Shown one piece after another: positions 1 through 64,000 of a DNA stretch of 64,000 nucleotides; the first letter of the stretch is position 1, and each line of letters opens with the position of its first letter. Source of the DNA: Anaerofustis stercorihominis DSM 17244 (lineage in GTDB: Bacteria > Bacillota > Clostridia > Eubacteriales > Anaerofustaceae); assembly GCF_000154825.1 (NCBI RefSeq), contig NZ_DS560015.1:397052-461051 (forward strand), in the 5' to 3' direction. A program made the translations under genes and the position numbers. The notes beneath the pieces are model-generated. The model saw only the letters and a list, made by a program, of their open reading frames with translations. It was not told the origin of the DNA and searched no databases.

Positions 1-1
1 T

Positions 2-736
2 GTCAATCTTCTTAAAGCCTGTGAATTTTCATGTGATACCGATGTCGATGATGTACATATGGTAGCTTACGGATGTGACTTTGAAAATGAAAAAATCAAA
101 GCTGTCATGGAAGATATCGCAGACAGCAAGATAGAAAGCTATAAAGAGTTTTTAAACAGACTTAATTCTCTCGGATACGATATCACTCTTGAAGAAGTAC
201 TTAATTACGGCGGACAGAAGAGAAGCGAAAAGGAAATGCAGAAGAAGCTCATATTCAACCTTATGGCTGATAAAGGGTATACGAGGACTTGGTCGGACGC
301 AAAGAAAATGTCAAAAAAAGATAAAAGGCTCAATGTGAGAAGACGAAAACCGAACCCCGCAGATATTATAAAAATAGTACACGAAGCGGGAGGTATAATC
401 GTTCTTGCTCATCCATATTTGATAGCGGACGAAGTAAGCTTAAAAGGAGAAACTGTTTCAAGAAGCGAATACATAGATAATCTTATCGAAAACGGACTCG
501 ACGGTATAGAAGCAAGTTATACTTACGATAAAACAAGTTATAACGGAAACATGAAAAAAGAAGATATAATAAGAGAAGTAAAAGAAAAGTACAGTGACAG
601 AGTAAAGATAATTTCGGGAGGTTCCGATTTTCACGGGGATCATAAGAAAGACCCCGATAATCCAAGATTTATCGGAGAATGCGGGATAGACTACGATTAC
701 TTTATAAATAATGAGCTGTTAAAAAAACTTATTTAA
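2..736 (+). CDS. PHP-domain phosphoesterase, 5' end cut by window
   Basis: The reading frame is already open at base 2, so the true start lies outside the window and about 244 C-terminal codons are seen. The protein has PHP-family hallmarks: an LAHPYL stretch in the middle and a GSDFHGDH motif near the end, both of which supply metal-binding histidines and aspartates in this superfamily. Family members of about 280 residues act as cytoplasmic nucleotide phosphoesterases or as 5'-3' exonuclease (RNase AM type). The exact substrate cannot be told from sequence. It sits 12 bases before the deoC-like gene, so the two probably share a transcript. Confidence 0.8.
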   Translation, partial: VNLLKACEFSCDTDVDDVHMVAYGCDFENEKIKAVMEDIADSKIESYKEFLNRLNSLGYDITLEEVLNYGGQKRSEKEMQKKLIFNLMADKGYTRTWSDAKKMSKKDKRLNVRRRKPNPADIIKIVHEAGGIIVLAHPYLIADEVSLKGETVSRSEYIDNLIENGLDGIEASYTYDKTSYNGNMKKEDIIREVKEKYSDRVKIISGGSDFHGDHKKDPDNPRFIGECGIDYDYFINNELLKKLI

Positions 737-748
737 AGGAGATATGAA

Positions 749-1471
749 ATGTCTGTAGATTTCACTAAAATGACAAAAAAAGATGTAGGAAAGCTTTTTG
801 ATTACGCAAGTCTTGCAAAGGACTTGACTGAAGAACAAGTAAGAAATGGATGTAAGGAAGCTATAAAATATAATTGCAAAGCTTTTTGTTATTCCTCTTC
901 ATACTGGACACCTGTAGTTAAAGAAGAGCTTGAAGGTACGGATCTTCTTATCGGTGCTGGGATAGGGTTCCCTCTCGGTCAGCAGACGAGTGCGGTAAAG
1001 GCTTTCGAAGCAGAGGAAGCCGTTAAAATGGGGGCTACGGTATTGGATAACTGTATGAACGTAGGGAATATGAAAGAAAAGAAATACGACGCCATAAAAG
1101 CGGAATTTAAAGACTATGTAAGTGCTGCGGGCGGAGTCCTTACCAAGATGATAATCGAGTGCTGTATGCTTACGGATGAAGAAATAAAAATCGCATGTGA
1201 ACTATGTGTCGAAGCGGGGATTGATTATGTAAAATCGTCTACGGGACATTATGCGGGACCTACGATGGAACAGACAGTTTTAATGAGGGACTGCTTAAAA
1301 GGAACAAAAACGAAACTTAAGGTATCGGGAGTAAAGGCTCCGAAACCTCAAAATGCTTATGCATACTTAATGGCAGGTGCGGAACTCATAGGAACACAGG
1401 ACGCACCTATGATAATAGATTCTCTGGATTTAATGAGAGAAGTCGGGATAGTTCCCAAGTATCAAGGATAA
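749..1471 (+). CDS. Deoxyribose-phosphate aldolase-like protein (divergent DeoC)
   Basis: This 240-residue class I aldolase-fold protein resembles DeoC, which splits 2-deoxyribose-5-phosphate into glyceraldehyde-3-phosphate and acetaldehyde. The Schiff-base lysine region reads YVKSSTG, and the second conserved lysine lies in LKVSGVKAP where canonical enzymes have VKASGGIR. The aspartate region reads VLDNCMNVG instead of the usual DMVINVG. So the catalytic lysines and one aspartate are kept but the phosphate-binding glycine pair is altered. A second, canonical DeoC is encoded at 58894-59586. This copy may act on a related sugar phosphate. GGAGAT precedes the ATG at good spacing, and the gene follows the PHP gene closely. 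Confidence 0.75.
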   Translation: MSVDFTKMTKKDVGKLFDYASLAKDLTEEQVRNGCKEAIKYNCKAFCYSSSYWTPVVKEELEGTDLLIGAGIGFPLGQQTSAVKAFEAEEAVKMGATVLDNCMNVGNMKEKKYDAIKAEFKDYVSAAGGVLTKMIIECCMLTDEEIKIACELCVEAGIDYVKSSTGHYAGPTMEQTVLMRDCLKGTKTKLKVSGVKAPKPQNAYAYLMAGAELIGTQDAPMIIDSLDLMREVGIVPKYQG

Positions 1472-1520
1472 ACAGATAATGAATATAATATAATTCCTCC
1501 AATATAACTTATCTTTAACA

Positions 1521-1550
1521 AAAGGACGCGGGAAACTGCGTTCTTTTATT
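1521..1550 (+). terminator. Intrinsic terminator after the deoC-like gene
   Basis: AAAGGACGC pairs with GCGTTCTTT (one G-U) around an eight-base loop, followed by a T-rich run. No gene was seen in the 270 bases between the deoC-like gene and the TPR lipoprotein. Confidence 0.75.
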
Positions 1551-1705
1551 TTATTTATGTAAGATGATAATTATATATGCTTATTTATTTTGGTTTTAGT
1601 CATAGGAGTATTTATGAATTTAAAATTAAAGATATAATATATATCCTTCTTTATAATTAAAAAATGATTAATATTGTAACCGAAAAATTTATATATCCTG
1701 TTTTA

Positions 1706-1714
1706 TGATATAAT
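1706..1714 (+). promoter_or_regulatory. Extended -10 promoter for the TPR lipoprotein
   Basis: TGATATAAT, a perfect -10 hexamer with a TGn extension, lies 30 bases before the start codon. No good -35 hexamer is seen at 16-18 bases, as expected for extended -10 promoters. The same TGATATAAT block recurs at 17639 and 57625. Confidence 0.6.
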
Positions 1715-1743
1715 ATAAAAAATTTGTATAAAGAGGCAGTAAG

Positions 1744-2397
1744 ATGACATTTAAGAAACAACATTTTTATAAAAAAACAGTTTTACTTATTACATTGATT
1801 GCTATTATATTTTCTTTTTTCGGTTGTCAAAGAGAAGAGAGTGCCGAGGAGTTATATGCTTCAGGCGAAAAATATTTCAAAGCACAGGATTTTTATAATT
1901 CCATAGAAACCTTAAATAAAGTGGAAGAAAATAAGCTTAAAAAGGAAAAAGAAGCAAATAGGTATTATATGATAGGATATTCATACTGGCAGTTAAAGAG
2001 ATTTGATACCGCAGTCGAACCGCTTGAAAAAGCCGATAAGTTGGAGCCAGAGAATGAAGAATACATGATAACTTTAGCCAGAGTATATAATATAAACGAT
2101 AATATTGATAAAGCGGAGGAATATTATTCAAAGGTAACTAAGGTAAATGATAAAAACGAAAAAGCATATGAAAGTCTAGGTTCAATATATATAAAGAAAA
2201 ATCAACCTAAAAAAGCTATTGCATATTTAAAAAAAGCCGTAGATATTTACCCTGAGTATGCAAATGCCTACGGGAATATGGCTATAGCCTATGATATGTT
2301 AAATGATAAAGAAATGACAAATTATTACTTAAAGAAGGCAAAGAGTCTCGGGTACAATAATCTACCTGCCATAAGAGATATAAAAAATAAAGAATAG
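1744..2397 (+). CDS. TPR-repeat lipoprotein
   Basis: The 217-residue protein begins with a basic stretch and hydrophobic helix ending in FSFFGC, a lipobox whose cysteine (about residue 28) would be lipidated, anchoring the protein on the outer face of the membrane. The rest is about four tetratricopeptide repeats (roughly residues 35-205), with typical patterns such as YANAYGNMAIAYDMLNDKEM. TPRs serve protein-protein contact; no catalytic motif is seen and the partner is unknown. AAGAGG precedes the ATG. It appears to be a single-gene unit. Confidence 0.8.
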   Translation: MTFKKQHFYKKTVLLITLIAIIFSFFGCQREESAEELYASGEKYFKAQDFYNSIETLNKVEENKLKKEKEANRYYMIGYSYWQLKRFDTAVEPLEKADKLEPENEEYMITLARVYNINDNIDKAEEYYSKVTKVNDKNEKAYESLGSIYIKKNQPKKAIAYLKKAVDIYPEYANAYGNMAIAYDMLNDKEMTNYYLKKAKSLGYNNLPAIRDIKNKE

Positions 2398-2563
2398 TAT
2401 ATTTATTACAATATCGATTTGTATAATATTGTAAAGTAATGTAAAATTTATGTAAAATCAAAATAAACAATAAGTAAAATATAAGAAAAGCAAATGTAAT
2501 ATGTGTTATATTTATCTCGGTTCTTATATTTTATTTAGGAAAAATAAGAAACGGAGCAGAAAA

Positions 2564-3031
2564 ATGTTTAATATTGTTTTATTTAATCCTGAAATTCCGC
2601 AGAATACCGGAAACATTGTAAGAACTTGTGCAGTAACAGATACAAAACTTCATCTTATAAAACCACTCGGCTTTAGTATAAAGGATAAATACTTAAAAAG
2701 AGCGGGTTTAGATTACTGGGATGAGGCAACAATAAGTGTATATGAAAATTTTGAAGATTTCCTTGATAAAAATGATGTAAAAAATCTTTATTTACTCACG
2801 ACAAAAGGAGATAAGAATTACACTGATTTTAAATTTGAAGAAAATGATTATTTTATGTTCGGAGCCGAAACGAAAGGGCTTCCGGATTATATTCACCAAA
2901 AATATCCGAGTACAAGGCTTAGGATTCCCATGATACCGAAAGAGAATGCAAGGTGTTTAAATTTATCGAACAGCGTAGCGGTACTATTATATGAGGCACT
3001 TAGACAGCATAATTTCGAATCTATGAAATAA
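2564..3031 (+). CDS. trmL: tRNA (cytidine/uridine-34 2'-O) methyltransferase, TrmL
   Basis: This is a SPOUT-class methyltransferase of 155 residues. It methylates the ribose of the wobble base in tRNA-Leu isoacceptors, using S-adenosylmethionine. The N-terminus MFNIVLFNPEIPQNTGNIVR is the family signature, and the C-terminal knot carries FGAETKGLP and RIPM...RCLNLSNSVAV. The frame is open back to an ATG at 2501. The start at 2564 is chosen because it gives the family N-terminus and follows ACGGAG at good spacing; the extra 21 residues look untranslated. Confidence 0.92.
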   Translation: MFNIVLFNPEIPQNTGNIVRTCAVTDTKLHLIKPLGFSIKDKYLKRAGLDYWDEATISVYENFEDFLDKNDVKNLYLLTTKGDKNYTDFKFEENDYFMFGAETKGLPDYIHQKYPSTRLRIPMIPKENARCLNLSNSVAVLLYEALRQHNFESMK

Positions 3032-3078
3032 ACTATATTAAGCCTGACCTTTTTTTGGTGTAAAGGGGAGGAAAGAAT

Positions 3079-4779
3079 ATGGATATTATGATGTTGATTC
3101 AGCTCTTCGGAGGCCTGGGTTTATTCCTTTACGGAATGGATCTTATGGGTGAAGGGCTAAAGAAAGCTGCAGGGAACAAACTCAAGGACATACTAAACAA
3201 GGTTACCAGTAATCCTATAAAGGCACTTGCTTTGGGTACGATAGTAACTATGATAATTCAAAGTTCTTCTGCGACGACTGTGCTTGTGGTAGGTCTTGTA
3301 AATGCAAACCTTATGACCCTTGCTCAGGCGGCAGGGGTGATTTTGGGGGCGGATATCGGTACTACCATAACGGGACAGATAATCGCTCTTAACCTATCGG
3401 ACTACGCACCTTTATTCATAGGTATAGGTGCAGCCATACTTATGTTTGCGAACAAGGATAAACTAAAACACGTTGCGGAATGTATTTTGGGTTTTGGTAT
3501 TTTATTTTTCGGCATAAGCGTTATGTCTACGGTTTTAAAACCTCTTGCAGACAATCCATTCTTTACCAATATGCTTGTAAGTTTGGGACATTACCCGATC
3601 CTCGGTCTTCTTGCAGGCGTCTTTGTAACGGCAGTGATACAGTCTTCTTCCGCATCTATCGGCTTGCTTCAGGCTCTCGCAATCGGCGGTGCTTTTGCCG
3701 GAGTTGAGGGATATGAAGCTCTTGGTGTGGTCGTTCCTATAGTTTTAGGTATGAATATCGGAACATGTGCAACGGCTATGATAGCAATGATAGGTGTTGA
3801 AAGAGAGGCTAAACAGGCGGCGGTATTTCATCTTATTACCAAAACAGTTGGGGTAATATGGATGATGTCTTTATTATTCTTAACAGGAGCGTTTGCTAAA
3901 GACGGGCATAGTTTTGTTTTTAATTTTATATTATCAATATCGGGAAGTGATCCTACTCAGCAGATCGCAAACTTCCATACTATGTTCAACGTAATCAACG
4001 CATCGTTGTTATTATTCTTAAGTAAACCTATTATTAAGTTTATAGAGAAAGTTCTGCCGGTGAAAAAAAAAGACGAGGAAAGCGATTTTACACTCAAATT
4101 GAATGATATTTTGTTGGAAAATCCCGCATTTGCTGTTTCGGAAGCGTTAAACGAAGTCGAAACAATGTCGGAAATCGCTTATAAATCGGTAAATCTCGCC
4201 TCGAATGCATGCATAAACAATGAATTTGAAAATATCGAAGAGGTCGAGCTTTTGGAAAATCTAATCAATAAGTACGAAACGGGAATCGCAGAATTCGTTA
4301 TAAAGATTTCCGCTTTGGACGCAAGCATTCAAAGTGCGGATTTTACCGTCCATCTTCATCAGGTAATACACGATATCGAAAGGATAGGTGATTACTGTAT
4401 GAGTATGGTGAGAATTGCGCAGAATAAAAGAGACGACGGCGTGGTCTTCAGTGAAAATGCAACGAGAGAGTTAAGTGAAATGTATGAAATGGTAAGAAAG
4501 AATTTAAGACTTGCTATAGACGCATTTAAAGAAAAAGATTTAACAAAGGCCGTTAAAACGGACCTTATGGAAGAAGAAATAGATAAAAAAGAAGATGAAC
4601 TCAGAAAAGCACACATAGACAGACTTAACAGAAAGTCTTGCACTCCCGAAGCCGGTGTTGTATACTTTGATATAGTAGCCGATTTGGAAAGAATCGGCGA
4701 TTACAGTGCACATATCGGAGGTTTTGTAAAGGAATACGTGGAATTATTATCACGCAGACAATTTGACATGCTTCCATAG
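3079..4779 (+). CDS. Na+/phosphate cotransporter with PhoU-like C-terminal domain (NptA type)
   Basis: The 566-residue protein has two inverted PNaS repeats, each with the QSSSAT/QSSSAS signature (about residues 61 and 193), in a membrane domain of about eight to nine helices (residues 1-310). A cytoplasmic helical region follows (about 340-560) with the E-x-x-x-D metal-binding patterns of PhoU (IERIGDYC and LERIGDYS). Family members import phosphate with sodium; for many clostridial members the substrate is untested. GGGGAGG precedes the ATG. The gene is followed 10 bases later by trxB. A paralogue is encoded at 45457-47088. Confidence 0.88.
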   Translation: MDIMMLIQLFGGLGLFLYGMDLMGEGLKKAAGNKLKDILNKVTSNPIKALALGTIVTMIIQSSSATTVLVVGLVNANLMTLAQAAGVILGADIGTTITGQIIALNLSDYAPLFIGIGAAILMFANKDKLKHVAECILGFGILFFGISVMSTVLKPLADNPFFTNMLVSLGHYPILGLLAGVFVTAVIQSSSASIGLLQALAIGGAFAGVEGYEALGVVVPIVLGMNIGTCATAMIAMIGVEREAKQAAVFHLITKTVGVIWMMSLLFLTGAFAKDGHSFVFNFILSISGSDPTQQIANFHTMFNVINASLLLFLSKPIIKFIEKVLPVKKKDEESDFTLKLNDILLENPAFAVSEALNEVETMSEIAYKSVNLASNACINNEFENIEEVELLENLINKYETGIAEFVIKISALDASIQSADFTVHLHQVIHDIERIGDYCMSMVRIAQNKRDDGVVFSENATRELSEMYEMVRKNLRLAIDAFKEKDLTKAVKTDLMEEEIDKKEDELRKAHIDRLNRKSCTPEAGVVYFDIVADLERIGDYSAHIGGFVKEYVELLSRRQFDMLP

Positions 4780-4789
4780 GAGGTAAAAA

Positions 4790-5710
4790 ATGAATTATGA
4801 TGTAATTATTATCGGTGCGGGTCCCGCAGGTTTAAGCGCAGGGCTTTATGCATCAAGGTCTACACTAAATACTTTGATCATCGAAAAGGCAGTCGTAGGC
4901 GGACAGATTACCACTACAACCGAAATCGAAAATTATCCCGGAGCCAGTGAAGTTACGGGACCGGAACTCGTAGAAAAAATGAAAGAACAATGCCTTAGTT
5001 TCGGAGCGAATATAGTAAGTGACGAAGTAATAAGTGTTGAGAAAAAAGACGACGGGATGTTTTATGTTAAAGGCAGCAAAGAAGAATATATAGGAAAAAC
5101 TTGTATTATCGCCTCAGGTTCTACACCTAAAGAACTTGGTATAAAAGGAGAGAGAGAATTCAGGGGGATGGGAGTATCTTACTGTGCCACTTGTGACGCC
5201 GGTTTCTTTACGGGCTTTGAAGTGTGTGTGGTAGGAGGCGGTGATACCGCTTTGAAAGAAGCGATATACTTAACCAAATTTGCAAAAAAAGTAACTATCA
5301 TTCATAGGCGTGACCAGTTCAGAGGCGGAAAGAGCTGGGAAAAGAAAGCCAGAGCCAATGATAAAGTACATTTCTTACTAAGTCATGAACCGGTGGAAAT
5401 CCTCGGTGAAAACGGTATGGTGACGGGAATAAAAGTCAAAAACAAGAAGACAGGGGAAGTATATGATTATAAGACAGACGGCGTTTTCATGTTCGTAGGT
5501 CATAATCCGAACAGTACTCTTGTTAAAAACTTGGTCGAAGTTGATGAAAAAGGTTATATAGTAACCGATAACGCTCTTCAAACGTCGGTAAAAGGACTTT
5601 TCGTTGCCGGAGATGTAAGACAGAAGAATTTAAGACAAGTCGTTACAGCGGCTTCTGACGGCGCTATATGCGCAACAGGTGCCGAAGAATATATAGATGA
5701 ATTGATTTAG
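4790..5710 (+). CDS. trxB: Thioredoxin reductase
   Basis: The 306-residue flavoenzyme passes electrons from NADPH through FAD to thioredoxin in the cytoplasm. It has the FAD-binding GAGPAGL near residue 9, the redox pair in YCATCDAGFF (about residue 133), the NADPH motif GGGDTA, and the C-terminal FAD motif GLFVAGDVR. The residue after CATCD is A where most enzymes have G, a minor change. AGGAGG precedes the ATG. It lies 10 bases after the phosphate transporter gene, probably cotranscribed. Confidence 0.95.
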   Translation: MNYDVIIIGAGPAGLSAGLYASRSTLNTLIIEKAVVGGQITTTTEIENYPGASEVTGPELVEKMKEQCLSFGANIVSDEVISVEKKDDGMFYVKGSKEEYIGKTCIIASGSTPKELGIKGEREFRGMGVSYCATCDAGFFTGFEVCVVGGGDTALKEAIYLTKFAKKVTIIHRRDQFRGGKSWEKKARANDKVHFLLSHEPVEILGENGMVTGIKVKNKKTGEVYDYKTDGVFMFVGHNPNSTLVKNLVEVDEKGYIVTDNALQTSVKGLFVAGDVRQKNLRQVVTAASDGAICATGAEEYIDELI

Positions 5711-5731
5711 ATTATAGTTATATGAATACTT

Positions 5732-5763
5732 AAAAGCGTTAAATTACTTTTAGCGCTTTTTTC
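5732..5763 (+). terminator. Intrinsic terminator after trxB
   Basis: AAAAGCGTTAAA and TTTTAGCGCTTTT can pair, followed by a run of T. Confidence 0.75.
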
Positions 5764-5775
5764 TTTACAAAAAAC

Positions 5776-5804
5776 TTGAAAAAAACATGAAAAAAGCATA
5801 AAAT
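5776..5804 (+). promoter_or_regulatory. Sigma-A promoter for the BMP-type lipoprotein gene
   Basis: TTGAAA, a 17-base spacer and TAAAAT stand 34 bases before the start codon. Confidence 0.65.
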
Positions 5805-5837
5805 AAATATATTATACAGTATAGAGGTATAAAATTT

Positions 5838-6865
5838 ATGAGGTTTGATATGAAGAAGATATTCAGTATATTAATAGCTTTCTTTTTTCTCCTGACAGTC
5901 GTCGGGTGCACGAGTAAAGCAGATAGTACCGATCCCAACAATAAAAAATTTAAAATAGCATATATTTCGGATACATACGGAGAAGAAGATGTTAAGAATA
6001 AAGAAATCATCGATGGTGTAAATGAATCATTTAAAAATTATGATTTCTCTTTCGATATAAAAGTACCTAAATCTTCTGAGAATTATGAAACAGTTGCTAA
6101 CGGATTATTATCATCCACAAAATATGATTTGGTCCTTGCCAATTCGCCGGCGGTATGTTCATCCCTTCTCGCAGTCCATAGCGATTACCCGACAAGTAAT
6201 CTTGGATTTATAGGGTACGGAGATGAAACGAACAACTCAATGAGCATTACCTTCAAAAATGAAGAAGGGGCTTTCCTCTCGGGTTATTTGGCCGCTAAGT
6301 CTACAAAGACCAATGTTTTGGGATATATAGGTGCTTATGAAAATAAAAACCAAGACTATGAATATGGATTTATGAGCGGTGCAAAAGCTGCAAATGCAAA
6401 TGTAAAAGTTGAAAAGGCATTTACAAATTCCTATATCGACGCACAGGCAGGAAGTAAGATAGCCGAGGAACTCGTTTCAAAGAAAGCTGATGTTTTCTTT
6501 ACGGTTTGCGGTGCGGGAGCTATAGGGGTCGATAACGTTATAAGAGAAAAAGGTCTTAAAGTAATAGATTCCGACCTTTATAATAAATCCGATAATGAAA
6601 TAAAGCTTGGTGAAATTTATAAAATTATAAAAATGCCGCTATGTCTATATGTGATTCGGTTATATTCGAATCATTCAATAAAAATGTAAATAATTTAGGT
6701 GTGGGTGATTCAGTAGTTAATTTGAAATTGAATCCAAATTTCTATAAAGAAGGCGACAGTGTAACATTAGAATTGGAAGAGTGTAAAAAAGATATTGCTA
6801 CAGGTGCTCTAAAAGTACCAAAAGACAATAAGTCGTTTGAGACTTTCAAATATAAAACAAAATAA
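5838..6865 (+). pseudogene. BMP-family substrate-binding lipoprotein, frameshifted
   Basis: The first frame (5838-6689) encodes a signal peptide with lipobox TVVGC, then a BMP/Med-type periplasmic-binding fold (FKIAYISDTY; NEEGAFLSGYLAA). These lipoproteins deliver nucleosides or similar ligands to ABC importers. The normal C-terminus is not in that frame: the last 15 or so residues are nonsense. The family-like continuation NAAMSICDSVIFESFNKNV... lies in the next frame, ending at 6865. The switch coincides with an A5 run at 6629-6633; one more A would restore a single 342-residue protein. An ATG at 5850 is an alternative start. No permease or ATPase gene is adjacent. It could be a true pseudogene, a phase-variable tract or a sequencing error. 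Confidence 0.8.
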
Positions 6866-6881
6866 TAAGGAGACGACCAAA

Positions 6882-7949
6882 ATGGATATAAAATATGAAT
6901 TAGTAGAAAAAAGAAAAGAAAAACCGGATGAAAATAATTTAGGGTTCGGTAATTATTTTACCGACCATATGTTTATAATGGATTATACCGAAGGGAAAGG
7001 ATGGCATGACGCAAGAATAGTTCCTTACGGACCTTTATCCATAGATCCCGCAATGATGGTTCTTCACTATGCACAGGAAACTTTTGAAGGACTTAAAGCT
7101 TACAGAAACGAAAAAGGTGAAATCTTATTATTCAGACCTGAAATGAATGCAAAACGTATGATTAACTCAAATAAGCGTATATGTATGCCGGGAGTGCCTG
7201 AAGATATGTTCGTGGAAGCGGTTGAAAAACTCGTTAAATGCGAAAAAGACTGGGTACCTGCAAAAGAAGAAACATCATTATACATCAGACCTTTTGTATT
7301 TGCTTCAGAGAGCAGTGTAGGAGTTCATCCAGCAAAGACATATAAATTTATAATCATCTTATCTCCTGTAGGAGCTTATTATCCCGAAGGAGTAAACCCT
7401 GTTAAGATTTGGGTTGAAGATGAATATGTAAGAGCAGTAAAAGGCGGTACGGGATTTACAAAATGCGGCGGTAATTATGCGGCAAGTATCGCAGCTCAGG
7501 TAAAAGCGGAAGAAAACGGATATACTCAAGTACTTTGGTTAGACGGTGTACACAGAAAATACGTTGAAGAAGTAGGTACGATGAATGCAATGTTCGTTAT
7601 CGACGGAAAAGTCGTTACGGCGGCTCTTGACGGTTCCGTACTTCCGGGAGTTACGAGAGATTCCATAATCCATATACTAAAAGACTGGGGAATGGAAGTA
7701 GAAGAAAGAGATTTAAGTATAGACGAACTTATGGATGCGGCAAGAAGCGGAAAATTGACCGAAGCATTCGGTACCGGTACCGCAGCGGTAATATCTCCTA
7801 TCGGAGAGCTATGCTATAAAGGCGAAGCCGTAGAAATCAATGGTTTTAAAACAGGCGAACTTACTCAAAAACTATATGACACTTTAACAGGTATCCAATG
7901 GGGTAAAATAGAAGATAAGTTCGGATGGACAAGAAAAATAGATTTATAA
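6882..7949 (+). CDS. ilvE: Branched-chain amino acid aminotransferase
   Basis: This 355-residue fold-type IV PLP enzyme interconverts leucine, isoleucine and valine with their 2-oxo acids. The Schiff-base lysine is in FTKCGGNYAAS, and the substrate/PLP loop regions HYAQETFEGLKAYR and the GTGTAAVISP phosphate clamp are intact. The frame is open upstream to 6837, but AAGGAG at 6867-6872 and the family N-terminus MDIKYEL point to the ATG at 6882. The gene for a U32 protein follows after 19 bases. Confidence 0.95.
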   Translation: MDIKYELVEKRKEKPDENNLGFGNYFTDHMFIMDYTEGKGWHDARIVPYGPLSIDPAMMVLHYAQETFEGLKAYRNEKGEILLFRPEMNAKRMINSNKRICMPGVPEDMFVEAVEKLVKCEKDWVPAKEETSLYIRPFVFASESSVGVHPAKTYKFIIILSPVGAYYPEGVNPVKIWVEDEYVRAVKGGTGFTKCGGNYAASIAAQVKAEENGYTQVLWLDGVHRKYVEEVGTMNAMFVIDGKVVTAALDGSVLPGVTRDSIIHILKDWGMEVEERDLSIDELMDAARSGKLTEAFGTGTAAVISPIGELCYKGEAVEINGFKTGELTQKLYDTLTGIQWGKIEDKFGWTRKIDL

Positions 7950-7968
7950 AAGAAAAGGAATATATAAA

Positions 7969-9189
7969 ATGAGTGAATTACTTGCTCCTGCCGGAGATTT
8001 GGAAAAGTTAAAATATGCGTTTACTTACGGTGCGGACGCTTGTTACCTTGGAGGTAAAAAGTTTTCCATGAGAGCGAATGCGGGAAACTTTACTATAGAT
8101 GAAATACGAGAAGGAGCCGATTTTGCTCACAGCAAAAATGGGAAAGTTTATGTTACTATCAATATTTCCGGAAGGAATAATGATTTTAGCGAGCTTGCAA
8201 AGTATGTAAAAGACTTAGATAATGCCGGAGTTGACGGGATAATAGCCGCCGACCCCGGTATTATCATGACCGTAAGAGATACTCTTCCTGATATGAAGAT
8301 ATCTCTTTCCACACAGTCCAGCACAACGAATTATAAAAGCGTTGAATTTTGGAAACGTAACGGAGTAAACAGGATAGTCCTTGCCAGAGAACTTTCTTTT
8401 GAGGATATCAAAGGGATATGTGAAAATAAACCCGAGGGAATGGAAATAGAAACGTTCGTTCACGGAGCTATGTGTATTTCTTATTCCGGAAGGTGTTTAC
8501 TAAGTAATTACCTTACAGGCAGAGATGCAAACAGGGGAGACTGTGCACAGCCTTGCAGGTGGAAATATTCTCTTATGGAGAGTACGAGAGAAGGAGAATA
8601 CTTCCCTATAGAAGAGCATAAAGAAGGCAGTTTTATCTTTAACTCAAAAGACCTATGCCTTATAAATCATATTCACGAGCTTATGGAAGCGGGAGTAGAC
8701 AGTTTTAAGATTGAAGGCAGGATGAAGAGCATATTCTACGTTTCTACCGTTGTTAATGCATACAGAAATGCTATTGATGCATATGAAAGAGACAAGGAAA
8801 ATTATAAAATAGATGAAAGCTTATTTGAAGAACTTACAAAAGTAAGTCACAGACAATATACCGAAGGGTTTTTCTTTGGTAATGCCGATTCGTCCACTCA
8901 AAACTATGGAACAAGTTCTTATACCAGAAATTACGATTTTGTAGCTCAGGTAATCGGATATAATAAAGAAAAAGGTATGTACGAAATAGAGCAGAGAAAT
9001 AAATTCTTTGTATCCGACGAATTGGAACTTGTTAGACCGAGAGAAAAAAGTATCACCTTTAAAATCAAAAAAATGTTTAACGAAAAAGGAGAAGAAGTCG
9101 AAAGTACTCCGCACCCTAAAGAAAGGTTATTTATTCAAACCGACGGCACCGAACTCAGCGAGTTTGAGCTGATAAGAAAAAGAGTATAA
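7969..9189 (+). CDS. U32-family protein (TrhP/RlhA-like RNA hydroxylation protein)
   Basis: The 406-residue protein starts with SELLAPAGDLEKLKYAFTYG, the U32 signature. A central cysteine set, CISYSGRC...CAQPC (about residues 168-190), matches the iron-sulfur-binding cysteines known for this family. Although long called peptidases, characterised members (TrhP, RlhA, UbiU) work in prephenate-dependent 5-hydroxylation of tRNA or rRNA or in quinone synthesis. The C-terminal domain (about 320-400) is the small beta-barrel typical of the tRNA-acting forms. The TrhP assignment is by similarity only. Confidence 0.85.
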   Translation: MSELLAPAGDLEKLKYAFTYGADACYLGGKKFSMRANAGNFTIDEIREGADFAHSKNGKVYVTINISGRNNDFSELAKYVKDLDNAGVDGIIAADPGIIMTVRDTLPDMKISLSTQSSTTNYKSVEFWKRNGVNRIVLARELSFEDIKGICENKPEGMEIETFVHGAMCISYSGRCLLSNYLTGRDANRGDCAQPCRWKYSLMESTREGEYFPIEEHKEGSFIFNSKDLCLINHIHELMEAGVDSFKIEGRMKSIFYVSTVVNAYRNAIDAYERDKENYKIDESLFEELTKVSHRQYTEGFFFGNADSSTQNYGTSSYTRNYDFVAQVIGYNKEKGMYEIEQRNKFFVSDELELVRPREKSITFKIKKMFNEKGEEVESTPHPKERLFIQTDGTELSEFELIRKRV

Positions 9190-9206
9190 CTTTCTAAAAA
9201 TTGTAT

Positions 9207-9232
9207 ACAAATTATATGATTTGTGTTAAAAT
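9207..9232 (+). promoter_or_regulatory. Inverted repeat and -10 box before pduL
   Basis: ACAAAT-N6-ATTTGT (9207-9224) is followed by TAAAAT at 9227-9232. The repeat overlaps where a -35 would be and might bind a regulator; no matching regulator gene is adjacent. Confidence 0.35.
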
Positions 9233-9280
9233 AATCGTGGTAAACATATTAATTTAATTATTGAAGGAGAATTTAAATAG

Positions 9281-9853
9281 ATGAAAACTAGAGTACCTGT
9301 AGGGCTTTCAAATAAACACGTGCATCTTAGCAGAAAAGATATTGATGCATTATTTGGTGAAGGCTACGAATTAAAGATCAAAAAACCTATTTCACAACCG
9401 GGACAATTTGCTGCGGAAGAATTTGTCGATGTAGTAGGACCAAAAGGTACAATAAAAATGAGGGTTTTAGGTCCGGCAAGACCACATGCTCAAATCGAAA
9501 TTTTGGCAAGTGATACTTTTAAGCTTGGTGTACCTAAAGTTATCAGAGATTCTTGGGATTTGGACGGAACACCCGGATGTATCTTAAGAGGACCTAAAGG
9601 TGAAGTAGAAATAGATAAAGGTGTTATAGTAGCAAGCAGACATATTCATATGACTATTTCTCAGGCAAAAGAATACGGAGTTAAAGACGGTGATATCGTT
9701 AAAGTCAGAGTTCCGGGAGAAAGAGGACTTATATTTGAAAATGTACTTATAAGATCCAACGAAAGATGCGGACTTGAAATGCATATAGACTTGGAAGAAG
9801 GAAATGCCGCAGGATGTAAAAACGGCGACATGCTTGAAATAATTAAAGACTAA
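9281..9853 (+). CDS. pduL: Phosphotransacylase, PduL type
   Basis: The 190-residue protein has the two PTAC domains of PduL, each with a zinc-binding histidine motif: SNKHVHLS (about residue 10) and SRHIHMT (about residue 121). PduL converts acyl-CoA and phosphate to acyl-phosphate and CoA, feeding acetate or propionate kinase for ATP. There is no N-terminal encapsulation peptide ahead of the VPVGLSNKHVH motif and no microcompartment gene in the window. This is therefore probably a free cytoplasmic enzyme replacing Pta. AAGGAG precedes the ATG. It is a single-gene unit between the U32 gene and convergent dnaE. Confidence 0.9.
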   Translation: MKTRVPVGLSNKHVHLSRKDIDALFGEGYELKIKKPISQPGQFAAEEFVDVVGPKGTIKMRVLGPARPHAQIEILASDTFKLGVPKVIRDSWDLDGTPGCILRGPKGEVEIDKGVIVASRHIHMTISQAKEYGVKDGDIVKVRVPGERGLIFENVLIRSNERCGLEMHIDLEEGNAAGCKNGDMLEIIKD

Positions 9854-9867
9854 TTTAATACTTATTA

Positions 9868-9896
9868 AACAGACCGCATATGCGGTCTGTTGTTTT
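9868..9896 (+). terminator. Intrinsic terminator after pduL
   Basis: AACAGACCGCA and TGCGGTCTGTT form a perfect palindromic stem, followed by a T-rich stretch. Confidence 0.85.
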
Positions 9897-9920
9897 ATAT
9901 AGATATATAAATAAATAATA

Positions 9921-9955
9921 AAAAAGCACTCGTAAGTTTATGAATGCTTTTTTAT
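9921..9955. terminator. Second, possibly bidirectional terminator hairpin
   Basis: AAAAAGCA pairs with TGCTTTTT around a 16-base loop. The A-run and T-run allow it to work in both directions between pduL and the convergent dnaE. Confidence 0.55.
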
Positions 9956-9974
9956 TTATTATTAGGTTGGGGTA

Positions 9975-10141
9975 GCGGTCGTTTCAAAAATCTCGGGTAG
10001 AGATTTTTAGAAAATCCGACCGCGTTAAGAGCCTTCACGGCAATTGAGTGAAAGATTTTTATCCAATATTTTTATCTTTGGAAAAATATTGGCGGGTAGT
10101 AGGGCAGAGCCCTACAAAAGGGTTAAAGGGGCGGAGCCCCT
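9975..10141. repeat. Compact multi-hairpin intergenic element
   Basis: About 170 bases hold successive perfect stems. GCGGTCG (9975) pairs with CGACCGC (10017), enclosing AAAAATCT (9986) with AGATTTTT (10001). CCAATATTTTT (10063) pairs with AAAAATATTGG (10082). GTAGGGC-AGA-GCCCTAC spans 10099-10115, and AGGGGC-GGA-GCCCCT spans 10127-10141. The block is clearly richer in GC than the surrounding intergenic DNA and lies 10 bases from the dnaE stop, between convergent genes. It has the look of a dispersed REP/MITE-like element or a structured RNA; only one copy lies in this window. Confidence 0.6.
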
Positions 10142-10151
10142 GCTATGTTAA

Positions 10152-13100
10152 TTATTTAATAATAATATTATTCTTTCCTATAAGCTCCGCAAGCTCATCT
10201 ATAAGCCCTATTTCAAGCTGTACCCACATACTCTTGTCCGCAACATAGGATTTCTTTGAAACAGGGGAGAAAAGTACGACTTTTTTATCTCCTTTGTATT
10301 TGACGAAAAGTTTTCTGATATCGCTCATCGTTCTTTCATTTATCCTGTTTAGTACCAATGTAAGAGAATTGCCGATTATTTTCTTTGAATTTGCTTTCTT
10401 TATTTCGGGAGATACAGCTTTTTCCTGTACTTTTTTTATCCTTGGCTGAATAACGTCTTTTTTCCTTATTGCAGGCGGTCTGCTCCTTTTGTCTTCCATA
10501 TCCCATATCTTATCTGCGATTATGGATACGCTTTTTTCCTCGTCTTCTTCTTTGACGCTTACCTGACCTTTTATTATTAGCTTATTGTCTTCTTTCAATA
10601 TGTCCTTATATTCCTCGAATGTCCTCGGGAATACGACTATTTCCATATCCGAAGTCAAATCTTCAACTGTCATAAAAGCCATTTGCTTATTGTCTTTTTT
10701 TGTATAAATCACTTTTACATAAGTTACAAGTCCGCCAATCGTGATAAGTTCTCTCTTGTTTTTATTGAACTTATTATATTTATTGTTTACAGGGGGCTGA
10801 GGTTCCGCTTCTTCCTCTTCTTCGGAATTTTTATTGCCATACCTGTCATATACTTCATATAGCTGCATGCTCGTATATTTATTGAGGTCTTCTTCGTGTT
10901 CCGCAAGGGGATGTCCGCTTATGTACATTCCCATTACCTCTTTTTCGAATTTAAGCTTTTCTTTTGTTTCGAATTCCGCCATAGTAGGTATAGTCATTTC
11001 GATTTGTTCGTTTTCCTCCTGTGAAAGCATTTCAAGAAGAGTAGTCTGTCCCGCAATATTTTGTTTACGCTGTCTTAAAGTATCGTTTAAGAAGTCTTCA
11101 TATACACAGTAAAGCTCTCTTCTGTTGTTTCCTAGGCTGTCAAAGGCTCCCGATAAAATCAAGCTTTCAACTCCTTTTTTATTTAAGGAATTGAATTCTA
11201 TTTTATTTACAAAATCAGGGAATGAAGTAAAATCTCCTTTTTCTTCTCTTGCCTGGATTATTTCTTCAATGGCTGATTCTCCGAGTCCTTTTAATGCCAG
11301 TAAACCAAATCTTACGCTCCCGTTATCAACGGTAAAACGAGAATAACTCTTGTTTACATCGGGAGGAAGGAGTTTGATACCTTTTTCCTTTAAATGGTTC
11401 ATGTATAACATCCTGTCGTCTGAACCTATATAAACGGTTATAAGGGCAGCCATGAATTCAGCGGGATAATAAGTCTTTAAATATGCGGTCTGATATGAGA
11501 TAACTCCGTATGCCGCCGCATGAGATTTATTAAAACCATATGACGCAAATTTTTCCATCAAGTCATAGATTTCATTACCCGTCTTTTCATCTATACCTAT
11601 CGCTACACAGCCGTGAACTTTTTCCTTGTCTTCACCTTTATTAAAGGCTTCTTCGTTACCGTGGAGAAAGATTTCTCTTTCTTTTGCGATAACTTCATGT
11701 TTTTTCTTACCCATGGCTCTTCTGATAAGGTCACTACGTCCCATTGAATAGCCTGCCAAGTCCCTAACTATCTGCATAACCTGTTCCTGGTAAATGATGA
11801 TACCGTAGGTTACGTTAAGGATAGGTTCCAGTGAAGGGTGAAGATAGCTTATATTAGCAGGGTTATGTTTGTTATCTATATAGGTAGGTATCATGTCCAT
11901 AGGGCCCGGACGATAAAGTGAGATACCCGCTATGATATCTTCAAATGTATTCGGTTTAAGTCTCTGCATGAAACTCTGCATTCCGGGGCTTGCAAGCTGG
12001 AATACACCTATGGTATCGCCTCTGCTTATAGTGTCGAAAACATTCTGATCAGTAAGGCTTATATTATCTATATCTACATCAATGCCCTTTGAGAGTTTTA
12101 TATTATCCAAAGTATGTTTGATTACGGTCAAGTTCTTAAGACCCAAAAAGTCCATTTTAAGAAGCCCGAGTTCTTCTACCGTGGTCATGTTGAACTGTGC
12201 GGCTATACTGTCTTTATTCAAGTATAACGGTACATAGTCACTAACGGCTCTGTCGGAGATGATAACTCCCGCCGCATGAGTAGATGAATGCCTTGGCATA
12301 CCTTCCACCGCTTTAGCGGTATCGAGAAGTTTCTTTATCGTAGGGTCTTCGTCGTACATCTGATGAAGTTCCGGGTTCATTGCAATGGCTTTTTCTATCG
12401 TTATCTTTGCTTCGTCGGGGATTAACTTAGCAATTTTATTGGATTGGTCGAAACTTATGCCCATACTTCTTGCTATATCTTTAACCGCCGCTTTCGGTTT
12501 TAGCGTTCCGAATGTAACTATCTGACTAACGTTGTCAAATCCGTATTTTTCGATAACGTATTCTATTGCTTCATGCCTTTTTTCGTAGCAGAAGTCGATA
12601 TCGATATCGGGCATAGATACTCTTTCGTTATTTAGGAACCTTTCAAAGATAAGTGCATATTTGATCGGGTCGATTTGAGTTATATCCAGCGTATAACTTA
12701 CTATACTTCCCGCAGCACTTCCTCTTCCCGGACCTACGGGGATATCGTGAGTCCTTGAATAATTGATGAAATCCCAAACGATAAGGAAATAATCATTAAA
12801 GCCCATATCGTTTATTACGCCGAGTTCATATTCAAGTCTTTCCGTTAATTCTTTTGTAACATTATCATATTTCTTATATAAGCCGTCCATACAAAGCTTT
12901 TTAAGATACTGCTGAGAAGTCATTCCTTCAGGAAGAGGAAATACAGGCAAATGATAATGTCCGAATTCTATCTCCACATTACATCTTTCGGCAATCTTAT
13001 GTGTATTTTCTATAGCTTCGGGACAATATTTAAAAAGGTCGCTCATTTCCTCGGGAGTTTTTATATAAAACTCATCGTTGGGGAAACGCATCCTGTTTTC

Positions 13101-13799
13101 ATCGCTTAAGTTACTTGCAGTCTGTACGCAAAGAAGGACGTCATGAGCTTCGGAATCGGATTTCCTTAAATAATGGGAGTCGTTTGTAGCAATGAGTCCC
13201 ACTCCGTATTCCTTTGCCATTTTTATCAATTCTTCGTTTGCGGTTTTTTCTTCTTCAAGTCCATGGTCTTGTATCTCAAGGAAAAAGTTATCTTTCCCGT
13301 ATATATTGATAAATCTTTCAAGATATTTCTTTGCTTCTTCTATTTCTCCGCTGTTTATCTTTCTCGGGATTATACCCCCGATACAGGCACTGGTCGCAAT
13401 GATCCCTTCCGAGTATTTTTCAAGTAAATCGAAGTCGGCTCTGGGTTTATAGTAAAATCCTTCGGTATAAGCTATGGATACGACTTTCATAAGGTTTTTA
13501 TATCCGATTTCATTTTCCGCAAACAGTATAAAGTGGAAGCTTTGCTTGTCATTCATCGGATCTCTGCCTTTTCTGTCTCCCATGGTCATATATATTTCAC
13601 ATCCAAGGACAGGTTTTATACCTTCCTTTCTGCATGCTCTGTAAAATTCTATAACACCAAACATATTTCCATGGTCGGTTATGGCAATGCTGTCCATGCC
13701 CATATCTTTTACGAGCTTAGGCAGTTCTTTTATTTTACAAAATCCGTCCAGTAATGAATATTCTGTATGTACATGTAAATGTGTAAATGGTATAGACAT
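10152..13799 (-). CDS. dnaE: DNA polymerase III alpha subunit
   Basis: The 1215-residue replicative polymerase starts with the PHP domain (HLHVHTEYSLLDG at residues 7-19). The catalytic palm follows, with GPGRGSAAGS near residue 359 and the aspartates PDIDIDF near residue 396. The fingers carry FQLASPGMQ, then come a helix-hairpin-helix region (about 830-900) and a C-terminal OB fold (ITIGGLVTYVKV, about 1000-1080). Length and motif set match DnaE rather than PolC, which has an inserted exonuclease domain. It is transcribed alone on the minus strand, divergent from lgt. Confidence 0.97.
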   Translation of the reverse strand: MSIPFTHLHVHTEYSLLDGFCKIKELPKLVKDMGMDSIAITDHGNMFGVIEFYRACRKEGIKPVLGCEIYMTMGDRKGRDPMNDKQSFHFILFAENEIGYKNLMKVVSIAYTEGFYYKPRADFDLLEKYSEGIIATSACIGGIIPRKINSGEIEEAKKYLERFINIYGKDNFFLEIQDHGLEEEKTANEELIKMAKEYGVGLIATNDSHYLRKSDSEAHDVLLCVQTASNLSDENRMRFPNDEFYIKTPEEMSDLFKYCPEAIENTHKIAERCNVEIEFGHYHLPVFPLPEGMTSQQYLKKLCMDGLYKKYDNVTKELTERLEYELGVINDMGFNDYFLIVWDFINYSRTHDIPVGPGRGSAAGSIVSYTLDITQIDPIKYALIFERFLNNERVSMPDIDIDFCYEKRHEAIEYVIEKYGFDNVSQIVTFGTLKPKAAVKDIARSMGISFDQSNKIAKLIPDEAKITIEKAIAMNPELHQMYDEDPTIKKLLDTAKAVEGMPRHSSTHAAGVIISDRAVSDYVPLYLNKDSIAAQFNMTTVEELGLLKMDFLGLKNLTVIKHTLDNIKLSKGIDVDIDNISLTDQNVFDTISRGDTIGVFQLASPGMQSFMQRLKPNTFEDIIAGISLYRPGPMDMIPTYIDNKHNPANISYLHPSLEPILNVTYGIIIYQEQVMQIVRDLAGYSMGRSDLIRRAMGKKKHEVIAKEREIFLHGNEEAFNKGEDKEKVHGCVAIGIDEKTGNEIYDLMEKFASYGFNKSHAAAYGVISYQTAYLKTYYPAEFMAALITVYIGSDDRMLYMNHLKEKGIKLLPPDVNKSYSRFTVDNGSVRFGLLALKGLGESAIEEIIQAREEKGDFTSFPDFVNKIEFNSLNKKGVESLILSGAFDSLGNNRRELYCVYEDFLNDTLRQRKQNIAGQTTLLEMLSQEENEQIEMTIPTMAEFETKEKLKFEKEVMGMYISGHPLAEHEEDLNKYTSMQLYEVYDRYGNKNSEEEEEAEPQPPVNNKYNKFNKNKRELITIGGLVTYVKVIYTKKDNKQMAFMTVEDLTSDMEIVVFPRTFEEYKDILKEDNKLIIKGQVSVKEEDEEKSVSIIADKIWDMEDKRSRPPAIRKKDVIQPRIKKVQEKAVSPEIKKANSKKIIGNSLTLVLNRINERTMSDIRKLFVKYKGDKKVVLFSPVSKKSYVADKSMWVQLEIGLIDELAELIGKNNIIIK

Positions 13800-13898
13800 T
13801 TTTTATCTCCCTATCTTAAAACTAAATTTTATTATATAATATTTGGTCAAAAAAGGGAATAATATATTGATAAAATTATTTATTCTAAATACAATATA

Positions 13899-13907
13899 TG
13901 GTATAAT
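13899..13907 (+). promoter_or_regulatory. Extended -10 promoter for lgt
   Basis: TGGTATAAT, a TGn-extended perfect -10, lies 28 bases before the lgt start. No convincing -35 is seen. Confidence 0.5.
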
Positions 13908-13934
13908 TCTTTTAATTTACCGAGGAGGAAAATT

Positions 13935-14810
13935 ATGTTAATGACACCAAATCCTATAGCTTTTACTATAGGCTCCATAGAAGTAAGATGGTATGCAATA
14001 TGTATTTTAACGGGAATACTTCTTGCACTGTTCTTTATAGCAAAAAGACTTAAAAAGCTTGGGATAGATCCCGATATACTCTATGATTTTATAATCGTAT
14101 GCCTGCCTCTGGGAATAATATGTGCGAGACTTTATTATGTAGCGTTCGAATGGGAATACTACAGTGAACATCTCAATATGATATACAGGACTTGGAACGG
14201 AGGACTTGCCATACACGGTGGGCTTATAGGAGCATTCCTCGGGGTATATTTGGTATGCAGACATCACAAACTCGATTTTTTAAAAATGCTTGATGTCGCG
14301 GCTCCCTGTATACTTTTAGCACAGGCTGTGGGCAGATGGGGAAATTACTTCAACATGGAAGCTCACGGAAGCATTACGAATGTGCCATGGGCTATAAATG
14401 TAATAGATCCGACACTCGGCTCCATAATGGTTCATCCTACATTTCTCTACGAGTCCATTTGGGACTTGATCGGATTTTTCCTTCTTTATTTCATAATAGA
14501 TAAGAAATTTAAGAAGTTCGATGGAGAGCTTATTTGTTCATATTTTATATATTATTCCATAGGAAGATTTTTTATTGAGGGGCTCAGAACGGACTCTTTA
14601 ATGTTTTTAGGGCTTAGGATAGCCCAGTTTGTCAGTCTCGGTTTGATACTTGCCGGAATTATAGGTATATATGTAATAAGAAAGAAACATAAAATCAAAG
14701 ATAAAGATAATGATATATTAGAGAACTTAAAGAGTGAAAACAATAGAATAGAAGATATAGATAATAACGAAGAAAATATAATAAAAGATAATATTGATAT
14801 AAAAAACTAA
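13935..14810 (+). CDS. lgt: Prolipoprotein diacylglyceryl transferase
   Basis: The 291-residue integral membrane enzyme transfers diacylglycerol from phosphatidylglycerol to the lipobox cysteine of prelipoproteins. It has about seven hydrophobic helices, the conserved IHGGLIGAFLG motif (about residue 94) and the Lgt signature AVGRWGNYFNMEAHG (about residues 133-147). Residues after about 255 form a charged, low-complexity tail rich in D, E, N and K. GAGGAGG sits before the ATG at 13935, and a second in-frame ATG follows two codons later. The fba gene is 24 bases downstream. Confidence 0.95.
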   Translation: MLMTPNPIAFTIGSIEVRWYAICILTGILLALFFIAKRLKKLGIDPDILYDFIIVCLPLGIICARLYYVAFEWEYYSEHLNMIYRTWNGGLAIHGGLIGAFLGVYLVCRHHKLDFLKMLDVAAPCILLAQAVGRWGNYFNMEAHGSITNVPWAINVIDPTLGSIMVHPTFLYESIWDLIGFFLLYFIIDKKFKKFDGELICSYFIYYSIGRFFIEGLRTDSLMFLGLRIAQFVSLGLILAGIIGIYVIRKKHKIKDKDNDILENLKSENNRIEDIDNNEENIIKDNIDIKN

Positions 14811-14833
14811 AATAAAATTTCAAGGAGAAAGTC

Positions 14834-15685
14834 ATGCCACTGGTTACATCAAAAGAAATACTGCTAAAAGCAAAATCGGAAAATTATGCCGTTCCCGCAT
14901 TCAATTTTGAAAATATGGAGATGGCAAAAGGGATAATAGAAGCATGCGAGGAAGCAAAATCTCCTGTTATAATGCAGACGACGACTTCCACACTTAATTA
15001 TATCCCTCCGGAAATAGCGGCTAGCATAGTTAAATACTATGCAAAAGATACAAGTATACCAATCGTACTTCATTTAGATCACGGAGCAAGCTTTGAGCTA
15101 AGTAAAAGATGTATAAAAGCAGGATATACATCGGTAATGATAGACGGTTCAAAAATGGATTTTGAGAATAATATAAATGTATCAAAAGAGGTTGTGGATT
15201 ATGCTTTTGAGTATGATATACCTGTCGAATGTGAGCTTGGAAGAGTAGGTGGGAAAGAAGACGAAAATGAAGTATTTGATAAGGACGCTGTATTTACTTC
15301 TCCTATAAAAGCCAAAGAGTTCGTTGAAAATACGGGATGCAGCTCCCTTGCAGTTGCAATAGGGACCGCTCACGGACCATATAAAGAAGAGCCTAAGCTT
15401 GATTTTGAAAGACTGAAAGAAATAGCGAAATTGGTAGATGTACCTCTCGTACTTCACGGAACCAGCGGAATCAATGACGAAGACGTTAAAAAGGCAATAA
15501 GCCTTGGGATATGCAAAGTAAATTATGCAACCGACCTTAGGATGTCTTTTACGAACGGAGTAAGGATGAGACTTGAAAACAGAAATATTTACGACCCTAA
15601 AGAATATAACACTAAAGGGATAAAAACAATGAAAGACAAAGTAAAACGTCTGATAGGCGTATGTGGTTCTGAAAACAAAGCTTAA
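14834..15685 (+). CDS. fba: Class II fructose-bisphosphate aldolase
   Basis: The 283-residue zinc-dependent aldolase of glycolysis interconverts fructose-1,6-bisphosphate with the two triose phosphates. The metal/catalytic motif VLHLDHG (about residue 78), SVMIDGS, the zinc histidine in AIGTAHGPY and the HGTSG loop are all present. The length fits the short class II form; close relatives include tagatose-bisphosphate aldolase, so the exact sugar is inferred. AAGGAG precedes the ATG. Confidence 0.93.
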   Translation: MPLVTSKEILLKAKSENYAVPAFNFENMEMAKGIIEACEEAKSPVIMQTTTSTLNYIPPEIAASIVKYYAKDTSIPIVLHLDHGASFELSKRCIKAGYTSVMIDGSKMDFENNINVSKEVVDYAFEYDIPVECELGRVGGKEDENEVFDKDAVFTSPIKAKEFVENTGCSSLAVAIGTAHGPYKEEPKLDFERLKEIAKLVDVPLVLHGTSGINDEDVKKAISLGICKVNYATDLRMSFTNGVRMRLENRNIYDPKEYNTKGIKTMKDKVKRLIGVCGSENKA

Positions 15686-15738
15686 TACTTATTTGAATAT
15701 ATTGAGTTAAATCGATAAAATTTTACTGACTTAAATAT

Positions 15739-15775
15739 AAAAAGGAGATAAATAATCAAATTTATCTCCTTTTTA
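15739..15775 (+). terminator. Strong intrinsic terminator after fba
   Basis: AAAAAGGAGATAAAT pairs perfectly with ATTTATCTCCTTTTT around a six-base loop. Confidence 0.85.
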
Positions 15776-15814
15776 TGTACTTATAATACCATAAAACAGT
15801 AAAAAATTCAAGTC

Positions 15815-15843
15815 TTGTTATGTTGTGTACCTAAGAGTATAAT
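15815..15843 (+). promoter_or_regulatory. Promoter for the unrecognised gene pair
   Basis: TTGTTA, 17 bases, TATAAT, 29 bases before the ATG at 15873. Confidence 0.65.
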
Positions 15844-15872
15844 AGCCTCCTTAAAGGAAAAGGGGGGAGTTT

Positions 15873-16415
15873 ATGGATAATGAAAATATAGGTCTGATAC
15901 TCGGTAAAATCACAAGGAAAGAACTTGATTTAATAGAAAAGTCAAATGTGAATATAAATAAGTTTGGTTTAACTATTACAAGAGAAGAAGCAAAAGAAAT
16001 AATAATCAGCAAAAATGAAATGCTAAAGAAATATAAGAGGATAGAATTTTCATCCGGTGTGACGGAAAAAATAATCTATATATTCTCGGACAGTGCATAT
16101 ATAGACAGAAATAATTATATAGACACCATAAAAGACCTCGTGGATATATTTTACAACTTTAAAAACGAGACCGAAGATAAGCTAACGGATGACGAACTTT
16201 TGAATTTTATGAGAGAGCAGTTTGACGATGTATGTTACGGAGATTTGGGATACCTTAGAGATACTTGTTTGGAAAGATTTTCAAAAGCGGTAAGAGATGA
16301 GAGTCTAGATTATATTTATACCCAAGGAAAAAATATCTATGAAAATTTAAGTGAAGAACAAAGGTGGGATAAAGATTTATATCAAAGTATAATGAAAGAA
16401 TTGTTTTGGGAATAA
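15873..16415 (+). CDS. Hypothetical protein, 180 aa, first of a coupled pair
   Basis: This is a soluble, charged protein with no signal peptide or membrane helix. Its C-terminal half is acidic and helical (EDKLTDDELLNFMREQFDD). It is not recognised with certainty; from memory it could be the small partner (DUF6323-like) that accompanies DUF6179 proteins in Clostridia. GGGGGAG before the ATG gives a strong ribosome site. The next gene overlaps its stop codon, which suggests translational coupling and a joint function. Confidence 0.7.
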   Translation: MDNENIGLILGKITRKELDLIEKSNVNINKFGLTITREEAKEIIISKNEMLKKYKRIEFSSGVTEKIIYIFSDSAYIDRNNYIDTIKDLVDIFYNFKNETEDKLTDDELLNFMREQFDDVCYGDLGYLRDTCLERFSKAVRDESLDYIYTQGKNIYENLSEEQRWDKDLYQSIMKELFWE

Positions 16416-17224
16416 AGGGAGAATTGAACATAAGATATGATTATGAAAAAATCCTTCCTATATTGATCGATTTAATGGAGAAATACACTTCAAAGGATAG
16501 TTCGTCCGTACCTTACGAAACAGCTGAAATGCTGATTCAAGGCATATCATATTGCATTGAAGAAAATTTTAAAGATAACGCTATCATAGATAGAAATGTA
16601 AATGTGGGATTTTTATACGAGAATGGACTTAATATAGTAAATAACAAAGTGTACGAAGCAAAAGGGATATATGAAGATTTGATAATTGATTTTGAAGATT
16701 ATGATGTTAGGAATTATAAAGACACCATACTTAAGGGTATACCTATGTTCTTCATAAAATATACACCAAAGTATTTTCCTCAAAATAATATCCTGACTCT
16801 TGATTATCCGCTTATCAAAGGAATTCCAAGCAGTAAATGCGGTATAGAGCTGATTTTATACTATTTAAAATCCATAAAGACTGAAAATGAATTTTTAAGA
16901 TTGTTTAACAGAGATGTAATCATAGACTTTATGGAATATCAATTTAACGATTATAGGAACTTATACTTAGATAATATATGTTTTCCCGTCCTGTTTAATA
17001 CGATTTGCCGCTTTATTTCAGGAAACGACATAAATAGTCTTATTTTATCTGAGAAGGATATGATGAATGTAAATAGTTTTTTTAGAAATAATTCAAGAAT
17101 GGAAATAAAAAACAAAGTAAGAAATATAATAAATACTGTTTTAAGTAATGAAATGTCGGATTATTTTATGCCTTTAAGTGATGATTATGCGTTCTGTTTT
17201 TATAATAAAAGGTATGGATTTTAA
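16406..17224 (+). CDS. Hypothetical protein, 272 aa, second of the pair (possibly DUF6179)
   Basis: The protein contains MEKYTSKDSSSVPYETAEMLIQGISYCI near its start, a pattern I associate with DUF6179 from memory, but function is unknown. No membrane segment is seen. The start is doubtful: no ATG is available. The TTG at 16406 overlaps the preceding gene by ten bases, while a second TTG at 16424 follows AAAGGGAG too closely for ideal spacing. Coupled translation from the upstream gene would explain a weak start. It faces tRNA-Trp convergently. Confidence 0.65.
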   Translation: MGIKGELNIRYDYEKILPILIDLMEKYTSKDSSSVPYETAEMLIQGISYCIEENFKDNAIIDRNVNVGFLYENGLNIVNNKVYEAKGIYEDLIIDFEDYDVRNYKDTILKGIPMFFIKYTPKYFPQNNILTLDYPLIKGIPSSKCGIELILYYLKSIKTENEFLRLFNRDVIIDFMEYQFNDYRNLYLDNICFPVLFNTICRFISGNDINSLILSEKDMMNVNSFFRNNSRMEIKNKVRNIINTVLSNEMSDYFMPLSDDYAFCFYNKRYGF

Positions 17225-17263
17225 TACCACCGATATCACTTGAACCATTCACTATAAATAAAT

Positions 17264-17290
17264 ATAAAAAAGCTGCCTTATCGGCAGCTT
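17264..17290 (-). terminator. Terminator of tRNA-Trp (also faces the gene pair)
   Basis: AAGCTGCC and GGCAGCTT form an eight-pair stem with a five-base loop. On the minus strand the stem runs into TTTTTT directly downstream of the tRNA. Confidence 0.8.
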
Positions 17291-17301
17291 GAATTCACAT
17301 A

Positions 17302-17377
17302 TGGCAGGGGCAGAAGGACTTGAACCCTCGGCACGTGGTTTTGGAGACCACTGCTCTACCAACTGAGCTATACCCCT
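17302..17377 (-). tRNA. trnW: tRNA-Trp, anticodon CCA
   Basis: Read on the minus strand, the 76 bases fold as a cloverleaf. AGGGGTA pairs with TGCCCCT in the acceptor stem, the D arm reads AGCTCAGTTGGTAGAGC, and the anticodon arm GTGGTCTCCAAAACCAC shows CCA. The T arm contains GGTTCAAGTCC, and a CCA tail is encoded. Confidence 0.97.
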
Positions 17378-17394
17378 ATTTTTGACACTTTTAC

Positions 17395-17422
17395 ATTATA
17401 ACAAATTTTAGAAAAATGTCAA
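17395..17422 (-). promoter_or_regulatory. Consensus promoter of tRNA-Trp
   Basis: On the minus strand TTGACA, 16 bases, TATAAT ends 18 bases before the mature tRNA. This is a near-perfect sigma-A promoter. Confidence 0.85.
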
Positions 17423-17504
17423 TATAATTTTATATATCCTTTTTATTTATTCAAAGGTTACAAAAGTAACATTAAAGGAATATAATAATGATAAAATATA
17501 ACCT

Positions 17505-17525
17505 ATATGACAAATTTCGTCATAT
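17505..17525 (+). promoter_or_regulatory. Operator-like inverted repeat in the leader of the HD-GYP gene
   Basis: ATATGAC-N7-GTCATAT is a perfect seven-base inverted repeat, lying 114 bases before the -10 box at 17642. The 300 bases before the gene also hold GTTAC-N4-GTAAC near 17458. No gene is seen in this stretch. Confidence 0.35.
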
Positions 17526-17638
17526 TAAATCACATTATCGGTGATAATATTTTACGCATCACATGTTATATCAAAACATAAAAATATTGATTAAAAACAT
17601 AAAAAGTAACTTTATTATTGGTAATGACTCTTTAATTG

Positions 17639-17647
17639 TGATATAAT
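17639..17647 (+). promoter_or_regulatory. Extended -10 promoter of the HD-GYP/kinase unit
   Basis: TGATATAAT lies 33 bases before the ATG at 17681, with no clear -35. Confidence 0.55.
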
Positions 17648-17680
17648 TTATCGTATTTAATTTATTATCGAGGAAAAATT

Positions 17681-18769
17681 ATGAAAAATAATAAAAATGT
17701 TATTTTAATTGTAGATGATATTGAAATGAACAGAGTGATTTTAAAAGAATTATTTAAAGATGAATATATCGTCTATGAAGCTTGTGACGGTGAAGAAGCT
17801 TTAGGTTTAATTAATAAGTTAAAAGAAAGTATTGATATAATACTTCTTGATATAATCATGCCAAAGGTAGATGGTTTTGAAGTTTTGGAAGAACTTAACT
17901 CTTCGGGATTGATGGATAAGATCCCTGTCTTTTTGGTAACCGCCGCAGATGCTGCGGACATGATAAATAAAGGTTATGATATGGGAGTTCAGGATATCGT
18001 TCAAAAACCATTCAATCCGAATATAATAAAACGCCGTGTCAAGAATGCCATAGAGCTTTATAACCGTCGTTTCAGAATGGAAGATACGATTTTCAAACAA
18101 TCGGAAGAAATCAAACTTCAAGACGAAAAATTAAAAGAACAAAGCTTATCTATAATCGACTCTTTGAGTACTGTGGTAGAGTTTAGGGATTTGGAATCCG
18201 GAGAGCACGTTAAAAGACTTCGTCAGATAACTCAGCTGCTTTTGACCGAGATCTCAAAAGTAAAACCGGAATACGGCTTTACTCCCGCACTTATCGAAAC
18301 CATATCAATCGCCGCCGTTATGCATGACATAGGTAAAATAGCTATCCCCGATAATATCCTTAATAAACCGGGAAAACTGACCGATGAGGAATTTGAAATA
18401 ATGAAGACCCATACGGTCAAAGAATGTGAAATGCTTGATAGCTTTAAAGATATTTTCGACAATGAAAATTACGAATATTACTACGGCATATGCAGATGGC
18501 ATCATGAGAAATGGGACGGAAGAGGATATCCCGACGGTTTAAAAGGAAATGATATACCTATTTGGGCGCAGGTAGTATCCATAGCTGATTGCTTTGATGC
18601 ACTTATATCCCCGAGAGTATATAAACCGCCTTATGAACCCGTAGTTGCGGTCGAAATGATTTTAAACGGAGAATGCGGACAGTTTAATCCTATACTGCTT
18701 GACTGTTTTAAGAAAGTTTCTGATACTCTTATAAATTTTGTAACCAAAGACAGCGATGCTATAGCTTAA
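17681..18769 (+). CDS. Response regulator with HD-GYP phosphodiesterase domain
   Basis: The 362-residue protein has an N-terminal receiver domain (residues 1-125), with the acidic pair in VDD and the phospho-acceptor aspartate in ILLDIIMP (about residue 56), and a short coiled linker (about 128-160). The C-terminal HD-GYP domain has MHDIGKIAIPD (about 213), the H of MKTHTV, HHEKWDGRGYPDGL (about 273) and IADCFDAL. Intact HD-GYP residues suggest it breaks down cyclic di-GMP. The hybrid kinase gene begins 24 bases downstream and is the obvious candidate partner. Confidence 0.92.
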   Translation: MKNNKNVILIVDDIEMNRVILKELFKDEYIVYEACDGEEALGLINKLKESIDIILLDIIMPKVDGFEVLEELNSSGLMDKIPVFLVTAADAADMINKGYDMGVQDIVQKPFNPNIIKRRVKNAIELYNRRFRMEDTIFKQSEEIKLQDEKLKEQSLSIIDSLSTVVEFRDLESGEHVKRLRQITQLLLTEISKVKPEYGFTPALIETISIAAVMHDIGKIAIPDNILNKPGKLTDEEFEIMKTHTVKECEMLDSFKDIFDNENYEYYYGICRWHHEKWDGRGYPDGLKGNDIPIWAQVVSIADCFDALISPRVYKPPYEPVVAVEMILNGECGQFNPILLDCFKKVSDTLINFVTKDSDAIA

Positions 18770-18793
18770 ATTCTGTTTCACAGGGAGTTAAGT

Positions 18794-21700
18794 ATGAAAA
18801 ACTATGGGATTAAAGAAGTCTTTAAAATAAAAGAAAGAGCTTATAGCCAAAATGATATGATAAAAACATTATATGATTCAATGCCGGGGCATTTGTTTGC
18901 CGTAGAAGATCATTATCCATATCGTGTTTTATTTATAAGTAAAGAAGCTCTTTCTTTTTTTTGTATAGAAAATGATAAAAATATAACTGATATGACTTTA
19001 AAAGATTTGGTAAGCCCGGAAGAAAACGACTATATATTAAATGATATAAAGAAAATAAAAAATGGTAAGAAGATAATAAATTGGAATAGGACTTTTACTA
19101 ATATCGGAAATAATATCGTTCACTTTCTCGGAAGGACTTCCTTGATAGAAAATCCTGACGGTTCAACTTTCATTCAAGTATATTATTATAATATGAATAC
19201 CATTAACCATTTGGAAAAGTCTATAGACCAAATAGAATATCACATAAAAAATATTGCCGATAGTATCAGTGACGGACTTTGTTTTTATGAAGTAAAAAGC
19301 GGAGAGTTATTTCCTTTATATGTAAATGACGGATATTTAAATATAATCGGCTATGACAGAAACAATTATGATACGAACTCATCCATAAAAGATAAGGTTC
19401 ATCCCGATGATTTGAACGCTCTTTCATTAGCAATCAAAGAATGCTTGATGTCAGGGAAACTTATGGAGTTTAAACTCAGGGTAATAGATATCAAAGGCAA
19501 GTATCATTGGATAAATGCGAAAGCACACAGGATAGATGATTATCCCGGTACCAATAACCCTGTGATCTTTGCTCTTGTGACCGATGTAACGGAACAAAGA
19601 AGAGCAGAGAAAGCTTTAATAAAATCTGAAGAAGCAAAAAGAAAAACATTTGAAGAGTTAAGAAAGAAAAATCAACAGATAGAATTGATACTCTCTTCAA
19701 TCAACGGAGGTCTTGCTTCTTATGAGTGTGATACATATGATTTTCTTTATGTAAGCGATGAATTATGCAAAATGCTGGGATATTCAAAAGAGGAATTTCT
19801 AAGTGTAACAAAGGGCAATGTGCTGAATTTGATTTATTATATCGATAAAGTAAAAGCCGTTAAAGATTATCATAAATCTTTTTTGGAGAATGAAAAAAAT
19901 TATGCGGTCAAATACAGGGTCGTTTGTAAAGACGGTTCGCTAAAATGGATATTAGACAGCGGCTATAAATCCAAATCCGATGAGGGAAAAGATATAATCA
20001 ACTGCTTGTTTTTGGATATAGACGAACTTCAGCAGTCTACTTTAAAAGTAACGGAACAGAAAGATTTTCTTGACAGTATATATAACTCAGTCATGTGCGG
20101 TATACTTCGTTATCATAATGTAGGCGGTGAATTTGCTTTTATCATGATGAATAATGAAGCGCTTAAAATTTTCGGATATGAGACGGAAGAAGAATGTTTG
20201 AAACTCGGAAGGGAAGAGTTTTTAAACAGGGTTTATTATGAAGACAGAGATTACATATTAAGCAAAATAAACTCTTTAAGAGACGTCGGAGAGAATTTCA
20301 GCGAAGAATATAGGATAAAAAGACCAAACGGCGAAATACGCTGGGTCTATGCCACAAGCGAAATGGTAAAAGACGCCAAGGGCAATATCCTTAATCAAAG
20401 GGTAATGATGGACATAACCGACAGAAAAAAACTTGAAATAGAAGAAAGACTCAGCGGTATAATACGTACCGCTTACGATGTTGTGGTTGATATAGATTTA
20501 AAGACCGGGGAATATATTGAGAATGATTTTTCTGAAATGAGTTATTTTAAAAAGAATTACGGAAATTATAAAAGGTCATTCTTACAAATGTTGAGGCATG
20601 ATATAGATCACAGAGATACAAAATATATAGCGAATACGTTAGGGATAAAAAATTTAAGACATATAGCAGAAAATAAACAGGACGTGAGAAAATTATCATG
20701 TAAATACAGGCTCAGAGAAGATGAAAACAAGTGGATAGAAGCTACTGCCATATTTAACTCCGGTCAAAACAGAAACAGGATAAATCTGATCATCAGAGAT
20801 ATAACCGACCAGATAAAACAGGAAGAATTGATTGAAGCTCAAAACAGAGCACTTGAAAAAGCACTTAAAAAAGCAAATGCCGCAAACGAAGCAAAATCGT
20901 TGTTCTTATCGAGTATGTCGCACGATATAAGAACGCCTATGAACGGTATAGTGGGGATGACTACAGTTGCAAAAGAAAGTATCAAAAACGAAGACAGGAT
21001 AAAGGACTGTCTCGATAAAATAGATGTTTCTTCAAAGCATTTATTAAGTCTTATAAACGATATATTGGATATGTCAAGGATAGAAAGCGGGAATTTGATT
21101 TTAAAAGAAGAAAACGTCAATATTTCGGATTTGTTCCATGACACTTTAACGATCATCTTGTCTCAGGCTAAGGAAAAGAATCAGAATATAAGATTTGATA
21201 TAGATGTGGAACATGAAAATATAATAGTCGATTCACTGAGACTTCAGCAGGTATTTATAAATATATTGTCAAATGCCATCAAATTCACTGAGTATAATGG
21301 GAATATCGATATAAATATATACGAACTTCCTCAGACAAAACAAGGATATGCAGATTATAAATTTGAATTTATTGATGACGGTATCGGAATATCAAAAGAA
21401 TTCATTGATAATATATTTGAACCTTTTGAAAGAGAAAATAAAGAAATGTCGGGGAAAATCCAAGGTACGGGGCTGGGAATGACTATAACAAAACGTATAC
21501 TCGATATGATGGGAGGAAAAATCTTAGTTAGAAGTGAACTGGGAAAAGGAACTTGTTTTACGGTGTGTGCTTCTTATAAATTAAATCATATAAAAGAACC
21601 TAAAATCAATGATTCGGTTAAAGACCTTCGAGTACTTATAGCCGACAGCAGTCAAAAAAACGCTAAAAGGCTCAATTTGATACTAAATTCACTTGGTATC

Positions 21701-22426
21701 AAAAATGATTTTACAACGTCGGGAGGCAAAGCCTTGGAAATGTCAGTAAAAGCATACGAACATTCCATGCCCTATGATGTTGTTTTAATCGATTTGACCA
21801 TGAAAGACATGAATGGTTTCGAAGTTTGTAAGAATATCAGGAATGCTCTAAGCAGTAAAAATGTTCCTACTCTTATTTTATCCGCCGTTGCCGGTTCCCG
21901 TGGCTATATAGATGCAGATAAAGCGGGATTTGATATAGTGGCAAACAGACCTATATTCAAATCGGATATCATTAAATTGTTTAACGGTTTATTTGATAAA
22001 AACATACAAAGCGAAACACACAAAAATAATAAATCATCATTGACCGGCAAAAGGATATTGATAGCTGAAGATAATGAATTAAACAGGGAAATAGCGGTAG
22101 AACTTATAAAAGGGATAACCGGGAATATTGATACCGTTGAAAACGGTAAAGAGGTACTCGATAAGCTTGCTGTTCATGAAGACGGATATTACGATTTGAT
22201 ACTCATGGATATACAAATGCCTATATTAAACGGATATGAAGCCACTAAGCAAATAAGAAAAGCAGATAATGAATATTACAAAAATATCCCTATTGTTGCA
22301 ATGACCGCAAATGCTTTCGATACCGATGTAAAGAAAGCATTTGACAGCGGTATGAACGAACATCTCTCAAAGCCTATCGACGTAAAAAAATTAAATAAAG
22401 TGTTAAATACTTATTTGAAAAAATAA
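18794..22426 (+). CDS. Hybrid sensor histidine kinase with about five PAS domains and two receivers
   Basis: This 1210-residue cytoplasmic sensor shows no transmembrane helix. About five PAS-like modules (about 20-690), several ending in DVTEQ/DITDR-type tails, precede a HisKA dimer domain with MSHDIRTPMNG (H about 710). An ATPase domain follows (N box about 825, DDGIGIS about 860, GTGLGMTI about 891). Two receiver domains come next. REC1 (about 945-1065) keeps LIDLTMKDMNG but has NRP where the conserved KP should be and only one acidic residue at the start, so it is probably weakened. REC2 (about 1086-1205) is canonical (AEDN, LMDIQMP, SKPID). It lies in an operon with the HD-GYP regulator, AGGGAG before the ATG. 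The signal is unknown. Confidence 0.92.
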   Translation: MKNYGIKEVFKIKERAYSQNDMIKTLYDSMPGHLFAVEDHYPYRVLFISKEALSFFCIENDKNITDMTLKDLVSPEENDYILNDIKKIKNGKKIINWNRTFTNIGNNIVHFLGRTSLIENPDGSTFIQVYYYNMNTINHLEKSIDQIEYHIKNIADSISDGLCFYEVKSGELFPLYVNDGYLNIIGYDRNNYDTNSSIKDKVHPDDLNALSLAIKECLMSGKLMEFKLRVIDIKGKYHWINAKAHRIDDYPGTNNPVIFALVTDVTEQRRAEKALIKSEEAKRKTFEELRKKNQQIELILSSINGGLASYECDTYDFLYVSDELCKMLGYSKEEFLSVTKGNVLNLIYYIDKVKAVKDYHKSFLENEKNYAVKYRVVCKDGSLKWILDSGYKSKSDEGKDIINCLFLDIDELQQSTLKVTEQKDFLDSIYNSVMCGILRYHNVGGEFAFIMMNNEALKIFGYETEEECLKLGREEFLNRVYYEDRDYILSKINSLRDVGENFSEEYRIKRPNGEIRWVYATSEMVKDAKGNILNQRVMMDITDRKKLEIEERLSGIIRTAYDVVVDIDLKTGEYIENDFSEMSYFKKNYGNYKRSFLQMLRHDIDHRDTKYIANTLGIKNLRHIAENKQDVRKLSCKYRLREDENKWIEATAIFNSGQNRNRINLIIRDITDQIKQEELIEAQNRALEKALKKANAANEAKSLFLSSMSHDIRTPMNGIVGMTTVAKESIKNEDRIKDCLDKIDVSSKHLLSLINDILDMSRIESGNLILKEENVNISDLFHDTLTIILSQAKEKNQNIRFDIDVEHENIIVDSLRLQQVFINILSNAIKFTEYNGNIDINIYELPQTKQGYADYKFEFIDDGIGISKEFIDNIFEPFERENKEMSGKIQGTGLGMTITKRILDMMGGKILVRSELGKGTCFTVCASYKLNHIKEPKINDSVKDLRVLIADSSQKNAKRLNLILNSLGIKNDFTTSGGKALEMSVKAYEHSMPYDVVLIDLTMKDMNGFEVCKNIRNALSSKNVPTLILSAVAGSRGYIDADKAGFDIVANRPIFKSDIIKLFNGLFDKNIQSETHKNNKSSLTGKRILIAEDNELNREIAVELIKGITGNIDTVENGKEVLDKLAVHEDGYYDLILMDIQMPILNGYEATKQIRKADNEYYKNIPIVAMTANAFDTDVKKAFDSGMNEHLSKPIDVKKLNKVLNTYLKK

Positions 22427-22435
22427 GCAATAAGA

Positions 22436-22480
22436 CTGTCAACTATAAGCATCAAAAAGGTTGACAGCCTCTTTTTTTTA
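22436..22480 (+). terminator. Terminator of the kinase operon
   Basis: CTGTCAAC and GTTGACAG pair, followed by CCTC and a run of eight T. Confidence 0.85.
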
Positions 22481-22510
22481 TCTTAAACTATCAGTATTAA
22501 GGAGTTTGAA

Positions 22511-23488
22511 ATGAATAAAGATAATATACTTGAAATATTGAAGGTAAACAGCGGTAAAGTGATTTCGGGGGGATATATAGCGCTTAGGCTGAATATATCC
22601 AGAAATGCCGTTTGGAAGAACATCAACCTGTTAAAAGAGGAAGGTTATAATATCGTTTCTGTCAAAAACAAAGGATATATGCTTGACAGTAATATCAGCT
22701 ATTTAAATAAGAAAGAAATAGAAAAAGGACTTAACACTAAATTTATAGGAAATATCATAGAAATAATCGAAGAAGTTGACTCAACCATAAATTATCTTAA
22801 AAATTTAAAAGATGAAGAGAAAATTGAAGGCAGAGTCATTATAGCAAATTCTCAGACAAGAGGTAAGGGCAGGAGAGGAAGACCCTTCTTTTCTCCAAAG
22901 GACAGCAGTATGTATTTAAGCTTATTGTTAAAGCCCAAACTTCCTATTGAAGAAGTAAATCTTATAACGATAATCTGCGGTTTGAGCGTCGTTGAAGCCC
23001 TTAAAAATACATTTGGGATTGACAGCGATATAAAATGGGTAAATGATATTTATAAAGACGGACTAAAACTATGCGGGATACTTACGGAAGGTATAATAAG
23101 CTTTGAAAGCGGGAGCATGGAAAATGTAGTTTTAGGCGTGGGTATAAATATAAACAGGTCCGAAAATGAAGAAGTTCCCGAAGAGTTTAAAGATATTATT
23201 GGGTTTGTTCAGGATTTTACGGGAAAAGCGGAAAACCGAAATAAAATAATAAGCGAATTCTTAAATGTATTCGAAAATAAATATCTCAATTTTGACAAGG
23301 ATTCTCTTTACAAAGAATACAAAGAGAAGATGTTATATATAAATGAGGATATAACATATATTCAGGGAAATGAAAAAATAAAAGCGACTCTTCTCGATTT
23401 AAACAAAGACTTTTCAATAAAAATAAAAACAAGCGACGGAGAGATAAAAAATTTTAACAGCGGAGAAATAAGTATCAGAAGTATATGA
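22511..23488 (+). CDS. birA: Bifunctional biotin-protein ligase and biotin operon repressor
   Basis: The 325-residue protein begins with a winged helix (about 5-60, RLNISRNAVWKNINLLKEEG). The ligase core follows with GRGRRGRPFFSP-like biotinoyl-AMP loop (residues about 117-126), the catalytic KWVNDIY (about 177) and GVGINI, and a small C-terminal SH3-like domain (about 280-325). It activates biotin with ATP and attaches it to carboxylase lysines; the winged helix implies biotin-dependent repression as well. AAGGAG precedes the ATG. No biotin synthesis gene is present nearby. Confidence 0.95.
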   Translation: MNKDNILEILKVNSGKVISGGYIALRLNISRNAVWKNINLLKEEGYNIVSVKNKGYMLDSNISYLNKKEIEKGLNTKFIGNIIEIIEEVDSTINYLKNLKDEEKIEGRVIIANSQTRGKGRRGRPFFSPKDSSMYLSLLLKPKLPIEEVNLITIICGLSVVEALKNTFGIDSDIKWVNDIYKDGLKLCGILTEGIISFESGSMENVVLGVGININRSENEEVPEEFKDIIGFVQDFTGKAENRNKIISEFLNVFENKYLNFDKDSLYKEYKEKMLYINEDITYIQGNEKIKATLLDLNKDFSIKIKTSDGEIKNFNSGEISIRSI

Positions 23489-23791
23489 TTCGATTTAAAT
23501 AAGCCCCTACGGGCTTATTTTTTACATTTAAACTATCTTTATTTGATAGTAATCCATATATATTTTTAAAAATATAAATTGCATTCAATATTTTAAGTTT
23601 GGTCATATTTTCATGAAAAGATAATATAAATAATATATGTCATTACAAAACAAAAATTTATTGTAACACATAGGAAGTAAATAATTAGAAATGAGAAATA
23701 ATTATATTCTTTTATAACATATTCATATAATTTCTTTATGACAAATTGAGTATGAGTTTATATATAAAATACTCATTAAGAGGTGAAGGAA
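23489..23791. other. Intergenic region before spoIIGA
   Basis: This stretch holds the birA terminator and then about 260 very AT-rich bases. An inverted repeat GAGTAT...ATACTC frames TTTATATATAAA near 23750-23775. No coding sequence is seen in any frame that could supply the membrane domain missing from SpoIIGA; a stop codon (TAA at 23777) closes the spoIIGA frame just upstream. No perfect Spo0A box (TGTCGAA) was found. Confidence 0.6.
23500..23524 (+). terminator. Terminator of birA
   Basis: TAAGCCC-CTAC-GGGCTTA with a following T run. Confidence 0.85.
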
Positions 23792-24277
23792 ATGATTAAG
23801 AAAAAGAATATTTTTGTTAGCATTATTTCTGCGTTTATAGCATATAAATTACTTAGGAAAATCAACGATTTAAAGTTAGGACTCGAATATATCTGCACTC
23901 TCTATATAAAAGATAAGAGCATTTCTTTTAAAGGATACCTCGATACGGGGAATTTGGTAAGAGGTATAAACGGAGAAGGGGTAATAATAGTTCATAACAG
24001 CATAATAAATAAAATCTTAAATACAAATCTTTCATATGAAATAGAAGATTATAACGACTACTTACATATCTATAACAATATTCCCATAACCATAAAAGAT
24101 TCACTTTCATATACCTTTTATAATACGACAAAAGAAAAACAGATCCTTCCCATACTCAGATTTGATAAGATCGTGATTACGAACAAAAGAAAAGAAAAGA
24201 CGGTTTATAACCCATATATAGGTATCCTTGGGATAGACTCTTCAGGTGCCTTGATACCTATATCCACATTAAAATAA
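23792..24277 (+). CDS. spoIIGA: Sigma-E processing peptidase SpoIIGA, shortened form
   Basis: This gene lies 13 bases before sigE, as spoIIGA does in Bacillus. The product keeps the aspartic protease part of SpoIIGA: FKGYLDTGNLV carries the DTG active-site motif, and VYNPYIGILGIDSSG resembles the C-terminal conserved part. Bacillus SpoIIGA is about 309 residues with five membrane helices before the protease; here only about 161 residues exist, with one short hydrophobic stretch (IFVSIISAFIAYKLL) at the N-terminus. The ATG at 23792 is preferred because GAGGTGAAGGA fits as its ribosome site; the GTG at 23783 lies inside that site. It would cleave pro-SigE in the mother cell. Confidence 0.8.
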   Translation: MIKKKNIFVSIISAFIAYKLLRKINDLKLGLEYICTLYIKDKSISFKGYLDTGNLVRGINGEGVIIVHNSIINKILNTNLSYEIEDYNDYLHIYNNIPITIKDSLSYTFYNTTKEKQILPILRFDKIVITNKRKEKTVYNPYIGILGIDSSGALIPISTLK

Positions 24278-24290
24278 TTCGGAGGTTTAC

Positions 24291-24992
24291 ATGATTAATT
24301 TATTTAATATTCTAAAAAGAAAGAAGCATAAAAAGAATAAATTATTTTATATTTCCGGCTCGTATATGCTCCCGCCTCCGCTTACAAAAGAAGAGGAGCA
24401 GGAAGTTCTTAAAAATTTGGAATCGGACGAGACAAACACTACAAAGACCATATTGATCGAGCGTAATCTAAGACTTGTGGTCTACATTGCAAAGAAGTTC
24501 GATACATCTTCCGCCAGTGTGGAAGACCTTATATCCATAGGTACCATAGGACTTATAAAAGCGGTCAAGACTTTTAAGGTCGAAAAGAACATAAAGCTGG
24601 CTACATATGCTTCAAAATGTATAGAAAACGAGATACTCATGCACCTTAGAAAGGTAAACAGGATAAGAGGAGAGATTTCGCTTGACGAACCTTTGAACGT
24701 AGACTACGACGGCAATGAACTGTTACTGTCGGATATCCTCGGTACGAATGGCGACCCGGTAAAAGATAAAATAGATAAAGACGTAAACAAAGAGATAATG
24801 CTTCTTGCGGTAGACAGATTAAAGGAAAGCGAAAAGGAAATAATCAATTACCGATTCGGACTCAACGGAAAAGAAAAGAAAACTCAAAAAGAACTTGCAA
24901 ACATGTTAAACATTTCGCAGTCTTACATTTCAAGGTTAGAGAAGAGGATAATATCAAATTTGAAAAAAGAAGTAAATAAAATGTGTACATAA
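24291..24992 (+). CDS. sigE: Mother-cell sporulation sigma factor, pro-sigma-E
   Basis: The 233-residue sigma-70 family protein directs early mother-cell transcription. The N-terminal pro-sequence is basic and short (about 20 residues), followed by FYISGSYMLPPPL, where the family is cleaved. Region 2 reads ERNLRLVVYIAKKF...EDLISIGTIGLIKAV...KLATYASKCIENEI and region 4 reads KTQKELANMLNISQSYISRLEKRII, both close to Bacillus SigE. Expected control: synthesis under Spo0A and activation by the SpoIIGA protease encoded just upstream. Confidence 0.96.
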   Translation: MINLFNILKRKKHKKNKLFYISGSYMLPPPLTKEEEQEVLKNLESDETNTTKTILIERNLRLVVYIAKKFDTSSASVEDLISIGTIGLIKAVKTFKVEKNIKLATYASKCIENEILMHLRKVNRIRGEISLDEPLNVDYDGNELLLSDILGTNGDPVKDKIDKDVNKEIMLLAVDRLKESEKEIINYRFGLNGKEKKTQKELANMLNISQSYISRLEKRIISNLKKEVNKMCT

Positions 24993-25017
24993 GAAGGTTT
25001 ATGCCTTCTTTTTTTTA
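24991..25017 (+). terminator. Terminator after sigE
   Basis: AAGAAGG-TTTATG-CCTTCTT with a long T run, starting at the sigE stop codon. Confidence 0.85.
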
Positions 25018-25105
25018 TTAATATTGAATTAAGTTTATTTAAAGGTATTTATTTTATTATAAAATAGTGTTATTATTTTAAGGATGAATTCTAAGGAGTT
25101 TTGAT

Positions 25106-26551
25106 TTGAAATTAAAAGATATTTTAGAGGGATATCCTCATTCTTTAAACGGAAATAAAGATATAGAAAATATAGATATAAATAGTATTGTTTTTGATTC
25201 CAGAAAATGCGAAGAAGGTTCTATGTTCGTTTGTATCGTAGGTTATGAAACAGACGGACATAAATATATAGACAGCGCACTTAAACTTGGGGTAAAGGTG
25301 ATTTGTCACAGTGAAGAATTAGAAGGATACAAAGACGATATTACATATATAAAATGCGAAAACACGAGAAATGCTCTTGCATATTTCGCTAACAGATTTT
25401 ACTCATTCCCTAGCAAAAATCTCAAATTGATCGGAGTAAGCGGTACCAACGGTAAGACTTCTTTTTGTGATATAGCACATACGCTTTTTGAAAACCTTGG
25501 TTTTAAAACCGACTACATCGGTACTTTGGGAAGAAAGAACACAAAACTGGAAGGACAGATAATAAGAACAACTCCTGAAATAACCGAACTTACAAAAGAT
25601 TTCAGCGATATGGTAAAGAATGACGTGGATTATTGCTTCCTCGAAGTTTCTTCACACGGTCTCGTACTTGACAGAGTAAGTTTTCTTAACTTTTACATAG
25701 GTGTTTTTTCCAATCTTTCAATGGACCATTTGGATTTTCATAAGACGATGGAAGAATACTATCAGGCAAAGAAGAAACTTTATTACATGGTAGATAGATT
25801 TTCTGTGATAAATATCGATGATGATTACGGACACAGACTCTATAATGAACTTAAGGAAGATAAAAAAGATGTCATCTCATTCGGAGAAAAGGAACAAAGT
25901 GATTATAAAATCACCATAAAAGAACTCTCCTTGAGTAAATCTTCTTTTACTCTTACAAAAGGAAACAATAAATATGATTTCGTCATTAATTCCATAGGAA
26001 AATTCAATATATATAATGTAACCCCGGCTATAATAATAGCCCTTGAAGAGGGAATAGGATATGAAAAAATAAAAGAAGCTATACTCAGGTATCACGGAAC
26101 CAACGGAAGGATAGAGAGGGTGGCAGAAGATATTTTTATTGATTATGCTCATACTCCCGACGCTATGGAAAAGATACTGAAGCTTATAAGAGAAGTCAGC
26201 AGTAAAAAGATAACTCTTGTTTTTGGCTGTGGGGGAAACAGAGACCATGGCAAAAGACCTATTATGGGAAGTGTTTCCGAAAAGTATGCCGACAATATCA
26301 TCCTTACAATGGATAACCCGAGAAAAGAAAAAAACGAAGATATCATAAAGGATATTTTAAACGGGATAAAAAACAAAGATAAAACCGAGATAATATATGA
26401 CAGAAAAGAAGCTATAAATAAGGCTGTAAGAAATAAAAAAGATGATGAAATAGTCTTGGTCTTGGGTAAAGGACATGAGACATATCAGGAACTCGGAGAT
26501 AAAAAGATTTATTTTTCCGATAGAGAAGAAATTTTAAATTCATTAAAATAA
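25106..26551 (+). CDS. murE: UDP-N-acetylmuramoyl-tripeptide synthetase MurE
   Basis: This 481-residue Mur ligase adds the third amino acid of the peptidoglycan stem peptide. The ATP loop GVSGTNGKTS (about residue 109), the HLDFHKTMEEY region with the carbamylated lysine nearby, and GKGHETYQ near the end are intact. The DNPR motif (about residue 402) is the signature of enzymes that use meso-diaminopimelate. The start is a TTG with AAGGAG seven bases upstream. The following small genes are close and may be cotranscribed. Confidence 0.94.
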   Translation: MKLKDILEGYPHSLNGNKDIENIDINSIVFDSRKCEEGSMFVCIVGYETDGHKYIDSALKLGVKVICHSEELEGYKDDITYIKCENTRNALAYFANRFYSFPSKNLKLIGVSGTNGKTSFCDIAHTLFENLGFKTDYIGTLGRKNTKLEGQIIRTTPEITELTKDFSDMVKNDVDYCFLEVSSHGLVLDRVSFLNFYIGVFSNLSMDHLDFHKTMEEYYQAKKKLYYMVDRFSVINIDDDYGHRLYNELKEDKKDVISFGEKEQSDYKITIKELSLSKSSFTLTKGNNKYDFVINSIGKFNIYNVTPAIIIALEEGIGYEKIKEAILRYHGTNGRIERVAEDIFIDYAHTPDAMEKILKLIREVSSKKITLVFGCGGNRDHGKRPIMGSVSEKYADNIILTMDNPRKEKNEDIIKDILNGIKNKDKTEIIYDRKEAINKAVRNKKDDEIVLVLGKGHETYQELGDKKIYFSDREEILNSLK

Positions 26552-26569
26552 TTTAAAAAGAGAAAGACA

Positions 26570-27130
26570 ATGGAGACAAAAAAGATTTATATAGTTCTTA
26601 CAAGTACAAGAACGATTTTAGCAAGAATAATAAGATTGTGGGTAAAAAAGCCTTATAATCACGTTTCGATATCTCTTGACAGAGAACTGAATGAAATGTA
26701 CTGCTTCGGAAGACGAAGACCCAGGAACCCTTTTATAGCTGGTTTTATCAAAGAAGACTGGGAAACGGGATTTCATGCAACATTCAATAATATCCCATGT
26801 CTCGTATACGAATGCGAGATAGACGCAAAGATATATGATAATATAAAAGAAATAATCGATGAATTCTATATGGATCATTTAAAATATAAATTCAATATAA
26901 TAGGGCTTATAGGTAATGCGGTAGGGTTTGACATCAAAAGAGAAAAACATTATTACTGTGCGGAGTTCTTGTCTTACTTATTCGAAGAAAGCGGACTTTA
27001 TTCCTTTAACGAAGCTCATACAAGAAGAAGACCCATGGACTTCAGCGGTTTTTTAAACAGTAAGCTCATTTACGACGGATATATAAACGATTATAAAGAA
27101 CAAAGTGAAGTCAAACAAATCATACTATAA
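26570..27130 (+). CDS. YiiX/YebB-like permuted NlpC/P60 cysteine hydrolase
   Basis: The 186-residue protein has NHVSISL (about residue 29) and HYYCAEFLSYLFEESGL (about residue 127). This is the histidine-before-cysteine order of the circularly permuted papain-like NlpC/P60 family (YiiX/DUF830 type). Members cut amide or thioester bonds in cell wall peptides, lipids or proteins. There is no signal peptide, so it probably acts in the cytoplasm or at the inner membrane face. The substrate is unknown. It lies 18 bases after murE. Confidence 0.72.
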   Translation: METKKIYIVLTSTRTILARIIRLWVKKPYNHVSISLDRELNEMYCFGRRRPRNPFIAGFIKEDWETGFHATFNNIPCLVYECEIDAKIYDNIKEIIDEFYMDHLKYKFNIIGLIGNAVGFDIKREKHYYCAEFLSYLFEESGLYSFNEAHTRRRPMDFSGFLNSKLIYDGYINDYKEQSEVKQIIL

Positions 27131-27145
27131 TTCGAGGAACAAATA

Positions 27146-27373
27146 ATGAAATTGGTTTTAGCAGTTTTTGCCGGACTTATATTTATATTCTTAGTTTTTT
27201 TATATGCTAAAGCTTTTACGGATAAATATAAGAGAAGAATAGACAACGTAGCAAAACATTACGGTTACAGAAATTATGACCATCTTAAAAAAATCGGCGA
27301 AAAAGAAGAAGAAAAGGTAATAAGAATGAAAATAAGAGAGGACAGGAGAAGAAAATATGGGAAACAAAATTAA
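27146..27373 (+). CDS. Small single-pass membrane protein, 75 aa
   Basis: Residues 2-24 form a hydrophobic helix. The rest is a strongly charged, mostly basic tail (KEEEKVIRMKIREDRRRKYGK) with YGYRNYDHLKKIG in the middle. I recognise no family. GAGGAAC precedes the ATG, and the last 17 bases overlap serC, whose ribosome site lies within this gene, so translation is probably coupled. Confidence 0.65.
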   Translation: MKLVLAVFAGLIFIFLVFLYAKAFTDKYKRRIDNVAKHYGYRNYDHLKKIGEKEEEKVIRMKIREDRRRKYGKQN

Positions 27374-28430
27374 TTTTTCTGCGTCTTCACCGGTAATGCC
27401 GAAAGAAGTAATCAAAAGGATAAATAAAAATGTATTAAATTTTCATTCTCAGGGATTTTCGGCTCTGGAACTAAATTATAAGAATGAATTTTTTATTTCT
27501 CTCATGGAAGATACGACAAAGCTAATAAGAAAACTTCTTCATTTGAATGATGATATGGAAGTTTTATTCATCAACGGCGGAGGAAGTATGCATTTTGCTA
27601 TGGTACCTCTTAACTTTTCTTCCAAGGATGAAACCGCAACTGTCATAAACAGCGATTTATGGACAAATAATGCAGTGACAGAGGGGAAAAAACATACAAA
27701 CATAGACGAAATAAATCTTATAGGATATGAAAAGCCCCTTCCAAAGATAACTTTAAATGATATAAATAAAGCTTCCAAATATCTTTTCATGTGTACCAAT
27801 AACACATCCTCGGGGTCAAAATTCAGTAAAGTTAAAATCCCGGAAATAGGAAATATACCGTTAATAGCGGATATGACGTCTAATTTACTCAGTGAAACAT
27901 ATGATATAAATAAATTCGCATTATCTTTTGCAAGCTCCGCAAAGAATATGGGAACGAGCGGGATAAGCGTTGTAATATTAAATAAAAATATGATTGAAAA
28001 GGAAATACCTAAGGGTGTTCCAAAGATCCTATCCTACAGGGATTATTATTACTCGGGTAACTCTTTTACGACTCCTAATACATTCGCGGTATATATAATT
28101 TATGAAATGCTTAAATACCTAGATGAATTTGGGGGAGTGGAAGAAATAGAAAAAGTAAATATAAAAAAATCAAATTTATTATATGACTTTATTGATGAAA
28201 GTAATTTTTACTCCAACGATATTATAAAAGAAGACAGATCTGTCACATCTTTAATATTTAATGTAAAAAACAATGAAGACTTTATTCAAAAAGCCAAAGA
28301 AAATGATATAATAAATATCAGTACCTCTATGAATGGGGCAGTAAGAGTAGGTTTATACAATGGTGTAAGCTTATCCAATGTAGTTGACTTAATCGATTTT
28401 ATGTATAAATATCAAAAAAACAATATTTAA
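27357..28430 (+). CDS. serC: Phosphoserine aminotransferase
   Basis: The 357-residue PLP enzyme converts 3-phosphohydroxypyruvate and glutamate to phosphoserine. It begins with INFSASSPVMPKEV, has INGGGSMHFAMVPLN (PLP phosphate region), DMTSNLLSE and the Schiff-base lysine in ASSAKNMGTSG (about residue 199). AGGAG before the ATG lies in the preceding small gene. serA follows after 15 bases, giving the first two steps of serine synthesis; no serB is present in the window. Confidence 0.93.
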   Translation: MGNKINFSASSPVMPKEVIKRINKNVLNFHSQGFSALELNYKNEFFISLMEDTTKLIRKLLHLNDDMEVLFINGGGSMHFAMVPLNFSSKDETATVINSDLWTNNAVTEGKKHTNIDEINLIGYEKPLPKITLNDINKASKYLFMCTNNTSSGSKFSKVKIPEIGNIPLIADMTSNLLSETYDINKFALSFASSAKNMGTSGISVVILNKNMIEKEIPKGVPKILSYRDYYYSGNSFTTPNTFAVYIIYEMLKYLDEFGGVEEIEKVNIKKSNLLYDFIDESNFYSNDIIKEDRSVTSLIFNVKNNEDFIQKAKENDIINISTSMNGAVRVGLYNGVSLSNVVDLIDFMYKYQKNNI

Positions 28431-28445
28431 GGAGAGTAAAGGGAA

Positions 28446-29618
28446 ATGTACAAAATTAAAACATTTAACAAAATTGCAAAAGAAGGTTTGACTCAATTAG
28501 GTGAAAACATCAGAGTTGACAAAGGTGAAGATTACGACGGTGTGATTTTAAGAAGCTATAACTTACATGAAGAAAAACTTTCTGACAACTGTAAAGTAGT
28601 AGTAAGAGCCGGAGCGGGTGTAAACAACGTACCCGTAGACAGCTGCACCGAAAAAGGCATAGTAGTAATGAATACACCGGGTGCAAATGCAAACGCAGTT
28701 AAAGAGCTTGTTATAGCAAGTTTGATTATGACTGCGAGAAACCTTGATAAAGCAACCGACTGGGTTCAAACTTTAAAAGATAAAAACGTAGATGTAGCAA
28801 AGACAGTTGAAAAAGAAAAATCAAACTTTAAAGGCAACGAACTTCAAGGCAAGAGAGTCGGTGTAATTGGGCTTGGAGCCATAGGTGTTTTGGTTGCCAA
28901 TGCTTTATATGAACTCGGTATGGAAGTTTACGGTTATGACCCATATTTATCAATAGAACACGCTTGGAGCATAAACAAAAACATCAACAGAAGTTATGAT
29001 ATAGAAAGAATTTTCCAAAGATGTGACTTCGTTACTATACATGTTCCGCTACTTGAATCTACCAAAAACCTTGTAAACGAACAAGTTTTAAGAAATGCAA
29101 AAGACGGTATCAAAGTACTTAACTTAGCAAGAGGCGGTCTGGTAGATGAAGACGCAATATTAAAAGCGGTAGAAGACGGAAGTGTATCTTACTACGTAAC
29201 GGATATCCCAAATGAAAAAGTTTTAGGCAAAGAAAATGTTATTTGTATCCCTCATCTCGGTGCTTCAACGGTTGAATCGGAAGCAAACTGTGCGGTAATG
29301 GCAGGAAAAGAAATAAGAGATTTCCTTGAAAACGGAAATATCAAAAACAGTGTAAACTTCCCTGAATGCGATTTGGGTGCTATGGTTTCAAACGCAAGGA
29401 TCTGTATCATACATAAAAACGTACCTAATATGGTAGGTCAGATATCTTCTCTTTTAGCAAGCAACGATGTAAATATAGCAAACATGATCAACAAATCAAG
29501 AGGAGAAAATGCTTATACTATGATAGATGTAGATAATGATGTAAATGACTATATCGAAAAAACATTGAAAGAGGTAGAAGGAGTTACTTCTGTAAGAATT
29601 TTAAAGAATGACAAATAA
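28446..29618 (+). CDS. serA: D-3-phosphoglycerate dehydrogenase
   Basis: The 390-residue NAD-dependent enzyme opens serine biosynthesis. It has the substrate loop RAGAGVNNVP, the Rossmann motif GVIGLGAIG (about residue 140), the catalytic LARGGLVDE arginine region and the histidine in IPHLGAST. A C-terminal ACT domain (about 318-390) points to serine feedback control. The gene for a flavoprotein overlaps its last 11 bases. Confidence 0.94.
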   Translation: MYKIKTFNKIAKEGLTQLGENIRVDKGEDYDGVILRSYNLHEEKLSDNCKVVVRAGAGVNNVPVDSCTEKGIVVMNTPGANANAVKELVIASLIMTARNLDKATDWVQTLKDKNVDVAKTVEKEKSNFKGNELQGKRVGVIGLGAIGVLVANALYELGMEVYGYDPYLSIEHAWSINKNINRSYDIERIFQRCDFVTIHVPLLESTKNLVNEQVLRNAKDGIKVLNLARGGLVDEDAILKAVEDGSVSYYVTDIPNEKVLGKENVICIPHLGASTVESEANCAVMAGKEIRDFLENGNIKNSVNFPECDLGAMVSNARICIIHKNVPNMVGQISSLLASNDVNIANMINKSRGENAYTMIDVDNDVNDYIEKTLKEVEGVTSVRILKNDK

Positions 29619-30849
29619 GAAAGATGTAATAATAATAGGCGGGGGAGCTAGCGGCTTAATGGCTGCTATCTCCTCTTTAGAATGTGGCAAAAAAGTAACA
29701 CTTATAGAAAAGAACGAAAAAGCAGGAAAGAAGATTTACATAACGGGAAAAGGCAGATGCAATGTAACCAATAATAAAGATATATCGGAGTTTTTCGACC
29801 ATATCATGAAGAACAAAGAATTCCTTTACAGTGCACTGTATACCTTTGACAATACAAGGCTTCTTGAACTTCTTCATTCTAATGGACTTAAGACAAAAGT
29901 TGAAAGGGGAGACAGGGTCTTTCCCGTAAGCGACAAAGCCAGTGATGTAACAAAGACTTTACTAAATATAATAAATACCGATAAAAACAGCGAGATACTA
30001 TATAATACCACTGTAAAAGATATAATCGTAAACGAAAACAATGAAGCACAAGGCGTCATACTTGATGACAGTAAAAAGTTATATGCCGATAACGTAATCC
30101 TTGCAACGGGAGGAAAGAGTTATCCTTTGACGGGAAGTGACGGATACGGATATACACTGTCAAAAAAGCTGGGTCATAAAGTCATAAATCCAGTTCCCGC
30201 ACTAGTTCAGATGTTATCAAATGATAACTGGGTGCATGAGTTGATGGGTCTTACACTTAAAAACGTGGATGTCAGCTTAACGATAGGCGGTAAAGTAAAA
30301 AATTCTCAGTTCGGAGAACTGTTGTTTACGCATAAGGGCATTTCGGGACCTACAGTACTTTATTTAAGTAATTTTATAGATATGAATAAAATACACGATA
30401 CCAAGGTGAAAATCGATTTAAAGCCGGCTCTGGACGTTAAAACACTTGAAAAAAGATTGATCAAAGATTTTGAAAAGAATAATAACAAAATGGTCAAAAG
30501 CTCTCTTGATTTGCTCCTTCCGAAATCACTTGCAATAAAAATCATAGAACTCAGTAAAATAGATAAAGAAAAACAAATAAATCAGATAACAAAAGAAGAA
30601 AGAAAGCTATTATTAAATCTAATCAAGAACCTCGAAGTGAATATAACGGGAATTGGAAGTTTTAAGGAAGCAATCATTACAAACGGAGGGATAAACGTAA
30701 AGGAAATCAATCCTTCCACTATGGAATCGAGAATTATAAAAAATCTTTTCTTTGCGGGAGAAGTTATAGATGTTCACGCAACGACGGGAGGCTATAATCT
30801 ACAAATCGCTTTTTCGACGGGATACCTTGCCGGACAGAATGTACACTAA
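29608..30849 (+). CDS. NAD(P)/FAD-dependent oxidoreductase, BaiN/HI0933 family
   Basis: The 413-residue flavoprotein has an N-terminal GGGASGLMAA FAD fold, the family signature GKKIYITGKGRCNVTN (about residues 40-55), a middle domain and a C-terminal FFAGEVIDVHATTGGYNLQIAFSTG. Members reduce unsaturated or steroid-type compounds in a few studied cases (BaiN in bile acid metabolism), but for most the substrate is unknown. It overlaps serA and is probably translated with it. Confidence 0.85.
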   Translation: MTNKKDVIIIGGGASGLMAAISSLECGKKVTLIEKNEKAGKKIYITGKGRCNVTNNKDISEFFDHIMKNKEFLYSALYTFDNTRLLELLHSNGLKTKVERGDRVFPVSDKASDVTKTLLNIINTDKNSEILYNTTVKDIIVNENNEAQGVILDDSKKLYADNVILATGGKSYPLTGSDGYGYTLSKKLGHKVINPVPALVQMLSNDNWVHELMGLTLKNVDVSLTIGGKVKNSQFGELLFTHKGISGPTVLYLSNFIDMNKIHDTKVKIDLKPALDVKTLEKRLIKDFEKNNNKMVKSSLDLLLPKSLAIKIIELSKIDKEKQINQITKEERKLLLNLIKNLEVNITGIGSFKEAIITNGGINVKEINPSTMESRIIKNLFFAGEVIDVHATTGGYNLQIAFSTGYLAGQNVH

Positions 30850-30941
30850 ATAAATCTATGAATATCAATGTTATTAAAAATAATTTTGTGCATTTTATTA
30901 TAAAGTGAAGTATAAAATTATTTTATTATACGGGAGGGAAA

Positions 30942-31856
30942 ATGCACATTAACGAACAATCCAAAATCGAAATCAATGGAAAGCCTCAATATATTTCAAT
31001 AAGAGCTCAAAAGGATAATTTGCCGTTACTGCTTTATCTTCACGGAGGACCCGGAGACAGTGCGCTTCCATTAGTCCTTAAATATAACAGAGAACTGGAA
31101 GAACATTTTACTGTTGTTGTTTGGGAACAAAGAGGAGCAGGTAAGTCATATTATGATTTTAAAAATGATGAAATCACCATTGATATGTTTTTAGAAGATA
31201 TTTATTCTTTGTCAAAATTACTTACTAAAAAATTCAATCAAAAGAAAATATATCTGTTAGGACATTCTTGGGGGGCTGTTTTAGGACTGAAGTTTACAGA
31301 AAAACATCCGGAAATGGTAATAAAATATATCGGATGCGGACAAGTTGTAAACATGAAAAAATCATGTCAAGCTGCTTACGACTTTGCACTTGATCATGCA
31401 AACGAAAAAGAAGCAGAAAGACTAAAAAAGATAAATTGTTCTTATAATGATAACGGATGGCTGAAAGATTTATTATATGTAACAAAACAAGTGGTTAAAA
31501 ATAAAGGTTCTCTTTATGGAAAAAGAAATTATAATTCTCTTATAACTCCTTTTATATTTTCGAAATATTATTCTATAATGGATTTATATAATCGCCAAAA
31601 GGGGAGTTTACAGTCTATTGAATATTTGTGGCAAGAGCTTATGGATATAAATTTTGAAAATCAAAGAAGCTTTAAAATCCTGGTTATATTTATAGAAGGC
31701 AGATACGATAATCATGTATCTTCAGCATTGGCAAAAAAATATTTTGATACTATAGAGTCAGAAAAAGAATTCTATTGGTTTGAAAGATCCTGTCATTTTC
31801 CGCAATGGAGTGAAAATGACAAATTTAATGATTTGATCATTAAATTACTTGATTAA
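30942..31856 (+). CDS. Alpha/beta hydrolase, prolyl-aminopeptidase-like
   Basis: The 304-residue protein has the oxyanion motif LYLHGGPGDSA (about residue 33), WEQRGAGKS and the nucleophile elbow GHSWGAV (S about 110), as in proline iminopeptidases. The histidine is in the C-terminal ERSCHFPQW. An aspartate in EGRYDNHV completes the triad. The true substrate could be a small peptide or an ester. GGGAGG precedes the ATG. Confidence 0.8.
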   Translation: MHINEQSKIEINGKPQYISIRAQKDNLPLLLYLHGGPGDSALPLVLKYNRELEEHFTVVVWEQRGAGKSYYDFKNDEITIDMFLEDIYSLSKLLTKKFNQKKIYLLGHSWGAVLGLKFTEKHPEMVIKYIGCGQVVNMKKSCQAAYDFALDHANEKEAERLKKINCSYNDNGWLKDLLYVTKQVVKNKGSLYGKRNYNSLITPFIFSKYYSIMDLYNRQKGSLQSIEYLWQELMDINFENQRSFKILVIFIEGRYDNHVSSALAKKYFDTIESEKEFYWFERSCHFPQWSENDKFNDLIIKLLD

Positions 31857-32194
31857 CTAAAACCACGTAATATAAACAAAGTAATAAAATTAAATACATA
31901 TAGAAGATACTTTAGAAGTATCTTCTTTTTTATTTCATATAATAAAATAATATAAAGGACTCCTTTTTATTTACTTAAATCAGCGTGCTTTCTTTCATTA
32001 TTATCAAAGGTATATCAAAACAAAAATCAATTTACACTCAAAATAAAATGGCCTTAACCGCAAATTGAATATTTAGAACAGTGTAAAGCAATAATCAATA
32101 AAAATATTATTTAAATAAAGTGTACGTCATGATTAGATTTAAAGTATTTTTTTAAGCTTGATACATACAATATAAATAGGAAATAGGTGGTAAT
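31857..32194. other. Intergenic region, 338 bases
   Basis: It contains the hydrolase terminator at 31902-31931. Then come about 260 AT-rich bases without a credible ORF, structured RNA or tRNA that I can see. A weak TATAAA at about 32171 may serve the next gene. Confidence 0.5.
31902..31931 (+). terminator. Terminator of the hydrolase gene
   Basis: AGAAGATACTT pairs with AAGTATCTTCT around a three-base loop, then a T run. Confidence 0.85.
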
Positions 32195-32626
32195 ATGGTT
32201 TTTAAATTTGAGAAATTTTTATTTAGTTTTATTGTTATATTAAGTGTTTTATTCGTAGGTCTTAACATCATGAATAAAAATGAAGTCTTATCTACGGTCA
32301 GTAACGGTTCTTCAAATGAAACAAAGCTCGTAAACTCCGATAATTATTTAAAAGCGGGAGTTATAAAGATGTCGCTGAGCAGTACAAAGAACGTAAAAAT
32401 CCTGGTAAACGGAGAAGAAAACTTCAATTATACTCTTAATGATAATATCATGACGCTCGCCGTAAGTGATAAAGATGTAGTGGAAGTCGACCTTAGGAAT
32501 TTTAAAGAAGGTACGCTAGATGTTTTGATACTAAAAGTATCCGACGGTCTCTTAAATCCTCAGGTAAGCCAAAAATATCAGTTCAGTAAGGGAATAAACA
32601 AATTATTTGATGTTAAAATGAACTAA
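32195..32626 (+). CDS. Membrane-anchored hypothetical protein, 143 aa
   Basis: An N-terminal hydrophobic helix (about 8-26) acts as an uncleaved anchor or signal. The rest is predicted to lie outside and looks beta-rich, with KNVKILVNGEENFNYTLNDN resembling a small immunoglobulin-like or cell-surface beta domain. No family is recognised. AGGTGG precedes the ATG. The following cmk operon has its own promoter. Confidence 0.65.
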   Translation: MVFKFEKFLFSFIVILSVLFVGLNIMNKNEVLSTVSNGSSNETKLVNSDNYLKAGVIKMSLSSTKNVKILVNGEENFNYTLNDNIMTLAVSDKDVVEVDLRNFKEGTLDVLILKVSDGLLNPQVSQKYQFSKGINKLFDVKMN

Positions 32627-32632
32627 AAAAGC

Positions 32633-32661
32633 TTGTTAAAAATAAAAAGTTATTATATAAT
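32633..32661 (+). promoter_or_regulatory. Promoter of the cmk operon
   Basis: TTGTTA, 17 bases, TATAAT, 35 bases before the cmk start. Confidence 0.7.
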
Positions 32662-32696
32662 AAAGCGTAAGTATTTGTATTATTTAGGGGTAATTA

Positions 32697-33350
32697 ATGG
32701 ATAACATAATAAATATTGCAATAGACGGTCCCGCAGGTTCGGGGAAAAGCACCGTTGCAAAAATAATAGCAAAGAAATTAAATATTACTTATTTGGACAC
32801 CGGTTCTATGTATAGAGCCTTTACTTATTATGCTCTGAATAATGATATAAAATCAAATGACAAAGAAGGTATAAATGACCTTTTAAACAGTATAGATCTT
32901 GTTTTAGACAAAGAAAATGTTTTTGTAAATGATAAAGACGTAACAAAAGAAATAAGATTTGAAAATATAGATAAAAATGTATCCGATTATGCCGCAATAA
33001 AAGAAGTAAGAGAAAAAATGGTAAATATTCAGCGTGAAATATCAAAGGGTAAAAGCGTTATAATGGACGGAAGAGATATAGGAAGCGTAGTTCTTCCGAA
33101 TGCAAAGTTCAAATTTTATCTTGACGCTTCAAGCGAAGAAAGAGCAAAAAGAAGATATCTTCAAAATATCGAAAGAGGGAAAGAAATCCCTTATGAAGAT
33201 ATACTAAGGGATATTGAACTCAGAGACGAACTTGACAAAACAAGAGAAGTAGACCCTCTTGTAATATGTGAAGATGCAGTAGTGGTAGATACTTCTGATA
33301 TGAATATAGATGATGTAGTTGAATTTATAATTAATAAGGTTAGTAGGTAA
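32697..33350 (+). CDS. cmk: Cytidylate kinase
   Basis: The 217-residue P-loop kinase phosphorylates CMP and dCMP with ATP. It has IAIDGPAGSGKST at the N-terminus, YLDTGSMYRAFTYYAL for CMP binding and MDGRDIGSVVLP (about residue 123). AGGGGT precedes the ATG. It heads the well-known clostridial order cmk-plsC-ispH/rpsA. Confidence 0.95.
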   Translation: MDNIINIAIDGPAGSGKSTVAKIIAKKLNITYLDTGSMYRAFTYYALNNDIKSNDKEGINDLLNSIDLVLDKENVFVNDKDVTKEIRFENIDKNVSDYAAIKEVREKMVNIQREISKGKSVIMDGRDIGSVVLPNAKFKFYLDASSEERAKRRYLQNIERGKEIPYEDILRDIELRDELDKTREVDPLVICEDAVVVDTSDMNIDDVVEFIINKVSR

Positions 33351-33353
33351 TTT

Positions 33354-33946
33354 ATGTTATATGATATTTTAAGACCTGTAATAAAGGTTTTACTAAAATT
33401 GTATATAAAGTAAAGGTCACGGGACTCGATAATCTTCCCGATAATGATACATCTTATATCATTTCCGGAAATCACGTACATATTTGGGATCCGGTTTTAA
33501 TGGCTGTACAAATAAAAGGTAGACATCTGCATTTTATGGCAAAGGATGTCTTATTTAAATCCAAGTTTTTAAACTGGTTTTTACATAAAGTATATGCTAT
33601 CCCGGTTAAAAGAGAAGACAATGACATAGTAGCCATAAAAACAGCTATGAAAGTTTTAAAGAATAAAGAAGTTTTGGGTATCTTTCCCGAAGGAACAAGA
33701 AATATGACTGAAGATGATATGCTTGAACCTAAAGGCGGTCTTGTGCTTCTAGCCACAAGGATGAAAGTTCCCGTAGTTCCCGTAGGTATCAGAGGAGAAT
33801 ACAAATTCAGAAAACCTCTTATAATAAATTACGGGAAACCCATATATTTGGATGAATACTATGGAAAAAAATTATCTTCGCAGGACTGTATAGATATATG
33901 CAAAAAAGAAATCTATCCTGAAATCATCAGATTAAAGGAGTTATAA
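33354..33946 (+). pseudogene. plsC: 1-acylglycerol-3-phosphate acyltransferase PlsC, frameshifted near the 5' end
   Basis: From the ATG at 33354 the frame reads MLYDILRPVIKVLLKLYIK and then hits TAA at 33411. The next frame continues at once as VKVTGLDNLP...SGNHVHIWDPVLM, which holds the HX4D catalytic motif, then FPEGTRN and VPVVPVGI, ending at 33946. One missing base near 33410 explains the break; a second G there would join both parts into a normal 197-residue PlsC. The enzyme makes phosphatidic acid at the membrane and is usually essential, so a sequencing error or an unusual restart is as likely as real loss. A second plsC elsewhere cannot be excluded. Confidence 0.85.
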
Positions 33947-33947
33947 A

Positions 33948-35948
33948 ATGAATATAAGAAAAGCAAAAAGTGCGGGTTACTGCTTCGGTGTAAACAAAGC
34001 TGTCAATACCGCTTATGAGGCAAGTGAAAACAGTAATGAAAAAGTTTATACACTCGGTCCTCTGATACATAACGTTCATGTGACAAATGAACTCAAAGAA
34101 AAGGGAGTATCTATAATAGATAATCTCGATGATATAGATGAAGGAACGGTCATAATCCGTTCTCATGGGGTCGGCAAGGAAATTTATGAAAAAATCAAGA
34201 AAAAAAACTTAAAATTAATCGATGCAACTTGCCCTTATGTAAAATCTATTCAAAATAAGGTTGAAAAATATCACAATAAAGGTTATACTATAATAATTGT
34301 AGGAGATAGCGACCATCCTGAGGTAAAAGGGGTTAACGGCTGGTGTGAAAACAAAGCTAAAGTAATCTTTACCAAGGAAGAAGCCAAAAACTTCAAAACA
34401 GACGAAAATGTCTGCGTAGTTGCTCAGACTACAATAATAGAAGCTCTTTTTGATGATATTACAAATATAATAAAAGACAACTGCGCTAATGTAGTGATTT
34501 TCAACACGATCTGCAATGCTACTAGCGTAAGACAGGAAGAAGCCAGTTTAATAGCATCAGAAGTGGAAGCTATGGTAGTAGTTGGTGATACTCATAGCTC
34601 GAACACAAAGAAACTAGTAGAAATCAGCAAATCAAAATGCGATAATGTTTTCTTTGTAGAAACTGCTTCGGACTTGGATGATGCTATAAAGAAATATAAC
34701 AATATTGGACTAACGGCTGGAGCATCGACACCAACCCAGTTAATAGAGGAGGTAATTAATACTATGGACAACAACATGGTGGATAGTTTTGAAAAAAACA
34801 TCGAAGAATCAATCAAAGAAATTAGAGAGGGAGATATCGTAGAAGGCGAAATCGTTATGGTAGACCACAACGAAGTAACGATGAACATCGGTTATAAATC
34901 AGATGGTATCGTTAAAAAAGCCGACTTTTTATACGACCTAATGGAAGACTTGACTTCCAAAGCTGCTAAGGGCGATAAAGTTAAAGTTATGGTCATGAAA
35001 ATGAATGACGGAACAGGTAATGTTTCACTTTCTAAAATCAAAGTTGACGAACTTGGTGCTTTAGACGAAGCTAAAGAAAAATTCGATTCTAAAGAAACAG
35101 TTAAAGCTAAGATTACAAAAGTAGTTAAAGGCGGTTTGATCGTTGATTTAGGATTTATCAAAGCATTCATGCCTGCTTCTTACTATGATGTAAGATTTAT
35201 CAAAGACTTTGACAGCCTTTTAGGTAAAGAAATCGAATGCAGAATCGTTGAATTTGACAAACAAAAGAACAAAATCATCGTTTCAAGAAAAATCTTACTT
35301 GAAGAAGCTTACAAGGAAAGAAAAGCAAAAGAAAAAGAATTAAAAGAAGCTGCTATAGCAGCTCTTGAAATCGGTAAAGAAGTTGAAGCTCCAATCAAGA
35401 ACATCACAAACTTCGGTATGTTCATTGACTTAAACGGAGTTGACGGCTTTATCCATATTTCAGATATAGCTTGGAAAAGAGTTGGTAACATCAACGACTT
35501 ATACAAAGTTGGTGACAGCGTAAAAGCTATAGTAACAGAATTAGACAAAGATAATTACAAAGTTAAATTAAGTGTTAAAGACTTAACAAAAGAACCTTGG
35601 CAAGAATTTATCGAAAATTATTCTGTAGGTCAAACTGTTAAAGCTACAATCAAAAATACTACAAACTTCGGTGCATTTGCTGAAATCATCCCTGATGTTG
35701 AAGGATTAATTCATATCTCTCAATTATCACATGACAGAGTAAATAATGTTGAAGATGCAGTTAAAACCGGTGATGAAGTAAATGTTAAAATCATTGATAT
35801 TAACAAGGACAAAAGAAAAGTTTCTCTTAGCATTAAAGAAACTATGGATCCACCAAAAAGAAAGATCGAAAGAAACAAATTATATCATAAAGAAGACAGC
35901 AATGTAACTTTAGGCGATATCTTTGGAGATCTTTTAAAATCTGAATAG
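33948..35948 (+). CDS. ispH: IspH (HMBPP reductase) fused to ribosomal protein S1
   Basis: Residues 1-280 form IspH, the iron-sulfur enzyme that makes IPP and DMAPP in the last step of the MEP pathway. The three cluster cysteines lie in GYCFGV, TCPYV and CNATSVRQ. After a short linker come four S1 RNA-binding repeats (starting near residues 296, 382, 476 and 561), as in ribosomal protein S1/RpsA homologues. This fusion is known from many Clostridia and is not a cloning artefact. AAGGAG precedes the ATG; the gene follows plsC by one base. Confidence 0.96.
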   Translation: MNIRKAKSAGYCFGVNKAVNTAYEASENSNEKVYTLGPLIHNVHVTNELKEKGVSIIDNLDDIDEGTVIIRSHGVGKEIYEKIKKKNLKLIDATCPYVKSIQNKVEKYHNKGYTIIIVGDSDHPEVKGVNGWCENKAKVIFTKEEAKNFKTDENVCVVAQTTIIEALFDDITNIIKDNCANVVIFNTICNATSVRQEEASLIASEVEAMVVVGDTHSSNTKKLVEISKSKCDNVFFVETASDLDDAIKKYNNIGLTAGASTPTQLIEEVINTMDNNMVDSFEKNIEESIKEIREGDIVEGEIVMVDHNEVTMNIGYKSDGIVKKADFLYDLMEDLTSKAAKGDKVKVMVMKMNDGTGNVSLSKIKVDELGALDEAKEKFDSKETVKAKITKVVKGGLIVDLGFIKAFMPASYYDVRFIKDFDSLLGKEIECRIVEFDKQKNKIIVSRKILLEEAYKERKAKEKELKEAAIAALEIGKEVEAPIKNITNFGMFIDLNGVDGFIHISDIAWKRVGNINDLYKVGDSVKAIVTELDKDNYKVKLSVKDLTKEPWQEFIENYSVGQTVKATIKNTTNFGAFAEIIPDVEGLIHISQLSHDRVNNVEDAVKTGDEVNVKIIDINKDKRKVSLSIKETMDPPKRKIERNKLYHKEDSNVTLGDIFGDLLKSE

Positions 35949-35961
35949 TATTATAAAATAT

Positions 35962-35992
35962 TCCCTGCATCTATTAGGTGCGGGGATTTTTA
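35962..35992 (+). terminator. Terminator after ispH-rpsA
   Basis: TCCCTGCATC pairs with GGTGCGGGGA (with G-U pairs) and is followed by TTTTT. Confidence 0.75.
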
Positions 35993-36008
35993 CTAAAAGG
36001 AGAATAAA

Positions 36009-36638
36009 ATGAAACAATTACAAATTGCTTTTGATACCAAAAGCCTGGATGAATGTATTAAAATCGGTAAGGAATGTGAAGAATATCTGGATATAATCGA
36101 ACTCGGTACACCTCTTGTATATAAATACGGAGCCGAAGGTATTACAAAGTTTAAAGAAGCTTTTCCCGATAAAAAAATATTAGCCGATTTTAAAATAATG
36201 GACGCCGGTGAATTTGAAACAAAAATCGCTTTAGATGCAGGTGCGGATATAGTAACAGTACTTGCCGCAGCGGATAATCAAACTATAGAAGACTCTTTAA
36301 AAGCTGTTAAAGAAGCAGGTAAAGAGCTGCTTGTAGATTTGATTTGCGTTCATGATTTCGAAGAAAGAGTATCTTACCTTGAAAAAATCGGTGTAGACTA
36401 CATATGCGTACATACCGGATCAGACACTCAAAAATTGGGAGCAAATCCTCTTAAAGACTTAATAACCGTTAAGAAACTCGTTAAAAATACTAAAGTGAGT
36501 GTTGCAGGGGGAGTTAAGGTGGATACCGTAAAAAGTATCAGCGATGAAAATCCCGATGTGATAATTGTGGGCGGAGGACTTTATAATGCAGAAAATCCCG
36601 CTGAAACTGCTAAAAAGATGGTTGACATCATTAAATAG
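36009..36638 (+). CDS. hxlA: 3-hexulose-6-phosphate synthase
   Basis: The 209-residue TIM-barrel of the orotidine decarboxylase superfamily has QIAFDTKS, the metal/catalytic DFKIMDAGEFE (about residue 60), VHTGSD and VAGGVKVDT. It joins formaldehyde to ribulose-5-phosphate or runs in reverse to make ribulose-5-phosphate. The usual partner, 6-phospho-3-hexuloisomerase (hxlB), is not next to it. KGPDC enzymes are the nearest alternative. AAGGAG precedes the ATG. The promoter of the next gene begins inside its last codons. Confidence 0.85.
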   Translation: MKQLQIAFDTKSLDECIKIGKECEEYLDIIELGTPLVYKYGAEGITKFKEAFPDKKILADFKIMDAGEFETKIALDAGADIVTVLAAADNQTIEDSLKAVKEAGKELLVDLICVHDFEERVSYLEKIGVDYICVHTGSDTQKLGANPLKDLITVKKLVKNTKVSVAGGVKVDTVKSISDENPDVIIVGGGLYNAENPAETAKKMVDIIK

Positions 36639-36650
36639 ATAGTGTATACT
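36622..36650 (+). promoter_or_regulatory. Strong promoter of the degenerate recombinase gene
   Basis: TTGACA, 17 bases, TATACT. The -35 is inside the last codons of hxlA. The palindrome at 36650-36683 begins at the last base of the -10 box, so it covers the expected start of transcription. Confidence 0.7.
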
Positions 36651-36683
36651 TTACTTCAGTAAATAAATATTTAGTGAAGTAAA
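36650..36683. repeat. 34-bp near-palindrome, copy 1 (dif-like or operator)
   Basis: TTTACTTCAGTAAATA, two bases AA, TATTTAGTGAAGTAAA: arms of 16 with one mismatch. The inner 28 bases (36653-36680) can be read as 11 + 6 + 11, the layout of Xer recombination sites. A near-identical palindrome lies at 41484-41515, sharing the 17-base run TAAATAAATATTTAGTG. Its place on the start of transcription of the recombinase gene also fits an operator. Confidence 0.75.
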
Positions 36684-36695
36684 TAGGGTAGTGGA

Positions 36696-37586
36696 ATGAA
36701 TAGTTTTGTAATAGAAGAGTATTTAAGTGATTTAAATATAAATGAGAATTCTAAAAAGGGGTATTTGTACGATTTAAATACCTTCTTTTTGTTTATCAAA
36801 GAAAGGAACTCTTTTGATGAATCATCTCATAATTTAGAAAGTGAATTAAATTTATTTAAAGGTCTTAATAATATCGATATGTATGCTTACATAAATTATT
36901 TGAAATCATCATTAAGTAATTCGGATAAGACGATCGCAAGAAAATTATCCGCGGTTAAAAATCTTTATAAGTATTTAAATAAAAAATATTCTTTTAATAA
37001 TGAGATTATAACTTTTAAATTTAAATACGATAATACATCCTTCAATAATGAAGTCCTGAGTGATAAACAAATAAAAGAGTTGATAGAATATACCAAAAAT
37101 AATGAACCGTTAAAAAATCAAATCATAATATTTTTGATCCTTTTTAACGGACTTACGGTTAAAGAACTAAAAAATATAAAAATCAAAGATATTTACGAAA
37201 ATTCCATAGTTATCGACAGTAATGGTGAAAATGAAAGGATAATAAAAATAAATGACGCTCTGAGAGCCATTTTAAGCGACTTTTTAAATCCAGTCGACCA
37301 GTTGTACCTGTTAAAAGGACGTAATAATCAGCCCATTACCGAAAGACGAATACAAGAAGTTGTAAAGAACGCACTTTCTAAAATAGGTATAAATAAAAAA
37401 GGTATTTCAACAGGAATACTGAGGAATACGTCCGTAAAGATGATAAAGGAGTATAACTCTGCAGGATTTACGGATATAAAAAATTTTCTCGGTATCAAGA
37501 CTGATAAACAAGTGGAGAAGTATTTGAAAGACTCTAATGAACTGAATGAACTCGATATGAATAAAAATCCCTTCAGTAAATTTTAA
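36696..37586 (+). CDS. Tyrosine recombinase-like protein with degraded active site
   Basis: The 296-residue protein has a SAM-like N-terminal core-binding domain (about 5-95) and a C-terminal catalytic fold (about 120-285). The first arginine region reads FNGLTVKELKNI where active enzymes have TGxRxSE. The HxLR box reads TGILRNT (His lost, second Arg kept) and LGH reads LGI. The final tyrosine region KYLK is present. So at least the first arginine and both histidines appear lost, and it is probably not a standard recombinase; it may bind DNA only. GGGTAGTGG precedes the ATG. It is followed by non-coding AT-rich DNA. Confidence 0.75.
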   Translation: MNSFVIEEYLSDLNINENSKKGYLYDLNTFFLFIKERNSFDESSHNLESELNLFKGLNNIDMYAYINYLKSSLSNSDKTIARKLSAVKNLYKYLNKKYSFNNEIITFKFKYDNTSFNNEVLSDKQIKELIEYTKNNEPLKNQIIIFLILFNGLTVKELKNIKIKDIYENSIVIDSNGENERIIKINDALRAILSDFLNPVDQLYLLKGRNNQPITERRIQEVVKNALSKIGINKKGISTGILRNTSVKMIKEYNSAGFTDIKNFLGIKTDKQVEKYLKDSNELNELDMNKNPFSKF

Positions 37587-38207
37587 AATGATTTTTATAT
37601 GAAAGAACTATATGATTTAATAAATTGGTAAAGATTTAATAAAAGAATTAAATACAATCAAGATAAAAGAGCTGAAGATAAATTATAAAGAGAAAGTTTA
37701 ATTAAAATTATTTTAATTAATATTTAATTGGAAGTGTTTGATCAAAGGCTGATAAACAAAGGATTTGAGAAGATTATTATAATATCTTTAATTTAGGTAT
37801 AAAATATGTTTAAGTTTATGCTAAAGTTGTCTTTAGCGGAAAGTTGGTTTATTATTAATATGGTATCGTATCTTATTCCCCTTATATTCAATAAACTTAA
37901 AAATAGTAAAAATACAAGTTTCCCCTTATTATTGAGATGATTTAAAATGAATTATAATGGTATATTTTTTTATTCATTATTATATATATTTCAAAAATAT
38001 CAGCTCAAACAATAGAAATAAAAATCAAATACATTTTAATAATAGTATTGCTAAGAAATCATAATCATTAAGATTATTTTATTAAAAAATAAGTAAAAAA
38101 ACTAATTAAAATTCTATATCCCCTGCCTTATAACAAATTAAATTGATTTAATATTAAAAATATTGTATGATTATATTATTAAATTAATATTTAAAGGGGG
38201 AAAAATA
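37587..38207. other. Very AT-rich gene-poor stretch, about 620 bases
   Basis: All frames are broken by many stops. The one notable ORF is 37806-37940, a 44-codon hydrophobic reading frame (MFKFMLKLSLAESWF...) with only a weak AGGT upstream; it may be a relic or a chance ORF. TATAAT-like boxes are common simply because of base composition. It may be a decayed gene between the degenerate recombinase and the broken surface protein. Confidence 0.5.
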
Positions 38208-39269
38208 ATGATATCAAAAAAGAAAGTACACATGCTTTTATTTACTGTAATGGCTTTATTTATATTAATCTCCGTTCCATCAATTTCCAAAGCGGCAGAT
38301 GATGAGCATTTTATATTTTTAACATCTGAGGATCTTTCTGTAACCTACAGAACTGATAAAACAAAAGGAGTAAAGGGAGAAGAAGTAATTCTTACGGTAA
38401 CTCCTTATCCCGGATATAAAATAAAGGATTTAGATACTAGACTTACTATAGTAGATAGTGAAAACAATTCTATACCTTTCACTAAAACAAGCGGTCCTGA
38501 CAGTAACCTTGAAGAAAAATTTAAATTTATTATAGGTGATCATAATATAACAGTAACAGTTCCACATTCTGATCCTTGTTATGATTTAACTGTAGATCCC
38601 AATATTAAATTCGGGAAAGTGACATTAACGGAGTCAAAGCTATGTCTTTAGGAAATAGGACACATAAAAGTAATAAATGATCCGGAATATCATTTATCAG
38701 ATATATATATTGAGTATACTAACGGAAATAAAGAATTTCCTGTTCTTAATAGGATGACAGGAACTTATGATTTTACTCAAAATAATCCAAAGCCGGGTAT
38801 TGTGCATGCTAAATTTGAAAAAGATACTTATGAAATATATATTTCCCCCGATATAAAAGGAGGCACTATTACAGCGAATAGAAAATCCGCCGGAGTAGAT
38901 GATATAGTAACTTTGACGGTAAAAGAAGATAAAGGATATAAACTTAAAAATATAAATATAAAAGGTGATGTCGTTGATCCGATAAAATTAACAAAAATCT
39001 CTGATTTGAAATATCAGTTTAAAATGCCAAGAAGCGGTATTTTTGTATCTGCTGATTTTAAAAAAGTATCTGATAATACTCCTATTGTGAAAAAAGGCGG
39101 AAACACCAAAAGCAGCGGAACGAAAATAACGGCAGCTAAAAAAACTACGGGTTCGGGGATTGTAAAGACAGGAGACGAAAACGGGGATATATTAAGTTTT
39201 TATGTGATTTTATCTTTACTTTCCATAACAGGTATTGCCTTTATATATAGATATAAAAGACAGCATTAA
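38208..39269 (+). pseudogene. Surface protein with repeat domains and sorting-like C-terminus, interrupted by an amber codon
   Basis: The ATG at 38208 follows AAAGGGGGA; the frame is open from 38163 but the better start is here. An N-terminal signal peptide (MISKKKVHMLL...SKA) is followed by at least two beta-repeat modules of the InlB-like/bacterial repeat type (GYKIKDLD..., GYKLKNINIKG). The C-terminus has VKTGDENG, a hydrophobic helix and RYKRQH, resembling a sortase-type anchor though without a proline. TAG at 38649-38651 stops translation at codon 148. The same frame stays open and homologous-looking on both sides (38652-39269), so this is a single nonsense change. TAG is an ordinary stop elsewhere (trxB, hxlA). 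Confidence 0.75.
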
Positions 39270-39276
39270 ACAATAT

Positions 39277-39311
39277 AAAAAAGACACAGATATTAAACTG
39301 TGTCTTTTTTA
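39277..39311. terminator. Bidirectional terminator between the surface protein gene and tex
   Basis: AAAAAAGACACAG pairs perfectly with CTGTGTCTTTTTT around an eight-base loop. Confidence 0.85.
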
Positions 39312-41456
39312 TTACCTTATCATAGAAAGTGAAATCCTGTTTTTATCCTTATTTACATCCAGCACCGTCACTTCAACTATATCCCCTGTCTTTAATATAT
39401 CGCTTGGATGTTTTATAAATGTATTTGAAATTTGAGATATATGAACAAGCCCGTCCTGATGTACTCCTATATCCACAAAAGCACCAAAGTCTACGACATT
39501 CCTAACGGTTCCTTTTAACTTCATACCCACAATCAAGTCTTCCATTTCCAAAACATCGCTTCTTAGTATCGGAGCGGGTATATCTTCTCTTGGGTCTCTG
39601 CCCGGTTTTATAAGCTCCTTTAAAATATCTTTTAGCGTAGGGATACCTATTTCACATTTTTCAGCTATCTCGCTTAAACCTATTTTTTTAGCTTCTTCTT
39701 CCAAATCAGATATGTTTTCTGTATTTACGTCTTTTAAAGTATGTCCAGTGAGTTCCAATACGTTTTTAGCCGCTTTATATGTTTCGGGATGTACTCCGGA
39801 ATTATCCAAAGGATTTAAACTCTCTGCAACTCTTAAAAAGCCCGCACACTGTTCATAAGATTTTTTACCCAGTTTAGGAACTTTTAAAAGCTCTGAACGT
39901 TTATTGTAAATCCCATTTTCTTCTCTGTAAGCAACTATATTTTTAGCTACGGCACTGCTTATCCCCGCAACATATTCAAGAAGAGAAACAGAAGCTGTGT
40001 TTAAATCAACACCTACGCTGTTTACAACGCTTTCTACCACGCCTGTCAATGCTTCATTAAGTCTTGCCTTCGGCATATCGTGCTGATACTGTCCCACGCC
40101 TATGCTTTTAGGGTCTATTTTAACAAGTTCTGCAAGGGGATCCTGAAGCCTTCTTGCAATAGAAACTGCACTCCTTAGTGCTACATCGAAATCAGGGAAT
40201 TCCTTTGCGGCAAGTTTGGAAGCTGAGTATACCGAAGCCCCTGCTTCGTTTACTATCATGTATTGAACGTCAGTTCCCTTTATCGTATCCGCCACAAATT
40301 TTTCAGATTCTCTTGAAGCCGTCCCGTTCCCTATAGATATTATCTCTACGTTATACTTAGCTATCAAAGCGTTTATTATCTTTTTCGCTTCTTCTGTTTT
40401 ATTGTGAGGAGGTGTGGGGTATATAACGGTAGTATCCAGTACCTTTCCCGTCCAGTCCACGACTGCAATCTTACAACCCGTTCTGTAAGCAGGGTCTAAA
40501 CCCAAAGTTACTTTATTTTTTACAGGAGGTTGCATCAAAAGCTGTCTTAAGTTAGTCGAAAAAGTCTTTATAGCCGATTCGTTGGCAGTATCCGTCAAAT
40601 CATTCCTGATTTCCCTTTCTATGGAAGGAAATAATAATCTGTCAAAGGCATCGATACATGTATCTGTCATATATTTATATGCACTGTTTTTGTTATTCTT
40701 AATGACGTGCTTATGGATGATATAAAGAGCCTGCTCTTTATCTACGCTTATACCTACTTTTAAGAAGCCTTCCTTTTCACCTCGGTTAAGCGCCAGCACT
40801 TTATGTCCCGCAAGTTTTTTGATACCTTCGCTGAAATCATAATAAGTAGCATATACACTGTCTTCATCTTTAGTGTTTTTACTTGCTATCTTACCTCTTT
40901 GACGTATGAACTGTTTTAATTCTTTTCTTATACCCGCATCATCTGAAATGCTTTCCGCGATTATATCAAGAGCACCTTTTATTGCTTCTTCTTCGTTATT
41001 TACGCCATTTTCTTCATTGATATAATCTTTTGCAAGTTCGGTGATATCACCTAAATCCGTATTTTGAGAAATAATCAAATCAGATAAAGGTTCAAGCCCT
41101 TTTTCCTTTGCAATAGAAGCTCTGGTCTTTCTCTTAGGTTTATATGGTCTGTATAAGTCTTCTACTTCAGAAAGAGTTTTTGCATCGTTTATGGATTTCT
41201 CAAGTTCTCCTGTCAGCTTTTCCAAAGAAGCAATGGATTTCTTTACTTCCTCTTTTCTTTCATTTAAGTTGATCAAATAATTGAGTCTGTCCGTTATCTC
41301 CCTTAAAAGCTGATCGTCCATGGAACCTGTGAGTTCTTTACGATACCTTGCTATAAAAGGAACCGTATCCCCCTTGTTTAAGAGTTCAATAACATTTTCA
41401 ATATGTTTTTTGTTTTGATTGAATTCACTTGCTAAAGTTTCGATTATCTGCTGCAT
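39312..41456 (-). CDS. tex: Tex family RNA-binding transcription accessory protein
   Basis: The 714-residue protein has the N-terminal Tex helical domain (GDTVPFIARYRKE near residue 30; DLYRPYKPKRKTRA near 105) and a YqgF-like RNase H fold beginning LGLDPAYRTGCKIAVVD (about 322). Helix-hairpin-helix motifs (about 490-560) and a C-terminal S1 domain (about 635-710) follow. Tex is a widespread, conserved nucleic-acid-binding factor with a role in transcription. AAAGAGG stands before the ATG on the minus strand. The second palindrome lies 28-59 bases upstream of its start. Confidence 0.95.
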   Translation of the reverse strand: MQQIIETLASEFNQNKKHIENVIELLNKGDTVPFIARYRKELTGSMDDQLLREITDRLNYLINLNERKEEVKKSIASLEKLTGELEKSINDAKTLSEVEDLYRPYKPKRKTRASIAKEKGLEPLSDLIISQNTDLGDITELAKDYINEENGVNNEEEAIKGALDIIAESISDDAGIRKELKQFIRQRGKIASKNTKDEDSVYATYYDFSEGIKKLAGHKVLALNRGEKEGFLKVGISVDKEQALYIIHKHVIKNNKNSAYKYMTDTCIDAFDRLLFPSIEREIRNDLTDTANESAIKTFSTNLRQLLMQPPVKNKVTLGLDPAYRTGCKIAVVDWTGKVLDTTVIYPTPPHNKTEEAKKIINALIAKYNVEIISIGNGTASRESEKFVADTIKGTDVQYMIVNEAGASVYSASKLAAKEFPDFDVALRSAVSIARRLQDPLAELVKIDPKSIGVGQYQHDMPKARLNEALTGVVESVVNSVGVDLNTASVSLLEYVAGISSAVAKNIVAYREENGIYNKRSELLKVPKLGKKSYEQCAGFLRVAESLNPLDNSGVHPETYKAAKNVLELTGHTLKDVNTENISDLEEEAKKIGLSEIAEKCEIGIPTLKDILKELIKPGRDPREDIPAPILRSDVLEMEDLIVGMKLKGTVRNVVDFGAFVDIGVHQDGLVHISQISNTFIKHPSDILKTGDIVEVTVLDVNKDKNRISLSMIR

Positions 41457-41483
41457 TTCATACCTCTTTATTTAATAATACTG

Positions 41484-41515
41484 TTACTACACTAAATAAA
41501 TATTTAGTGTAGTAA
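41484..41515. repeat. 32-bp perfect palindrome, copy 2 (dif-like or operator)
   Basis: Arms TTACTACACTAAATA and TATTTAGTGTAGTAA (15 bases each, no mismatch) flank AA. It matches copy 1 at 36650-36683 in the centre and in spacing. It lies upstream of tex, in a 240-base intergenic region between tex and azlD that has no other gene. Confidence 0.75.
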
Positions 41516-41698
41516 ATATTTTAATTTTAAAATCATAATTTATAAATTTATTTTAAGGAAATATTAAAGCTTATTTTTATACTTTATATTTATTTTCTAT
41601 TTTTTATCTTGTTTTAAGATGTAAATCTAACGTAAAAATTAATATTATTATAAACTTTATTTATGATTACTGCTTCCCTATTATATTTATATTATCTA

Positions 41699-42040
41699 TT
41701 ACACAAAAACTGCCTGAACCAATATCATATACACTATGGTAGAACCGAATATACTTATAAAGTTGTTCCGCTTCCAAATATGAAGTCCCACTGCCAAAAG
41801 TACTCCTATTATTTCGGGTATCCCGTAAGGATAGGCTATCAAAGACATATCCTTTAAGCAGTAAACCAAAAGCATTATCATCATAGCAGGAGGAAGGACT
41901 TTCCCCAAATATAATATGGTATCGCTCGGTTTCTTCCCTTTCCCCGAGAAAAGGACAAAAGGGACCGATCTTGTGATAAATGTAATTATACATATGATAC
42001 CGATTGCCAAAAGACCTTGAATCAAAGTATATTTATTCAT
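41699..42040 (-). CDS. azlD: Branched-chain amino acid exporter small subunit
   Basis: This 113-residue membrane protein has four hydrophobic helices and the AzlD pattern ITRSVPFVLF plus PAMMIMLLVYCL. AzlD works with AzlC in export of branched-chain amino acids and analogues. The start overlaps the end of azlC by eight bases, the usual arrangement, which implies coupled translation. Confidence 0.9.
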   Translation of the reverse strand: MNKYTLIQGLLAIGIICIITFITRSVPFVLFSGKGKKPSDTILYLGKVLPPAMMIMLLVYCLKDMSLIAYPYGIPEIIGVLLAVGLHIWKRNNFISIFGSTIVYMILVQAVFV

Positions 42041-42737
42041 CCAGTATACCCTCCTTCTCTTCCCTTTTCTTATCCAGCAGAAGAAGTGTTATAATACCTA
42101 TTATTGCGGGTATCATCATGTTGTCCGCACCGAAGATAATCAGAGATATTATACCGCATATTCCTCCGATAAACACTGGAGTCTTGTCTTTTAAATTCAT
42201 CCACTGTTCTACGCACAATACGCAGAATAAGGCTATCATGGCAAATGAAACACCGTTAGTATTGATATTTATTATAGAGCCTATAGTTGCTCCCAGTATC
42301 GAGCCGATTATCCAGTAGCTTTGGTCCAGTATACTTATGTAAAAATAATAATTTTCTTTGTCATGTTTCACACTTTCCGGAACGGTGGAAGAAGTCAAAA
42401 GCGCATATGTTTCGTCAGTCAACGCAAATATCATATATAATTTTTTAAAAAAACTTATCCCTTTAAAAGTTTCTATTAAAGAAAGCCCGTAGACCATATG
42501 TCTGAAATTCACAAAAAAGCTCATTAGAGCAACACTTATAAGGCTCATACCGCCTTGAAACATTACGACTGCAAGATACTGAAGCGTACCCGCATATATG
42601 CTAAGGGACATTCCTCCCGCCCAAATAAAATTAAGACCAATGCTTTGTATCATCAGTCCGAATGCAAAACCAATGGATAGATATCCAAGAAGTACCGGCA
42701 TAGTAACCTTAAATGCCTCTTTAAATGTCTTATTCAT
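42033..42737 (-). CDS. azlC: Branched-chain amino acid exporter large subunit
   Basis: The 234-residue integral membrane protein has about six to seven helices, with the AzlC signature GLMIQSIGLNFIWAGGMSLS and FFVNFRHMVYGLSL. With AzlD it forms the azaleucine/branched-chain amino acid exporter. It is transcribed toward azlD and tex on the minus strand, divergent from the Xer-type gene. Confidence 0.93.
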   Translation of the reverse strand: MNKTFKEAFKVTMPVLLGYLSIGFAFGLMIQSIGLNFIWAGGMSLSIYAGTLQYLAVVMFQGGMSLISVALMSFFVNFRHMVYGLSLIETFKGISFFKKLYMIFALTDETYALLTSSTVPESVKHDKENYYFYISILDQSYWIIGSILGATIGSIININTNGVSFAMIALFCVLCVEQWMNLKDKTPVFIGGICGIISLIIFGADNMMIPAIIGIITLLLLDKKREEKEGILDE

Positions 42738-42794
42738 TCTACACCCCTAATACTATCAATTTATCAAACTTTTACCATTATACCACATAAAACT

Positions 42795-42822
42795 TTGAAA
42801 TTTAAGAAGATTGTAATATAAT
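42795..42822 (+). promoter_or_regulatory. Promoter of the Xer-type recombinase gene
   Basis: TTGAAA, 16 bases, TATAAT, 28 bases before the start codon. Confidence 0.65.
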
Positions 42823-42850
42823 TAGATATATTATTTGTCTAGGAGTTAAC

Positions 42851-43912
42851 ATGGCCGATTATACAAAAGAAGTCTCAAATAAACTTAATATAAAACTAAG
42901 AGAAGAAATAAAAGAGCTGCCGAGCTTTGCAAATGCTTTCTTCAGGGGTATCACAAACAATACTTCCATAAAGACAAGGATCGCATATGCTATGGATTTA
43001 AAGATATTTTTTGAATATCTAATAGAAAATCATCCCCTATTTACTCATTTAAAAGATATAAAAGACATTTCTCTAAGTGATTTGGATAATGTAAAAGCCG
43101 TTGACTTGGAAGACTTTACCGAATACCTTTCTTATTACACCAAGGAACATTATAAGAACGAAAACAGTAAGGTTCAGCTTTCGAATTCCAACAGAGGGAA
43201 AATGCGAAAGCTTTCGACTCTTCGTTCTTTCTATAAATACTATTTCAAGAAAGAAATGATCAAGACTAACCCGACTGTTTTGGTGGACTTGCCTAAAAAT
43301 TACGAAAAGCCTATTATAAGGTTAGAACCGAACGAAGTGGCAAATCTTTTAGATGAAATAGAAAGCGGGAAAAGCCTGACCCCGGCTCAGCTCAAATATC
43401 ATAATAAGACAAAAGTAAGAGACTTAGCAATCGTAACACTGCTTGTGGGTACGGGTATACGTATAAGCGAATGTGTGGGACTTAATGTGAACGATGTTGA
43501 TTTTAACAATGACAGTTTTGTCGTTACCAGAAAAGGCGGGAACAAAACCATACTTTATATGCCTGAAGAAGTAAGAGAAGCACTTCTCAGATATTTAAGG
43601 GAAACGAGAGAGAATATCGATACGGAGGAAAGTGCTCTGTTTTTATCCCTTCAAAATAAAAGGATGACTCAAAGCAGTATACAAAAGATGTTGAAGAAAT
43701 ATACAAAGATAGTTGTTCCGCTAAAAAACATATCCCCTCATAAATTAAGAAGTACCTACGGAACAAATTTATATAAGGAAACGGGAGATATATATCTGGT
43801 TGCAGATGTTCTCGGTCATAAAGATGTAAATACGACAAAGAAACATTACGCAGCGATAGAAGAAGAGAGAAGAAAAATAGCGGCAAGAGTAACAAAGTTA
43901 AGAGATGATTAA
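42851..43912 (+). CDS. Xer-type tyrosine recombinase (XerS-like length)
   Basis: The 353-residue protein has a core-binding domain (about 30-155) and a full catalytic set: GTGIRISE (Arg I, about residue 202), the lysine in TRKGGNK, SPHKLRSTYG (His and Arg II), LGHKDVNTTKKHY with the nucleophile tyrosine. Its length and insertion are nearer to single-component XerS (about 356) than to XerC/XerD (about 300). This suggests it may be the chromosome dimer resolution enzyme, but that is an inference. It has its own promoter and terminator. Confidence 0.85.
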   Translation: MADYTKEVSNKLNIKLREEIKELPSFANAFFRGITNNTSIKTRIAYAMDLKIFFEYLIENHPLFTHLKDIKDISLSDLDNVKAVDLEDFTEYLSYYTKEHYKNENSKVQLSNSNRGKMRKLSTLRSFYKYYFKKEMIKTNPTVLVDLPKNYEKPIIRLEPNEVANLLDEIESGKSLTPAQLKYHNKTKVRDLAIVTLLVGTGIRISECVGLNVNDVDFNNDSFVVTRKGGNKTILYMPEEVREALLRYLRETRENIDTEESALFLSLQNKRMTQSSIQKMLKKYTKIVVPLKNISPHKLRSTYGTNLYKETGDIYLVADVLGHKDVNTTKKHYAAIEEERRKIAARVTKLRDD

Positions 43913-43915
43913 CCT

Positions 43916-43944
43916 AAAAAAGACCCGGATAAGGTCTTTTTTAG
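43916..43944 (+). terminator. Terminator of the Xer-type gene
   Basis: AAAAAAGACC-CGGATAA-GGTCTTTTTT. Confidence 0.85.
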
Positions 43945-44096
43945 CGTTTACTATTGATTGATAATTTATATATTACCCATATATTAAAGAATATATGAGG
44001 AGTGGGTTAATTTATTCGAACAAAACCGAAGCTTAATAAACATATGTTTACATCAAATGTTCGAGTGCTAAATTAAAAAAAAATAAAATATTAAAT

Positions 44097-44444
44097 TTAA
44101 TAAGGAAGTAAAATCCTTTGACCTACTTCAATAGATTGATTTTCATCTATATCGTTAAGCTTACCTATTTCATAGATAGTCTGTCTTACGTCTGTCCCGT
44201 CGTCCGTTATATCTTTGGCTATATCCCATAAAGTATCGTTAGCTTGAACCGTGTATACAGGGTAAGTATCCTGATGTAAAGTCTTTGCTTTAGCGGAATA
44301 AAAAAATGTAGGAACACTTATAAGAACAGCCAAAATCAAAGCGGAAATCATTATTCTTTTCTTTCTTCTTAAAGCTCTTTTTCTTTTTGCTCTTTCGATT
44401 CTTTTTTGTTTGTTTCTATATACATTGTATTCATAATTTGTCAT
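44097..44444 (-). CDS. yneA: YneA-like SOS cell-division inhibitor with LysM domain
   Basis: The 115-residue protein has a highly basic N-terminus (residues 10-30), one membrane helix (about 31-50) and a C-terminal LysM domain (YTVQANDTLWDIAKDI...VGQRILLPY). Size, layout and divergent placement from lexA match YneA of Bacillus, which delays division during the SOS response. Two SOS boxes lie in its promoter. AAGGGGG precedes the ATG. The symbol is by context and domain layout; sequence identity is not tested. Confidence 0.8.
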   Translation of the reverse strand: MTNYEYNVYRNKQKRIERAKRKRALRRKKRIMISALILAVLISVPTFFYSAKAKTLHQDTYPVYTVQANDTLWDIAKDITDDGTDVRQTIYEIGKLNDIDENQSIEVGQRILLPY

Positions 44445-44469
44445 TTTCTTGTCCCCCTTATCGAAATAA

Positions 44470-44481
44470 GAACTTTTGTTC
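44470..44481. promoter_or_regulatory. SOS (LexA) box 1
   Basis: GAACTTTTGTTC, a perfect GAAC-N4-GTTC, downstream of the yneA -10 box. Confidence 0.85.
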
Positions 44482-44487
44482 GTTATT

Positions 44488-44517
44488 ATTATAGCAAACG
44501 TTCGTTCTATTTGTCAA
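44488..44517 (-). promoter_or_regulatory. Promoter of the yneA-like gene
   Basis: On the minus strand TTGACA, 18 bases, TATAAT. SOS box 2 fills the spacer and box 1 lies just downstream, so LexA should block it tightly. Confidence 0.75.
44496..44507. promoter_or_regulatory. SOS (LexA) box 2
   Basis: On the minus strand GAACGAACGTTT, between the -35 and -10 of the yneA promoter. Confidence 0.8.
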
Positions 44518-44547
44518 TATATTTAGAACAAATTTTTGAAAAAGTTA

Positions 44548-44559
44548 GAACATAAGTTT
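44548..44559. promoter_or_regulatory. SOS (LexA) box 3
   Basis: GAACATAAGTTT, overlapping the first bases of the lexA -35 hexamer; it fits autoregulation of lexA. Confidence 0.8.
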
Positions 44560-44585
44560 GACATTAACGGAAATATATGTATAAT
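44558..44585 (+). promoter_or_regulatory. Promoter of lexA
   Basis: TTGACA, 16 bases, TATAAT, ending 22 bases before the lexA ATG at 44608. Confidence 0.75.
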
Positions 44586-44607
44586 ATAATCATAGGAGGT
44601 TAATGTT

Positions 44608-45249
44608 ATGTATAACGATTTAACAAAAATTCAAATTAAAATATTAGATTTTATTAAAGCTGAATTAAAGGATAAGGGTTATCCCCCTTCAGTAAGAGAA
44701 ATTGGTTCAAATGTAGGTTTAACATCGACCTCATCTGTTCATAATCAATTAAACAACTTAGAAAAAAAAGGTTACATAAAAAGAGGAGTATCAAAGCAAA
44801 GAGCTATAGAAGTAGTCGGATTTTCTCCTTTCACCAAAGATGAAAATCAAGTTGATGAAGTAAGCCTCGTAGATGACGTAATAAACGTACCTATTATCGG
44901 TAATGTTGCGGCAGGTTATCCTATACTTGCAGAGGAAAACGTTGAGGATACCTATCCCCTTCCAAGTTCTTTTGTAGGGAAAAAGGAATGTTTCATGCTT
45001 CACGTCAAAGGTGACAGTATGATAAATGCAGGTATACTAAACGGAGATTTGGTTATAGTAAAAAAACAAAATACCGCAAACGACCATGATATTGTCGTTG
45101 CTCTGATCGATGATGAAGCAACGGTAAAGACTTTCTTCAAAGAACAAAACAGAGTCAGACTTCAGCCTGAAAATCCGGTTTATGACCCTATTTATTCCAC
45201 GGATTTAAAAATCCTCGGTAAAGTGATCGGGGTAATGAGAATGCTTTAA
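44608..45249 (+). CDS. lexA: SOS repressor LexA
   Basis: The 213-residue repressor has an N-terminal winged helix (LTKIQIKILDFI...YPPSVREIG...LTSTSSVHNQLNNLEKKGYI) and a C-terminal self-cleaving serine protease. The cleavage site is the Ala-Gly in NVAAGYP (about residue 102), the serine is in KGDSMINAG (about 138) and the lysine in EATVKTF (about 173). RecA on single-stranded DNA triggers self-cleavage and opens the SOS genes. AGGAGG is seven bases before the ATG; another ATG at 44603 is out of frame. Confidence 0.97.
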   Translation: MYNDLTKIQIKILDFIKAELKDKGYPPSVREIGSNVGLTSTSSVHNQLNNLEKKGYIKRGVSKQRAIEVVGFSPFTKDENQVDEVSLVDDVINVPIIGNVAAGYPILAEENVEDTYPLPSSFVGKKECFMLHVKGDSMINAGILNGDLVIVKKQNTANDHDIVVALIDDEATVKTFFKEQNRVRLQPENPVYDPIYSTDLKILGKVIGVMRML

Positions 45250-45270
45250 TAACCTTTTTATATAAAGTGA

Positions 45271-45296
45271 AACACCTGCTTTAGGTGTTTTTTTAT
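45271..45296 (+). terminator. Terminator of lexA
   Basis: AACACCT-GCTTT-AGGTGTT followed by seven T. Confidence 0.85.
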
Positions 45297-45350
45297 TAAG
45301 TAAATGTAAATATAATGTAAAATAATAGTAAATTATCGGTAAAAATAATC

Positions 45351-45379
45351 TTGATTATCGTCTTTTTTTGTCGTATACT
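45351..45379 (+). promoter_or_regulatory. Promoter of the second Na/Pi cotransporter gene
   Basis: TTGATT, 17 bases, TATACT. The leader of about 75 bases starts with an imperfect AT-rich inverted repeat. Confidence 0.55.
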
Positions 45380-45456
45380 TTAAATAAATAATATTTAAGT
45401 TAGTAATTAATTCGTATTCATATATATAATATTTTAAAATTTAGGGGTATAAGCAT

Positions 45457-47088
45457 ATGACATTTACTAATATTCTTACGTTATGCGGGGGCCTCGGGTT
45501 CTTTTTATTTGGGATGAAATACATGGGCGACGGCTTGGAACTTGCGGCCGGAGCAAGAATGAAAAAACTCCTGGAGGCACTTACCCGTAACCCTGTCATG
45601 GGCTTTCTTGTAGGTCTTGTAGTAACTGCGGTAATTCAGTCTTCTTCCGCTACGACCGTTATGGTAATGGGCTTTATAAACGCAGGGATGATGACACTGA
45701 ACCAGGCTGTTGGGATAATTATCGGTGCAAACGTAGGTACGACTGTCACAAGTATAATCATTGCACTTGATATTTCGGCAATAGCGCCTGTATGCATTTT
45801 CATCGGAGCAATGCTTCTTTTATTTGCAAAGAAACAAAATAAAAAGCATATAGGACAGATTATACTCGGTTTTGGTATACTATTTCAGGGATTGAGTACA
45901 ATGAGCGGAGCAATGGTAAGTCTAAGGACATATCAGCCGTTTATCGACTTCATAAGCAGTGCGAACTCCCCTATTATCGGAGTATTTGTAGGAACCATAC
46001 TTTGTGCTATACTACAGTCTTCTTCGGCAGCCGTAGGTGTACTTCAGGCTTTGGCTCTTCAAGGTTTGATGCCTGCCGATTTTGCTATATATTTAGTATG
46101 CGGCGTTAATATCGGTTCTGCGGCACCTCCCCTTTTATCTGCGATAAATGCTAAGACAAATGCAAAAAGAGCTTCTTTTATATATCTTATATATAACTTG
46201 TTCGGAGCAATACTGTTTGTTCCGATAGGGATGTTCACTCCTTTTGCGGACTTTGTTGTCGGTACGTTTGCGGCTCCTGTAGCTCAGGTAGCAATGATAC
46301 ATATCATATTCAAACTCGTTACGGCGGTAGTTCTTCTTCCGTTTACCAACACAATAGTTAATCTGTCATATAAAATAATACCGGACAGAGAACATTCAAG
46401 TAACCTAAGATTTTACTATTTAGACCCTCAAATCGTAACCAATTCGGCTTCACTATTGGTGCAAATCATAAGTGAAATAAAGAGGATGGCTGATATCTCA
46501 AAAGACAGTCTTTTTATAGCCGGGAATGATTTTATATACTCAAAATCTACAGACAGAGAGCATATAAAAGAAAATGAGGAACTGGTTAATTGGCTGAGTG
46601 AGCATTTGACGGAATTCTTCATTAAAATAAACTCCATGGAGCTTCAAGGTAAAGACTCTGAGCACTTATCCAGGATATTCTACGTTATAAACGATATAAA
46701 AAGAATAAATGACCATGCAGTGAATTTGATGGAAAAAAGCGAAGAAGCAGTAAAAAAAGAAGTTAGATTTTCTGATAATGCGAGAAAAGAATTAAAAGCT
46801 CTTTTAGATAATGATTTGGAACTTCTTGATAAAGCAGTCGAGTCGTTTACCAATCAGGAAATAAGCGAAGATGAACAAGTTGAATTATACAGTATAGAAG
46901 AAGAAATAGATAAGCTTACTCTCAAAGCTCAGGAAAATCACGTTTTAAGACTCAGAGAAGGCAGATGCGGAGTATCTACGGGAATGCTTTACATTCAGTC
47001 TTTAACGGATTTTGAACGTGTCGGTGACCATGCCTATAATATCGCATGCGCCGCAAGACAAGACAGTGAAGTATTAAGAACGATATAA
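45457..47088 (+). CDS. Na+/phosphate cotransporter with PhoU-like C-terminal domain, second copy
   Basis: The 543-residue paralogue of the protein encoded at 3079-4779 has the same build. Two PNaS repeats carry VIQSSSATTV (about residue 60) and ILQSSSAAVG (about 189) in the membrane part (1-310), and a helical PhoU-like tail (about 330-540) has IKRINDHA and FERVGDHAYN. AGGGGT stands before the ATG. It is likely a sodium-driven phosphate importer; duplication may reflect different phosphate levels or ligands. It is a single-gene unit with its own promoter and terminator. Confidence 0.87.
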   Translation: MTFTNILTLCGGLGFFLFGMKYMGDGLELAAGARMKKLLEALTRNPVMGFLVGLVVTAVIQSSSATTVMVMGFINAGMMTLNQAVGIIIGANVGTTVTSIIIALDISAIAPVCIFIGAMLLLFAKKQNKKHIGQIILGFGILFQGLSTMSGAMVSLRTYQPFIDFISSANSPIIGVFVGTILCAILQSSSAAVGVLQALALQGLMPADFAIYLVCGVNIGSAAPPLLSAINAKTNAKRASFIYLIYNLFGAILFVPIGMFTPFADFVVGTFAAPVAQVAMIHIIFKLVTAVVLLPFTNTIVNLSYKIIPDREHSSNLRFYYLDPQIVTNSASLLVQIISEIKRMADISKDSLFIAGNDFIYSKSTDREHIKENEELVNWLSEHLTEFFIKINSMELQGKDSEHLSRIFYVINDIKRINDHAVNLMEKSEEAVKKEVRFSDNARKELKALLDNDLELLDKAVESFTNQEISEDEQVELYSIEEEIDKLTLKAQENHVLRLREGRCGVSTGMLYIQSLTDFERVGDHAYNIACAARQDSEVLRTI

Positions 47089-47092
47089 ATTT

Positions 47093-47120
47093 AAAGGATA
47101 CCTTAAAGGTATCCTTTTTT
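47093..47120. terminator. Bidirectional terminator
   Basis: AAAGGATACC-TTAAA-GGTATCCTTT between convergent genes; it reaches the last bases of the hydrolase gene. Confidence 0.85.
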
Positions 47121-47985
47121 ATAATTCTTTCAAAAAATCAATTATCATTTGCTTTTCTTTGTTTGTCAGTATATGCATATGTCCCCTGCCTCTCAGTTCA
47201 TATGTCCTGACGTTTGGGATTATTTCTTTGGCTCTTTTTATCACTCTTTTTGCGGGAAAAAGACAGTCATACTCTCCCGCTAAAACAAATGCGGGGGCTT
47301 TGAATTTATTCATCCTATTTTTATCTGTATTGCTAGGCATTGCCACTTTTGTTTTTACATTGTCAAAACTGTCTTTTAATATATCTTTCGTATCTTCATC
47401 TATTATATCTTCTCCGTTTGTCATATACATAGCTGTCTTTATTATAAAATCTTCATTCTTTGTAATGATATATTTAATTAAAGGTATCATCATTTTTGCA
47501 CTGCTTATGGGAAAGGCATTATTTATTCCCGACGGAACTTCCAATACACATCTTTCCACCTTCTCGGGGCTTATACACATCAATTTAGCAAGTACTCCTC
47601 CGCCGAAAGAACCTCCGTAACACATTATATTTCTAAATCCAATTTTATCTATTACTTCACTTGCCCATTTCCCGTAAGAATATCCCCTCGAAGATAAGCT
47701 TATTTCGTCGCTCTTTCCGGGATGACCTATTATATCTACTGCATAAATATCAAAATCATCAAGCAGGAATTTACATAAAAGCAAATTATAAGCAGTTGTG
47801 GAATTACCTCCGTGAAATACCAATAATGGTTTCCCTGCTTTATTGCCCGTCCTTATTAAATGTGTTCTACCAAATGAAGTATCGACATAAATATCTTCAT
47901 AAGGAGCTCCTATTTTTTTTAGCTGTCTGTCGTACAATTCAAGGCATTTCTTCTTGCCTTCTTTGGTTTTATATATGCTTTTCAT
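47119..47985 (-). CDS. Alpha/beta hydrolase
   Basis: The 288-residue protein has LLVFHGGNSTT (oxyanion region, about residue 54), VDIIGHPGKSD, the nucleophile elbow YGGSFGGGV (S about 121), an aspartate in AGEYDCLFP and the histidine in GRGHMHI (about 268). The fold places it with small esterases and lactonases. The substrate is not evident. AAGGGA lies before the ATG on the minus strand. Confidence 0.8.
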   Translation of the reverse strand: MKSIYKTKEGKKKCLELYDRQLKKIGAPYEDIYVDTSFGRTHLIRTGNKAGKPLLVFHGGNSTTAYNLLLCKFLLDDFDIYAVDIIGHPGKSDEISLSSRGYSYGKWASEVIDKIGFRNIMCYGGSFGGGVLAKLMCISPEKVERCVLEVPSGINNAFPISSAKMMIPLIKYIITKNEDFIIKTAMYMTNGEDIIDEDTKDILKDSFDNVKTKVAMPSNTDKNRMNKFKAPAFVLAGEYDCLFPAKRVIKRAKEIIPNVRTYELRGRGHMHILTNKEKQMIIDFLKEL

Positions 47986-48045
47986 TTTAACTGTCCCTTA
48001 TTAAACTAAACTCATTATAACACCTTTTGTATTAAATAGCATTAA

Positions 48046-48076
48046 AAAAGAGACATCTCAGCCGATATCTCTTTTA
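48046..48076 (-). terminator. Terminator of the spoVA operon
   Basis: AAAAGAGA-C-ATC pairs with GAT-A-TCTCTTTT. On the minus strand it ends in a T run just after spoVAE. Confidence 0.7.
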
Positions 48077-48078
48077 TT

Positions 48079-48435
48079 TTATTTCTTGGTTTTAGGAGAA
48101 AATATGACCGCAAATACATATCCGAATATTATTGCGGCAGCAATTCCGCCTCCCGTTGCAGTAAGGGGACCCGTCAAAACGCCAAGAAGCCCGTCCTGTT
48201 TGACCGCAAATATGGTTCCTTTGACAAGGCTGTATCCAAATCCCGTAAGAGGGACCGTGGCACCCGCCTGACCGAATTTTACTATAGGTTCATACAACCC
48301 AAGAGCAGTCAAAATTACTCCCGCAACAATATATATTACCAATATCTGTCCGGAAACCAGTGTAGTGTTATCCATTATGATTTGAGCAATCAAACATAGT
48401 ATCCCTCCGGTTATAAATACATATAAATAATCCAT
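48079..48435 (-). CDS. spoVAE: Stage V sporulation protein AE
   Basis: The 118-residue membrane protein has about four helices and conserved VGQAGATVPLTGFG-type sequence (KFGQAGATVPLTGFGYSLVKG). SpoVA proteins form the inner spore membrane channel that moves dipicolinic acid in and out of the spore core. It is the last gene of spoVAC-AD-AE, with AAAGGAG before its ATG. Confidence 0.95.
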   Translation of the reverse strand: MDYLYVFITGGILCLIAQIIMDNTTLVSGQILVIYIVAGVILTALGLYEPIVKFGQAGATVPLTGFGYSLVKGTIFAVKQDGLLGVLTGPLTATGGGIAAAIIFGYVFAVIFSPKTKK

Positions 48436-48446
48436 TATTATCTCCT

Positions 48447-49463
48447 TTATTTAGAATTCTCGATTGTTACAGCATGTGCTATACAAGGTATATTTTCCTT
48501 TTGTCCTGTTGAAACGGGACTTAGTAAGGCTCCTGTAGCCACAAATAAAATCTTATTTAATTCCTTATTTTTAAGCTTGTTGTAGAAGTAGCTCGTAAAT
48601 ACCGTAGAACTGCAGCCTGCACCGCTTCCTCCGCACATAACATCTTGATTTATGATGTCATAAACGAGCATGCCGCAGTCTTTATATCTGTTTTCTATAT
48701 TCAAACCTTTTTTCCTTAAGAAATCTTTTGTGATATTATATCCGACTTCCCCAAGGTCTCCCGTAACGATAAGGTCATAATCTTCTACGTTTACATCCAG
48801 ATCCTCAAGATGTGTCATAATAGTGTCACATGCGGCTATAGCCATTGCACTTCCCATATCATTGGGGTCGCTTTGTTCGAAATCCATGACTTTACCTATA
48901 GTCATATGAGTAACGAAAGGTCCTTCCAGACAGCTTTTTTCCAAAATCATTGCCCCTGAACCCGTTACGGTCCTTTGTGCACTGGGAGGAGACTGTGTAC
49001 CAAGCTCCAAAGGGAACCTGTATTGTCTTTCTGCGGTAGAAAAATGACTCGCCGTACTTATTACAGCTCTGTTTATAAAATCTCCGTCAAGAAGGACTGC
49101 GGCAGCCTGAATGGCTTCCACAAAAGTGGAACAAGCATTATAAAGTCCCCAGTATGGGATCTTAAGGTCTCTTGCAGTTAAATTAGTAGTAATGATTTGA
49201 TTCAGTAAATCCCCGCCGATATAAATATCTATATCAGTTTCATTCAGTTGATTTGCTTCAAGTAAAGATAATATATTTTTAAGACACATTTGATGTTCCG
49301 CTTTTTCAAATGAATCCTGTCCAAGTAAATCATCCTCAAATGTTTCATGAAAATAACTTTTTAAAGGTCCCTGACTTTCGATTGGTCCTGCTATAGACCT
49401 TGTGTCTCTTATACATATCCTTTTTTCAAATTTATAAGTTTGTCTTCCTATTTTTTTTCTCAT
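48447..49463 (-). CDS. spoVAD: Stage V sporulation protein AD
   Basis: This 338-residue protein has a thiolase-like fold, with GLYNACSTFVEA (Cys about 123) and GSGAGCSSTVFTSYF near the end. Bacillus SpoVAD binds dipicolinic acid and is needed for its uptake into the forespore. It lies between spoVAC (3 bases upstream) and spoVAE, with GAGG before the ATG. Confidence 0.96.
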   Translation of the reverse strand: MRKKIGRQTYKFEKRICIRDTRSIAGPIESQGPLKSYFHETFEDDLLGQDSFEKAEHQMCLKNILSLLEANQLNETDIDIYIGGDLLNQIITTNLTARDLKIPYWGLYNACSTFVEAIQAAAVLLDGDFINRAVISTASHFSTAERQYRFPLELGTQSPPSAQRTVTGSGAMILEKSCLEGPFVTHMTIGKVMDFEQSDPNDMGSAMAIAACDTIMTHLEDLDVNVEDYDLIVTGDLGEVGYNITKDFLRKKGLNIENRYKDCGMLVYDIINQDVMCGGSGAGCSSTVFTSYFYNKLKNKELNKILFVATGALLSPVSTGQKENIPCIAHAVTIENSK

Positions 49464-49466
49464 CTC

Positions 49467-49913
49467 TTACCTCGTTAAAATAAAATATATCAGTCCGACT
49501 ACAGAGCTTGAAGTAACTCCGAACACTATTACAGGTCCCGCAATCTTAAACATATTTGCCGCCATACCGAAAATATATCCTTCTTTTTGGAATTCCATTG
49601 CACTGGATACGATACTGTTTGCAAATCCCGTAATCGGAACGATAGAACCTGCTCCGGCTTTTTTACCGATATTGTCGTATAGTCCGAGTCCCGTTAACAA
49701 CGAACCTAAAAAGACCATTGCGATAGATGTCATGTTTGCGGCTTCAAGCATTGAAAAGCCTCTTCTCGAAAAGAAGTTATTGATAAACTGACCTATCATG
49801 CAAATGATACCTCCCACAATAAAAGACATATATAAATGACTTTTATTTGGCGTGGGTTTATTTTTCTTAACGACTTCTTTATAATCTTTGATATTTTGCT
49901 TATTTGATTCCAT
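49467..49913 (-). CDS. spoVAC: Stage V sporulation protein AC
   Basis: The 148-residue membrane protein has four hydrophobic helices and the conserved KKAGAGSIVPITGFANSIVS segment. It is thought to form a mechanosensitive channel for dipicolinic acid release at germination. It is the first gene of the operon, which here lacks spoVAA, spoVAB and spoVAF, as in many Clostridia. A forespore-type -10 box lies about 30 bases upstream. Confidence 0.95.
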   Translation of the reverse strand: MESNKQNIKDYKEVVKKNKPTPNKSHLYMSFIVGGIICMIGQFINNFFSRRGFSMLEAANMTSIAMVFLGSLLTGLGLYDNIGKKAGAGSIVPITGFANSIVSSAMEFQKEGYIFGMAANMFKIAGPVIVFGVTSSSVVGLIYFILTR

Positions 49914-49941
49914 ATATAAACTCCTAAATAAAAATTTATAT

Positions 49942-49951
49942 TATTTTCCCC
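49942..49951 (-). promoter_or_regulatory. Forespore sigma-F-like -10 box before spoVAC
   Basis: On the minus strand GGGGAAAATA, identical to the -10 box before spoIVB and matching the known sigma-F form GGNRANAMTW. No good -35 is seen at 14-16 bases. Confidence 0.45.
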
Positions 49952-49958
49952 GAAAAAC

Positions 49959-49997
49959 AAAAAAACTTTCAAAAATTTAACTTTCGAAAGTTTTTTT
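49959..49997 (-). terminator. AT-rich terminator overlapping the 3' end of sigF
   Basis: AAAAAAACTTTC pairs with GAAAGTTTTTTT. The stem includes the last sigF codons and separates spoIIA from spoVA. Confidence 0.6.
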
Positions 49998-50729
49998 CAT
50001 ATTTTCTATTATTTTTTTCTCTAATCTGGATACCTGTACCTGTGAAAGCCCTAAAACTTCGGCTACTTCTTTTTGAGTTTTATTTTTAAAATATCTAAGC
50101 ACTATTATCTGCCTGTCTCTTTTTTCAAGGTTCATAATAGCATTTTTTAAATCAAGCTTTTCAACTATCTTTTCATTACTGTCATTCTCGTCTTTTATTT
50201 TATCCATTAGTAAAATAGGAGTGTTTTCGTTGTTATTCAATTCTTTGGATAAACTTTCCGGCTGTCTGCAAGCTTCCAGAGCCATCAATACATCTTCCGA
50301 CGAAACTCCGATTTTTTCGCTTAAATAGTCTATACTCGGTTCAACACCGTTTTTCTTTACATAATCTTCTCTTATGGTCTTTGTCTTTAAATAAATGGTT
50401 TTTAAATTTCTTCCGACCTTTATTATTCCTTCATCTCTGAAATATCTTTTATACTCTCCGTTTATAACATATACAGCGTAGGTTGAAAATTTAGTGTTGA
50501 ATTCAAAACTAAATCTTTTTATCGCCTTTATAAGTCCTATGGCTCCGATTTGAAATAAATCATCATAGCTTATGGAATATGAAAGGTATCTTTTTAGTAT
50601 GGAATTTATAAGAGGTGTATTTATAACAGTCAGTTCTTCTAAAGAATTTTTATCTCCGTTTTGTGCGTTTACTATAAGTTCTTTTATCTCATCTGAAAAA
50701 TAATCAATTTTTGCAGATTCGCTATTCAT
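49977..50729 (-). CDS. sigF: Forespore sporulation sigma factor sigma-F
   Basis: This 250-residue sigma-70 family protein has region 2 (DLFQIGAIGLIKAIKRF...FSTYAVYVINGEYKRYFRD) and region 4 (TQKEVAEVLGLSQVQVSRLEKKI). It is the first compartment-specific sigma factor of the forespore, held inactive by SpoIIAB. The start overlaps spoIIAB by eight bases in the classic tricistronic order. No pro-sequence is seen. Confidence 0.96.
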   Translation of the reverse strand: MNSESAKIDYFSDEIKELIVNAQNGDKNSLEELTVINTPLINSILKRYLSYSISYDDLFQIGAIGLIKAIKRFSFEFNTKFSTYAVYVINGEYKRYFRDEGIIKVGRNLKTIYLKTKTIREDYVKKNGVEPSIDYLSEKIGVSSEDVLMALEACRQPESLSKELNNNENTPILLMDKIKDENDSNEKIVEKLDLKNAIMNLEKRDRQIIVLRYFKNKTQKEVAEVLGLSQVQVSRLEKKIIENMKKTFES

Positions 50730-51183
50730 TATATGTATTATCCCTGCTTGAAATTTTTTTACTCATTATTAAAGTAGTGCCGTCGCCTTCTTTGGATGTG
50801 ATACTAAGTTCATCCATAAAGCTTTCCATTATGGTAAAACCCAGTCCGGATCTTTCAAGTTCGGGTTTTGATGTATATAACGGTTCCTTGGCCCGGTCTA
50901 TATCTTTTATACCGATCCCGTCATCTATTATTTTTATCGTTACTTCTCTGTTTCTTATAAATGCTTCCATTGTTATCAAGTGATTGTCTTCATTGTTGTA
51001 TGCGTGGATTATCGAATTTGTCACAGCTTCCGATACACTCGTCTTTATATCGTTAAGCTCGTCTATGGTAGGGTTTAACGGAAGTACGAAACTTGAAATG
51101 ATGAGCCTTGCCAAAGATTCGTTTTCGGATATGCTTTTAAATGAAACATTTAAAAAATTATCTACTTTATTACCTATTTTCAT
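50722..51183 (-). CDS. spoIIAB: Anti-sigma-F factor SpoIIAB
   Basis: The 153-residue GHKL-fold kinase has EAVTNSIIHAYNN (N box), IDDGIGIKD (G1) and SGLGFTIMESFMD (G2). It binds sigma-F and also phosphorylates SpoIIAA with ATP. It overlaps spoIIAA by 14 bases and sigF by eight. Confidence 0.96.
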   Translation of the reverse strand: MKIGNKVDNFLNVSFKSISENESLARLIISSFVLPLNPTIDELNDIKTSVSEAVTNSIIHAYNNEDNHLITMEAFIRNREVTIKIIDDGIGIKDIDRAKEPLYTSKPELERSGLGFTIMESFMDELSITSKEGDGTTLIMSKKISSRDNTYNE

Positions 51184-51514
51184 ATTTTTCTATCCCTTCT
51201 TCTAATGTATTAAATAAATCAAAAATCGAAAGTATTCCCGACATTCTAAGTATTTTTATGATTTGCTTATCTTTTGTGACCAGACCGCATTTGCCGTTTT
51301 GTGCGGAAATTTTCTTATATCTTCCCATAAAAAGTCCTATACCCGCGGAATCCATAAAGGTGAGTTCACTTAAATCAAATATCAAATTTTTTATTTCTTT
51401 TTTGCATAATGCGTAATCAATGTTTTCTCTTAAATCCAAAGTAACATGATCATCCAAATCACCTTTGATTTTGATAGTCAGCGTGTTACCTGCTATATTT
51501 ATTTCAAAATTCAT
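51170..51514 (-). CDS. spoIIAA: Anti-anti-sigma factor SpoIIAA
   Basis: This 114-residue STAS-domain protein has the phosphorylation site LTFMDSAGIGLFMGRYK. Dephosphorylated SpoIIAA binds SpoIIAB and sets sigma-F free. The usual second serine of DSSG is alanine here, while the first serine is kept. It is the first gene of the spoIIA operon; its upstream region has an inverted repeat but no clear sigma-H match. Confidence 0.95.
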   Translation of the reverse strand: MNFEINIAGNTLTIKIKGDLDDHVTLDLRENIDYALCKKEIKNLIFDLSELTFMDSAGIGLFMGRYKKISAQNGKCGLVTKDKQIIKILRMSGILSIFDLFNTLEEGIEKYENR

Positions 51515-51541
51515 GATTTAACCTCTCTATATTATTTTTGC

Positions 51542-51571
51542 CTACATGATAGTACCAAAACATACATGTAG
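51542..51571 (-). promoter_or_regulatory. Inverted repeat in the spoIIA leader
   Basis: CTACATG-N16-CATGTAG, seven-base arms without mismatch, 27 to 57 bases before the spoIIAA start. On the minus strand TGGTACTAT, an extended -10-like box, lies between the arms. It could be an operator. Confidence 0.4.
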
Positions 51572-51623
51572 AATTTTGAAAAATTTAGGGTTAAATCCAA
51601 ATGTTTAATAATTTTTAAAAATA

Positions 51624-51656
51624 AAAAAGGAAGCAGAAAATCTGCTTCCTTTTTAT
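51624..51656 (-). terminator. Terminator of the spore protein gene
   Basis: AAAAAGGAAGCAGA pairs perfectly with TCTGCTTCCTTTTT around a three-base loop. It lies between ssp and the spoIIA leader. Confidence 0.85.
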
Positions 51657-51677
51657 ATCATACAAATGCTATCTTAC

Positions 51678-51854
51678 TTATTTCATTGAATTTTCGTAAG
51701 ATTCAACCATTCTTTTAACCATTTCACCACCGATAGAACCGGCTTCTTTACTAGTTAAATTACCATTATATCCATCTTGAAGATTAATGCTAAGTTCGCT
51801 AGCAACTTGTTTCTTAAATTGGTCTAAGCCTTTTTTAGCTTCTCTGTTGTTCAT
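51678..51854 (-). CDS. Alpha/beta-type small acid-soluble spore protein
   Basis: This protein of 58 residues coats spore DNA and protects it from UV and heat. It has the family pattern LTSKEAGSIGGEMVKRMVE near the C-terminus and FKKQVASEL, the region cut by the germination protease GPR. An in-frame ATG five codons earlier is rejected because it sits in the GGAGGTGA ribosome site of the ATG used here. A sigma-G-like -10 box is upstream. It is monocistronic with a strong terminator. Confidence 0.93.
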   Translation of the reverse strand: MNNREAKKGLDQFKKQVASELSINLQDGYNGNLTSKEAGSIGGEMVKRMVESYENSMK

Positions 51855-51887
51855 CTGTTTCACCTCCATTTATAAGTGTTATAATTC

Positions 51888-51894
51888 TATTATG
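51888..51894 (-). promoter_or_regulatory. Sigma-G-like -10 box before the spore protein gene
   Basis: On the minus strand CATAATA, matching the known sigma-G -10 form CATNMTA, about 34 bases before the start codon. The -35 (GTGTA at 17 bases) is only a partial match. Confidence 0.45.
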
Positions 51895-51932
51895 GACTTT
51901 TGAAACAAAAATACACTGGAAAGTTTTCCCTA

Positions 51933-52418
51933 CTATTCAAATTTAAATAAACTTCGCTTTTTAGCCTGCTTCAGAGCGTTATATTTTTCTTTTAAAATCG
52001 ATAATTCATATGATTTTTCTTTTAATTTCATTTTAAGTCTTGCGTTTTCGGTTATAAGTTCGTCCCTTTGTTTAAACGCATCCTGCTGCTTTAAATTTTC
52101 GATTTCTTCACGCAAAGAATTTATCGTTTTTATCAGACACGTAATATTATTATCTTCTTCTTTTGGTTTTTCTTCTTCGATTTCTTCAAAAATAATTTCA
52201 TCTTTTGATTTGTGAAGAGTTTCTTTTATTTCTTTATTTCTTTTTCCCTCGCCTTTCAAGGCTTCTATGTAACGAAATATGTCGATTTCCTTTGTCGTAT
52301 AATATCTTCTGTTGTTCGAGCCTCTGGGGATTTGAAGTTCGAATTCGTCTTCATAAAATCTTAATAAATAAGGCTTACAATCTAAAATATTGGATGCTTG
52401 TGTAATAGTATATTTCAA
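51933..52418 (-). CDS. MerR-type DNA-binding protein with coiled coil
   Basis: In this 161-residue protein, residues 1-70 form a MerR-like winged helix (TITQASNILDCKPYLLRFYEDEF...NNRRYYTTKEIDIFRYI). Residues about 95-150 are a charged coiled coil (TINSLREEIENLKQ...), and the tail KRSLFKFE is basic. No effector-binding domain or cysteine cluster is seen. The layout resembles RacA of Bacillus, which anchors chromosome origins at the cell pole in sporulation, but the sequence similarity to RacA looks weak. Its neighbours are sporulation genes, yet it has its own short upstream region. Confidence 0.65.
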   Translation of the reverse strand: MKYTITQASNILDCKPYLLRFYEDEFELQIPRGSNNRRYYTTKEIDIFRYIEALKGEGKRNKEIKETLHKSKDEIIFEEIEEEKPKEEDNNITCLIKTINSLREEIENLKQQDAFKQRDELITENARLKMKLKEKSYELSILKEKYNALKQAKKRSLFKFE

Positions 52419-52503
52419 AACTCTACTCCTTAAACAGTTTTTATATATATTACTCCAAATAATTTAAAAAATAAGCCTAAATTTGTCGTTTATTCAGTTT
52501 AAT

Positions 52504-53658
52504 TTATAATTTTATTATTTCTATTTCATTTATCGTTTCTTCTATCAAATCTTCTACGTCCAGCTTCGCTTCTTCTTCCAAAACTCTGGATAGTTTCGGC
52601 TTTATTATAGGATGTTTCGGTACGAATATCGTACAGCAGTCCTCATAAGGTCTGATAGAAATATCATAAGCTCCGATTTTTCTTGAAATATCTACTATTT
52701 CGGTCTTGTCAAAAGCTATAAGAGGTCTTAAAATCGGAAGAGCGGAACATTCATTTGTACATGAAATACCTTCTATGGTCTGCGATGCCACTTGTCCCAA
52801 GCTTTCTCCTGTAATAAGAGCCTTTAAATCAAATTTATTTTTAAGTCTGTTTGCTATTTTTATCATGAACCTTCTTAGTATCACCGTTAAATATTCGCCT
52901 TCGCAGTTGGATATTATCTGCTCTTGTATTTTAGTAAGGCTGATATTTACAAGGTTTATTCCCATATTATAATCGCTTAAAACTTCCGCCAAGTCTTTGA
53001 CTTTTTCTTTTGCGTCCATACTGGTAAAAGGATAGCTGTGAAAATGCAGTCCTACGACTTTCATTCCTCTTTTGTTCATTAAATATCCCGCAACCGGAGA
53101 ATCGAGTCCTCCGGATAAGAGAAGTCCGCCTATCCCGCTTGAATTAACGGGAAGTCCCGCATTGCATCTAATATCTCCCGCATAAACATATGCATTCTCT
53201 CTTATTTCTACCTTTAAAACCGCTTCAGGGTTTTTCACATCGACTTTTAAGTCATCAGTATTAATAAGTACATATGCTCCCACATCTTTACTTATTTCGG
53301 GGGATTTTAAAGGATACTTCTTATCGCTTCTTTTGGTTTCTACCTTAAAAGTCTCATATCCGCCCTCTTTCATGACCATCAAAGCTACTTCTTTTATCTT
53401 GTCCATATCTTTTTCGACTTCATAACATTTTGTCAAATAAACTATTCCGAAAACTTTTTTAAGTCTTTCGATTATTTTATCCTCATCTTCATTGTTATAG
53501 CCGCTTACGATTATCCTGCTTTGTATCGTATGTACTTTTATATTTTCGAATTTCCTAAGAGAAAGTCTTATATTCTTTGCGAGTAAATCTATAAAGTATT
53601 TCCTGTTAAGTCCTTTAAGGCTTATTTCCCCATACTTTACCATTATCATTTTCTTCAT
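52504..53658 (-). CDS. thiI: tRNA 4-thiouridine synthase ThiI
   Basis: The 384-residue protein has an N-terminal ferredoxin-like region, a THUMP domain (about 60-165) and a PP-loop ATPase with LLLSGGLDSPVAGYLMNKRG (about residue 180) for adenylation of U8 in tRNA. There is no C-terminal rhodanese domain, as in Bacillus ThiI, where the sulfur comes from a dedicated cysteine desulfurase; the gene just upstream encodes such an enzyme. Confidence 0.94.
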   Translation of the reverse strand: MKKMIMVKYGEISLKGLNRKYFIDLLAKNIRLSLRKFENIKVHTIQSRIIVSGYNNEDEDKIIERLKKVFGIVYLTKCYEVEKDMDKIKEVALMVMKEGGYETFKVETKRSDKKYPLKSPEISKDVGAYVLINTDDLKVDVKNPEAVLKVEIRENAYVYAGDIRCNAGLPVNSSGIGGLLLSGGLDSPVAGYLMNKRGMKVVGLHFHSYPFTSMDAKEKVKDLAEVLSDYNMGINLVNISLTKIQEQIISNCEGEYLTVILRRFMIKIANRLKNKFDLKALITGESLGQVASQTIEGISCTNECSALPILRPLIAFDKTEIVDISRKIGAYDISIRPYEDCCTIFVPKHPIIKPKLSRVLEEEAKLDVEDLIEETINEIEIIKL

Positions 53659-53670
53659 AAATTTTTATCC

Positions 53671-54837
53671 CTACTTATATTTATTTAAAAGATTTAATCT
53701 ATTTATACATTCTTTTAATTTTAAAATAAAATAATCAATTTCTTCTTTTGTATTGAATTCACTGAAACTTATCCTTATTGTCCCTTTAATGAGTTCATCT
53801 TCCACACCTATTGCCTGAAGTATGGTGTTCACGCTGTTGTTCCTTGAGGAGCACGCACTGGAAACCGAAACGTAAATATTATATTCCTCCAGCATATGAA
53901 GAAGCACTTCTCCTTTTATACCTTTAAAACTTACATTTAATATATGATAAGATATATCTGCTTTTTCATATGGAGTGTTTATTTGAAAATCTTTAATATT
54001 TTCATTTAGTTTTTTGACCGCATATTCAAATAATTCTTTATAAATATTTTTATTTTCTTTATAATTTTTATACGTTATTTTTATAGCTTCGTTAAATCCG
54101 GCAATAAGCGGAGTATTTATCGTCCCGCTCCTAAAGCTTTCCTGCTGTCCTCCGCCGTGAATAAGAGGGATAAGGGTTATGTTTTCTTTGAGTACAAGAG
54201 CACCGACACCTTTGGGGCCGTGAAATTTATGAGCGCTTAAAGAAATCATATCCGCTTCTTTTAATCTCATATCGACTTTCCCGACAGCTTGTGTTGCGTC
54301 TATATGAACGAGAACATTTTCATTCTTTTCTTTTATTTTTTTTATTATATTTTCGATATCCTGAACGACACCGAACTCGTTATTTACATAAATAATGCTC
54401 ACAAGTTTGGTATGTTCATCAATACTGTTAATCAGTTCATCAATATTTACTACACCAAACTCGTTAACTGTAATATATTTTGTATTTACATTTAAACTTT
54501 CAAAATATCTGAATGTATTCGTTACACAAGGATGTTCTATATCGGTGGTAATTATATTGATATCTTCAAGATTTTTATATTTTGCAAGGGTTCCTTTTAC
54601 CGCAAGATTGACAGATTCGCTTGCTCCCGAAGTGAAGATGACTCTTCTTTTACTGTCGATACCAAGCAATTTTAAAAGATTATCTTTTGTTTCTTTAAGT
54701 ATTTTGCCTGCTTCAAACCCCTTTTTATGAACCGCGGAAGGATTTGCATATTCTTTCAAAAAATATCTATTTACTTCTTTCGATACTTCTTCGTAACAAA
54801 CCGTAGTCGCGGCATTATCAAAATAGATTTCTTCCAT
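53671..54837 (-). CDS. Cysteine desulfurase (NifS/IscS-like), partner of ThiI
   Basis: The 388-residue PLP enzyme takes sulfur from cysteine. It has YFDNAATT at the N-terminus, SGASESVNLAVKG, HIDATQAVGK, the Schiff-base lysine in SAHKFHGPKGVG (about residue 203) and the reactive cysteine in SSACSSRNN (about 328). The gene order before thiI matches the NifZ/IscS-ThiI pair of Bacillus, so tRNA thiolation is the likely role. Its ATG directly abuts the racemase stop (TAAATG), with AAGGAG inside the racemase gene. Confidence 0.92.
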   Translation of the reverse strand: MEEIYFDNAATTVCYEEVSKEVNRYFLKEYANPSAVHKKGFEAGKILKETKDNLLKLLGIDSKRRVIFTSGASESVNLAVKGTLAKYKNLEDINIITTDIEHPCVTNTFRYFESLNVNTKYITVNEFGVVNIDELINSIDEHTKLVSIIYVNNEFGVVQDIENIIKKIKEKNENVLVHIDATQAVGKVDMRLKEADMISLSAHKFHGPKGVGALVLKENITLIPLIHGGGQQESFRSGTINTPLIAGFNEAIKITYKNYKENKNIYKELFEYAVKKLNENIKDFQINTPYEKADISYHILNVSFKGIKGEVLLHMLEEYNIYVSVSSACSSRNNSVNTILQAIGVEDELIKGTIRISFSEFNTKEEIDYFILKLKECINRLNLLNKYK

Positions 54838-55896
54838 TTAAATGAACTCCTTAACCACATATTTAGAAGTAAAAGCCCTTAGTGTCGCAGTATAATACAT
54901 ATAAAGCTCAAAAGTATCTCCGACTTTATAGTCTTTTTTACTGTCTGTGATGTCTATTATCAAGTGGTCACTGCTTCCGCCGAGGATCTTTGTATCATTA
55001 TCCAATGGGAACATATCCATATCTATATCCTGCTTACCTACGGACAATATTGCTCTCTTCCTTATACCTTCATCAACAAATTCGGGCTTTGAATTAAGAG
55101 CCGAAAAACCTCTTCTGCCGATTGGGATAGAAGGCTTTTCTTTGATTTCTATTATTTCCGCTTTTATTATAAAAGCGTCTTTGTTCATTCCTTCGATATG
55201 ACTTCTGTAAGTACAGTCCCTGCCAAATAAAATGGTATCGCCTATCCTTATATTGGTTACCCCTTTTACAGGGTTATCTTCTCTGAACATTGTATAGCTG
55301 GTAGAATTGCCTCCGGAAACTATGTCAAGATTTGTATTCAGCTCAGCTTCCAAAAGCTCGTTTACTTTTACCAAATTTGTAAGGTTGTTTTCATCGGGAA
55401 GCACTCCACCGTAACATGTAAGGTTTGTGGCTACTCCTCTGAGTCTGATATTAGTCAAGTTTTTTATCCTTTTAGCACTGTCAACTATATCTTTTTTATC
55501 AAAATAACCTTCTCTCAAATCTCCTACATCGAACATAAGAAGTATATCATGAACTTTATTTTGTATTTTAGCTTCTTCATTAAGAGCCTTAACTGTATCA
55601 TATTCACTGTTAAGAGATATATCGCTGTATTTTACGACTTCCTCGGCTTCTGAAATGCTCGGAAGTCTTATAAGCCATTTTTCCGCGTCTATATCTTTTA
55701 TGTTTTTAAGATTATCTATTCTGGAATCTCCGAACTTTTTTATTCCCGCCTGCATTAAAGTATCAACGATAACGGGATTACAACAGTGAAGTTTGGTCAC
55801 GGATGTTATGTCTACGTTATATTTATCCAAAGTATCCTTTACGATCTTTGCATTGTCATATATTTTATTTAAGTTGATTTTTAATGTAGGTTTCAT
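54838..55896 (-). CDS. Alanine/ornithine racemase-family PLP enzyme
   Basis: The 352-residue fold-type III PLP protein has the lysine in SVTKLHCCNP (about residue 35), GDSRIDNLKN and VSGGNSTSY for PLP phosphate. It resembles ornithine racemase (Orr) of amino-acid-fermenting Clostridia more than classic Alr, as the N-terminus TLKINLNKIYDNAKIV and length suggest. Substrate is not certain; alanine, ornithine and lysine are candidates. It may be cotranscribed with the DUF711 gene upstream (14 bases) and the desulfurase downstream. Confidence 0.78.
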   Translation of the reverse strand: MKPTLKINLNKIYDNAKIVKDTLDKYNVDITSVTKLHCCNPVIVDTLMQAGIKKFGDSRIDNLKNIKDIDAEKWLIRLPSISEAEEVVKYSDISLNSEYDTVKALNEEAKIQNKVHDILLMFDVGDLREGYFDKKDIVDSAKRIKNLTNIRLRGVATNLTCYGGVLPDENNLTNLVKVNELLEAELNTNLDIVSGGNSTSYTMFREDNPVKGVTNIRIGDTILFGRDCTYRSHIEGMNKDAFIIKAEIIEIKEKPSIPIGRRGFSALNSKPEFVDEGIRKRAILSVGKQDIDMDMFPLDNDTKILGGSSDHLIIDITDSKKDYKVGDTFELYMYYTATLRAFTSKYVVKEFI

Positions 55897-55910
55897 GATT
55901 TTTATCCTTA

Positions 55911-57263
55911 TTAATTTTTAAATGAATGTACGGGAGCAGGTATCCTTCCTCCCCTTTGTATGAAGTCACCGCTTTTGAAGCTGTTTACTTCCATTATAGG
56001 TGCAGAACCGAAAAGTCCGCCCCAGTCTACTTTATCGCCGACTTTTTTACCGTAAACAGGTACGACCCTTACGGCTGTGGTTTTATTGTTTATCACGCCT
56101 ATTGCCGCTTCATCGGCAATCATAGCTGAAATAGTATCTTCCGGAGTATCCCAAGGGATAGCTATCATATCAAGACCTACCGAACATACGCTTGTCATAG
56201 CTTCCAGTTTATCGAATTTAAGACATCCGTCTTCAACCGCGGCTATCATCCTGTTGTCTTCGCTTACCGGAATGAAAGCTCCCGACAGACCTCCGACATG
56301 ACTTGAAGCCATGATACCTCCTTTTTTCACTGCGTCGGTAAGCATTGCAAGAGCCGCCGTACTTCCGTGAGCACCGCATCTTTCAAGCCCCATCACTTCG
56401 AGTATCTCAGCAACACTGTCTCCTATAGCGGGAGTAGGTGCCAAAGATAAATCCAAGATACCGAAAGGAACATCAAGTCGTTTGCTTACTTCATGACCTA
56501 TCAAAGAACCGGCCCTTGTGATTTTAAATGCGGTCCTCTTGATAGTTTCAGCTATTTCGTCTACGGTAGCACCTTTCATGCCTTCAAGGGCAGTCTTGAC
56601 AACACCCGGTCCGCTTACTCCTACGTTTATGACTTTTTCCGCTTCTCCCACGCCGTGGAATGCGCCCGCCATAAAAGGATTATCTTCAACAGCATTTGCA
56701 AACACTACGAATTTGGCACATCCGAAAGAATTATCTTCTCTGCTCAAATAAGCGGCTTTTTTGATAAGAGGTCCCATTTTCTTCACTGCGTTAAAGTTGA
56801 TACCGGATTTTGTACTTCCCAGGTTTACGCTTGAACACATATTCGTAGTTTCCGTAAGAGCATAAGGGATAGATTCAAGGAAACTTTCATCACTCTTCGT
56901 ACAGCCTTTTTGAACGAGTGCGGAGTATCCTCCGATGATATCCACTCCGACTTCTTTTGCGGCATTATCCAGTGCTTTTGCATATTCAATCCATTCGTCA
57001 ACATTATTTGCACACGCAAGAGCTATCGGTGTTACGGAGATCCTTTTATTTACGATAGGGATACCGTATTCATCTGCAACAGTATCTGCGGTTTTGACCA
57101 AATCTTTGGCTAATGAAGTGATTTTATCATATATTTTATTTGTGGCTTTTTTATAATCGGAATCGAAACAGTCAAGCAAAGAAATACCGAGAGTAGTAGT
57201 CCTTATATCCAAATTTTCGACTTCCAGCATTTTAATAGTATCAAGTACGTCTTTGTATATCAT
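55911..57263 (-). CDS. DUF711/UPF0210 family protein
   Basis: This 450-residue protein is of the widespread UPF0210 family (often named PFL-family by weak likeness to pyruvate formate-lyase). It has [22 protein letters not shown] at the N-terminus, a glycine-rich [14 protein letters not shown] segment and [11 protein letters not shown]. It has been crystallised in other species but its reaction is unknown. The ATG at 57263 after AAGGAGAG is chosen over one at 57296 that would overlap the upstream gene. The ACT-domain gene next to it is a standing partner in Firmicutes. Confidence 0.9.
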
Positions 57264-57273
57264 AGCTCTCTCC

Positions 57274-57543
57274 TTAAATCTTATGCATAGTATCAAATAA
57301 TTCTTCTTTTTGAAGTCTTATGGATAAACCAACTTCTTCGGCTGTTTTATCAAGTTCTTCCTTTAAAGATTTAAATGAAGTTTTTTCTTCGTCTATTGTA
57401 ACGAGCATCAGCATTGTAAAATAATCCTGCATAACGGTTTGAGAGATATCTTCAATGTTTACTTTAAGTTCACTGAGTACTTTTGAAACATTATAAATGA
57501 TACCTGTTTTATCTTTTCCTATTACAGTAATAATTGCTTTCAT
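57274..57543 (-). CDS. ACT-domain protein, UPF0237 family
   Basis: The 89-residue protein is one ACT domain ([40 protein letters not shown]), which usually binds an amino acid or similar ligand. Its gene lies 10 bases before the DUF711 gene and the two co-occur in many genomes, which suggests it may sense a ligand for that protein. Resemblance to GcvR-type ACT regulators is only at the domain level. Confidence 0.88.
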
Positions 57544-57624
57544 ATTCTCCTCCGATTTATGTGTTTTTTTGTTTTAAACTAAATTATATATTACCATATT
57601 TAGCTTTATATTAAAAGCATTGTT

Positions 57625-57633
57625 TGATATAAT
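57625..57633 (+). promoter_or_regulatory. Extended -10 promoter of the metallo-hydrolase gene
   Basis: TGATATAAT, 22 bases before the start codon, with AAGGAGG between. Confidence 0.6.
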
Positions 57634-57655
57634 TTAATTATAAGGAGGCAAAAAA

Positions 57656-58336
57656 ATGAAAGTAAAATATCTATATAACAGCGGATTTATAATCGAAACC
57701 GACAGACATATTTTGGTAATAGACAGCATGCACAAAACTAACGTGGAAAATAAAAACAACAAGAAAGAAGTATATTTTGCGACCCACTCCCATATGGATC
57801 ATTACAATAAATTTATTTTGGAAAAAGAAACCGTGGTACTGAGTGATGATATAAAAGTAAAAGAACATGAACGTAAAAATAAAATATACTTTGTAAAACC
57901 TTATGATAAATTAAAAGTTGATGATATAAAAATCGAAACTTTCGGTTCGACGGATCTCGGAGTAAGTTATTTGATAGAAGTTGACGGAAAACTCATTTTT
58001 CACAGCGGGGACTTGAATTGGTGGCACTGGGAAAATGATGACAAAGAAACACAGGAAAATGAAGCAGTAGCTTACGAAAAAGAGATTTATAAACTTAAAA
58101 ATGTCCTCGGCGGCAAAAAACTTGATCTCGCATTCGTTCCCGTAGACAGAAGGCTCGGTGAAAACTCTACTCTTGCGATAAACTTATTCCTTGAAAACAT
58201 AGGTGCGAAAGAAGTATTCCCAATGCACTTCCAGGGCAACTACAGATATATAAAAGATTTGGAACCGATAAAAGAAAAATTTAAAGATATAAATATACAC
58301 ATAATCGAAGAAGAAAATCAGGAATTTAGTATTTAA
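57656..58336 (+). CDS. Metallo-beta-lactamase-fold hydrolase
   Basis: The 226-residue protein has the metal-binding THSHMDHYN (about residue 43), HSGDLNWWHW (about 122) and a C-terminal histidine in FPMHFQGNY (about 185). It resembles the small UlaG/YcjI-like subgroup of the superfamily; no natural substrate can be named. It has its own promoter and terminator. Confidence 0.82.
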   Translation: MKVKYLYNSGFIIETDRHILVIDSMHKTNVENKNNKKEVYFATHSHMDHYNKFILEKETVVLSDDIKVKEHERKNKIYFVKPYDKLKVDDIKIETFGSTDLGVSYLIEVDGKLIFHSGDLNWWHWENDDKETQENEAVAYEKEIYKLKNVLGGKKLDLAFVPVDRRLGENSTLAINLFLENIGAKEVFPMHFQGNYRYIKDLEPIKEKFKDINIHIIEEENQEFSI

Positions 58337-58362
58337 AAAGCACAAATAATTGTGCTTTTTTA
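58335..58362 (+). terminator. Terminator of the metallo-hydrolase gene
   Basis: AAAAAGCACAA and TTGTGCTTTTT pair around a four-base loop. Confidence 0.8.
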
Positions 58363-58370
58363 CTTTTATT

Positions 58371-58835
58371 TTATAATGTTTTCTTAAATAAAAGATCTTC
58401 ATCCCCATATCCGTCACGTATAAAACCACTGCCTATAAGAACTTTTTGAGAAATTTTATTTTCTTTGTTTGTCTGGGCGCATACAAATTTAACATTTTTT
58501 TGTTTTAATGCCCATTCGCTGATATACCTTACCGCTTCTGCGGCATATCCATGATTTCTATAATCTTCATCGATACCATATCCGATTTCTACGCTGTCTT
58601 TAGTATCAGGTTTCCCCTTAAAACAAAGCCCTCCTACAGTCACACCGGACTTTAGCTTTATTTCCCAATTTGTACACCACTCTTCAAAACCCTTGTGTTT
58701 TTCCATGTTGATTATCATTTCTTTGTATGCCGATTTCATTTCATTATCTTTTTCATTTTCATACATGATTTTAAGCTCACTGATTTCAAGGGGAATTATA
58801 TTGAGCCTGTCGGTTTTTACTGTTATATCTTTCAT
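58371..58835 (-). CDS. GNAT-family N-acetyltransferase
   Basis: This 154-residue protein has a RimJ-type opening (VKTDRLNIIPLEISEL). The acetyl-CoA loop is YGIDEDYRNHGYAAEAVRY, and a C-terminal beta strand follows (FVCAQTNKENKISQKVLIGSGF). It probably acetylates an amino group of a small molecule or protein. The frame is open back to 58904, but AAAGAGAT before the ATG at 58835 and the family N-terminus favour this start. The deoC terminator lies just upstream. Confidence 0.85.
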   Translation of the reverse strand: MKDITVKTDRLNIIPLEISELKIMYENEKDNEMKSAYKEMIINMEKHKGFEEWCTNWEIKLKSGVTVGGLCFKGKPDTKDSVEIGYGIDEDYRNHGYAAEAVRYISEWALKQKNVKFVCAQTNKENKISQKVLIGSGFIRDGYGDEDLLFKKTL

Positions 58836-58864
58836 GCTTATCTCTTTCTTTGAACTATTGATAT

Positions 58865-58889
58865 AAAAAAGCGAGGATATACCCCGCTT
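58865..58889 (-). terminator. Terminator of the gntR-deoC unit
   Basis: AAGCG-A-GG and CC-C-CGCTT form a stem with one mismatch; on the minus strand it runs into TTTTTT. Confidence 0.75.
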
Positions 58890-58893
58890 AAAT

Positions 58894-59586
58894 CTATTTA
58901 CCAAGTATTTTATATGCGTCTTCCATGATTTTTACCGCAGAAGTAAGACCGATACCAAATCTTGAACAGCCTGCGTCTATCATATCGTAAACCGTATCCA
59001 AGCTTCTTACTCCGCCCGCAGCCTTTATTTTAGCATCATTACCCACTACGGATTTAATGAGTTTTATTGTTTCCACCGTCGTAGGTTTATCCGCCCAACC
59101 TGTACCCGTTTTAACGAATGTAACTCCGCTTTTTACTGCGATTTCACTTGCTCTTTTTATTTCGTCGTCCGTTAAATATGCGATTTCTAATATTGATTTA
59201 ACGGGTTTGCCGTCAGCTGCGTCAACGACTGCTTTTATATCGTCGGAAACGACATCGTACATTCCCGATTTTAAAGCTCCTACATTTATGACCATATCAA
59301 ATTCATCGGCACCAAGCTTATGTCCGTCTTCAACACCGATTATTTTCATCTTTGTGGGCTCTGCACCTGAAGGAAATCCAACCGCAATACCGAGTTTGGT
59401 ATTTGGTACTTCCTTTAACTTCTCGGCAAGATATTCTTCAAATACCGGCATAACGAACGCCGCTATAAAATTATATTTCTTTGCCATTTCAACCAATGTG
59501 TCTATTTCTTTTACTGTTACATCGGTTCTGACGGCACTGATATCTATCATCCTGCTTAAATTTTCAAGGTCTTTATACTCTCTCAT
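58894..59586 (-). CDS. deoC: Deoxyribose-phosphate aldolase
   Basis: The 230-residue class I aldolase is canonical: EFDMVINVGALKSG (Asp), FVKTGTGWA (Schiff-base lysine, about residue 155) and KAAGGVRS (second lysine). It splits deoxyribose-5-phosphate from deoxynucleosides into glyceraldehyde-3-phosphate and acetaldehyde. It lies 12 bases after the GntR gene, so the regulator probably controls it. No deoxynucleoside phosphorylase or phosphopentomutase gene is in the window. Confidence 0.95.
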   Translation of the reverse strand: MREYKDLENLSRMIDISAVRTDVTVKEIDTLVEMAKKYNFIAAFVMPVFEEYLAEKLKEVPNTKLGIAVGFPSGAEPTKMKIIGVEDGHKLGADEFDMVINVGALKSGMYDVVSDDIKAVVDAADGKPVKSILEIAYLTDDEIKRASEIAVKSGVTFVKTGTGWADKPTTVETIKLIKSVVGNDAKIKAAGGVRSLDTVYDMIDAGCSRFGIGLTSAVKIMEDAYKILGK

Positions 59587-59598
59587 TTTTTTACCTCT

Positions 59599-60318
59599 TT
59601 ATCTTTCTCTTCCTACCATTTCTATTTCCAGTTCGTATTTACTTCCCACTATCTTTGAGTGGTCAATACAAATAGGATTATCTCCCATAAAACACGTCCT
59701 TTTTAGTTCAATCAAAGCATTTCCCACAGGTACATTGAGCATTTGACTTTCTTCGAAAGTTGCATTCTTTGCAGAGATAAGCTCGGTTGCAGAATCGAAG
59801 TTTATTCCATATTCCTTTTCCAAAAATGCATATAATGAATATATTTCATCCTGTCTCTTTACGATATCCGGAACATCTTCTTTTCTTAAGTAGTTTTTTA
59901 CTATTGCTATAGGCACTCCGTTAGCAAGCTGTATCCTCTGGATCCTTATAATGGTAGTACCGTTTTCTATACCAAGCCTGTCACTTATAAAATCATCAGC
60001 CGCAACGGTATCTATAAAAATATTTTTCGGTTTAACATCATAACCTTTATGTCTTAATGTTTCAGATACGGAAGTAACGTGATTCAAACTCTGCATTGTT
60101 TTATTATCCGTTACAACGGTACCTTTCCCCTGCTGAGCTTTTAAAAAACCTTCACGGGAAAGCAGGTCCACAGCCTTTCTTACAGTTGTCCTGCTAACGT
60201 TAAACATCTTTTCTATCTCGGGTTCCGGGGGTATCAAATCTCCCGGTTTATAATATCCGTTTTCAATTTTTTCTTTAAAATACGTATATAATTTGCTGTA
60301 TTGATATACTTTATCCAT
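59599..60318 (-). CDS. GntR-family regulator with UTRA domain (HutC subfamily)
   Basis: The 239-residue protein has an N-terminal GntR winged helix (YYKPGDLIPPEPEIEKMFNVSRTTVRKAVDLLSREG, about 20-70) and a UTRA ligand-binding domain (about 90-235). It is the first gene of a unit with deoC, which suggests it senses a sugar phosphate or nucleoside breakdown product. That assignment rests on context only. Confidence 0.9.
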   Translation of the reverse strand: MDKVYQYSKLYTYFKEKIENGYYKPGDLIPPEPEIEKMFNVSRTTVRKAVDLLSREGFLKAQQGKGTVVTDNKTMQSLNHVTSVSETLRHKGYDVKPKNIFIDTVAADDFISDRLGIENGTTIIRIQRIQLANGVPIAIVKNYLRKEDVPDIVKRQDEIYSLYAFLEKEYGINFDSATELISAKNATFEESQMLNVPVGNALIELKRTCFMGDNPICIDHSKIVGSKYELEIEMVGRER

Positions 60319-60343
60319 TGCTTTACCCCCTACTGTTAACTCT

Positions 60344-60372
60344 ATTCTAATATAAAAACGTATTTAAATCAA
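60344..60372 (-). promoter_or_regulatory. Promoter of the gntR-deoC unit
   Basis: On the minus strand TTGATT, 17 bases, TAGAAT, 25 bases before the start codon. Confidence 0.6.
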
Positions 60373-60404
60373 TAAAAAAGAGTGATAAACATCATTATCA
60401 CTCT
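60373..60404 (-). terminator. Terminator of spo0A
   Basis: AGAGTGATAA and TTATCACTCT pair around a six-base loop; a T run follows on the minus strand. Confidence 0.8.
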
Positions 60405-60429
60405 AAATTATTTGATTATATATTCATAC

Positions 60430-61203
60430 TTAAGCGTATTGTCCGATATCCAGTCTCATTTTATCGGCAACCATAGCTATAAATTCCGAATTCGTAGGTT
60501 TACCTTTATTTTGGTCGATGGTATATCCGAAAATCTTATCTATTGTTTCCACCTTACCTCTGTTCCATGCAACTTCTATCGCATGTCTGATCGCTCTTTC
60601 AACTCTGCTTGGAGTGGTGTTATACTTTTCTGCGATCATAGGATAAAGAGTTTTTGTAATCCCGCCCAGTAATTCAACATCGTCGATTACGAGTTTGATA
60701 GCTTCTCTTAAATAAATATAACCTTTGATATGTGCAGGTACTCCGACTTCATGCAAGATGGAAGTCACGGCTACCTGATAATTTTTATCTTTTTTCTGCT
60801 GTCCTTTTTTAGGTGTATCTAAAACATCAGGAGAAAAATATGCATCGATTTCTCTAGATAGTTCCCCCAAGTCAAACGGTTTTAAGAAATAATAATCCGC
60901 TCCCAAGTTCACGGTTTGTCTGGTAAAAGATTCTCCTCCCACTGCAGACATCATAACAACATGAGGTGAATAATCCTTCATATTTTTCTTGTTCAATTTT
61001 TCCAAAACTCCAATACCGTCAAGCATAGGCATGATAGTATCTACAAGTAAGATGTCGGGTCTTTCTTTTTCAACCACATCTATAAGATCCTTTCCGTTAC
61101 CTACTACTCCCACAACGTTGTAATTTTCTTTTTCTTCAAAATGGTTTTTAACAGCCAAGGCAAATTTTTCATTATCATCTGCTATTGCAACTTTGTATAC
61201 CAT
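60430..61203 (-). CDS. spo0A: Sporulation master regulator Spo0A
   Basis: The 257-residue response regulator has an N-terminal receiver (IADDNEKF; phospho-aspartate in [12 protein letters not shown], about residue 56; KPFDLGEL). The C-terminal Spo0A DNA-binding domain (about 145-255) has the recognition-helix sequence [23 protein letters not shown]. Phosphorylated Spo0A turns on spoIIA, spoIIG and spoIIE. It follows spoIVB, the conserved order. GGAGGAG lies before the ATG. Confidence 0.98.
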
Positions 61204-61283
61204 ATTTCTCCTCCTGAATAAATATTATTTTGTTTAATTTTAATTTCTTTTAAAGATTACTACAATTTATATGCAAAGTTTGT

Positions 61284-62558
61284 CTAATTTTGTTTAGCTA
61301 ATAAATCTTCTAAAAGCCATTCTATATATATTCCATAACCTTTTGTGGGATCGGAAATGAAAACATGTGTAACCGCTCCGATAAGCTTGCCGTCCTGGAT
61401 TATAGGGCTTCCGCTCATTCCCTGAACGATACCTCCGGTCTTACTTAAAAGCTCTTTATCGGTTACTTCTATAAGCATGCTTTTGGTATTTTTTTTGGTT
61501 TGTTTGTAAGTTTTTTTAATTTTTATATCAAATAATCTAGGGCCGTTATTATCAATGGTAGTTAATATCTGAGCTTTTCCTTCTTTTATTTTATCCTGCA
61601 GAGCTATATCCAAAGCGTTGCTTGTGGCAACTTTTTTTGTAACATCTCCGTAAAGTCCGTAATCATTATTTAAATGAATGGAACCGATTATGTCTTTTTT
61701 ATCTGCTTTTAGTACACCTCTGAGTTCACCGGGAGCATTTCGTTTGCCTTTAACGATACTTATAAGTTCACTCTCTATCACATTACCGTTTTTAACAGGC
61801 ATGATTATCCCGGTATCAACATCATTTATACTGTGTCCCAAAGCCACAAATCTTGATTTATCTTCATTGTAACAAGTAAGGGTACCTATACCCGCAACGC
61901 TGTCACGGACCCACACACCGATTTTATACTTATTGTCTTTCTTAGCCTTTACCGGGGTGATTTTAATGGTCTCTTCGGTATTCTCCCTTTTTATGACCAT
62001 AGATAATTCTTTATGACTTAGCTTATTGAGTTCACTTATAACTTCTTTTGCGTTATAAACTTTTTTATCATTTATTTTTACAATGATATCTCCCATTTTT
62101 ATCCCCGCGTCTTTAGCGGGACAAACTTCATTGTCATTGACGTCGATAATAGACTGGAACTGAACGGCTATGGCACCTTTTGTATTCATGCTGACCCCGA
62201 CCAATTTCCCCGACGGATGAAGCTTAACATTTGGGTAGACGTTAATGTTATAATTATTTATGGGAACTATTCCAAACAGCTTCGCCTTTAATTTGTATTT
62301 ACCGGCAGAAGAAGAATAAACATCTATTTTGTCATTATCTACATTATAGTTTTTTTCACTTTTACCGTTTACCTTTAAATCCTCGTTTTCATTTTGAATA
62401 CTGCAGTTTTTAGGTAAATTTAAAGAAACGCTTGTCGTTTGGCTGGATAAAACAGTTATTTCCTTTGTCGAAAAATTAAGATAAAGGATATAAGCTGATA
62501 TAATTAATATTAATGATAGAAATCCTAAAAGAACTCTTTTCTTTTTTACTGCATTCAC
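61284..62558 (-). CDS. spoIVB: SpoIVB peptidase
   Basis: The 424-residue protein has an N-terminal membrane helix (about 8-28), a PDZ domain (about 105-200) and an S55 serine peptidase domain with the histidine in VALGHSIND (about 241) and the serine in QGMSGSPII (about 384). Made in the forespore, it cuts SpoIVFA across the membranes so that pro-sigma-K can be processed. The start is GTG (62558) with GAGGTA upstream; a nearby ATG is out of frame. A sigma-F-type promoter precedes it. Confidence 0.96.
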   Translation of the reverse strand: MNAVKKKRVLLGFLSLILIISAYILYLNFSTKEITVLSSQTTSVSLNLPKNCSIQNENEDLKVNGKSEKNYNVDNDKIDVYSSSAGKYKLKAKLFGIVPINNYNINVYPNVKLHPSGKLVGVSMNTKGAIAVQFQSIIDVNDNEVCPAKDAGIKMGDIIVKINDKKVYNAKEVISELNKLSHKELSMVIKRENTEETIKITPVKAKKDNKYKIGVWVRDSVAGIGTLTCYNEDKSRFVALGHSINDVDTGIIMPVKNGNVIESELISIVKGKRNAPGELRGVLKADKKDIIGSIHLNNDYGLYGDVTKKVATSNALDIALQDKIKEGKAQILTTIDNNGPRLFDIKIKKTYKQTKKNTKSMLIEVTDKELLSKTGGIVQGMSGSPIIQDGKLIGAVTHVFISDPTKGYGIYIEWLLEDLLAKQN

Positions 62559-62584
62559 TTTTTATACCTCGTTTGTTTTTCATC

Positions 62585-62615
62585 TATTTTCCCCAATGAA
62601 AGGAAAAATATAAAC
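62585..62615 (-). promoter_or_regulatory. Sigma-F-type forespore promoter of spoIVB
   Basis: On the minus strand GTTTA, 16 bases, GGGGAAAATA: full matches to the known sigma-F forms GYWTA and GGNRANAMTW, about 25 bases before the GTG start. Confidence 0.7.
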
Positions 62616-62630
62616 AAACTTTAAAAGTGA

Positions 62631-64000
62631 TTAGCTATTTTTTGATTTCTCAGCGTTTTCCAACATGTCTTTGGCATACATGAACGCATTATCACCGATA
62701 CTCTCTCCGCTTATGATCCTAACAAGCTCATTTACTTTTTCTTCTTCATTCAATCTTACAAATGAAGTATATGTTTTTTCACCTTTTATTTCTTTTTTAA
62801 TGAAATAATTCGTATCTCCCATTGCAGCTATCTGCGGAAGATGTGTGATTGCCATGATTTGATGATTTTTGGAAAGCTCCCACATTTGCTTTGCTACGAC
62901 AAGTGCGGTCTGTCCGCTTATCCCTGTGTCAATTTCATCAAATATTAGTGAATCGATATTATCACTCTCCGATAATATCCTCTTGAATGAAAGCATTATT
63001 CTCGATATTTCACCCCCCGATGCGATTTTACTGAGAGGTTTCAAGCTCTCACCTTTGTTTGTTGATATTAAAAATGTAATATCGTCAATGCCTTTTTTAT
63101 TAAAACTCTCATTTTCCGTCAAATCTTTGAACCGAGCCGTAAAGACAGTCCCTTTCATCGACAGAAGTTCAAGGTTTTTACTGATCTTTTCACAAAAGTC
63201 TTTTGCGATTTTCTTTCTTTTATCCCTTAAAATATAAGAATGATCGAGATAATTTTCTCTTTTTTCCTTTAATTCTTTTTCTAATACTGAAATCCTTTCA
63301 TCATAATTATTTATAAGCTCCAATTCTTCGCTTATATTTTCTTTATACTCCAAGATTTCCTCAATGGTAGAACCGTATTTCTTTTTTAAATTATTTATTT
63401 TATTTAGCTTGCTTTCTATGTCGTTGAGTTCGGATGGATTAAAAGTGATAGAGTCTCTGTAATCCCTTAAAAAGAATATGACTTCATCTATCAAAGTTTT
63501 TCCTTCAGACAGCATTTCTATGCTTTCTTTCACACTGTCATCGAACCTTTCGACTTCCGAAAACATCTTCTCGGCTTCGGCAAGATTTATGGAAACATTA
63601 TTTTCATTCTTGTAAAGAAGAGAATAAGCTCCGTCGATATAATTGTAGATATTCTGAGAATTCAACAAAAGCTTTTCTCTTTTTGAAAGGGCTTCGTCTT
63701 CTCCGATCTCTAATTCCACTTCATCGATTTCTTTAAACTGCCTTGTGAGCAAATCTAAATTATCCTCATTTTCTTTGGCTTTGCTTTTTATGGATTTAAA
63801 ATCTTTTTCCGCTTTTTTGTATTCAAAATAAGACCTTTCGACATTTTCAAGATCGTCGTTTATTAAGTTATTTCCGTAAGCGTCAAGAAAAGATAAATGA
63901 GTATGCTGATTTAAAAGCTTTTGATGTTCATGCTGACCGTGAATATCAATCAGATGAGTACCTATTTCCTTAAGGGTGGAAACATTTACAAGAGAGTTAT
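62631..64000 (-). CDS. recN: DNA repair protein RecN, 5' end cut by window
   Basis: The minus-strand frame is open from the window edge (64000) to 62631, giving about 456 C-terminal codons of the usual 560. LIDIHGQHEHQKLL near the edge is the RecN Q-loop region. A long coiled coil follows, then the ABC signature LSKIASGGEISRIMLSFK, Walker B LIFDEIDTGISGQTA and ITHLPQIAA. RecN is an SMC-like ATPase acting early at double-strand breaks. The ATG at 63752 is internal, not the start. Next to spoIVB-spo0A this is the conserved Firmicutes order. Confidence 0.95.
   Translation of the reverse strand, partial: NSLVNVSTLKEIGTHLIDIHGQHEHQKLLNQHTHLSFLDAYGNNLINDDLENVERSYFEYKKAEKDFKSIKSKAKENEDNLDLLTRQFKEIDEVELEIGEDEALSKREKLLLNSQNIYNYIDGAYSLLYKNENNVSINLAEAEKMFSEVERFDDSVKESIEMLSEGKTLIDEVIFFLRDYRDSITFNPSELNDIESKLNKINNLKKKYGSTIEEILEYKENISEELELINNYDERISVLEKELKEKRENYLDHSYILRDKRKKIAKDFCEKISKNLELLSMKGTVFTARFKDLTENESFNKKGIDDITFLISTNKGESLKPLSKIASGGEISRIMLSFKRILSESDNIDSLIFDEIDTGISGQTALVVAKQMWELSKNHQIMAITHLPQIAAMGDTNYFIKKEIKGEKTYTSFVRLNEEEKVNELVRIISGESIGDNAFMYAKDMLENAEKSKNS

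Follow-up and report, generated by a model that had tools for sequence, protein, structure and literature searches.

The locus considered here lies in a window of 64,000 nucleotides, the whole stretch that was analysed, from contig NZ_DS560015.1 of Anaerofustis stercorihominis DSM 17244. Two near-identical palindromes flank several genes in it, the first adjoining a degenerate Xer gene, for whose product we coin the name XerX; its palindromic site is termed difX. The features of the locus are as follows:

36653..36680, + strand: site A1 (difX), the 28-bp core of copy 1 in 11+6+11 layout, with 26-27 of 28 bases conserved across the three Anaerofustis species
36696..37586, + strand: xerX, a tyrosine recombinase homologue by its Pfam domains, with T-N-G-R-I-Y replacing R-K-H-R-H-Y
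37814..37843, - strand: difS, an XerS-type dif-like site between the palindromes, with 27-28 of 30 bases conserved across the three species
38163..39269, + strand: interrupted surface-protein gene in two reading frames, the second with an InlB B-repeat domain (Pfam)
39312..41456, - strand: tex (Pfam domains)
41486..41513, - strand: site A2 (the other difX), the 28-bp core of copy 2, with 24-26 of 28 bases conserved across the three species
41699..42737, - strand: azlD and azlC (Pfam domains), a pair of amino-acid transporter genes located between A2 and xerS
42851..43912, + strand: xerS-like recombinase gene, R-K-H-R-H-Y intact (NCBIfam match and catalytic residues)

In copy 1 (36650-36683) palindromic arms of 16 bp with one mismatch enclose a 2-bp centre, and copy 2 (41484-41515) is a perfect palindrome with 15-bp arms; the two are direct repeats with 91% identity across 35 nt. 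In the 11+6+11 arrangement of their inner 28 bases, 10/11 and 11/11 arm positions pair in copies 1 and 2 respectively, and the consensus of the palindromes in Anaerofustis is ACTTCACTAAA-TAAATA-TTTAGTGAAGT. Searched in the window alone with up to 3 mismatches, the 18-base core gave 4 strand matches, all at A1 and A2, against 0.73 expected, and 1 of 100 shuffles equalled the real count, so that the excess inside the window is by itself modest. The decisive evidence that the palindromes are real is instead their conservation: the 28-base pattern, again with up to 3 mismatches, recovered both sites in all three Anaerofustis genomes among 41 searched and none in the remaining 38, the only extra match (3 mismatches) being on contig C5 of the window's own genome. 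Each of the three genomes, which are draft assemblies where this two-copy count is concerned, has one palindrome 5' of the degenerate xerX and the other 5' of tex. Between species 24-27 of the 28 core bases are identical and 7-14 of 28 are kept in the ungapped flanks abutting the cores, with one exception, the right flank of site 1, which is identical (28/28) in the two closest species and extends into xerX. All three species arrange the locus alike, as site 1 - xerX - dif - tex - site 2 - azlDC - xerS. Arm pairing and three-species conservation thus confirm the two Xer-like palindromes recognised in the preliminary description, which had been made from the letters of the window; its degenerate tyrosine recombinase beside copy 1 is borne out by Pfam domains and altered catalytic positions, its intact Xer gene near copy 2 by a gene starting 1.3 kb away, and its placement of tex between the palindromes and of a broken surface gene, split across two reading frames, also holds. 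The stretch of the surface gene carries a different cargo in each of the three Anaerofustis species.

Site A1 lies 15 bp before the start codon of xerX and A2 29 bp before that of tex. A promoter match (TTGACA-17-TATACT) abuts copy 1 in the window, in keeping with the earlier suggestion that copy 1 sits on a transcription start, but the other two Anaerofustis species do not share it. This promoter-like sequence would suit operators through which an unrelated regulator, for instance of the ArsR/CadC type, controls xerX and tex; against this, the genome has only two sites, and the site accompanies xerX across families, including genomes with a complete xerX in which it lies at the GC-skew flip, and we hold such a regulator to be highly improbable. 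The present searches otherwise turned up nothing in favour of an ArsR/CadC operator. The many copies before unrelated promoters that the preliminary description had associated with an operator regulon were not seen either: a genome-wide regulon was rejected on finding two sites per genome with the 28-base pattern at up to 3 mismatches, and looser matches, with 2 mismatches, were about as numerous as in the control. It is equally hard to credit that the palindromes are transcribed hairpins, functioning without a protein partner as terminators or 5'-UTR structures. Terminator-like scan matches do occur at A2 on both strands and a T run follows the site in G010, but the arms of 4 of the 6 Anaerofustis sites contain one unpaired change, and by eye a -10-like box can be made out downstream of the palindrome in G027 and G032, so that the palindrome would not be transcribed there.

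The catalytic positions of XerX read TNGRIY or TNNRLY in the three Anaerofustis species, that is, R1, K, H and H/W, four of the six catalytic residues, are lost, and R2 and Tyr are kept; the protein is not expected to be catalytically active. Nonetheless dN/dS of xerX within Anaerofustis is 0.09-0.17, with dS near saturation for the wider pairs, and by this measure the gene is under purifying selection. The predicted model (pLDDT 83, pTM 0.60) matches the folds of Xer proteins and integrases, with XerA and XerH the best structural matches by E-value and DNA-bound SroF at rank 39; among sequence models XerX fits those of XerC/XerA best. The predicted model and the residues together depict a tyrosine recombinase fold without its catalytic residues, as in MrpR-like proteins.

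Related genomes provide the context in which the palindrome is to be understood. In family f3 all six catalytic residues of XerX are present in 34 of 35 loci, the remaining locus being cut by a contig end, and a sister palindrome lies just upstream of xerX in 26 of the 35. Of the 50 loci examined in all, 40 (35/37 and 5/13) show a palindrome of like design immediately 5' of xerX, and 10 have no recognisable one. Palindromes with at least 10/11 pairs occur at 30 of 37 loci, against 0.6 expected from shuffles, and in 29 of these 30 they are the site itself. In each of six complete f3 genomes the exact sequence occurs once, at xerX, and GC skew changes sign at the palindrome in both of the complete f3 genomes sampled for it (G014 and G040). 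As XerX is complete in f3 and the sister palindromes of these two genomes lie at the skew flip, we take the palindrome to be difX, the site of a single-recombinase module; A1 has the expected form, a 28-bp near-palindrome 5' of xerX, and A2 is a difX sequence located at tex rather than at xerX. An earlier interpretation of the palindrome as nothing but an operator of XerX was revised once f3 showed a complete XerX with its site at the skew flip. The association has gaps: eight f3 loci in three genera with a complete XerX (G059, G039, G048, G034, G044, G052, G043 and G341) have no recognisable site within 300 bp upstream, and none is recognisable at the degenerate XerX of G012. Families f1, f4 and f5 contain 12 degenerate XerX genes, and an intact XerS-like gene is present in the genome of every one (12/12). 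The loss of XerX is not a clean family trait, because G032 (f5) carries, in addition to a truncated XerX, another XerX-like gene that is complete and has a palindrome of its own, so that completeness extends beyond families f2 and f3. In a tree with many long branches XerS falls on one side of a branch with support 100/100, and the active XerX proteins probably also form one side of a branch (91/97), whereas the dead XerX proteins are not resolved as one group; G027_X and G032_X fall elsewhere.

The second recombinase of the locus has XerS as its best NCBIfam match, at 191 bits; because this is below the cut-off of 267 bits we call it XerS-like. As its active site is intact and a dif-like site is linked to it at the terminus, it displays the composition of an XerS/dif module, although difS is not adjacent to xerS in Anaerofustis, being 5.0-11.4 kb away. 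In relatives the gap 5' of xerS contains a site of a different, asymmetric class, and this class recurs at 37,814, for which reason we rejected the idea that A1 and A2 are two copies of the dif at which the XerS-like enzyme works. The skew peak of the window, at 39,206, does not discriminate among A1, difS and A2, but in G001 and G002 the GC-skew maximum is less than 150 bp from difS, more than 1 kb from A1 and more than 4 kb from A2. On the strength of sequence and position difS is likely the working dif of Anaerofustis. A1 and A2, themselves Xer-type sites, are probably not the working dif: they are away from the skew maximum in G001 and G002, two copies rather than one are present in each of the three genomes, and XerX is not a catalytically complete partner for them. 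The reading of the palindromes as Xer sites accordingly stands as to their type, their position beside Xer genes at the skew terminus and the skew flip in relatives, and probably fails as to their being the working dif here. A clear unrelated dif elsewhere, with no variation between the palindromes, had been named in the preliminary description as the outcome opposed to its Xer reading, and given difS and the conserved order this is largely what we find.

That A1 and A2 nevertheless work as Xer sites which excise, invert or capture the intervening segment seems to us barely tenable. Their direct orientation, the equal centres in G000 and G002 and a G000/G002 rearrangement breakpoint within 16 bp of A1 would favour such activity; however, XerX has lost most of its active site, XerS has its own site class, and the centres are unequal within one species, G001 (TAAATA and TAATTA). 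Moreover, the inversion ends on its far side near 47.1 kb rather than at A2, and none of the three Anaerofustis species shows the excision or inversion of exactly 36.65-41.5 kb that had been envisaged. The segment is present in all three, rather than absent or moved in some, as would mark a dif-flanked mobile element (IMEX or dif module).

Based on these observations we propose that XerX and difX constitute, in related genomes, an Xer/dif module that has a single recombinase and lies at the replication terminus, and that its place was taken in Anaerofustis by an XerS-like recombinase and the dif belonging to that enzyme. XerX would then have lost its catalytic residues and been retained as a sequence-specific DNA-binding protein, along with A1, the ancestral site, which adjoins xerX, and A2, the second site, which lies at tex. 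A dimer of XerX may occupy each palindrome, one subunit per 11-bp arm, and would repress xerX and tex in the manner of MrpR, a dead recombinase that keeps SPbeta repressed. We consider this account as a whole, with A1 and A2 as difX sites of a dead, DNA-binding repressor and XerS/difS as the successor, to be quite probable. The closeness of site and xerX is inherited from the module and by itself does not show regulation. For the job of the dead XerX, MrpR-like repression is our first guess, and a role at the terminus, such as SMC unloading, comes close behind.

In that second scenario XerX bound to A1 and A2 on either side of difS would unload SMC or aid XerS synapsis rather than regulate genes. 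The sites flank difS in all three species despite surrounding inversions, A2 survives in G001 although only 52 bp are left between azlD and tex there, and XerD is reported, in the account given by PMC12322038, to unload SMC at the terminus in bacteria. On the other hand, the other genera examined have a single palindrome site each, and the fixed position of A2 before tex better fits a regulator, and we regard the terminus job as possible but doubtful. In the form in which we tentatively entertain it, a former dif would have become a structural element: a pseudo-recombinase on two ex-dif sites around the new dif would hold the terminus and guide XerS synapsis or the unloading of SMC without itself cleaving strands. 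If true, the DNA-binding job of Xer proteins would here have been separated from recombination by nature. Bacillus subtilis XerD, unlike Anaerofustis XerX, remains a recombinase.

The locus represents an apparent replacement of one Xer/dif system by another at the same chromosomal place. Several stages of it are seen within one order, namely a complete XerX alone (most f3), both genes complete (G013 and G021), a degenerate XerX beside XerS (f1, f4 and f5), or XerX not found (e.g. G017 and G005). As the dead XerX is kept under selection together with its site, non-recombination roles of Xer proteins are testable here without catalysis interfering. The case also cautions that a dif-like palindrome adjoining an Xer gene need not be a working dif.

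Among known systems, XerS/difSL of streptococci and lactococci, described in PMC5357621 and PMC2731167 as a single recombinase with its site beside its gene at the terminus, is the counterpart of the XerS-like gene and difS, a site of the same kind, in the window; the left arm of difSL as printed in a review, TTTCCGAAAA, resembles TTTCCGCTAAA of difS. In contrast, difSL as so described is 31 bp long with an 11-bp centre, whereas difX has 28 bp, is nearly symmetric and belongs to another sequence class, and its user XerX differs from XerS in its best fit to the XerC/XerA models. XerH/difH, XerA/dif and XerL/dif (for XerL, as presented in PMC9765430) are similar to the difX module in having one recombinase and one near-palindromic terminus site, but XerH, XerA and XerL are catalytically active. 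Bacillus subtilis XerD, an SMC unloader at the terminus according to a citing paper (PMC12322038), parallels the terminus role proposed for XerX as an Xer protein with a job there besides recombination. The closest parallel for the dead enzyme is MrpR, the master repressor of SPbeta, characterised in PMC10516654 as a DNA-binding repressor with a tyrosine recombinase fold that has lost R1, His and H/W and kept Tyr; this precedent shows that a tyrosine recombinase can serve as a repressor once its catalytic activity is lost. XerX shares the fold, these losses and the retained Tyr with MrpR, and with SroF of phi3T, but MrpR as characterised there is a phage protein that keeps Lys, whereas XerX has lost Lys and kept R2, and is chromosomal, at the terminus and descended from a dif-using enzyme.

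The two palindromes A1 and A2 lie where the preliminary description placed them, and the 11+6+11 layout it assigned to them holds for both, with A2 forming a perfect palindrome with 15-bp arms and A1 having 16-bp arms with one mismatch. The principal elements of this region of the window are:

36,650-36,683: palindrome A1, its 28-bp core ending 15 bp upstream of xerX
36,696-37,586: xerX, encoding a degenerate tyrosine recombinase (XerX)
37,814-37,843: difS, an XerS-type dif-like site
37,850-39,300: stretch between difS and tex, with a broken surface gene as cargo
41,484-41,515: palindrome A2, its 28-bp core ending 29 bp upstream of tex
42,851-43,912: xerS, an intact XerS-like recombinase gene

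All three Anaerofustis species share the order A1 - xerX - difS - cargo - tex - A2 - azlDC - xerS. A search of 41 genomes with the 28-base pattern, allowing up to 3 mismatches, recovered both A1 and A2 in each of the three Anaerofustis genomes but had no match in the remaining 38; a single additional match, with 3 mismatches, lies on contig C5 of the same genome. Alignment between the species shows 24-27 of the 28 core bases kept, against mostly 7-14 of 28 in the abutting flanks, and in the third species (G001) the A2 core occupies 28 of the 52 bp separating azlD from tex. Both sites are under selection.

The xerX product contains tyrosine recombinase domains, and its catalytic positions read T-N-G-R-I-Y in place of the R-K-H-R-H-Y of a complete recombinase. 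The gene has a match with 87% identity in Anaerofustis stercorihominis DSM 28733, and its dN/dS of 0.09 in the closest species pair (0.15-0.17 in wider pairs, where dS is high) indicates that it is constrained. The predicted structure (pLDDT 83, pTM 0.60) retrieved XerA as the best PDB match by E-value. XerH and lambda integrase come next, and SroF, a phage repressor, stands at rank 39. The genome encodes four PF00589 proteins, the two besides XerX and XerS looking like integrases as judged on length alone.

A second, asymmetric class of site (ACTTTCCGTTAAAGACAAGTTTAATGTAAAGT and variants) was found 5' of xerS in relatives, and 15 of the 20 non-Anaerofustis loci have it near xerS with a score of at least 19; it was absent or unclear near xerS in G004 (whose sequence begins inside xerS), G006, G011, G012 and G035. 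It also occurs in G017, G003 and G005, in which no xerX was found. The best match to this class in all three Anaerofustis species is difS, directly past xerX. Within the stretches analysed, cumulative skew peaks at 21,633 in G001 (difS at 21,601-21,630) and at 25,393 in G002, another Anaerofustis genome (difS at 25,244-25,273), while in the window the maximum, at 39,206, is part of a plateau between A1 and A2 and singles out none of A1, difS and A2. In the relative G016 the turn of the skew comes at around 115 kb, with difS at about 115.4 kb. Sampling of the window's contig at 15 stretches gave positive skew for the ten on the left, except those at positions 1 and 160,001, and negative skew for all five on the right. 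The maxima near difS, the turn in G016 and the contig stretches together make difS the likely working dif of Anaerofustis. In two more distant Clostridia genomes (L141 and L142) an XerS-type site about 100-135 bp 5' of xerS has a perfectly palindromic 28-bp core, TATTCGCAAAA-CACAAG-TTTTGCGAATA.

The preliminary description had also considered A1 and A2 as working Xer sites, between which the segment might be excised or inverted. Their direct orientation and equal centres in two species would suit such recombination, as would a rearrangement breakpoint that separates this genome from G002 and lies no more than 16 bp from A1; however, that inversion covers, with respect to its flanks, about 36.65-47.1 kb and its other end is not A2, XerX lacks catalytic residues, a separate dif is present, the centres are unequal in G001, and gene order is identical in the three species, leaving the model unsupported. 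The inversion relative to G002 measures 10.4 kb, with ends at 36,637-36,652, abutting A1, and 47,089-47,128; in G001 a larger segment, about 31-47 kb, is inverted. Read by eye, the stretch between difS and tex encodes an alcohol dehydrogenase and a flavodoxin-like protein in G001; in G002 it bears type I restriction-modification-like genes. With cargo that differs in each species, the stretch resembles an insertion hotspot at the terminus.

In ten other members of the order (G008, G010, G013, G016, G019, G020, G021, G024, G027 and G032) xerX precedes xerS on the same strand at a distance of 42-785 bp, and all ten bear a palindrome 5' of xerX, which in G027 and G032 fits with a 5-bp centre. A profile of 11 XerX sequences matched 56 of the order's 67 genomes. 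Of these 56, 35 belong to family f3, many of whose members are closely related, so that f3 counts are not independent cases. Inspection of all 35 f3 loci found R-K-H-R-H-Y in 34, the remaining one (G055) being interrupted by the end of its contig. In 26 of the 35, a similarly built palindrome is present directly upstream of xerX (22 of the 23 loci inspected first, among them G054 and G035 with only 8/11 arm pairs, and 4 of the 12 inspected afterwards), for example TTGTCACGAAA TGTAAG TTTCGTGACAA, ATTGCGTATAA CCTACG TTATACGCAAT and TTGTCGCTAAA CTATTA TTTAGCGACAA. The sole miss among the first 23, G053, has its gene near the contig start, and eight loci in three genera have no palindrome in the 300 bp upstream of xerX. 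Six complete f3 genomes each contain one exact copy, at xerX; the skew changes sign there in both complete genomes sampled (G014 and G040), and a close XerS relative was present in one of 14 f3 genomes searched (G035). We read XerX and its 28-bp site, difX, as a single-recombinase module. Palindromes with at least 10/11 arm pairs occur near the xerX start in 30 of 37 loci (one of these, in G032, being another palindrome than difX), against 0.6 expected from 20 dinucleotide-keeping shuffles per locus. By our reading a difX site is recognisable in 35 of the 37, and in 40 of 50 once 13 later loci are added, the ten without one being G012, G053, G059, G039, G048, G034, G044, G052, G043 and G341. 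In several relatives the direct upstream neighbour of the palindrome is a tRNA read by eye as tRNA-Trp; the tRNA-Trp of the window (17,302-17,377, minus strand) lies 19 kb from A1.

The 50 XerX sequences comprise 37 complete and 12 degenerate ones, plus one interrupted by a contig end. The degenerate ones are confined to families f1, f4 and f5, each in a genome that also has an intact XerS-like gene; both recombinases are complete in G013 and G021 (f2). In the simplest history, XerS/difS would have become the neighbour of XerX/difX and then taken over, after which XerX lost catalysis; the tree gives no answer as to the number of losses. In G032 (f5; locus L114, contig C53) a truncated XerX and a divergent, complete XerX-like gene, which may be either a newcomer or an old copy, occur beside XerS, each with its own palindrome, that of the complete gene being perfect. 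The XerS-like gene is also common outside the order, with matches in 47 of 291 genomes of the class (E <= 1e-60). Among the matches listed from a partial literature, covering XerS/dif in Clostridia, inactive tyrosine recombinases at dif, XerD-like proteins with XerS, XerD and SMC unloading, Anaerofustis recombinases, single recombinases in acetogens, replaced or pseudoenzyme Xer proteins and SroF, neither XerX/difX nor its replacement by XerS appears in titles or opening lines of abstracts. The nearest published idea in this set, from Kono et al. 2011 (PMC3025954), a study limited to XerCD bearers, is that a Lactobacillus with XerC, XerD and XerS is a possible intermediate between systems.

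Neither xerX nor its sites are drifting, as they would be if XerX were a relic. It could act as a terminus protein bound at the sites flanking difS; A1 and A2 do flank difS and remain close through rearrangements, and XerD is described as unloading SMC at the terminus (PMC12322038). Alternatively, XerX may be a repressor of xerX at A1 and of tex at A2, whose cores stop 15 and 29 bp short of the respective genes; we favour this role by a small margin, given the constant position of A2 at tex. A precedent for such a repressor is MrpR, a phage protein presented in PMC10516654 as a dead tyrosine recombinase acting as a repressor, which like XerX has lost R1, His and H/W and kept Tyr, and unlike XerX has kept Lys.
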